Virus record (IMG/VR): IMGVR_UViG_3300025085_000129
Location: 1 to 29,087 of that record
Length of the DNA stretch: 29,087 nucleotides
From: a virus
Strand: one strand, 5' to 3'
In this document: positions 1 to 29,087 of the stretch, piece by piece
Layout of the letters: each line of letters opens with the position of its first letter
How positions within the stretch are numbered: position 1 is the stretch's first letter
Made by a program: the position numbers and the translations under genes
Notes under the pieces: generated by a model
What the model was told of the DNA's origin: nothing
Databases searched by the model: none
Seen by the model: only the letters and a program-made list of their open reading frames with translations

Positions 1-35
1 TATTCCAGATACAATGAATGTAACATTTATATACT

Positions 36-146
36 AATATAATCTCGTCGGGATTTCCCTAACCAACTTACTATGCTTTACGCTAAAGGTTGGACGAGAT
101 ATATTCTAGTTATCCTGGGGGAGCAAGGCCAGTCGTGGCTACTGCT
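36..146 (+). ncRNA. Structured non-coding region, 5' module (unidentified)
   Basis: No credible gene lies in 1-329. This part folds by eye into nested stems. Bases 36-40 plus 42-49 pair with 93-100 plus 101-105, giving 13 pairs with A41 bulged. Inside are a small GGG/CCC hairpin (50-52/57-59), a stem CCAAC/GTTGG (63-67/89-93, competing for G93) and a hairpin CTTTA-CGC-TAAAG (76-88). A separate hairpin follows: AGCA/TGCT (122-125/143-146) around GGCCA/TGGCT (127-131/136-140), loop GTCG. The strand is assumed from the downstream genes. It does not look like a tRNA, tmRNA or RNase P RNA, and I could not match it to a family. It could be a small RNA, a long leader of the gene at 330, or a structured replication or packaging site. 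The stems are certain as base complementarity; function is unknown. Confidence 0.5.
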
Positions 147-189
147 TAATATACCTACGAGAGGTAGTCCTACGGATACACTTGATTCA

Positions 190-292
190 AAAAGAGAGTT
201 GACTAGTGCACTAGTTACCAGGCACGCCCATTGACGGGTTTGGATTGCGCAAATACAGAGATACTACCATATGGGGCTCTGTACTCTCTTTT
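190..292 (+). ncRNA. Structured non-coding region, 3' module with long closing stem
   Basis: A closing stem of 10 pairs joins 190-199 (AAAAGAGAGT) to 283-292 (ACTCTCTTTT). It encloses a perfect 14-base palindrome at 202-215 (ACTAGTGCACTAGT), a pairing of CCA 218-220 with TGG 241-243 around CCC/GGG (227-229/236-238), and a hairpin ACAGAG/CTCTGT (255-260/277-282). The T-rich end of the closing stem could act as a weak terminator, but the gene at 330 begins only 38 bases later, so a riboswitch-like or attenuator role is equally possible. Between the two modules, 147-189 has only short possible stems, such as CTAC/GTAG at 155-158/164-167. No known riboswitch or ribozyme core was recognised. Confidence 0.5.
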
Positions 293-329
293 ATATTAAC
301 ATTATTAACATTACTTACATTTAAACGAC

Positions 330-695
330 ATGAAAACAAATTATTGGACGACTAAAGACGGTCAACAGATAGCAGTAGAAGATTTAGGTGATGAGCATCT
401 ATTAAATATACTTAATATGCTTAAAAATAATAATCCTAAAACTTTTTTTGGTATGAGAATATCAAGAATAAATACTTCTTCATATTCTATAGATAAAAAT
501 AGAGAGCAACTAAATTTAATTTTAGGAGAAAGTAAATACATTTCTTGTCCTAGACAGGAACTTAAGGATAAAATGCTTGATCCTTATCATAATCCATTTC
601 AAGGCGAAATAGCTTCTGAACAATGGGACTATCATATGCTTGGTGGATATGATTATGATGAAATAAATGATCCTTATTGTTTCGATTTATATTGA
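330..695 (+). CDS. Conserved phage-type hypothetical protein, 121 aa
   Basis: Small soluble protein with no signal peptide or membrane segment. The N-terminus (W-TTKDGQ-I-V-DLGDEHL-NIL-ML, residues 6-31) follows a pattern I associate with short phage proteins of unknown function, in which a TKDGQ strand leads into a helix. The C-terminal third is rich in Tyr and Asp and ends in an aromatic/acidic tail. The start at 330 is the first ATG after the structured region and has an AT-rich leader containing two copies of TTAACATTA, with no Shine-Dalgarno sequence. It is the first gene of the rightward early region. No function is assigned. Confidence 0.75.
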   Translation: MKTNYWTTKDGQQIAVEDLGDEHLLNILNMLKNNNPKTFFGMRISRINTSSYSIDKNREQLNLILGESKYISCPRQELKDKMLDPYHNPFQGEIASEQWDYHMLGGYDYDEINDPYCFDLY

Positions 696-706
696 AAGTA
701 ACAGAG

Positions 707-729
707 TAGCCGCGCTGTAAAGACGGCTA
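707..729 (+). other. Intergenic hairpin between two small genes
   Basis: TAGCCG (707-712) pairs with CGGCTA (724-729) around an 11-base loop. No T-run follows, so it is not a typical terminator. It may be an mRNA stability or processing element between the genes at 330 and 769. Confidence 0.4.
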
Positions 730-753
730 TGCTAACCACATTTATTAACCATT

Positions 754-762
754 TTATACACA
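754..762 (+). promoter_or_regulatory. DnaA-box-like 9-mer (TTATACACA)
   Basis: TTATACACA fits the bacterial DnaA-box consensus TTATNCACA and lies in an AT-rich spacer just before the gene at 769. A phage protein with a DnaA-type DNA-binding domain is encoded at 4081-4527, which is why I list it. A single 9-mer match in AT-rich DNA can easily arise by chance. A near match, GTATACACA, lies inside the gene at 4081. Confidence 0.25.
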
Positions 763-768
763 TTATTT

Positions 769-1005
769 ATGCATTACGTAGTTACTTACACTGCAAACAG
801 TAATGATGAGCACTGGGTAGACCCTGTTTATCATACTAACAAATTTGAAAGAATATTTAAGGAGAAAGTAGATGCCTTACATTTTCTTGGCGAATGTACT
901 AGCGTACACGCTAACCTTAAGACAATAGACTCAACAGAGATTGAAGAAACAAAGACGTTGAGAACTGAAGTCGATGAAGAAGGAACAATTATCTACTATT
1001 ACTAA
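769..1005 (+). CDS. Hypothetical protein, 78 aa
   Basis: Short soluble protein, acidic in its second half, with a run of Tyr at the C-terminus. No recognised motif. The ATG at 769 is preceded by an AT-rich leader (TTATTAACCATT...ATTTATG) like those of neighbouring genes, and the reading frame fills the space between the genes at 330 and 1026. Probably a real early phage gene of unknown role. Confidence 0.65.
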   Translation: MHYVVTYTANSNDEHWVDPVYHTNKFERIFKEKVDALHFLGECTSVHANLKTIDSTEIEETKTLRTEVDEEGTIIYYY

Positions 1006-1025
1006 CATTATTAAAACATTTTATC

Positions 1026-1616
1026 ATGGCAAATTTATTGCACAGTGGAGACTTAAACACTTTAAAACTAGGTCAAACATTACTTACTAGATTCAGAAAG
1101 ATTGAAGGTGGCTTTGTCCAAATGGAATTGGCAGAGGTAAAAGAAGGATCGCGCGGTTTGTCCGCTGCCTTTGTATTTAACCAATCTGATAATAGATTTT
1201 CAAGAAACTCTGCACGTAGAGCGTGGCAACCAGCTACTCCTGCTGATGTAGAAATGACACTTGGTATCTCTGTTGGAGATGACCAAGCTTGGGAAATGGA
1301 TGAGACAGGTAACGAAATACTTACTGTTAACATTCTAAACCCTGTTGCTACATTTGAGGGACAAGAGTTCCCAATGCGAGTGCAAATTATAGAAACTACT
1401 GAACCAACTGATTGGCAAGCTGCAAATGTGCAGACTTCTGCTAAACGTAAAGGTAAAGGTGGTGATTTCATTTTACATAACGGAGAGTATATCTTTACTC
1501 GTTCTTCTGTTATCTTTAATGAACCTACAGATGTATTTCTGACTGCTGATGCAGCACCAGTTCAAAAAGCTACTGTTCAAAGAGTAGATGTTGCAACTGG
1601 AGAGATAATGTCATAG
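1026..1616 (+). CDS. Conserved hypothetical protein, 196 aa (possible DNA-binding)
   Basis: Predicted soluble, beta-rich protein without membrane segments. It opens with a stretch of alternating hydrophobic residues (LLHSGDLNTLKLGQTL), has a basic patch AKRKGKGG near residues 138-145, and ends in VDVATGEIMS. The size and alternating pattern would fit an OB-fold or similar small barrel, but no signature confirms this. Its base composition is slightly richer in GC than its neighbours, and it is followed directly by a strong terminator, which suggests an abundantly made product. A 132-codon open frame on the opposite strand inside it is a shadow. Function unknown. Confidence 0.75.
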   Translation: MANLLHSGDLNTLKLGQTLLTRFRKIEGGFVQMELAEVKEGSRGLSAAFVFNQSDNRFSRNSARRAWQPATPADVEMTLGISVGDDQAWEMDETGNEILTVNILNPVATFEGQEFPMRVQIIETTEPTDWQAANVQTSAKRKGKGGDFILHNGEYIFTRSSVIFNEPTDVFLTADAAPVQKATVQRVDVATGEIMS

Positions 1617-1627
1617 TATAAATAAAT

Positions 1628-1660
1628 AGGGTATATCGCTTGCGTGGTATACCCTTTTTT
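1628..1660 (+). terminator. Rho-independent terminator after the 196-aa gene
   Basis: AGGGTATA (1628-1635) pairs perfectly with TATACCCT (1648-1655), loop of 12 bases, followed by TTTTT (1656-1660). It ends the first early transcription unit. The loop also holds the candidate -33 element of the promoter for the next gene. Confidence 0.9.
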
Positions 1661-1670
1661 ATTATATTTG
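1640..1670 (+). promoter_or_regulatory. Bacteroidetes-type promoter for the AT-hook gene
   Basis: TTG at 1640-1642, a 20-base spacer, then TATATTTG at 1663-1670. This matches the Bacteroidetes housekeeping promoter (-33 TTTG, -7 TAnnTTTG). Transcription would begin a few bases downstream, leaving a leader of about 40 bases before the ATG at 1719. The -33 element lies inside the loop of the preceding terminator. Confidence 0.65.
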
Positions 1671-1718
1671 TATATTATTATAAACAATAAATTTATATTT
1701 AATCATAACTCATTGAAA

Positions 1719-1934
1719 ATGAACACATTAATAACTAAAGAAGGTAAAGTAGTAGCTACTATATCTGACAAACATAATGTAACAGTAACGGAGAAAGCTA
1801 TTGTTATTGACTTGTTTACCACAACCAAAACCAAAACCAAAGCCACATCTAAACGTGGTAGACCAGCTGGGTCTAAAAATAAGTCTAAGACAAAATTTAA
1901 TTTGACAAAGACTACAAAGAAATTGACTAAGTAG
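1719..1934 (+). CDS. AT-hook protein, 71 aa
   Basis: Small, very basic protein. An AT-hook core, RGRP, lies at residues 46-49 within KRGRPAGSKNKSK; this motif binds the minor groove of AT-rich DNA. Residues 35-45 are a Lys/Thr-rich linker and the C-terminus is again Lys-rich. The frame is open from 1644, but that upstream start would fall inside the terminator stem and upstream of the promoter, so 1719 is chosen. The gene has its own promoter and is bracketed by terminators (1628-1660 and 1975-2006), so it is probably monocistronic. A role in phage or host DNA compaction or transcriptional control is plausible but not shown. Confidence 0.8.
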   Translation: MNTLITKEGKVVATISDKHNVTVTEKAIVIDLFTTTKTKTKATSKRGRPAGSKNKSKTKFNLTKTTKKLTK

Positions 1935-1974
1935 ACACAAGCTTAGTTCAATATACAATTATTTAAGTTATAAG

Positions 1975-2006
1975 AGAGAGAGGCTTCGGCCTCTTTCTTT
2001 TTCTTT
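1975..2006 (+). terminator. Rho-independent terminator with TTCG loop
   Basis: AGAGAGAGGC (1975-1984) pairs with GCCTCTTTCT (1989-1998), with one G-T pair, around the stable tetraloop TTCG (1985-1988); a T-rich tail follows. It ends the AT-hook transcript just before the gene at 2020. Confidence 0.9.
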
Positions 2007-2019
2007 AAAATTTAACAAT

Positions 2020-2250
2020 ATGGGACAGATGAAAGAATTATATATGGCTATTCGTCAAGGCGAGATAGAACAATTAAGACATAAAATAGAAGACGCTGAA
2101 CAAACAGATCAAACAGAACTAGAATGGCAGGGTAGATTAATATCCGTAGCTCATGCTATGTATCTGGTACAATTTAGTGATACATTCTTAAAAGGACTAA
2201 CAGATGATAACATTCATAACACAGACAACGAGTCTAAGCGACTCGTATAA
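2020..2250 (+). CDS. Hypothetical protein, 76 aa, upstream of DNA polymerase
   Basis: Short helical protein (MGQMKELYMAIRQGEIEQLR and on) with charged amphipathic segments, no Cys and no membrane segment. Its last 47 bases overlap the start of the polymerase gene in another frame, which suggests translational coupling. Nothing in it identifies a function; an accessory of the polymerase is only a guess from position. Confidence 0.7.
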   Translation: MGQMKELYMAIRQGEIEQLRHKIEDAEQTDQTELEWQGRLISVAHAMYLVQFSDTFLKGLTDDNIHNTDNESKRLV

Positions 2251-4093
2251 ACTAGGTACAATACAAGATGTTGTAGACTATTGTTCTACTAAGGACATAC
2301 TTGGTGTAGATACAGAGACAGAAGGCTTTGATTTTACATGCAAGAAAATGATAATGTTTCAGATTGGTGATGAACATCAACAGTTTGTAATAGACACACG
2401 CTTTGTAAGTATAGAACCACTAAGAGATATACTAGAAAGTAAAAAGATAACAAAGATATTTCACAATGCTAAGTTTGACTACAAGTTTATTAAAAAGTGG
2501 GCAAACATAGAATGTGAAGGGATATATTGTACGTTTTTGGTTGAACGAATTATTTCCTGTGGTCGTCACATAGGCTATGGACTGAAAGATTTATGTAAGC
2601 GATACTTAAATGTAGAACTTAATAAAGAAGTTAGAAACCAATTTATAGGACTATCAGGCCAAGCCTATCGTGATGATCAAATAGTATATGGTGCTAAAGA
2701 TGTAGAGTATTTATGTAAGATACGAGTGCTACAACTACCTACTATTGAAAAGTATAAGCTAGACAATGTTGTAGAGCTTGAGAATAATGCTGTGCTTGCC
2801 TTTGCTGACATAGAATACAATGGTATTGATATTGACAGAGATAAGTGGGAAGTAATAGCTAAAGCTAGTGAACAAGAAGCTTTGGGCATGAGAGATAAAC
2901 TCGACCAGATGGTGCTTGATAGCACTGTCCTGTCTGAATTTGTACCTTCTCATATCCAAGGCGACCTGTTTATGGACAAAGAAGAATTGCGTAAACTTGA
3001 AATTAAATGGACTAGCCCTACGCAAGTACTAAAAGTATTTAAGAAGTTAGTCCCTGAACTAGAAGACGTTAACGGTAAGAAGATGTTTAAGTATAGACGT
3101 CAACACACGCTCATTGATAAGTATGTTAAGTACAAAGAGAAAATGAAGCTTGCTACATCTTACGGTAAGGAATTCTTTAAATTTGTATCAAGTGATGGTA
3201 AAATACATACAAGCTTTAATCAAATACTTGACACTGGACGTGTCGCATCTAAGAAGCCAAACATGCAACAGATACCTGCGGATAATAAGTTCCGTAATTG
3301 TTTTCTTGCTCCTAGAGGTTGGTGTTTTGTATCTAGTGACTACTCTTCTCAAGAATTAAATGTAATTGCATTTGGTTCTAAAGATCCGGTATGGATAGAT
3401 GCTCTTGAACAAGGACAAGATTTACACAGTGTATGTGCTGACCTTGTATATGGACAAGAGTGGATAGACACAGCTGAAGACGACTGTAACTATATGAAGA
3501 ATAAAAGTAAGTGTAAGTGTCCTAAACACGGTAAGCTAAGAACAAACGTTAAGACTATTAACTTTGGACTAGCTTACGGTATGGGCCCACACAAGCTTGC
3601 TGATACTTTAGACATTAGCATTAAAGAGGCAGAGATATTGATTAATAAATACTTTGAAGCATTCCCATCTATTGGTGGGTTTCTAGATAAACTAGGTAGC
3701 TTTGGTAAGAAGTATGGATACATCAAAACCTTTCCTCCTTATAACAGACGTCGTTGGTTCCCTACATGGTATCCTCGTATCTACAAAGACAAGAGCCAAG
3801 CTTTTGAACTAGGTAGTATAGAGCGTGCTAGTAAAAACACACCAATACAAGGTGCATCTGCAGACATGACCAAGAAAGCAATGATACTCATTAGAGAGTA
3901 CATTAAAGCACATAACGTGCCTGTAAAAATGGTTATGACTGTACACGATCAAGTTGACACTGTTTGCAAGATAGAATATGCAGAAGAGTGGGTAACAAGA
4001 TTAACTGAACTGATGGAGCAAGCCGCTCTTGAGGTAGTAACTAACGGTTTGCTTAAAGCAGACACAAATATTAGTAAATCATGGGAAAAGTAA
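2204..4093 (+). CDS. polA: Family A DNA polymerase with 3'-5' proofreading exonuclease
   Basis: Replicative phage polymerase, 629 aa. The DnaQ-like exonuclease is intact: ExoI D36-T-E38, ExoII HNAKFD (D92), ExoIII Y162-x3-D166. Polymerase motif A has D379 (SDYSSQEL), motif B is R446xxxK450xxxF454GxxY458G, and motif C is V-H581-D582-Q583. The usual motif C is HDE; here Glu is Gln, while the catalytic Asp is kept. Between motifs A and B is a Cys-rich insertion, C428, C437, C439 and H442, that could bind zinc. There is no 5'-3' exonuclease domain; that activity is encoded separately at 16781. The start at 2204 is the first ATG before the exonuclease and overlaps the previous gene by 47 bases. 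Confidence 0.97.
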   Translation: MITFITQTTSLSDSYKLGTIQDVVDYCSTKDILGVDTETEGFDFTCKKMIMFQIGDEHQQFVIDTRFVSIEPLRDILESKKITKIFHNAKFDYKFIKKWANIECEGIYCTFLVERIISCGRHIGYGLKDLCKRYLNVELNKEVRNQFIGLSGQAYRDDQIVYGAKDVEYLCKIRVLQLPTIEKYKLDNVVELENNAVLAFADIEYNGIDIDRDKWEVIAKASEQEALGMRDKLDQMVLDSTVLSEFVPSHIQGDLFMDKEELRKLEIKWTSPTQVLKVFKKLVPELEDVNGKKMFKYRRQHTLIDKYVKYKEKMKLATSYGKEFFKFVSSDGKIHTSFNQILDTGRVASKKPNMQQIPADNKFRNCFLAPRGWCFVSSDYSSQELNVIAFGSKDPVWIDALEQGQDLHSVCADLVYGQEWIDTAEDDCNYMKNKSKCKCPKHGKLRTNVKTINFGLAYGMGPHKLADTLDISIKEAEILINKYFEAFPSIGGFLDKLGSFGKKYGYIKTFPPYNRRRWFPTWYPRIYKDKSQAFELGSIERASKNTPIQGASADMTKKAMILIREYIKAHNVPVKMVMTVHDQVDTVCKIEYAEEWVTRLTELMEQAALEVVTNGLLKADTNISKSWEK

Positions 4094-4527
4094 AAGTATA
4101 TAAACTAGATCCACAGATTGGGAGAATACTCGCAACTGTGTCTAGGCTGACTGAAGTACCTATTAGTAAAATTAGAGGAAAGTCAAGGTTATCTGAGATT
4201 GTAGCCGCCCGTAGAATATGTATGGTTCTTATCAGTGAGATAGGAGGTTATACTCTTACTACAATTGGTGGTGTATTTAACAGAGACCATACTACTGTGC
4301 TACATGCTGTTAAACAACACATGGATTACATGGATGTAGACAAAGCATATAGAGATTTCTTTAACATATGTGAGACTACTGTAGGTATACACAAAATAGG
4401 TGATAGTAAGAATAAAGATGATATTATTGAAAAACTAGCACAACGTGTAGACTTTCTAGAACATGAGAATGAACTATTAAGAGAACAAGTAACTAACGTA
4501 AAAGAATTAGTAAATGAGCTGGGATAA
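4081..4527 (+). CDS. Stand-alone DnaA domain IV with C-terminal coiled coil
   Basis: 148 aa. Residues 18-80 match the DNA-binding domain IV of the bacterial initiator DnaA, including the signature NRDHTTVLHAV (67-77), which in DnaA contacts the DnaA box. The AAA+ ATPase and domains I-II are absent. Instead, residues 113-146 form a predicted coiled coil with Leu/Val heptads (IIEKLAQRVDFLEHENELLR). The protein therefore probably dimerises and binds paired DnaA-box-like sites, without ATP control. It overlaps the polymerase by 13 bases, which fits a replication role: marking the phage origin, competing with host DnaA, or regulating transcription. The domain is clear; the biological role is inferred. 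Confidence 0.9.
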   Translation: MGKVKVYKLDPQIGRILATVSRLTEVPISKIRGKSRLSEIVAARRICMVLISEIGGYTLTTIGGVFNRDHTTVLHAVKQHMDYMDVDKAYRDFFNICETTVGIHKIGDSKNKDDIIEKLAQRVDFLEHENELLREQVTNVKELVNELG

Positions 4528-4633
4528 AAATAAACACAAATTCAAATTTGACTACAGCATCTTTGCATGTACAATAGGTTTTATAGGTATAATAAGTATT
4601 ATACTTTATATGATAATCATTAACGGAATTTAA
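4514..4633 (+). CDS. 39-aa single-pass membrane peptide
   Basis: Small open frame that starts inside the last codons of the DnaA-like gene and ends two bases before the ATG at 4636. The first 15 residues are polar and basic (MSWDKNKHKFKFDY), followed by a hydrophobic helix at about 16-37 rich in Ile, Gly and Phe, so it should be an inner-membrane peptide with a cytoplasmic basic N-terminus. The fit between two genes and the clean membrane segment argue that it is real. Possible roles include membrane tethering of a partner, superinfection exclusion or holin-like activity; none is shown. Confidence 0.7.
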   Translation: MSWDKNKHKFKFDYSIFACTIGFIGIISIILYMIIINGI

Positions 4634-4635
4634 TT

Positions 4636-4920
4636 ATGGCATTAGAAACAATAGAACTAGAAGGAGGTTGGCAGGTTACAGTTGATTACGACTATGACCC
4701 AGGCCAATCCGGAGGACATTGGGACGAAGAGCCTATAGATCCTTCAGTAAATATTAATAATATATGGGCTGTATTTTCAGACTCTAATGATAAACTTATA
4801 CAAGTAGATGTCTTTAGATTTTTAGTAGAGACTGATCTTGTAGATGAAGAAGAAGTACAAAGTACTATTCTAGAAACAATAAGTAATTATGAACCAGACC
4901 CAGACAGAGACAGATTATGA
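4636..4920 (+). CDS. Acidic hypothetical protein, 94 aa
   Basis: Strongly acidic soluble protein with a DYDYDP-rich segment near residues 17-22 and a C-terminal DPDRDRL. No recognised domain. Its stop codon overlaps the next start as ATGA (4917-4920), so it is translationally coupled to the winged-helix gene. Such small acidic phage proteins are sometimes DNA mimics, but nothing here proves that. Confidence 0.75.
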   Translation: MALETIELEGGWQVTVDYDYDPGQSGGHWDEEPIDPSVNINNIWAVFSDSNDKLIQVDVFRFLVETDLVDEEEVQSTILETISNYEPDPDRDRL

Positions 4921-5180
4921 TAAACGACAAATCAACAGCATCGTACAAACAATTGTTTGATGACGGTGTAATAAGCAAGCGCCAGGCGCAAGTGCTTACA
5001 GTACTTAAAATGGATTTAGGACAAGCAACCAATAGAATGATTGCTAAGAAACTAGATTGGGATATAAATAGAGTTACAGGCAGAGTTTCTGAGCTTCGTA
5101 ACAAAGGATTAGTGGAACACGCAGGTGACTACTATGACTCGGCAACAGAAAGAACAGTAAACTTATGGAAATGCAAGTAA
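4917..5180 (+). CDS. Winged-helix DNA-binding protein, 87 aa
   Basis: Residues 18-70 have the pattern of a winged helix-turn-helix: ISKRQAQVLTVLK, then MIAKKLDWDINRVTGRVSELRNKGLVEHAG. The segment VTGRVSELRNKGLV is typical of recognition helix and wing in MarR-like or helicase-associated winged helices. The protein is too short for a ligand domain. It is coupled by ATGA to the gene before and runs into the SF2 helicase gene after. It may be a transcription regulator or a DNA-binding partner of the helicase. Confidence 0.75.
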   Translation: MINDKSTASYKQLFDDGVISKRQAQVLTVLKMDLGQATNRMIAKKLDWDINRVTGRVSELRNKGLVEHAGDYYDSATERTVNLWKCK

Positions 5181-6352
5181 TGACTAGTGTAATTAAAACA
5201 AAAGACCAAGAGCAAAGAAAAGCTCTAAACTCCTGGGCCAAAGCTGGCTTTACAGGTAGTATAATTGCGGGTACTGGTTTTGGTAAATCTAGATGCGGTG
5301 TGCTAGCAGTAGCACATAGTATTGATGAGCATGATAGTAAAGGTAACGCCTTAATTATTGTCCCTACTCAACAGTTACAAGAGCAATTTAAAGAAGAGTT
5401 TATTAAGTGGGGCTACGAGGACATGTTAGAACATATAGAAGTTATGTGTTATCAATCAGCTTACAAGTTGACTGATAAACATTATAACGTAGTTGTGTGT
5501 GATGAGATACACCTTGGCCTATCACCTGAGTACCGTAAATTCTTTGAAAATAATACTTGGAATAGAATACTATGTATGACAGCAACATTGCCTGAAGACA
5601 TAGACTATTGTGAAGTGTTAAACAATCTAGCGCCTACTGTTTACAGTATATCTTTAGATGAGTGTGTAAACTTAGGACTTGTATCACCTTACCAGGTTAT
5701 ATGTAAGCCTATCAAGCTTAGCGATGCTGAAGCAGCAGAGTATAAGAAAGCTAACAATACATTTGTGTACGCAAAGTATACACTTGGACAGTTTGATGCA
5801 TTTGATAGGGCTAATTATATCATGGGAGCAGGTAAACATACTGCAACTAACGAAGAGAAAGCTGCAGCTGCACAATTTTACAGAGCTATTAGGGCTCGTA
5901 AAACTGTAGTAGACCATGCTGATGGTAAAATTGCAGAGTTACAAAAGATTGTAATTAAAAACGTAGGAGAAAAGATACTTGTATTTGGTGGTAGCAATGA
6001 GTTTACAAACAAACTTGCTGATGCTACAGAAACATTTTCTAGTGTGTACCACTCTGGTAAGACTAAAAAGCAGAAGGAACAAGCTTTGAAGGATTTCAGA
6101 TCAGGTGACAAGCCTGTGTTATGCTCTACAAAAGCTTTGAACCAAGGCTTTGATGTTGCTGATGCTACAATGGCTGTGATATGTGGTCTTACTAGTAAAG
6201 GTTTGACTATGATACAGCGTGTTGGTAGAATTATTAGATTCCAAGAAGGTAAAGTTGGTAAGATAATTATACTATATGTAAAAGACAGTCAAGAAGAGAA
6301 ATGGCTAAAAAATAGTGTTAAATCATTGAATAATGTGACCTGGTTATCTTGA
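5165..6352 (+). CDS. SF2 DNA helicase (UvsW / restriction-helicase type)
   Basis: 395 aa, essentially two RecA-like domains. Motif I (Walker A) AGTGFGKS at 35-42, motif II DEIH at 113-116, motif III TAT at 139-141, and motif VI QRVGRIIR at 349-356 are all intact, so ATPase activity is expected. The compact size and motif VI resemble phage UvsW-like helicases that remodel branched DNA. In-frame ATGs at 5171 and 5180 are alternatives; the last overlaps the previous stop as TAATG and may be the true start, since the first 15 bases fall inside the upstream gene. It probably processes recombination or stalled-fork intermediates. Confidence 0.93.
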   Translation: MEMQVMTSVIKTKDQEQRKALNSWAKAGFTGSIIAGTGFGKSRCGVLAVAHSIDEHDSKGNALIIVPTQQLQEQFKEEFIKWGYEDMLEHIEVMCYQSAYKLTDKHYNVVVCDEIHLGLSPEYRKFFENNTWNRILCMTATLPEDIDYCEVLNNLAPTVYSISLDECVNLGLVSPYQVICKPIKLSDAEAAEYKKANNTFVYAKYTLGQFDAFDRANYIMGAGKHTATNEEKAAAAQFYRAIRARKTVVDHADGKIAELQKIVIKNVGEKILVFGGSNEFTNKLADATETFSSVYHSGKTKKQKEQALKDFRSGDKPVLCSTKALNQGFDVADATMAVICGLTSKGLTMIQRVGRIIRFQEGKVGKIIILYVKDSQEEKWLKNSVKSLNNVTWLS

Positions 6353-6379
6353 TAATCAGGCGCATTTTTCGTAAATTTA
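6349..6379 (+). promoter_or_regulatory. Bacteroidetes-type promoter before the 182-aa gene
   Basis: TTG at 6349-6351, a 20-base spacer, and TAAATTTA at 6372-6379, the same geometry as the sites at 1640 and 15461. The TTG overlaps the end of the helicase gene. The -7 element ends only 7 bases before the ATG at 6387, so the message would be leaderless or nearly so. Confidence 0.45.
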
Positions 6380-6386
6380 TAGAGAT

Positions 6387-6935
6387 ATGCAGATAGAAAT
6401 TGATATTGATTTACTTATAGAAAACGACATAAGTGCAGATGATTATCTTGGTTTATATGCTTTATATAGAAAAGGATTTAAAACTGTTAGGAAGTTAAAC
6501 TTTAAACCTAATTGGAAAAAGCTAGAACAAAAAGGCTTTATAAAATTAGGACCTAAGCTAGAAGACGCGGTTATACGACAAGAGTTTATTGATTTATTTT
6601 CTAGTGACTTTGACCAGATGTTTGCAGAGCTACTTAGTACATATCCAATGAAAGTTAGAACTAAAACTGGTAGTTATAGAATACTACGTGGCTCTGACCC
6701 TTCGCTTAAGACTAACGCTAAAGCAAGAGATAGGTATAGTAGAATTATAGGAACAAAAAGGTTTAAGCACGAAAAGATTATGCGGCTACTCAAAGTACAG
6801 CTTAGAGTAGAACGTGATAGGCTTGAGTATATGCAACAGTTAGAAGTATGGCTGAACAATCATACATGGGAAAAATACATTAATATAGACGAAAATGACA
6901 CAGGATCAGAAAATAGAATCATCAGAAAACTCTGA
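6387..6935 (+). CDS. Hypothetical protein, 182 aa, possible helicase loader
   Basis: Residues 15-60 (SADDYLGLYALYRKG, then LEQKGFIKLG) look like a winged helix of the kind found in DnaD-like primosome proteins. The C-terminal half has FSSDFDQMFAELLSTYP and a basic stretch (KARDRYSRIIGTKRFKHEK), followed by a helical region ending in YMQQLEVWLNNHTWEKY. The gene overlaps the DnaB-like helicase gene by 41 bases. Position and the possible wHTH suggest a helicase loader or primosome adaptor, but that is inference; I do not recognise the family with certainty. Confidence 0.8.
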   Translation: MQIEIDIDLLIENDISADDYLGLYALYRKGFKTVRKLNFKPNWKKLEQKGFIKLGPKLEDAVIRQEFIDLFSSDFDQMFAELLSTYPMKVRTKTGSYRILRGSDPSLKTNAKARDRYSRIIGTKRFKHEKIMRLLKVQLRVERDRLEYMQQLEVWLNNHTWEKYINIDENDTGSENRIIRKL

Positions 6936-7845
6936 TGTATTTAAAACCAGGGGCTTTCAGAAGATAGACAAGGCAGTTAATCAATCAATTGCTATTGTTA
7001 AACAAGCAAAGCTAGGACAAAGAGATGTACTACCTACCTCATGGAAAAGACTAAACAAGAATCTTCTTGGTGGTCTACAGAAGGGTAAGATGTATGTTAT
7101 TGCAGGTCGTCCCGGTGTTGGTAAGTCAGCATTTAGTAATCAACTAATCTTTGATGTACTTGACACTAACGCAGGTAAGAAACTTATTGTATTGTATTGG
7201 ACATTCGAGATGCCCGGTTACCAACAGGTAATGCGTTCAGCATCAAAAGATGTTAAGAAACAAATTGGGGACTTACTATCAATAGAGACACCACTGACTG
7301 ATATAGACTTTAAAACCTATGCATCTAAAGTGCAGAAGTATGGTAAGTATCCTATATACTTTAACAATATACCTCGTACTATGGAGTATATTATGAATAC
7401 TAATGAAGAGCTTGCACTACAACATCCATCACACACAGTTATTAACTTGTTTGACCATTCACGTTTGATACGTGGTAATGAGGATACAGAATTGCGTAGA
7501 CTTAACACAATATCCAAGGGATGTATGTGGATGCAGTCTAAGCTTGGTACTGTAAACATATTATTATCGCAGCTTAACCGTAACATAGAACAAGAACATC
7601 GTGCTAAGAACCAGTATCAACCACTACTAACAGATTTGTTTGGTGGTGACAGTATTGGTCAGGATGCACACGTTGTTATGATACTAAACAGGCCTAATGA
7701 TTTGTATGGTATTACAGCTGAGTATTGTGGTGAAGATCCGCACGGACTACTAGCATGTCATGTAGAAAAGAACCGTGATGGTTTACTAGGCATGATTGGC
7801 TATGAAGCAGACATGTCTACATTTACTATTAAGGAGAGAAAGTGA
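6895..7845 (+). CDS. DnaB-like replicative helicase (SF4)
   Basis: 316 aa, the RecA-like ATPase core of the hexameric fork helicase. Walker A GRPGVGKS at 71-78, the FEM motif with catalytic E105, Walker B VINLFDH (D187), the SQLNR motif at 225-229, and the EKNRDG element at 291-296 that supplies the trans-acting Lys/Arg. The N-terminal domain that binds primase in bacterial DnaB is missing, as in several phage helicases, so contact with the primase at 10654 must use another route. It starts within the previous gene and its stop overlaps the next start (GTGA). Confidence 0.95.
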   Translation: MTQDQKIESSENSDVFKTRGFQKIDKAVNQSIAIVKQAKLGQRDVLPTSWKRLNKNLLGGLQKGKMYVIAGRPGVGKSAFSNQLIFDVLDTNAGKKLIVLYWTFEMPGYQQVMRSASKDVKKQIGDLLSIETPLTDIDFKTYASKVQKYGKYPIYFNNIPRTMEYIMNTNEELALQHPSHTVINLFDHSRLIRGNEDTELRRLNTISKGCMWMQSKLGTVNILLSQLNRNIEQEHRAKNQYQPLLTDLFGGDSIGQDAHVVMILNRPNDLYGITAEYCGEDPHGLLACHVEKNRDGLLGMIGYEADMSTFTIKERK

Positions 7846-8696
7846 TAAAGAACGTTACTAGAAAGACATTTACTATACGAGAGTCTGGTAGGTCTACGGA
7901 TTTTATTACACCTAGCTTTGGTCATGGATGTTTGTATGATTGTAGTTATTGCTACATGAAGCGACATAAACCTGATGGCCTAACTATTGCTACTAACATA
8001 GGTGATATACTTACAGAAGTAAATAATCATGCTTATTTTACACCAGTAGATAAACCTAACCAGACACATGCAGAGTATACTACTTACGACATTAGTTGTA
8101 ATGAAGATTTTGCACTGCATGCTAAGTATCACAATTGGGAGCGGATCTTTGATTTCTTTAGAACTCACCCGGTTGCAATGGGAAGCTTTGCTACTAAGTT
8201 TGTTAATGACAAGCTACTGACATTTAACCCTGATGGTAAGATACGTATTAGATTTAGTCTAATGCCTCAGAAGATGTCAGATATACATGAACCTAACACA
8301 TCAAAGATAGCTGATAGAATAAATGCTATCAATAGATTTGTAGATGCAGGTTATGATGTACACGTAAACTTTAGCCCTGTCATAGTATATGACGGTTGGT
8401 TAGATGATTACGCACAACTGTTCAAAGATCTAGACAATGCTGTGTTACATAAAGATAAAGTGCTAGCGGAAGTTATCTTCCTTACACATAACTTTAAAAA
8501 ACACAAAGTAAATCTAGATAGGCATCCAAATGCTGAAGTAACTCTTTGGACACCGGATATACAAGAGATTAAGAAGTCACAATATGGTGGCGAAAACCTT
8601 AGATATAAACTTGAATTCAAGGGTAGGTTTATACAGCAGTTTATAGAGCTGCATGGGAGTATTATACCTTGGAACACTATTAGATATATATTTTAA
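7842..8696 (+). CDS. Radical SAM enzyme, spore photoproduct lyase-like
   Basis: 284 aa. The iron-sulfur motif CxxxCxxC is C30, C34, C37 (GCLYDCSYCYMK). Further on are DISCNEDF (C86) and RIRFSLMPQ and DVHVNFSPVIV, which align with blocks I know from SplB family enzymes. C86 sits where those enzymes have the catalytic SCTSD cysteine that returns a hydrogen atom during repair of the thymine dimer 'spore photoproduct'. The start is GTG at 7842, inside the stop of the helicase gene, the only start before the cluster that gives the coupling. Its place between helicase and recombinase supports a DNA role: photodamage repair or a base modification. The radical SAM call is firm; the substrate is inferred. 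Confidence 0.88.
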   Translation: MIKNVTRKTFTIRESGRSTDFITPSFGHGCLYDCSYCYMKRHKPDGLTIATNIGDILTEVNNHAYFTPVDKPNQTHAEYTTYDISCNEDFALHAKYHNWERIFDFFRTHPVAMGSFATKFVNDKLLTFNPDGKIRIRFSLMPQKMSDIHEPNTSKIADRINAINRFVDAGYDVHVNFSPVIVYDGWLDDYAQLFKDLDNAVLHKDKVLAEVIFLTHNFKKHKVNLDRHPNAEVTLWTPDIQEIKKSQYGGENLRYKLEFKGRFIQQFIELHGSIIPWNTIRYIF

Positions 8697-8698
8697 TT

Positions 8699-9397
8699 AT
8701 GGAATTACCAAAAACTGTGGTAAAGGCGAGCCGTAAATCGCCTAAGAACATGATAATCTATGGTCCACCTAAGATAGGTAAGACTACAGTATTGTCACAA
8801 CTAAAAGATTGTTTGATTATTGACTTGGAGGATGGCTCTGATATGGTTGACGCACTAAAAGTAAAAGTGAGCAACTTGAAAGAACTAGCTGAGGTTGGTA
8901 AAGCAATTGTAAAAGAAGGAAAACCGTACAAATACATTGCTATTGACACTATCTCAAAACTTGAGGAATGGTGTGAAGCAGATGCAAAAGTATTGTACAT
9001 GCAAACTCCTATGGGTAAAAACTTTGATCAGAAGAACCCTGGTGCATCAGTCCTATCATTGCCTAATGGCGCTGGCTACTTATACTTACGTATAGCCTAC
9101 AAGAAATGGATAGACAGACTAAACACACTAGCAGATCACATTATCTTAGTTGGTCACCTAAAGGACAAAATGCTTGAGAAGAAAGGCAAAGAGGTTGCTG
9201 TAAAGGACCTAGATTTGACTGGTAAGATCAAGCAAATTACGTGTGCCAATGCAGATGCTGTTGGTTATATCTACAGAGAAGATGATAAGACTATGGTCTC
9301 ATTTAATTCTTTGGATGATATTACTGCAGGCTCTCGTTGTAATCACTTGAAGGGAGAGACCATGCCCTTAGACTGGTCTAAAATATTTATTGATTAA
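8699..9397 (+). CDS. Sak4-like RecA-family ATPase
   Basis: 232 aa. Walker A GPPKIGKTT at 22-30, Walker B YIAIDT with D83, and a late LVGHLKDK block are typical of the AAA/Sak4 family of phage recombination ATPases, which act with a single-strand-binding protein in homologous annealing or strand exchange. The product would work in the cytoplasm on single-stranded ends. Two acidic-tailed genes follow directly, as expected for a recombinase-SSB cluster. No unusual residue in the motifs. Confidence 0.9.
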   Translation: MELPKTVVKASRKSPKNMIIYGPPKIGKTTVLSQLKDCLIIDLEDGSDMVDALKVKVSNLKELAEVGKAIVKEGKPYKYIAIDTISKLEEWCEADAKVLYMQTPMGKNFDQKNPGASVLSLPNGAGYLYLRIAYKKWIDRLNTLADHIILVGHLKDKMLEKKGKEVAVKDLDLTGKIKQITCANADAVGYIYREDDKTMVSFNSLDDITAGSRCNHLKGETMPLDWSKIFID

Positions 9398-9415
9398 CCG
9401 CTTAATTAAAAAATC

Positions 9416-9793
9416 ATGATTGAAGCACAAACACAGAACTCTGGCGAGACTACGCAACAAACTGAAACACCTCAAACTATTACTATCTCTATGATTCTTG
9501 CTGATCTAGACAATGGGATTGATCGTAATGGTATCAAAGAAAAGTACAGTTTAGAAACTTGGGAAGTAAAACAAATGTTTGAACACCCTAACCTAAAAGG
9601 TAAGAAAGCAAAGAAAGTAAGAAAACTCTCTTTTAACTTTGTTGATGATACTACTACTGTAGATCCTAATCAGACTAGTATTCCTGTAGAAGAACCAGAT
9701 GTACACCAAGAAGCGTCTATGATTATAGAAGCTACGCCTGAACTACACGAGAAGTTTGAGCAAGAGGATGACACAGATGAATTTGACTATTAA
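9416..9793 (+). CDS. Small protein with acidic C-terminal tail, 125 aa
   Basis: Residues 23-62 contain a helix-turn-helix-like stretch (ISMILADLDNGIDRNGIKEKY, broken by short loops) followed by a basic patch KGKKAKKVRK (61-70). The second half is disordered and acidic, ending in EQEDDTDEFDY. An acidic tail ending in an aromatic residue recalls the tip of single-strand-binding proteins that recruits partners. It sits between Sak4 and the probable SSB, so an adaptor in recombination or replication is the best guess. No family recognised with certainty. Confidence 0.75.
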   Translation: MIEAQTQNSGETTQQTETPQTITISMILADLDNGIDRNGIKEKYSLETWEVKQMFEHPNLKGKKAKKVRKLSFNFVDDTTTVDPNQTSIPVEEPDVHQEASMIIEATPELHEKFEQEDDTDEFDY

Positions 9794-9812
9794 TTATTAA
9801 ACACTATTTATT

Positions 9813-10565
9813 ATGGCTATTAAAAGCAATGCAAGCGACTTAGAAGTTGCAGGTGGTAGTGGAGTAAAACTATACTCTGGACTATCAAATTTTAACATTA
9901 TCGCAGTAAACCCTACTATGGCTGAGCTACATGAACTAGGAATTATGGTGAAAACCGATCCTAATTACTTTGTAGAATTCAGTGGAGAGGAGTACTTTAA
10001 ACTATGTTTCTGGATTAAGAACGAGGACCTTACTACAAGGTTTGAGATCTTGATGAACTCTAAAGAAAGAGTTTCTCAGTCAGGAAAGAATCAATGGCTA
10101 AACGCTATTGGTCAATCTACATGGTCAGACGGAAACCCTGAGTACGACTGGTACAAAATGGAAGGTTTACGTAAAGCTCTTACAGGTGAAGAGACTCTTA
10201 TTAATTTTACTAAAGCGTGGGCTAACGTTGCTAACGGCGACGAAGTATCATTTGATAGTATCGCTAAGATTGTTAAGGGTGATGTAACTGAAGTAAAAGC
10301 TTTAGTTGGATTACTTGAAAAGAATCAGGTAAGATTACTTATAGGTATTAAGGATGGTAAATACCAGACTGTGTACACTAAAGTATTTGGTAGAGTTAAA
10401 CCACAAAGAGATGACATCTTTGTTAAAAATCTTAATGATGACTATGGTGCGTTTAACGCTGAGTTTGATACTACATTGGCATGGGGACCATTTACTCCTG
10501 AGCTATCTGTAGTAACACCAGATGCGGAAACTACTACAGTATCAGAAGACGATGACTGGGTGTAA
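9813..10565 (+). CDS. Probable single-stranded-DNA-binding protein, 250 aa
   Basis: Globular N-terminal part of about 220 residues, with aromatic-rich strands (YSGLSNFNIIAVNP; FKLCFWIKNED; SQSGKNQWLNAIGQSTW). The tail becomes acidic and ends in VSEDDDWV. Acidic tails ending in an aromatic or hydrophobic residue are typical of SSB and T7 gp2.5-type proteins. The gene lies between a Sak4 ATPase and the primase and is followed by a strong terminator, consistent with an abundant protein. The pattern resembles what is annotated as SSB in Bacteroidetes phages, but I cannot verify the fold. Confidence 0.75.
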   Translation: MAIKSNASDLEVAGGSGVKLYSGLSNFNIIAVNPTMAELHELGIMVKTDPNYFVEFSGEEYFKLCFWIKNEDLTTRFEILMNSKERVSQSGKNQWLNAIGQSTWSDGNPEYDWYKMEGLRKALTGEETLINFTKAWANVANGDEVSFDSIAKIVKGDVTEVKALVGLLEKNQVRLLIGIKDGKYQTVYTKVFGRVKPQRDDIFVKNLNDDYGAFNAEFDTTLAWGPFTPELSVVTPDAETTTVSEDDDWV

Positions 10566-10605
10566 TGAAGGATTGGTCGTTATATGGCCAAGTTAATCAA
10601 ATAAT

Positions 10606-10640
10606 AAAGGGTAGTGTAAAAGCTACCCTTTTTTATTTTA
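10606..10640 (+). terminator. Rho-independent terminator before the primase
   Basis: AAAGGGTAG (10606-10614) pairs perfectly with CTACCCTTT (10623-10631) around an 8-base loop, followed by TTTATTTTA. It ends the replication transcript after the SSB-like gene and lies just upstream of the primase gene. No clear promoter follows, so some read-through is likely. Confidence 0.9.
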
Positions 10641-10653
10641 AATTCGTAAACTT

Positions 10654-11646
10654 ATGATTAGAAGTAGAAATAGCGAGGATCACCTTTCTTCAGAGATGAT
10701 ACTCAGTAAGATACGAGAGATAGATATTTTTAGTTATTACTGTCCTAACTTTAAAGAGCTAGGTGTAAAGTTTTGTAGTTTAATACGTGAGGATTCTACT
10801 CCATCAGTCTCTATTATACAATGGCATGGAAGCCTATTATATAAGGACTTTGGACATCCGGATCACACATTTAATTGCTTTGCATATGTTAAACACGCAT
10901 ACAATTGTAATTTTTATGAGGCCCTTATGATTATTGATAATGATTTTGGCCTAAACCTTGGTTCTAAGAGACCTCAAACATCTTTTACTAGAGGGGTTAT
11001 GGGTATGCGCAGTGATAAGACTGTTTTTAACAAAAAAGTAGTTATTATTAAAAAGAAGTCTAGAGATTGGATGAAGAAAGATGCAGAGTTCTGGTCAAAG
11101 TATTTGATTAGTAAAAAAACTTTACGTACTTTTGGTGTCTGCCCTATTTCACACTACTGGATTAATGAGAATAGATTTAGCTGCGATCTTAGTTATGCAT
11201 ATAGGATAGGTAAAAAATATAAAATATATTCACCTTATGGAGAAGTTAAATGGAGTAGTAACACTACTAAAAAACATATACAAGGTTATAGTCAGTGTCC
11301 TGAAAGAGGAGACATCTGTATTATTACATCAAGTCTCAAAGATGTTATGTGCTTGTTCGAAATGGGTATCCCCGCTATCGCCATGCAATCAGAAATGCAA
11401 ATGCCAAGCGAAGAAACCATCAAAGCGCTCAAAGAAAGGTTCAAAAAAGTAGCAGTATTTTATGATAATGATTTTGATAATCCTAACAACCCCGGTCAGA
11501 CTATGGCTGCTAAGATTTGTCAAAAGTATTATCCACTAAAAAATATTGTTATTCCAGATTTATATGAGCTAAAAGATCCATCGGATTATGTAGCACATTT
11601 TGGAAGCTTTGAGGGACTAAAAACATTAATAAGAATACAGACATGA
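10654..11646 (+). CDS. Divergent DnaG-type primase (zinc-finger remnant and Toprim)
   Basis: 330 aa. Residues 37-80 resemble the DnaG zinc-binding domain: KFCSLIREDSTPSVSI and, 34 residues on, FNCFAYV. Only one Cys of each usual pair is present (C41, C75), so the zinc site looks incomplete. The Toprim region is at 221-275: IITSSLKDVMCL stands where the usual block has a catalytic Glu (E-G-xx-D), and VFYDNDFDN supplies D271, D273 and D275. The Glu appears replaced by Ser. C-terminal helicase-interaction domain is absent or minimal. Gene order with helicase and SSB supports primase; the altered residues leave room for an RNA polymerase-like variant or a regulatory Toprim protein. Confidence 0.82.
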   Translation: MIRSRNSEDHLSSEMILSKIREIDIFSYYCPNFKELGVKFCSLIREDSTPSVSIIQWHGSLLYKDFGHPDHTFNCFAYVKHAYNCNFYEALMIIDNDFGLNLGSKRPQTSFTRGVMGMRSDKTVFNKKVVIIKKKSRDWMKKDAEFWSKYLISKKTLRTFGVCPISHYWINENRFSCDLSYAYRIGKKYKIYSPYGEVKWSSNTTKKHIQGYSQCPERGDICIITSSLKDVMCLFEMGIPAIAMQSEMQMPSEETIKALKERFKKVAVFYDNDFDNPNNPGQTMAAKICQKYYPLKNIVIPDLYELKDPSDYVAHFGSFEGLKTLIRIQT

Positions 11647-11858
11647 CAGAAGACACAAAAAAGAAGATAGATATTATATTAGAAGAGACGGTAAGGATTT
11701 ACGCTAACTTAGGAACTAAAACTCCACTTGACTTAGGCACTAAAGAAGCTGCTAAAGAAAGAGAAAGAGAGTTAATAGACTTAATAAAAGATATAGATGC
11801 AGATTTTTACCACGATAACTTAATGATACCACGTGCTACGACGCAAGAAAACAGCTAA
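11643..11858 (+). CDS. Hypothetical helical protein, 71 aa
   Basis: Short, charged, mostly helical protein (EAAKERERELIDLIKDIDADF near 34-54). It is joined to the primase by ATGA (11643-11646) and overlaps the nuclease gene after it by 26 bases. No Cys, no membrane segment, no recognised family. Position suggests an accessory of primase or nuclease. Confidence 0.65.
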   Translation: MTEDTKKKIDIILEETVRIYANLGTKTPLDLGTKEAAKERERELIDLIKDIDADFYHDNLMIPRATTQENS

Positions 11859-12285
11859 TAAAAAAGTTAGGAACGCAGTTTCTAAAGTATACAAAGGAAT
11901 CAAGTTTAGATCTAAGCTTGAACTCTTTACGTATAAAAAATTAGAAGAGGCAGGAATAAAATCTTTGTATGAAGAAAGAAAGTATGTCCTTATGGAAGGC
12001 TTTCGCTTTGAACAAGATAGTATTGAACCTAGCAACAAGCGTGCTACAAAAGGTGAGTACATAAATAACTCTGATAAAGTTAGAGATATTACATACACAC
12101 CGGATTTTGTAGACCCTAATGGTAAATGGATCATTGAAGTCAAAGGCTTTGCTAATGATGTCTTCCCTTTAAAATGGAAACTATTTAAAAACTATCTCCA
12201 AAAAGCAGGCAATCCGCCTGTATTATACCTGCCTAAAAATCAAGGCCAGGTACTGAAAACAATAGAATTAATTAAACAACTTTAA
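11833..12285 (+). CDS. PD-(D/E)XK nuclease, DUF1064-like
   Basis: 150 aa. A basic N-terminus leads to KFRSKLE (E30), then YTPDF (D91) and WIIEVKG (E102-x-K104), which is the E...D...ExK pattern of PD-(D/E)XK nucleases, close to phage DUF1064/endonuclease I-type proteins that cut branched DNA. All four catalytic residues are present. The start is a GTG at 11833 inside the previous gene; no ATG lies before E30 in this frame. It probably resolves recombination junctions or trims DNA ends together with the Sak4 system. Confidence 0.85.
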   Translation: MLRRKKTANKKVRNAVSKVYKGIKFRSKLELFTYKKLEEAGIKSLYEERKYVLMEGFRFEQDSIEPSNKRATKGEYINNSDKVRDITYTPDFVDPNGKWIIEVKGFANDVFPLKWKLFKNYLQKAGNPPVLYLPKNQGQVLKTIELIKQL

Positions 12286-12288
12286 TTT

Positions 12289-12591
12289 ATGGAATACACA
12301 GAAGAATTGCTCCTCCGTTTGGATGGGCTAGGGATTACTATGTCTAGTGGTCACGTAGAAACACTCCGCCAACTTGACAAACTGTATGAGGAAACAAAGT
12401 ACAATACATTTGGATACCTTGAAGACTTAGAAAAGTTTGATAAGATATTTGAACCTGTATATGGTTTGGAATTCTTTATACTAGTCAAAGATGTACGTAA
12501 TCAATTTATGAGAGAGCTAGAGTTTTATGACTTAGCTACAGATTTAAAACAAATACACGAACAAAGTAAAGTAAAGAAACATGAGTATTAA
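12289..12591 (+). CDS. Hypothetical protein, 100 aa, upstream of rIIA
   Basis: Soluble helical protein with many Leu and charged residues (ELLLRLDGLGIT, then HVETLRQLDKLYEETKY). No Cys. The leader TTTAATTT before its ATG is AT-rich. Its end overlaps the rIIA-like gene by 11 bases. No function assigned. Confidence 0.75.
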   Translation: MEYTEELLLRLDGLGITMSSGHVETLRQLDKLYEETKYNTFGYLEDLEKFDKIFEPVYGLEFFILVKDVRNQFMRELEFYDLATDLKQIHEQSKVKKHEY

Positions 12592-15346
12592 AACAATTGA
12601 CAAGCAGATCAAAGGATCTGAAGGCCTTGCTAAGAAGATTAACAAGGGCGCTGAGAAGATGGTGTTTGACATATTACAGTCAACACAGTATTCTACACCT
12701 ATTCCGTCTACAGTACGTGAGCTGGCTACCAATGGTGCCGATGCACAACGTGAGAAAGAGATGGCTATAGAAATATTAACTGGTAAAGCAAAGCAAGAAG
12801 ACTATTACATTGAGCGCCACGGCGATCAGTACAGTGATAGTAACTTTGACATTAGCTATTACAATCTGAATCATCTAGATGCAGAGAACAACGACGTAGT
12901 AATTACATACAAAGAGAACGAAGGAACGGGCTATTGTGATGTAGTTAGTATTACTGATCATGGTATCGGTATTGGTGAACGTCGTCTTGAGGGTGTACTT
13001 GAGCTTGGTTATTCAACAAAGCGTAACACAGCTGAGAACTTTGGTGCATTTGGTCTTGGTGCCAAGGTTGCATTGTCAACTGGTGTAGACTTCTACACTA
13101 TAGACACTGTACACAATGGTAAGAGGTTCAAGATGAACTGCTACAACTACAAGACAGACTTTATTGTACCTGCATTTAACCCTCAATCTGGTAGTGCTAA
13201 CCCGCATATTGTACTTAGCGATGGAACGAAAGTGCACTATGTACCTACAGATGCTATGAATGGTACTACAGTATCATTTGGTGTAAAGAAGCATCACAGG
13301 CGTGACTACCGTGAGGCAGTTGAAGAGCAGCTGATGTATATGCCTAACATTAGATTTATAAGGATTGCAGAAGATGGCTATGAAAGGGAGGAAAACATTC
13401 ACCCTGAGATTATGCATAACTCTGACAACCTTATTATATCTGATACATATATGTTTAGTAAACCACACATTGTATTGACTAAAGATGTAGGGGCACCAAC
13501 CGGTGTTAACTATGGTTTTGTTGATTTCCGTGAGTTGGAGATGCAGCAGATGTGGGGACCTATTGCATTCAAATGTCCTGCAAGACAAGTAATTAATGAC
13601 CCAGAAACTGGAGCAGAGATTGTATTGCAAGAGGGTGTTGATGTAACGCCGTCTCGTGAGAAGGTGATATGGAATGAGAACACTAAAGCATACATTAAGT
13701 CTGTTATTATGGCAGCAGCTGACGAGGCTACTGATATTGTACAAGACGAGCTTAAGCAAACAGATTTTATTTCTTGGTTACTAGCTTGTAGACAAGTTTT
13801 GACTAAAGCTGATAGTGGTAGTGTACTTGGTAGACTATCTAACATTATAGATAAAGAAGCTATTAAGCCTAAATTTGGTCCTGACCCTAGACTTAAAAAT
13901 GAATCTGTAAAGTTATTATTTGCAGGCATGAAAGCTGAGGTTATAACTAAATCTAGAGACTACAGGAGTGGTGATGATACTATTGAAAGAACTGCTATTG
14001 AGAACTACAGCCAACTTAGAGATAATAATATCTTTATTATGGGTGAAGAGAATCATAGTAAGACTAAAGATTTGTATCTTATAGATAAGTGTGAAGGTCC
14101 TATTATTTGTATTAAGTCTTCAGAGTTTAGCTCTGGTCTTACTCTTGACTCTGCTGAGAACAAGAAGAGGCATGCTAGGCGTATTGCTAAACGCGCTAGA
14201 GTTCTTGAGCTAATTGAAGAGTCTACTCACAGTCGTTATTATGATGACATGGAAGTAGATGAAGAGTGGTTAGAAGAATACAAGGACGAGATTGCTAAAG
14301 CTAAGGAGATTGCACAGTTCGAGAACATTACACCAGCTGAACGTCGTAAGATAGAAGAGCGTATGGTTGCATACACTTTTAGATACAACGATAAGCATTG
14401 GCATAATTCTGGTAGTGACAAACGTTACATTAGAGATAAGATTGAGCCAAAGGTAAAAGATCTTATGAAGACTCAGCGTACTACTTACTATGGTACTTCT
14501 GAAGATGATAGGAATTTGATGATAGCTTGTGGTATGGTACATGCTTTTGCTCCACATCAATCTCAAGTGTATAAAGATGGTCATTCTGGGCACTTTGTAG
14601 ACGATGATAGAGTATTCTTCTTTGATACACCGCCTGTTAGATTTCAAGATACTTACGGTGCTAATAAAGGTGGATTTCCAAGCTGGGCTACCCCAAGTAC
14701 TGAAACTAAAGATGATGGTACTATACGACATAATACCAACTTTGACTGGGATACGCCGCAGATCATTAGAGTTGCACAAAATAATGTTAGACACATTACA
14801 ATGAACCCTAATGTTAAGCACATATCTGAATTCTTTTTACAACTAACACCTAATGGAGGCTACACTATGGATGAACATGCAATTAAGTGGTACACTGCAG
14901 ACAAGATGCAGAGTATCAAAGATAAAACCTACATGTTTTGTCTTAAGGACATTAACCAGGATTTGTATGATAAATACTCAGCTGTTTATGAAGCAGCTAA
15001 CGTAGATGTTAGATCAGGACAGTGGATTAAGAAAGAAGAGATCTTTCCTGCAATTGAGAAAATTGTAGAAATGCATAACTTCTGTAAAGACAATGACGAC
15101 GCCGCTGCTATACAGCAAAAGAGTCGTGAGTTGTTTGTATTAGACATTCCAGAATCTATTGGCCAAGACCAAGAGTTGATGGACAAGTTTGATGAGTTAC
15201 AAGAGTGGTCTGAAGGTGTGCATACACTACTAGATAGTATTAGTGAAATACAATTTCAACCTGATACTAAAACAGACTTAGATCAAAATCTTATCAAGGA
15301 AATTAAAGTCTACCTAGACGCTAAGGATAGGTTAGATTGGAAATAA
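12581..15346 (+). CDS. rIIA: rIIA-like GHKL ATPase
   Basis: 921 aa, longer than T4 rIIA (about 725). The N-terminal GHKL ATP-binding fold is intact: N-box E47xxxN51xxD54A, G1 box D126-H-G128-I-G130, and glycine-rich lid GAFGLGAK at 155-162. GHKL enzymes (gyrase B, Hsp90, MutL, MORC) dimerise on ATP. In T4, rIIA with rIIB protects the phage from host exclusion by lambda rexAB and is membrane-associated. The remaining two thirds have charged helical segments and an aromatic-rich C-terminal half without recognised motifs. The gene overlaps its predecessor by 11 bases and is followed by a terminator instead of rIIB directly. Confidence 0.85.
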   Translation: MSIKTIDKQIKGSEGLAKKINKGAEKMVFDILQSTQYSTPIPSTVRELATNGADAQREKEMAIEILTGKAKQEDYYIERHGDQYSDSNFDISYYNLNHLDAENNDVVITYKENEGTGYCDVVSITDHGIGIGERRLEGVLELGYSTKRNTAENFGAFGLGAKVALSTGVDFYTIDTVHNGKRFKMNCYNYKTDFIVPAFNPQSGSANPHIVLSDGTKVHYVPTDAMNGTTVSFGVKKHHRRDYREAVEEQLMYMPNIRFIRIAEDGYEREENIHPEIMHNSDNLIISDTYMFSKPHIVLTKDVGAPTGVNYGFVDFRELEMQQMWGPIAFKCPARQVINDPETGAEIVLQEGVDVTPSREKVIWNENTKAYIKSVIMAAADEATDIVQDELKQTDFISWLLACRQVLTKADSGSVLGRLSNIIDKEAIKPKFGPDPRLKNESVKLLFAGMKAEVITKSRDYRSGDDTIERTAIENYSQLRDNNIFIMGEENHSKTKDLYLIDKCEGPIICIKSSEFSSGLTLDSAENKKRHARRIAKRARVLELIEESTHSRYYDDMEVDEEWLEEYKDEIAKAKEIAQFENITPAERRKIEERMVAYTFRYNDKHWHNSGSDKRYIRDKIEPKVKDLMKTQRTTYYGTSEDDRNLMIACGMVHAFAPHQSQVYKDGHSGHFVDDDRVFFFDTPPVRFQDTYGANKGGFPSWATPSTETKDDGTIRHNTNFDWDTPQIIRVAQNNVRHITMNPNVKHISEFFLQLTPNGGYTMDEHAIKWYTADKMQSIKDKTYMFCLKDINQDLYDKYSAVYEAANVDVRSGQWIKKEEIFPAIEKIVEMHNFCKDNDDAAAIQQKSRELFVLDIPESIGQDQELMDKFDELQEWSEGVHTLLDSISEIQFQPDTKTDLDQNLIKEIKVYLDAKDRLDWK

Positions 15347-15400
15347 CAGGGACATCAGACCTGTTTAGCGGGAGACCTAGAAGAAGCGCGCTTTAGTCTC
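15345..15400 (+). ncRNA. Two-hairpin element after rIIA (3' UTR or small RNA)
   Basis: AACAGG (15345-15350) pairs with CCTGTT (15360-15365). GAGAC (15372-15376) pairs with GTCTC (15396-15400), enclosing the 10-base palindrome AAGCGCGCTT (15384-15393). This GC-rich block lies between the rIIA stop and the terminator at 15409 and is much richer in GC than nearby spacers. It may protect the rIIA message or be released as a small RNA. Function unknown. Confidence 0.4.
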
Positions 15401-15408
15401 AGAAAATT

Positions 15409-15446
15409 CCCTACCACTTATCGGAACTAGGTGGTAGGGTATATTT
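15409..15446 (+). terminator. Rho-independent terminator between rIIA and rIIB
   Basis: CCCTACCAC (15409-15417) pairs perfectly with GTGGTAGGG (15431-15439), extendable by two weaker pairs, then TATATTTT. It separates rIIA from rIIB transcription. Confidence 0.88.
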
Positions 15447-15460
15447 TCCCTTAAATTTCC

Positions 15461-15491
15461 TTGTATAAACAAAATTTTTATAGTATATTTA
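15461..15491 (+). promoter_or_regulatory. Bacteroidetes-type promoter for rIIB
   Basis: TTG at 15461-15463, a 20-base spacer, and TATATTTA at 15484-15491, 7 of 8 matches to TAnnTTTG. The predicted start leaves a leader of roughly 20 bases before the ATG at 15516. Same geometry as the sites at 1640 and 6349. Confidence 0.6.
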
Positions 15492-15515
15492 TTAACCCTA
15501 ATTAATTAATTAATC

Positions 15516-16700
15516 ATGATTACAATTAATGTTATTGAGAACCAAATATCTGGTTCGTACGGTGATATGCCGTTCAGTGTCAACTACTCCGAAGACACAT
15601 ATGGTAAAATGATGGAGTTATCTGACAGACAAGAGTCTGTTACAACAATGGACGAGTACAATGCGCTCATGGAAGAGTTTGCTAAGCTTACCGTTCAAGA
15701 CTACAAAACTACTGTAGAAACTGAGTGCCCTATGATTCATGTGAATGAAGCTACTGGTCAATTCTTTCTTAAGCATAATGATGTAGTATCTAGTGTACCT
15801 ATGCCACAGGCGTTAGTAGACAGAATACTTACCTCATTAGACAAGGGAGTAGAATTTATGCCGCTAATAAAGATGTGGATTAGATTCTTACGTAACCCTA
15901 TTCTAGCTCAAAAGATGAATAGTTGCAGTGAAGACTGTGATAAAGGCACTAAGTTTACTGAGAAGTTCTTTAACTTTGTTAACTTACAGTATGTTCATCC
16001 TAAACTCAAAGAAGAGTTGATAGAAGAGCATGGATTAAGTGAAGAAGTTGCTGAGCGTAGAGCTACTATGTATCAGATGAAGATTACTGCTGAAGGTCTA
16101 CTTAATGGTTACAAAGTGTCTCAAGAGATTATGCATGCATATGACACAGAGACTGGTGAGGAGATAGATCGATACAAGCGTACATTCAATCCTGATACAG
16201 GTGAGATTGAAGAGGGTGGATTACCTAAGCATGTAGAAGATAGACTATTTGAGCCAGCTATTATGGGTAGCAGAGGTGATGCATTTTACTGCGAAGGCCC
16301 TAACGGTTACGCTAATCCAGGACACTTTATCAAAGTTGGTTGCACACACAGGTTACCAGATTGGTCTTATGTAGATGTAAACGACAATAGATCTTGTGTT
16401 AAAGGTTTACACTTCGGTGGTCTTAAGTACATTGCATACTACAGCGGTGAGATTCACAACATCTTTGTTGACCCAATGCATATTGGTGCAGTGCCTGACG
16501 ATGAGACTGGTGCAATCAGATGTTTACAATATTTTGTACATTCTTCTCTTGCAGGTGTAAATGGTTCTATATATCATAGTTCTACTTATGCTGCTAAGAC
16601 AGATCAAGAGTGGGAAGAGATGAGAAAAGAAGCAGTTGAGGCCTACACAGAGTATATGGACGACTGTCAAAATGATATTATAGAGGTTAACGCTCTATAA
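15516..16700 (+). CDS. rIIB: rIIB-like protein, 394 aa
   Basis: Partner of rIIA in resisting host exclusion. The diagnostic block is in the C-terminal part: DWSYVDVNDNRSC followed by VKGLHFGGLKYIA, with C294 and GLH at 297-299, as in T4 rIIB-type proteins. At 394 aa it is longer than T4 rIIB (about 312); the first 180 residues are acidic and helical. No membrane segment. The leader before the ATG is TAATTAATTAATTAATC. Unlike T4, it has its own promoter and is cut off from rIIA by a terminator, so the two products may be made at different times or levels. Confidence 0.85.
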   Translation: MITINVIENQISGSYGDMPFSVNYSEDTYGKMMELSDRQESVTTMDEYNALMEEFAKLTVQDYKTTVETECPMIHVNEATGQFFLKHNDVVSSVPMPQALVDRILTSLDKGVEFMPLIKMWIRFLRNPILAQKMNSCSEDCDKGTKFTEKFFNFVNLQYVHPKLKEELIEEHGLSEEVAERRATMYQMKITAEGLLNGYKVSQEIMHAYDTETGEEIDRYKRTFNPDTGEIEEGGLPKHVEDRLFEPAIMGSRGDAFYCEGPNGYANPGHFIKVGCTHRLPDWSYVDVNDNRSCVKGLHFGGLKYIAYYSGEIHNIFVDPMHIGAVPDDETGAIRCLQYFVHSSLAGVNGSIYHSSTYAAKTDQEWEEMRKEAVEAYTEYMDDCQNDIIEVNAL

Positions 16701-16728
16701 TTTTTGTGTTTGTTTTCATGATACAACT

Positions 16729-16754
16729 GGGGGGACTAACGTTCCCCCTTTTGT
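16729..16754 (+). terminator. Rho-independent terminator after rIIB
   Basis: GGGGGA (16730-16735) pairs with TCCCCC (16743-16748) around a 7-base loop, followed by TTTTG. It ends the rIIB transcript before the exonuclease gene. The 80-base spacer (16701-16780) holds no clear promoter, although TTTTG at 16749-16753 could serve as a -33 element. Confidence 0.88.
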
Positions 16755-16780
16755 GTCTTAACTAATTAAATTCTATTAAC

Positions 16781-17560
16781 ATGAGTAATATTGCAATTAT
16801 AGATGCAGATAGCCTACTGTATTTTGAGATGGGTAAACCAACCCTAGAAGAGGCTATACAAGGAATAGATAACAGAATACTAGAAATCTTAAACAAAACA
16901 AACAGTGACAGATACATTGGCTTTTTGACAAAAGGCAGATGTTTTAGATACGATATAGCAAAAAGTAAACCATACAAATACAATAGACCAGGTACACCTA
17001 AACCACCTATATTTTATGCACTAAAAGCATACATACAACAATCACCTTGGAACTTTAAAAGTTTTGACGGACTAGAAGCTGACGATCTTGTTGGTATGGC
17101 CCGTACATGGCACATGTCTAGAGATTATGCAGACAGTTATACTATCTGTAGTCCTGATAAAGACGTGCTTAAACAGTTACCAGGTAAACATTATAATTTT
17201 CAAAAGGCAGAATTTCATGAAACTACACAAGAAGAAGCAAATGCTTTCTTATGGAAGCAGGTTCTTATGGGCGATAGCACTGATGGTATCCCTGGTATTC
17301 CTGGATTGGGCCCTAAAACTGCTGATGCAATTATTGATAATATGCCCAGCGTACTGTCACATCATCAAGTAGTACTAAGTCAATACTTGGCTAAGTTCAA
17401 ACTAGATGAAGGCGTACAAAGATTCTACGAAACCTTTAAACTTGTTCGTATGCATACAGATATAAATGTAGCTGCTATGGATGTCCCTAGTATTTTGTCT
17501 GTTGAAGATAAATTCTTTGAAGGGCACGTAGCTGAAAAAGTGGAGGACTTATGGGAATAA
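16781..17560 (+). CDS. 5'-3' exonuclease / flap nuclease (PIN-like)
   Basis: 259 aa, homologous to the N-terminal nuclease domain of bacterial DNA polymerase I and to phage RNase H/flap enzymes. Metal ligands are visible in IIDADS (N-terminus), GLEADDLVG, CSPDKDVLKQ and the MGDSTDGIPGIPGLGPKTA block, which also holds the helix-hairpin-helix that binds DNA. It should remove RNA primers and 5' flaps, supplying the activity absent from the polymerase at 2204. It overlaps the next gene by 10 bases. All catalytic blocks intact. Confidence 0.95.
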   Translation: MSNIAIIDADSLLYFEMGKPTLEEAIQGIDNRILEILNKTNSDRYIGFLTKGRCFRYDIAKSKPYKYNRPGTPKPPIFYALKAYIQQSPWNFKSFDGLEADDLVGMARTWHMSRDYADSYTICSPDKDVLKQLPGKHYNFQKAEFHETTQEEANAFLWKQVLMGDSTDGIPGIPGLGPKTADAIIDNMPSVLSHHQVVLSQYLAKFKLDEGVQRFYETFKLVRMHTDINVAAMDVPSILSVEDKFFEGHVAEKVEDLWE

Positions 17561-18285
17561 AATGTAAACAGTATTTATTTACACAGAAAGATGCTAGAAG
17601 CTTTACTATTACAGGTAACATAGAAGATATTGACCCTGTTAAAGTAGAAGGTAAGATTGTAGCTTTGAATTTTGAGAATTATAGTTTATCTATAGGGGAC
17701 ACTACTCCAGTGAATAAGGTTCCTTATAAGATAAACTCTATATCTTTAACTTCTAAAGTAGATTCTTACGAGTTATCTAGCGCTAAGCTAAATAAATCTT
17801 CTTTGTTTATACTACCAATGCTTGGAGGAACTAGAAATCTATTTATGTTTGACAGTTTATTTGTAAATGCATTTATAGAAATAAATGAATACAATAATTG
17901 TATTTGTTTGTTGTATAGATTTTCAGGAGACCCTTTGTTTTTAAAGTTTGAACAAGCTCTTAAACAGTTTAGAACTTTTAAAGATACGTTTGATCCTTCA
18001 CCTCATTTTGTAACTTTTGTATTTGATATTCCAACTAAATATAAAGAAGATTATGCTAACTATATAGCAGGTAAATATTCTAAATTTAGTCCTGAATTTA
18101 AAAGTAAAATTATGGAATTCCATTCTTTTAATATTTATGGAGAGATGGCACAAATACTGTTTCAAGATGAAAAGCGTAGGAAAAGACTAGAAGAAGACCT
18201 GGGAGTTGAACTTCCTAAAGGCTCAGAGCTTTTTAGTATTATTGATAAAGAAGAAGAAACCTTTAATCCAAAAATTTATATATGA
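17551..18285 (+). CDS. Conserved hypothetical protein, 244 aa
   Basis: I do not recognise a named family. Features seen: N-terminal beta-rich part, a central block FILPMLGG...FMFDSLFVNAFIEI, then CICLLYRFSGDPLFLKFEQALK, VTFVFDIPTKYKEDYANYIAGKYSKFS, and an acidic C-terminal region with EEETFNPKIYI. Compact blocks of this kind suggest a globular phage protein under constraint. It overlaps both neighbours (10 bases with the exonuclease, ATGA with ung), so it is expressed with DNA-repair genes and is likely to work in the same process. Confidence 0.85.
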   Translation: MGIKCKQYLFTQKDARSFTITGNIEDIDPVKVEGKIVALNFENYSLSIGDTTPVNKVPYKINSISLTSKVDSYELSSAKLNKSSLFILPMLGGTRNLFMFDSLFVNAFIEINEYNNCICLLYRFSGDPLFLKFEQALKQFRTFKDTFDPSPHFVTFVFDIPTKYKEDYANYIAGKYSKFSPEFKSKIMEFHSFNIYGEMAQILFQDEKRRKRLEEDLGVELPKGSELFSIIDKEEETFNPKIYI

Positions 18286-19001
18286 GTAAAGCAATAGAAA
18301 GTCAAGTAGGGGATTGGTATCCTTTACTTGACCCTATAGTCAATTCTGACTATTTTAGAACAGTTGCAACACAGATAAAAAAGTGCAAAGCAGAAGGTAA
18401 GAAAGTGTATCCTGATACAAAGCTTACTTTCCGCGCATTTAAAATGTGTCAACTTAAAGATGTTAAAGTAGTGATACTTGGACAAGATCCCTACCACGAT
18501 GGTAGCGCAACCGGTTTAGCTTTTGGTAATAGTGATGAAAGTTTTAGAATGAGTCCTAGTCTTAGAAACATAGTTCAAGCTGTGGAAACAGACTTAGGTT
18601 CTCTATGTGTAAACTTTGATCCTACTCTAGAGTCTTGGGCTAAACAAGGCGTGTTGTTGTTAAACACGGCGCTCACTGTTGAGAAGGGACAGGCCGGTTC
18701 GCATGTACATTTGTGGAACCAGTTTACAAAAGATGTTATACATTTATTAACAAGTTCAAAAGATAATATTATATTTGTTCTATGGGGCAAAAAAGCACAA
18801 GACTATGCTAAATACATTAAAGGAGATAACCATATTCTTATGGCTGCTCATCCTGCTGCCGAGTCTTACTCTGGTGGCAAGGCTGGCTTTTTTACTTGTA
18901 GGCATTTTAGTCACATTAATAACATTCTTGATGCTCCCATTGATTGGGCTGATAGTTGTGGTGATCCTTTGCCTAGAGAATTAAATGAAGCTCCGTTTTG
19001 A
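18282..19001 (+). CDS. ung: Uracil-DNA glycosylase, family 1
   Basis: 239 aa, normal length for the family. Water-activating motif GQDPYH at 67-72 (D69 catalytic), NTALTVEKGQAGSH at 128-141, and the minor-groove loop H190-PAAES where bacterial enzymes have HPSPLS, followed by CRHFSHIN. All key residues are kept. It removes uracil from DNA to begin base excision. Its presence implies that phage DNA does not contain uracil as a normal base. Coupled by ATGA to the preceding gene. Confidence 0.97.
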   Translation: MSKAIESQVGDWYPLLDPIVNSDYFRTVATQIKKCKAEGKKVYPDTKLTFRAFKMCQLKDVKVVILGQDPYHDGSATGLAFGNSDESFRMSPSLRNIVQAVETDLGSLCVNFDPTLESWAKQGVLLLNTALTVEKGQAGSHVHLWNQFTKDVIHLLTSSKDNIIFVLWGKKAQDYAKYIKGDNHILMAAHPAAESYSGGKAGFFTCRHFSHINNILDAPIDWADSCGDPLPRELNEAPF

Positions 19002-19023
19002 TGGGAGATAATATAATAGTAGT

Positions 19024-19215
19024 ATGGCCAAATTTAAATGTAAGTGTGGTGAGTTCAATGTAGCTCGCACCACTATTAAAGTAGTAAATAACGAAGTAGT
19101 TTACCCTGAAGCTTATTGTGAAAAGTGTAAAACTTATGGCGTCTCTGTTAGAGATGGTAGCGGTTTTGGCGGGATCATTAAGAAGAAGGGAGGAACTGTT
19201 TCAAAAAAATTCTAA
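19024..19215 (+). CDS. Zinc-ribbon protein, 63 aa
   Basis: Two Cys pairs, C6-K-C8 near the N-terminus (FKCKCGEF) and C32-xx-C35 (YCEKCKTYG), would form one zinc ribbon. The C-terminus is Gly- and Lys-rich. Small zinc ribbons of this kind are common next to phage replication or transcription genes and may bind nucleic acid or another protein. It is separated by one base from the next gene. Confidence 0.8.
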   Translation: MAKFKCKCGEFNVARTTIKVVNNEVVYPEAYCEKCKTYGVSVRDGSGFGGIIKKKGGTVSKKF

Positions 19216-19216
19216 T

Positions 19217-19687
19217 ATGATACAATACGCAAGAATAACTAAATACTGTGGACCTCGTGGAGAAGTAGGTTCTGTATACAAAGTAGTAGAAAAAAATCCT
19301 ACTGATGGATACAGACTAGTAGTCCCTGGTAACACACAATACACTTTTTGGCACCCCGAAGACTGTGTTGAAGAAGTAGAACCCGGAGCATGTAATACTC
19401 CTAATTGGACAGTGCCTGAGAGTGTAGATTTTGCATGGCACTTAGACAAAGTTACTGAATCCGTTACTGATTTATTGAAGGAAAAGAACAAAGCCTATGG
19501 AAATAGCGCTTTAAATCCTGCACATATATTTAGTAAGCTTGATGCTGTAGAATCTTTACTTGTCCGTATGGATGATAAGATTATGCGTATTAAGAATAAA
19601 GGTATCAATGATGAAACAGAAGATACCGTTACAGATCTTATTGGCTACCTTCTATTATTGAAGATGGCTATGGAACGTAAAAAGTAA
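19217..19687 (+). CDS. Nmad1 / MazG-like nucleotide-associated protein, 156 aa
   Basis: A small beta-barrel-like N-terminus (residues 1-55, RITKYCGPRGEVGSVYKVV) is followed by an all-helical domain at 80-156: LLKEKNKAYGNSA, then VRMDDKIMRIKN, then EDTVTDLIGYLLLL. This is the pattern of nucleotide modification associated domain 1 (DUF1599), related to MazG-type NTP pyrophosphatases; the acidic and Lys residues would bind metal and nucleotide. The frame is open from 19118, but that region is inside the zinc-ribbon gene, so the ATG at 19217, one base after its stop, is chosen. The stop abuts the stop of the convergent giant gene with no gap. Confidence 0.85.
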   Translation: MIQYARITKYCGPRGEVGSVYKVVEKNPTDGYRLVVPGNTQYTFWHPEDCVEEVEPGACNTPNWTVPESVDFAWHLDKVTESVTDLLKEKNKAYGNSALNPAHIFSKLDAVESLLVRMDDKIMRIKNKGINDETEDTVTDLIGYLLLLKMAMERKK

Positions 19688-22600
19688 TTATTGGTAAGAA
19701 CCAGACAAGAAATACTTAGCTGCCTCTTCAGGGGTTCCGGATTTTCCTATACCTCTGAAGATAGGCATTAAGTCTTCTACTTGTTTTCTAATCTTTCTAT
19801 CACCTTTATTATATCTACCAGTTTTTCTTTGGTAGTATATTTCTTTATCTTCTAACGGATAACCAAAGGCGTATAGACCTTCTTTGTATACCTGATCAAA
19901 TAAATTAAGTGTAGACTCTACTTGACGTACTGTCGCCGCTGGAGACTTTATAATTCTTAATGCTTCTCTACTACCATAAACAGGAGTCCATTGTTTTATC
20001 TCAGCTTGGTATCTAAGCGCTTGGTATAGTAAAAAGTTAGTTGCATAGTTTTCTTCATCGTCATCTAAACTAGTTAGACCCATGATTAATACAGAAGCAG
20101 CTACTAACGAACCTAACTCAGTTAGAGTACGTTTAACATTTGCTTTTTCCATATCTGTTAAGTCTTGGAATACAGTATGTGGCATCACTCTTTGTTCTAC
20201 ACTTGATTGAAGCATGTTCCAAAAAGATACATACATACCTTGTGTAACAGATCCTAGTTCTTCATCAGCATGAAGTGTAGGTCCTGTAAACCCGCCGTGT
20301 CCGTAACGTCTTCTCAGACCTGGCATTACCCAACTACGGAATAGTAACACTGCTTTTCCTTGCGCAGTTCTAGAAGCTGTTGCCTTATCAAATCCTCCCT
20401 TAGTCTGGTTAGTTCTTCTAGCCAACCCTTGTGTTAGATTTATAAAATCATATCTATTAAAGTTTGCAACCCTGGAGTCTACCTCCATTGAGCCGTCCGG
20501 CTTTACGACTAACATGTCATATAAATTTGCAGGCTTTCCATCCTCATTTAAAAGAACCTTTCCATCCTTATCTTTTAATTTCCCCTCTAAATTTTTCATT
20601 AATGCTAGCATTCTAGTAGATGCAACCTCGTGCTCAGCTGCTTGCTGTAACACTAACAGGTTACCTGATTGTAATGCTTTACGTAACTTAGAACCTACTA
20701 GTCTGTTTCCCTCTTGATCTGTAAACTCTGTAAGTGCATCAAAATATTCTAATGCTTTACCTAGTTTTGTGTCAGGCATAAATTTACCCACATCGCCTAT
20801 TGCTGCACTTTGTCCCCAGTATGATGATTTAGCCCAAGATAAGTCTTTTGTAGTAAAAAACTCACCGGCTACTGCTTCACTAAAGATACCCATGTTATCA
20901 ATAATACTTTGGTTAGCTCCTTGTAAGAAGTTAAACGACAGTGCATTGAATGCTGTAAAAGAGTTAAATGCATTTACTATTTTAGTTGCAGAGAATTCTT
21001 TACCTGCTAGAGTTATGTTTTGCTTTAGTTCTTTTTGACCAAACATTACCATATCTATAAACGCATCCACATGTTGGAATGTGTAAGATTCTCCTTCTTT
21101 TAACATAGGAAGCTTGATACCTAGTTTTTTTGCAGATCTATCTAGTATTTCCATACCAGCTGCATTAACTTTCATAGTATCTCTATCCTTCATAATATTT
21201 CTAAAAGTCATAACCTGGCCTACTATCTCTGACTTAGCTTTATAGTTGTGAGCCATGTCTGCGTATGCATATAAGCTACTTGCTATATCTCTAGATACAT
21301 CTTTAGCATCTACATTGTTTACATAAAACACAGGAACATTTTTATTTAGTTCTCCAGTAGTTTTATTATAATTACCATTTATTATATCAGTATCCTGAAT
21401 AGTAAAACTTTCTGCAAGTATATCTTTAACTGCAGATACTCCTCCCTGCTCTTTCATTCTATCATAGTCCTCTTTACGTAAAGAAGGCATCATATATGAT
21501 ATATCTTCCCAGGCGTTTTTTCTAACCCTGTTCATCCCTACCATTCTATGTCTATCATTTAAAGTTTTAAGTACATAATCATAGTAGCGTTTCTTTCTAG
21601 GATCAGCTTGCACGGCTGCGTACTTAGGATTTGCATACACTGATGCTTTAGGCTTTACAAATTTACCAGTTGGAATTCCTTGCACTAAATTATTACGAAG
21701 CTCAGAATTTATTAATCCTAATTGTTGATCAATATTATCTACTGCGCCTGTTCTACCTTTCTTTTCTGCAGCTTTTCTATCTTTTATTAATGCGGTTTTT
21801 TTAGCATTTAATTTTTTTACTTCATTTTTCCAATCAGCAATTGGTTCAGTATTCTCTCTGGCCCATTTTATAACTTCTCCAGTGTGCTTTTTACCACTAT
21901 TAGATTTACGCCACGTTTTTACTGCTGCTCTGTATGCATCTGCTGTTTTATATTTATCTCTTAATGGTTTAGAATATTTACTATTAATAGTAGCTTCAAA
22001 TGCATCTAAGTCTTCTTGATATTTATCTACTAGCAAAGGTTGTACAAGTCCTAATACTTTCTTTTCTGTTTTATTATTGTACTCATCATACTCTACAACA
22101 GTAGTTTCTTCTTGTAGATCTCCATTTAATCCCTCTATATCAGTTTCATTTTGCCCTTCAGCAAATAATTCATACTCTGTACGCAACTCAGGCTTAAGTG
22201 CAAGAGTCATATCATTCTTTTTAAATGTAGCTTCTTTTACCATCTTAGCAAACAGTTGTACAGTTACATCTGATGAATACATTAACGGATCAAACAAGTA
22301 TGAGAATCCGCTTTTATCTTTATGTGCGCTTCTTAGGTCATTGATTAGTTTATCACGGCCTTCTATCTTTCTATTCTTAAGTGTGTCTACTACCATTTTT
22401 TTAGCGGCAGCGTCAAATGCTTGTTCAGTTATAGCTTTATTAGCTAAATCTTCTTTTAATTTTTTAAACTCTGTAGTTGCTTGTACCTCAGATCTAAATC
22501 TTCTCCAGGTTTTAGGATTTTGATTTGCTTCTATGTTATCTATGATTGCTTGAATCTTTGGATCAATAGCTACGTTGTGGTATCCTTGTAATACCTCAGC

Positions 22601-23560
22601 CATTACTGGAATTACTTCTTCTTCAAACTGATAATCTAGCATTTTAACATTCTCAATTGTATCTTGAATGTCAGTCATCATTAGACCAAAGTCTCTTTGT
22701 GCTACTGTATTTACTTTACCTAAAGCAGATTGTTCTTTTGCTATTTGTTCTAATTGTCGTATGGTATCAACACTATCAATTGCTTGTTTGATTTCATACA
22801 TCCTAGTCATGTTAGCTGGAGTAGCTCTTTCTTTTATAGGCAACGCCATCAATGCTTCAAACTCTAATATAGCATTATCTACATTATCTTTACTAGCAAC
22901 TACAAACGCTCTAAAGTTTTCTATTCTTTTTATATCAGATACAGCTGCTTTTAATCTACGCAGTCTTTTTTCTTTAGCCTCTCTTTGATCTTCAGGTAGT
23001 TTGTTTATCTCTCTAAGCTCTGATTCTATGATAATCTTAGCATCTAATGCTAGGTTCATCATCTTTTCATACGATCTTGTTGGGTCAGTATATACTTTAC
23101 GAGTGTCTGACGTAGCTTTCTCTTCAGACTCCTGTTTAGTTTCAGGCGATGCTTTCTTTTTAGCTTGCAGTCTTTTAAACTTATCTAGTTCATACTCACT
23201 TGTATAATCTAGAGAGCTATCTTGTCCCTCTTTTCTGTCTGCCTGCTGTAAAGCTGTTTCGTTTATACTAATTTTGTATAAGTTTGTAGATTGATTGTTA
23301 GACTTAAAAGGTATATCAACATACTCAGCACTAATTAAATTTGGAGTTAACTGATTAATAAGTTTTAACTCTTTTAATTGTTCTTGAGATGCATATAACT
23401 CATCAGAGTCAGGCATTTCAGTAATAAGTCTATTGTCTTTTAAAACATCTATAACTTTAGCGGCACTTCTTTTACCTGGATCTGTATTATCTATATGGTC
23501 ATAGACGTTTGAAAGCATGTTGTGCTCTTGACCATTAACTATTATCTTACACTTGCTCAT
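19688..23560 (-). CDS. Giant virion-type protein, 1290 aa, crAss-like
   Basis: Large soluble protein. Residues about 150-250 are charged coiled-coil-like helices (REAKEKRLRRLKAA...). Around 865-890 is FNALSFNFLQGANQSI, and around 1075-1087 LFRSWVMPGLRRRYG; such blocks occur, as I recall, in the C-terminal part of crAss-like giant proteins encoded beside the virion RNA polymerase. Near 1150-1165 is a hydrophobic stretch (LGSLVAASVLIMGL) that could insert in a membrane. It starts inside the stop of the RNAP-like gene (ATGA). Likely virion cargo delivered with the DNA, possibly an RNAP partner or part of the delivery channel. The gene is certain; its role is inferred. Confidence 0.85.
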   Translation of the reverse strand: MSKCKIIVNGQEHNMLSNVYDHIDNTDPGKRSAAKVIDVLKDNRLITEMPDSDELYASQEQLKELKLINQLTPNLISAEYVDIPFKSNNQSTNLYKISINETALQQADRKEGQDSSLDYTSEYELDKFKRLQAKKKASPETKQESEEKATSDTRKVYTDPTRSYEKMMNLALDAKIIIESELREINKLPEDQREAKEKRLRRLKAAVSDIKRIENFRAFVVASKDNVDNAILEFEALMALPIKERATPANMTRMYEIKQAIDSVDTIRQLEQIAKEQSALGKVNTVAQRDFGLMMTDIQDTIENVKMLDYQFEEEVIPVMAEVLQGYHNVAIDPKIQAIIDNIEANQNPKTWRRFRSEVQATTEFKKLKEDLANKAITEQAFDAAAKKMVVDTLKNRKIEGRDKLINDLRSAHKDKSGFSYLFDPLMYSSDVTVQLFAKMVKEATFKKNDMTLALKPELRTEYELFAEGQNETDIEGLNGDLQEETTVVEYDEYNNKTEKKVLGLVQPLLVDKYQEDLDAFEATINSKYSKPLRDKYKTADAYRAAVKTWRKSNSGKKHTGEVIKWARENTEPIADWKNEVKKLNAKKTALIKDRKAAEKKGRTGAVDNIDQQLGLINSELRNNLVQGIPTGKFVKPKASVYANPKYAAVQADPRKKRYYDYVLKTLNDRHRMVGMNRVRKNAWEDISYMMPSLRKEDYDRMKEQGGVSAVKDILAESFTIQDTDIINGNYNKTTGELNKNVPVFYVNNVDAKDVSRDIASSLYAYADMAHNYKAKSEIVGQVMTFRNIMKDRDTMKVNAAGMEILDRSAKKLGIKLPMLKEGESYTFQHVDAFIDMVMFGQKELKQNITLAGKEFSATKIVNAFNSFTAFNALSFNFLQGANQSIIDNMGIFSEAVAGEFFTTKDLSWAKSSYWGQSAAIGDVGKFMPDTKLGKALEYFDALTEFTDQEGNRLVGSKLRKALQSGNLLVLQQAAEHEVASTRMLALMKNLEGKLKDKDGKVLLNEDGKPANLYDMLVVKPDGSMEVDSRVANFNRYDFINLTQGLARRTNQTKGGFDKATASRTAQGKAVLLFRSWVMPGLRRRYGHGGFTGPTLHADEELGSVTQGMYVSFWNMLQSSVEQRVMPHTVFQDLTDMEKANVKRTLTELGSLVAASVLIMGLTSLDDDEENYATNFLLYQALRYQAEIKQWTPVYGSREALRIIKSPAATVRQVESTLNLFDQVYKEGLYAFGYPLEDKEIYYQRKTGRYNKGDRKIRKQVEDLMPIFRGIGKSGTPEEAAKYFLSGSYQ

Positions 23561-26500
23561 ATTTTACAAACTTTATATATTTCTAATGGCGCTTCTACAC
23601 TTTCTGGCATCTCTACCGTGTTTTCTATAATACTTTGATAAGTTATAGGGTGCGCTCCAGTACCTTCTTTGTTAATAGCACTATCTTGACTAACACTTCC
23701 TACTTCATTTGCCTGACCTTTAACTCCTTTAGGTTGTAACCTAACATATGTTCCGCCGGTCTCTGCTGTATTAGCTAGCACAAATGTTTGTGCTCCTAGA
23801 ATAGGGTCGTAAGTTACAAAATAAGGAGCAAATCCCAAACTTTGTTTAAAGATACTTGGATTAGCTTCTTTGTTTAAGAACACTTGTCCGTCTTTAGTTT
23901 TTATTTTTTTATGACTTATTGTTGGTAGTATGTTTTGATTACCTACAGATACTGTACCGTAGTTACGAACAAAATCGTGCAGGAAGTCATTAAAGAAATC
24001 ATGCCCCATTGTTTCAGACTCTATTCTATTAAAGAACCTAGCAGGTGTATCTCCCTTTTCATTTAACATATTAGTAGTAAAAGCTTCTGTTGGTATCAGG
24101 TCCATTAAAGATCCCTTAGCCGGGTGAAATCCTGACGTCATTAATTGCATAGCTACTAAGTCTTTTGCAAACGATCTAATTTTAACATCAGAGTCTTTTA
24201 GCATATTCTTAAAGTCAGAAGATATTGTATTCTTTTCATGCGCAGTCATATCATACGACGTATCTAATGCTACAGTAAAGATAGAATTACCTTCATTATT
24301 ATTACGTGCTCCAGGCACTAGCTTTTGGAATAGTCTATTATTATCTAACCTACCATCTTTTTGCAGTTCCTGTAACCTTGTAGCTATATTACTAGTAGGG
24401 TCTGTAAGCAGTTGATTAAATTTATCTTTAGACATGTAGTCTGCAAGCGGGCTTCTAGGATCAGCCATCATCTTTAAGAACAGCGCTCTATCTATAAACT
24501 TATGTGTTGCTGCATCAAAACTTGTTTTAAGTGTAGCATTTTTTAATAACTGTTTAAACTGGAAGAACGCAGGTCTATTGTTTATAAATCCTGCACGTTC
24601 AGCTCCCTTAAGTATTGTATTAAGAATACCACGGTAAGCAACTTGGATACCATATCTAGGAGAATCAGTTCCTTTCATTTCTGTAATATACTCTTCAGCT
24701 CCCTCTACTATATTTATATCATTGTCAGATAGATACTCAGCTTCTACATCTAACCATCCTCTTAGTCCTGACATTTCATTAACGTTATCTAAGTTATCAG
24801 GAGTAATTACTTTAAATGCTCTTACTGTAGATTGTCCCGCTTTATGGAATATCATAAAGTTATTTAGATAGTCTGCCTGTAATGCTTCATCTTGCCTAGT
24901 TAGTTCTTCAGAACTCATATCAGCAACTGCATCAGACGTTTTCTTTTTCATACCCTTAAGTGTTTTCCTTGCTGACAAGAATAATTGTCCCGGATGATAG
25001 CCATTGTTTCTAGCGTCCTGTATAGCTTCTTTTATTGCAGGCTGATTTAAAAAGTTTACTATAGTTTCTACGGGAATTCCCATACTTAACATCATACCAG
25101 ATACAGGTGCTGTAAACTCATTATCATTTAATTCAATTTGAATAGGCTTTTTACCTGCATCTACTGCAGCTGATAGGTATGAAGATATTGTTTTATCATT
25201 ATACGGTCCTATAAACTCACCATTAACTGACTCCCTAACTTGTCCAAGTTTTGTATATATAACTCCGTCTATAACTGGAGCATTAAGCGTACTTACTGAT
25301 AGTCCGCCGGCTTGCGCAACGTTGTGGCCTGCAAGTATATTAGCCCAGGTACCTCTTAATCTAATACCCGCTTTTTGTTTTTGCTCCATACTTACTTCCG
25401 TAAGAGGATTGTTATAGTCAATTGTTTCTTTATTTTGATTAGCTATGTTTTCTAATCGCTCACTGTCTAGTGGATCTAGCACTTCAGATAAATGCTGAGG
25501 CGCTGTTATTATACCAAACATAGTATCAAAGATAGCTTGATCTCGTAGTTGTCTATCTGTTAAGTTTTCACCAGACTCTCTTTGAATTATCATAAGTTTA
25601 TCGACGTCAAAGTCACTACCCATTTGTTTAGTTATACCCCCTGGAACTACAATGCCTTTAGCATGTGTCTCTGGTAAGAAGCCTACTACACGCATTGGTA
25701 GCATAGAACTCTTACCTTGATTAGGTATACGATAACCTAACATAGTTAATCTTCTATCTTCTGCAAAATCTGCTATAGTTTTACCCTGCAGCTCTTCTTT
25801 AGTAATACCTAAATCACTAGCTCTCATACGTACTTCAGCAAGATTTGATCCGTCGTACATCTTTAAATCAGAATCTAGTTCGTATCCACCTATCTCTGCT
25901 ATCTGTACTAGCTCTTTACCTTTTTGTTTTTGTGTAAAGATTCCATTGTTAAATAAACTAAAATAGATTTGTTCAAACTTAGCTTGATAGTTAGGGAATG
26001 CCATAGGTACAGCAAACCTGTAGTTGTATGGACCATCCGGCACAATGTCTAATGCATCCAAATAGTTTTCAGGTAATTCTTTTTCTTTTAATTGTTTTTT
26101 AAGTGTATCTCTTAATTTTTTTAAATGCTCTAGTTTAGCAGCTTTGTGCTCTTTAGATTCTACACTAAACTTTTTTATTGCATTTTCTATTTGAGTAATA
26201 CCTAGCTCTTTTTCTAGCTTAGCAGTATCTTCTGCAATGTTATCCGCAATAAGTTGGTGATAGTTGTTGTATGTCTCTATCCCGGATACTTGTCTACCAT
26301 TAATATTATACTCACCAGCCATATCAAAATTACCTATAACATTTTTACGTATCTGCCTAGAAAAAGTAATTTTATTTTTAGGAGAAGAAGGAGTTATTTG
26401 TGGTAATCTTAAGTTCTTAGAATCTAACTGTGTAATAGTCATGTTATCGAGACTTCCTGATACATCTCTAGAGTCTTTAATAGCTCCTTTGTTAGCGTTC

Positions 26501-29087
26501 TCTTCATTTATAACTTGGATTTTCTGATCTATCATTACTTGGCGTAACTTCTCAAGAGTATTGTTACCAGCTGCAAAATCTTTTGTAAGAGTTACATAAG
26601 AGTTCTTATCCATGTTAAGTTCTGCAATACCGTTTCTTACAGTAAGCTCATCGTGATATGGTTTAACAGGTAGTATAGGTCTAGGATTACCTTTGTTATC
26701 TACGTATCCATTACCTTGTAATTCATTTTGATACGCTTGTTCATCAAGAACCATGTCCCAATTACCTATTCCCATTTGAATGCCTCGGTACATACCAATA
26801 GATATAACACCCTGCGCATCTGTTTTTTTCACAAAAAGCTCATTCCTTTCATCTCTACCAGGTCTATACTCATTAGATATTCTTGCTGCTTCTACAGGCC
26901 CTACAGATCTTTCTAAGTTGGTTGCCATTCTTTCTACAACTTGGTTTGCAGCATCCTCATCTAAAAATCCTACTTCTTTAATAGTAGCCATATTATATGT
27001 AGGCATCATTCCATAAGTGTCATTCTTATTTATACCATTACCTACTATAAATAGTTTTTTACCTGGAGTATTTATTAATCCTTGACGTTTGTAAAAATCT
27101 TCTCCATTTTTAGCATATGCATATCCACCTCTAGTTATCTTAGCTAGTTCTATTCTACCAATGAAATCTTGTAATACAAAGTCCTTAAGGAACCCCGGCT
27201 TTCTAGCGCTTTCATGAAGATCTGTCGCAGGATTTACACCTACTCTATCCATCTCTTCTTTTAATTCTACTTCGTATGTTTCTAGTTTAGCTTCTACGTC
27301 GTCTACAAGTTTTTCTATAACATTATCTATTTTTCTATAATCAGCAGTTGCAGAGTTATTATTTTCAGTATCTAAATAATAATCCATATCGCCTGCAATG
27401 TCAGAGTACGAATTTTCTGTAGCCGGTTGAGAATAGTCTAATCCTGTTATCTGCGGCATTGTAAATACATAACCGGTTTGTGCTGTATCCGCTGTAAAAG
27501 GATTTGTACCTGGCTTGTAGTGGTATCCTTCTATTAGCTTTGTTATATCTCCATTTGCATCTTCTATATCTTTACGAGCTTGATTTATTCTAGCAAGATC
27601 TTGTACAATAATAGATTTGATTTCTTTTCTAGCTTCCGTAGATTTAACTTTAGACATAGTTACAAAATCCATTCTACCACGGTCAGCTTGTACAGAGCTT
27701 GCTATTTTAGTAAATAGTTTATTACCATTATTAGCAGCTGCATTTAGCCTAACTATTAAAGAGCCCTTTTCAGACTGCTCTTCATAGCCTTTTCCCATAG
27801 CGGTATCTTTTATTCCTTTATTAGAATCTAATACCTGAGACATGAAGTTATTTCTAGCATCAGGATTATTATACAAACTATTAAGTAAGAAAGATCTATA
27901 CTTTGGATTACCGTTAGGCTCAAATAGATTATCTCTAAATAATTCCTTAGCTCTATCTATAAATTTTTGGCCTCCTTGTTGTACTACATTTACAATTTCA
28001 TCTAAAGTAGTAGGTAGATTTACAGGGTAGTAGGATTTACCGTTACCACTTAAGAAAGAAGAAGCTGCCTTTGTTTCAAAGTACGGTCCTATCTTAGCAA
28101 ATCTTTTTACTAATTTACTATTAATATTAAATATGTTTTTATCTTGTTGTATATTATCAACTGCATTACCTACTGGAGATGCCTTGTCAAATAGAAAACT
28201 TTTAAATAAACTTGCTCCAGACTTTCCATTTACTTCTCCTACATTAAAGTACTTTGTTAGATTTTGTAAATGCATTTCTTTTGTAGGAGCGTATTGTATA
28301 TTCATTTCCCACAATAGGTCTGCTAAAGTTTCAGTATCATTTTCATTTAGTTCGTACCTTACGTCTTTTGCAACCGGGGCAAGCTTGTCATACAAACCTT
28401 TAATTTTATTCTTTTTGCTATCTTCTACAAAAGGATTACCATCTTCATCTAATTTATATAAAGAATCTGGATTAGGTATGTCTCTTTCTATAGAATTACT
28501 TTGCCACTTTGATGCATACCTTTTAGAAACAGTATACTGATCTGAAGGGAACATAGTAACTTCTACACCATCCTTAACCTTTGTAGCTTTAAACTGTAAA
28601 AAGTTTTTATAAGAGTTTGCAAAGTTAGAGTAGAATGCAGCTTGTGATGCTGTATCTAATCTTTTAAGTTTATCTACTACAGGTTGTAAGTAAGGCTTAT
28701 ACTTAGCCATGTGTTGTAACTTTGCAAGCTGGTTTACAAACTCAGGTTGATCTACAGTTGCCTCACTTATATCTTGATATATCTCATCTAAAGGAATACC
28801 TGTATAGTATCCATAGAAGTTAGGACCTAAAGTGTAAAACCAAGATGGAGGTGTTATTTCATTGTTATCTAATTTATCATAGAATTCATCTTCAGTAAGA
28901 TTTTCTTTTTCTAAATATTCTTCAAGTAGTGGATTGAAGTATACATCACTACTTCTTATATCAGTAAGTATTGCTTTTACTGAACTAGACATTTTATTCC
29001 TAGGGTTTTCTTCTAACCTAGACTGGTCATGAATACGAATAGGCGTGTCATCTATATCAACAAGCTCACCAACGTCATCTCTTAGAG
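23557..29087 (-). CDS. RNA-polymerase-like giant protein, 5' end beyond the window
   Basis: At least 1811 aa from the first in-frame ATG at 28992. However, the same frame stays open for the remaining 31 codons to the window edge, and the translation there (DDVGELVDIDDTPIRIHDQ, then SRLEENPRN) looks like protein, so the gene probably continues outside. The key motif is GSDFDVDKL (D1127, D1129, D1131 counted from 28992; bases 25600-25614), a DxDxD metal-binding signature of two-barrel RNA polymerases such as YonO, QDE-1 and the virion RNAP of Cellulophaga phage phi14:2. It follows RIPNQGKSSMLPM and a VVPGG turn, as in crAss-like proteins. It would enter the host with the DNA and transcribe early genes. 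The rest has no familiar motif. Confidence 0.85.
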   Translation of the reverse strand, partial: LRDDVGELVDIDDTPIRIHDQSRLEENPRNKMSSSVKAILTDIRSSDVYFNPLLEEYLEKENLTEDEFYDKLDNNEITPPSWFYTLGPNFYGYYTGIPLDEIYQDISEATVDQPEFVNQLAKLQHMAKYKPYLQPVVDKLKRLDTASQAAFYSNFANSYKNFLQFKATKVKDGVEVTMFPSDQYTVSKRYASKWQSNSIERDIPNPDSLYKLDEDGNPFVEDSKKNKIKGLYDKLAPVAKDVRYELNENDTETLADLLWEMNIQYAPTKEMHLQNLTKYFNVGEVNGKSGASLFKSFLFDKASPVGNAVDNIQQDKNIFNINSKLVKRFAKIGPYFETKAASSFLSGNGKSYYPVNLPTTLDEIVNVVQQGGQKFIDRAKELFRDNLFEPNGNPKYRSFLLNSLYNNPDARNNFMSQVLDSNKGIKDTAMGKGYEEQSEKGSLIVRLNAAANNGNKLFTKIASSVQADRGRMDFVTMSKVKSTEARKEIKSIIVQDLARINQARKDIEDANGDITKLIEGYHYKPGTNPFTADTAQTGYVFTMPQITGLDYSQPATENSYSDIAGDMDYYLDTENNNSATADYRKIDNVIEKLVDDVEAKLETYEVELKEEMDRVGVNPATDLHESARKPGFLKDFVLQDFIGRIELAKITRGGYAYAKNGEDFYKRQGLINTPGKKLFIVGNGINKNDTYGMMPTYNMATIKEVGFLDEDAANQVVERMATNLERSVGPVEAARISNEYRPGRDERNELFVKKTDAQGVISIGMYRGIQMGIGNWDMVLDEQAYQNELQGNGYVDNKGNPRPILPVKPYHDELTVRNGIAELNMDKNSYVTLTKDFAAGNNTLEKLRQVMIDQKIQVINEENANKGAIKDSRDVSGSLDNMTITQLDSKNLRLPQITPSSPKNKITFSRQIRKNVIGNFDMAGEYNINGRQVSGIETYNNYHQLIADNIAEDTAKLEKELGITQIENAIKKFSVESKEHKAAKLEHLKKLRDTLKKQLKEKELPENYLDALDIVPDGPYNYRFAVPMAFPNYQAKFEQIYFSLFNNGIFTQKQKGKELVQIAEIGGYELDSDLKMYDGSNLAEVRMRASDLGITKEELQGKTIADFAEDRRLTMLGYRIPNQGKSSMLPMRVVGFLPETHAKGIVVPGGITKQMGSDFDVDKLMIIQRESGENLTDRQLRDQAIFDTMFGIITAPQHLSEVLDPLDSERLENIANQNKETIDYNNPLTEVSMEQKQKAGIRLRGTWANILAGHNVAQAGGLSVSTLNAPVIDGVIYTKLGQVRESVNGEFIGPYNDKTISSYLSAAVDAGKKPIQIELNDNEFTAPVSGMMLSMGIPVETIVNFLNQPAIKEAIQDARNNGYHPGQLFLSARKTLKGMKKKTSDAVADMSSEELTRQDEALQADYLNNFMIFHKAGQSTVRAFKVITPDNLDNVNEMSGLRGWLDVEAEYLSDNDINIVEGAEEYITEMKGTDSPRYGIQVAYRGILNTILKGAERAGFINNRPAFFQFKQLLKNATLKTSFDAATHKFIDRALFLKMMADPRSPLADYMSKDKFNQLLTDPTSNIATRLQELQKDGRLDNNRLFQKLVPGARNNNEGNSIFTVALDTSYDMTAHEKNTISSDFKNMLKDSDVKIRSFAKDLVAMQLMTSGFHPAKGSLMDLIPTEAFTTNMLNEKGDTPARFFNRIESETMGHDFFNDFLHDFVRNYGTVSVGNQNILPTISHKKIKTKDGQVFLNKEANPSIFKQSLGFAPYFVTYDPILGAQTFVLANTAETGGTYVRLQPKGVKGQANEVGSVSQDSAINKEGTGAHPITYQSIIENTVEMPESVEAPLEIYKVCKI

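Follow-up and report, generated by a model that had tools for sequence, protein, structure and literature searches.

The longest gene-free stretch of IMG/VR virus record IMGVR_UViG_3300025085_000129, whose 29,087 bases were analysed as one stretch and are called the window here, occupies positions 1 to 329. The runner-up measures 169 bases, and the earlier note on this DNA was right that no other gene-free stretch exceeds 300 bases. As the stretch is open at the left end of the record, 329 bases is its minimum length. Its G+C content is 0.41, compared with 0.26-0.35 over the next 900 bases. Three structured modules follow one another on the plus strand, designated A (36-104), B (110-187) and C (189-296). 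An AT-rich leader (291-329, plus strand) then precedes the ORF at 330-695; it is unstructured, folding at 0 kcal/mol. The segment 291-330 is 95-97% conserved ahead of gene starts in L019, L023, L017 and other relatives, based on blastn.

The source of the window is a marine crAss-like phage, given the matches of its RNA polymerase, primase, helicase and PolA. The 1811-aa protein encoded at 23557-28992 (minus strand) shares 24% identity with crAss-like phage RNA polymerase and matches mostly crAss-like records, which also provide the best matches of the primase. Those of the Snf2-type helicase are Flavobacterium and Bacteroides phages, and the best named matches of PolA include crAss001-like phages, with 27-30% identity. 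Named phage records gave no blastn match to positions 1-1000 of the window or to module B. Elsewhere the window encodes a protein that carries the C-terminal DNA-binding domain of DnaA (4081-4527), a relative of spore photoproduct lyase with 70% identity to its counterpart in L139 (7842-8696), and a uracil-DNA glycosylase (18282-19001).

Positions 36-292 had been described in the earlier note as a dense set of hairpins in a gene-free stretch and as a possible new structured RNA. All of the named hairpins are present. When folded against shuffled controls, positions 30-300 gave a z-score of -2.8 on the plus strand (equalled by 2 of 200 shuffles) and of -1.6 on the minus strand. Rfam 15 returned no match to the window at gathering score and none over 36-296 at E-values up to 10, and in 22 relatives it returned tRNAs only. 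The note had recognised no tRNA or tmRNA, and ARAGORN predicted no such gene in the window. The stretch is structured and without an Rfam match, as had been suggested, but it comprises three units rather than one multi-branched RNA.

Module A has about 63 conserved nucleotides. Its helices are P1 (42-47/95-100), a small hairpin P2 (50-52/56-58) that is missing from some members, and P3 (63-67/89-93), which encloses the near-invariant core CTKANTAWGCTTTANGCTAAAGG (67-89). The outer stem had been drawn with 13 pairs at 36-49/93-105; a stem does occur there, with 8 pairs (42-49/93-100), six of them conserved, whereas the outer A-T pairs of the claimed stem are not. The covariance model of A (R1) scores 91.6 bits at A in the window, where the module folds with a z-score of -3.4. 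In an alignment of 17 sequences 98.7% of the cells pair and 4 pairs have double changes, which no shuffle out of 500 matched. A pattern based on the core only recovered further copies in L126, L122, L118 and L116/L082. The closing stems of these differ in sequence, and the longest helices flanking the core have 9, 8, 12 and 9 pairs, respectively, compared with a mean of 6.0 pairs over 90 chance hits. L122 (E-value 2e-5) and L082 (E-value 1e-4) match the covariance model of A though they are outside its training set, and L118 matches it across the core. In wider viral space, a scan with relaxed loops returned mostly chance hits, and the model added no copy with an E-value <0.04 beyond the known members.

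Module B (about 75 nt) has the helices P1 (111-115/174-178), an inner helix (116-120/168-172), P2 (122-125/143-146), P3 (128-131/136-139) and possibly P4 (154-156/162-164). The double hairpin reported at 122-146 is found as claimed. At B in the window, covariance model R2 scores 105 bits. The alignment (10 sequences) has double changes in 5 pairs and 7 cells, distributed over three helices, namely P1, P2 (A-U to G-C in L119) and P3 (C-G to U-A in L003). This was matched in 0 of 500 shuffles, and sliding the structure by one to three bases gave 0 to 3. The loops are conserved as well as the core. The fold of B has a z-score of -1.8 in the window; with a complete closing stem it reaches -4.3 (L137) and -5.2 (L144). 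About 21 contigs among 2.9 million viral contigs of IMG/VR carry B, and two different patterns agree on this set; the B pattern had no match in 84,980 bacterial and archaeal genomes. L239 and L240, retrieved as candidate B copies with a relaxed pattern, were discarded, as the model gives them no support at E-values up to 5. B contains TACGAGAGG, and we considered mimicry of the 23S sarcin-ricin loop; this was also rejected, as the longest word in common with E. coli 23S is 9 nt and was equalled in 139 of 300 shuffles.

An ORF at 73-234 could encode a protein of 53 amino acids, and in the window this open frame spans all of B and one half each of A and C. We consider such a small protein highly improbable. 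The frame is broken in both L034 and L003, with two stops in it in L003. Across B, both the window and L034 have an open frame into which the double change in P3 of L003 introduces stops. Because this change keeps P3 yet brings stops, B is no conserved coding frame, and it is the RNA that is under selection. Moreover, no Pfam family was found above cut-off, the modules occur apart, and the compensatory changes fit RNA.

Module C (about 95-110 nt) includes P1 (191-198/284-291), a palindromic hairpin P2 (200-205/212-217) and P3 (254-260/277-283), with a variable middle part. Both the closing stem at 190-199/283-292 and the palindrome ACTAGTGCACTAGT (202-215) of the earlier description were recovered; at its end, one strand of the closing stem is A-rich and the other T-rich. 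Covariance model R3 scores 90 bits at 186-299, and the fold of C in the window has a z-score of -3.0. Double changes were detected in 3 pairs and 6 cells of P2, and P1 and P3 are nearly invariant. The count of covarying pairs was reached in 58 of 500 shuffles and that of covarying cells in 0 of 500. C is therefore less supported than A and B by covarying pairs, but not by covarying cells. Compensatory changes are present in homologs of A, B and C, and slid-structure controls for the three modules gave 0-2 pairs; the independent compensatory events behind these counts are few, and the sequences are related. Based on the comparison of homologs, we consider it very probable that A, B and C represent real and distinct structured RNA families. 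The C model also gave a weak hit (26 bits, E-value 0.02) at 1911-2014 of the window, spanning the gap between two small ORFs, and the same was seen in L025.

Relatives of the phage were gathered from IMG/VR via the ORF at 1026-1616 and PolA, and were then searched with the stretch. In L020, B (667-742) is about 550 bases from A (1293-1355), and C is at 1386-1480. In L019, B (at 1230) is 1.3 kb upstream of A (at 2640), with C at 2768. In L010, C is located 630 bases ahead of A; in L015 and L024 it directly follows A. The A and C copies of L028 and L033 are placed as in the window, with intervening bases that are unrelated to B. Thus, a single composite RNA was rejected, as the three modules recur apart, reordered or elsewhere in other phages. 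All matches to A, B and C are on the early-gene strand. When the covariance models were run against 20 whole virus records, no record had more than one good match to a given model, with A in 10, B in 9 and C in 9 of them. Unrelated spacer units occur between A and C, in the place of B, at 1950-2030 of L028, 580-700 of L033 and, judged by positions, 2833-2970 of L016.

The genes downstream of B differ among phages, and in L010 and L136 the genes that follow C are unrelated. Because the downstream gene varies in this way, a leader regulating the adjacent gene, one function suggested in the earlier note, is unlikely. An origin structure, also suggested there, is not favoured, because the modules shift place and positions 1-1000 of the window have no iteron-like repeats (only four short two-copy direct-repeat families, and no array). 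We identified B in G008, G009 and G019 and C in G010, all of which are records without any relative of the PolA of the window. Exchange of PolA and PolB among Crassvirales has been described in a review (PMC10136315) and may explain these records. The Snf2-type helicases of L139 and L144 are only 22% identical to that of the window, and the B copies of L137 and L144 share 95% and 81% identity with the window copy. The core of B is identical at 63 of 63 positions between the window and L034, and again between the window and L142; third codon positions at conserved PolA residues agree with those of the window at 66% (L034) and 54% (L142). The identity of B despite the divergence of PolA points to strong constraint, recent transfer or both; either way, the RNA by itself is the unit that is kept. 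These comparisons show that A, B and C are discrete folded units, each with a terminal closing stem and a conserved core, and that they swap between phages and intergenic slots independently of their neighbor genes.

In some relatives B has signals of its own. In contig G009 (117,768 bases), the 12-mer ACATCTTWTTAC has exactly 10 copies, which share one strand and fall within 2.7 kb (0 in the reversed control). In the phages of G009 and G019 these ten copies are the only ones in 118 kb. In the matching locus L144 (G019), eight of these boxes are 18-41 nt before an ORF start and one is 23 nt before B. L137 and L139 have a different box, CTTCTTACTTG, with one copy 21 nt upstream of B and another 26 nt upstream of the ORF that follows. 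Instead of promoters, these boxes might be signals for translation. In phages of the L137, L139 and L144 type, the closing stem of B has 18 pairs and an internal loop and is followed by a T-rich tail, with eight T after the stem in the L137/L139 loci. In these relatives B appears to be built like a non-protein-coding gene and is a candidate for its own transcription unit. In L144 we noted another gene-free unit behind a ACATCTTWTTAC box (3826-3936), which ends in a G+C-rich hairpin and a T-run.

In the window the outer closing stem of B has been lost, and B is packed closely between A and C. Only a few bases separate the modules, none of these gaps contains a box, and a search of positions 1-1100 of the window found nothing that resembles a terminator. 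Without boxes or a terminator, the RNAs would therefore need to be processed from one common transcript.

We propose that the front of the early gene region comprises three small RNA genes arranged head to tail, which would be transcribed together with the early genes. The RNAs would be trimmed, or would end, at their closing stems. As stable small RNAs of the phage, they may then work in trans while the host is taken over, for instance by binding to a host protein or RNA or by acting as a decoy for it. Overall, we favor this reading of three exchangeable small RNA genes as the probable one. For its central element, action in trans rather than in cis, the balance tips only slightly toward trans; the single copy, the lack of a fixed neighbor, the own box in some phages and the exchange among diverged phages all argue for it.

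Alternatively, the modules may be cis elements, that is, elaborate 3′ ends, transcription terminators or sites of RNase processing, with a role in protecting early mRNAs or separating them from one another. This would fit the T-runs that follow the stem in some members (A in L126, B in L137), the stop codon of the upstream gene, which falls inside A in several relatives, and the A-rich and T-rich strands at the end of the closing stem of C. However, general processing or termination sites recur, whereas each module has one copy per searched record, and the conservation of the cores is far above the needs of a terminator. Given also the lack of a terminator-like site in the window and of a fixed neighbor gene, we regard cis elements as unlikely.

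Hammerhead ribozymes were found in two of the relatives. L034 has two of type I on the plus strand, at about 2990-3040 and 3315-3366 (cores from 2991 and 3316), which flank a gene-free stretch of about 280 nt, and L032 has one of type I near 2680. They were missed by the Rfam gathering scores, and the reversed control had 0 hits. A strict scan for the hammerhead core CUGANGA..GAAA (2.75 Mb, both strands) had matches only in L032 and L034, and none in A, B or C. As real hammerheads occupy the same kind of slot as the modules, A, B and/or C could by analogy be self-cleaving ribozymes that belong to classes not yet described and cleave the early transcript in the spacers between its genes. The spacer before the MSYY..GRLKFCYQ gene is occupied by B in L020 and by a hammerhead in L034, and ribozymes typically combine a small fixed core with stems that vary freely. 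Known hammerheads (PMC3088659; RF00008, RF00163, RF03152) are likewise intergenic and small, with variable stems around a fixed core, but A, B and C lack that core and match no hammerhead model. Nor was any other Rfam ribozyme family matched at E-values up to 10, B is conserved in its loops too, and the box in front of B in G009 and G019 would be unnecessary for cleavage between genes. A ribozyme function thus seems doubtful.

Small RNA genes acting in trans, the reading that we prefer, have parallels in other phages. Phage T4 encodes RNA C and D, two stable small RNAs located in a tRNA cluster. A, B and C resemble them in general features, as compact, structured RNAs that are encoded by a phage in a single copy, would be transcribed together with other units and have no assigned function; the difference is that they occur outside a tRNA cluster and move separately between diverged phages. 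RNA anti-CRISPRs (Racr; PMC10651486) and anti-defence phage tRNAs (PMC11555353) are small, stand-alone phage RNAs that act in trans, comparable to the role proposed here, though A, B and C, unlike the latter, are not tRNAs. Comparative genomics of human microbiomes (PMC8040213) and metagenomes (PMC2864571) has yielded candidate structured RNAs, some of them in phages. The main texts of the open-licence papers searched gave no description of A, B or C, any of which may still match an unnamed motif of an earlier screen. Small RNAs of phages are known as a kind; what is new, as far as could be tested, is that crAss-like phages have a mosaic of RNA units that can be exchanged. These phages are abundant, and in the open-licence literature we found nothing on their non-coding RNAs beyond introns and tRNAs. 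Compact RNAs with an invariant core that travel singly between diverged phages are candidate takeover or anti-defence factors, and A, B and C are short enough to be synthesized and tested in cultured Cellulophaga or Bacteroides crAss-like phages.

The early spacers of the relatives have further conserved elements. Element F (about 220 nt, gene-free) was identified at 1218-1446 of L010, 2152-2380 of L034, 2709-2923 of L066 and in others, and in many crAss-like relatives it sits between a GroES-like operon that runs leftward and the early genes, which run rightward. It has compensatory double changes in 11 of 25 predicted pairs and no Rfam match in L010 or L034. Element F is a strong candidate for a further structured RNA and would fall upstream of the cut left end of the window. 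Element E comprises AACAGAG, a hairpin with a stem that varies among relatives, and then GCTAACCACA; it is found between small early ORFs (697-745 of the window, 3662-3719 of L010, 412-462 of L014). Elements G and H (3104-3240 and 4054-4180 of L034; 2290-2366 of L010) are conserved, gene-free stretches of early spacers with self-complementary arms. Tentatively, and with less confidence than for the three modules themselves, crAss-like phages might have an exchangeable repertoire of at least seven unrelated structured RNA families (A, B, C, E, F, G and H), in addition to hammerheads, that are swapped as discrete units among early-region slots; each of them would either target host functions or defences in trans or represent a new ribozyme class. 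In another relative, L097, ARAGORN predicted a tmRNA gene at 3402-3810.
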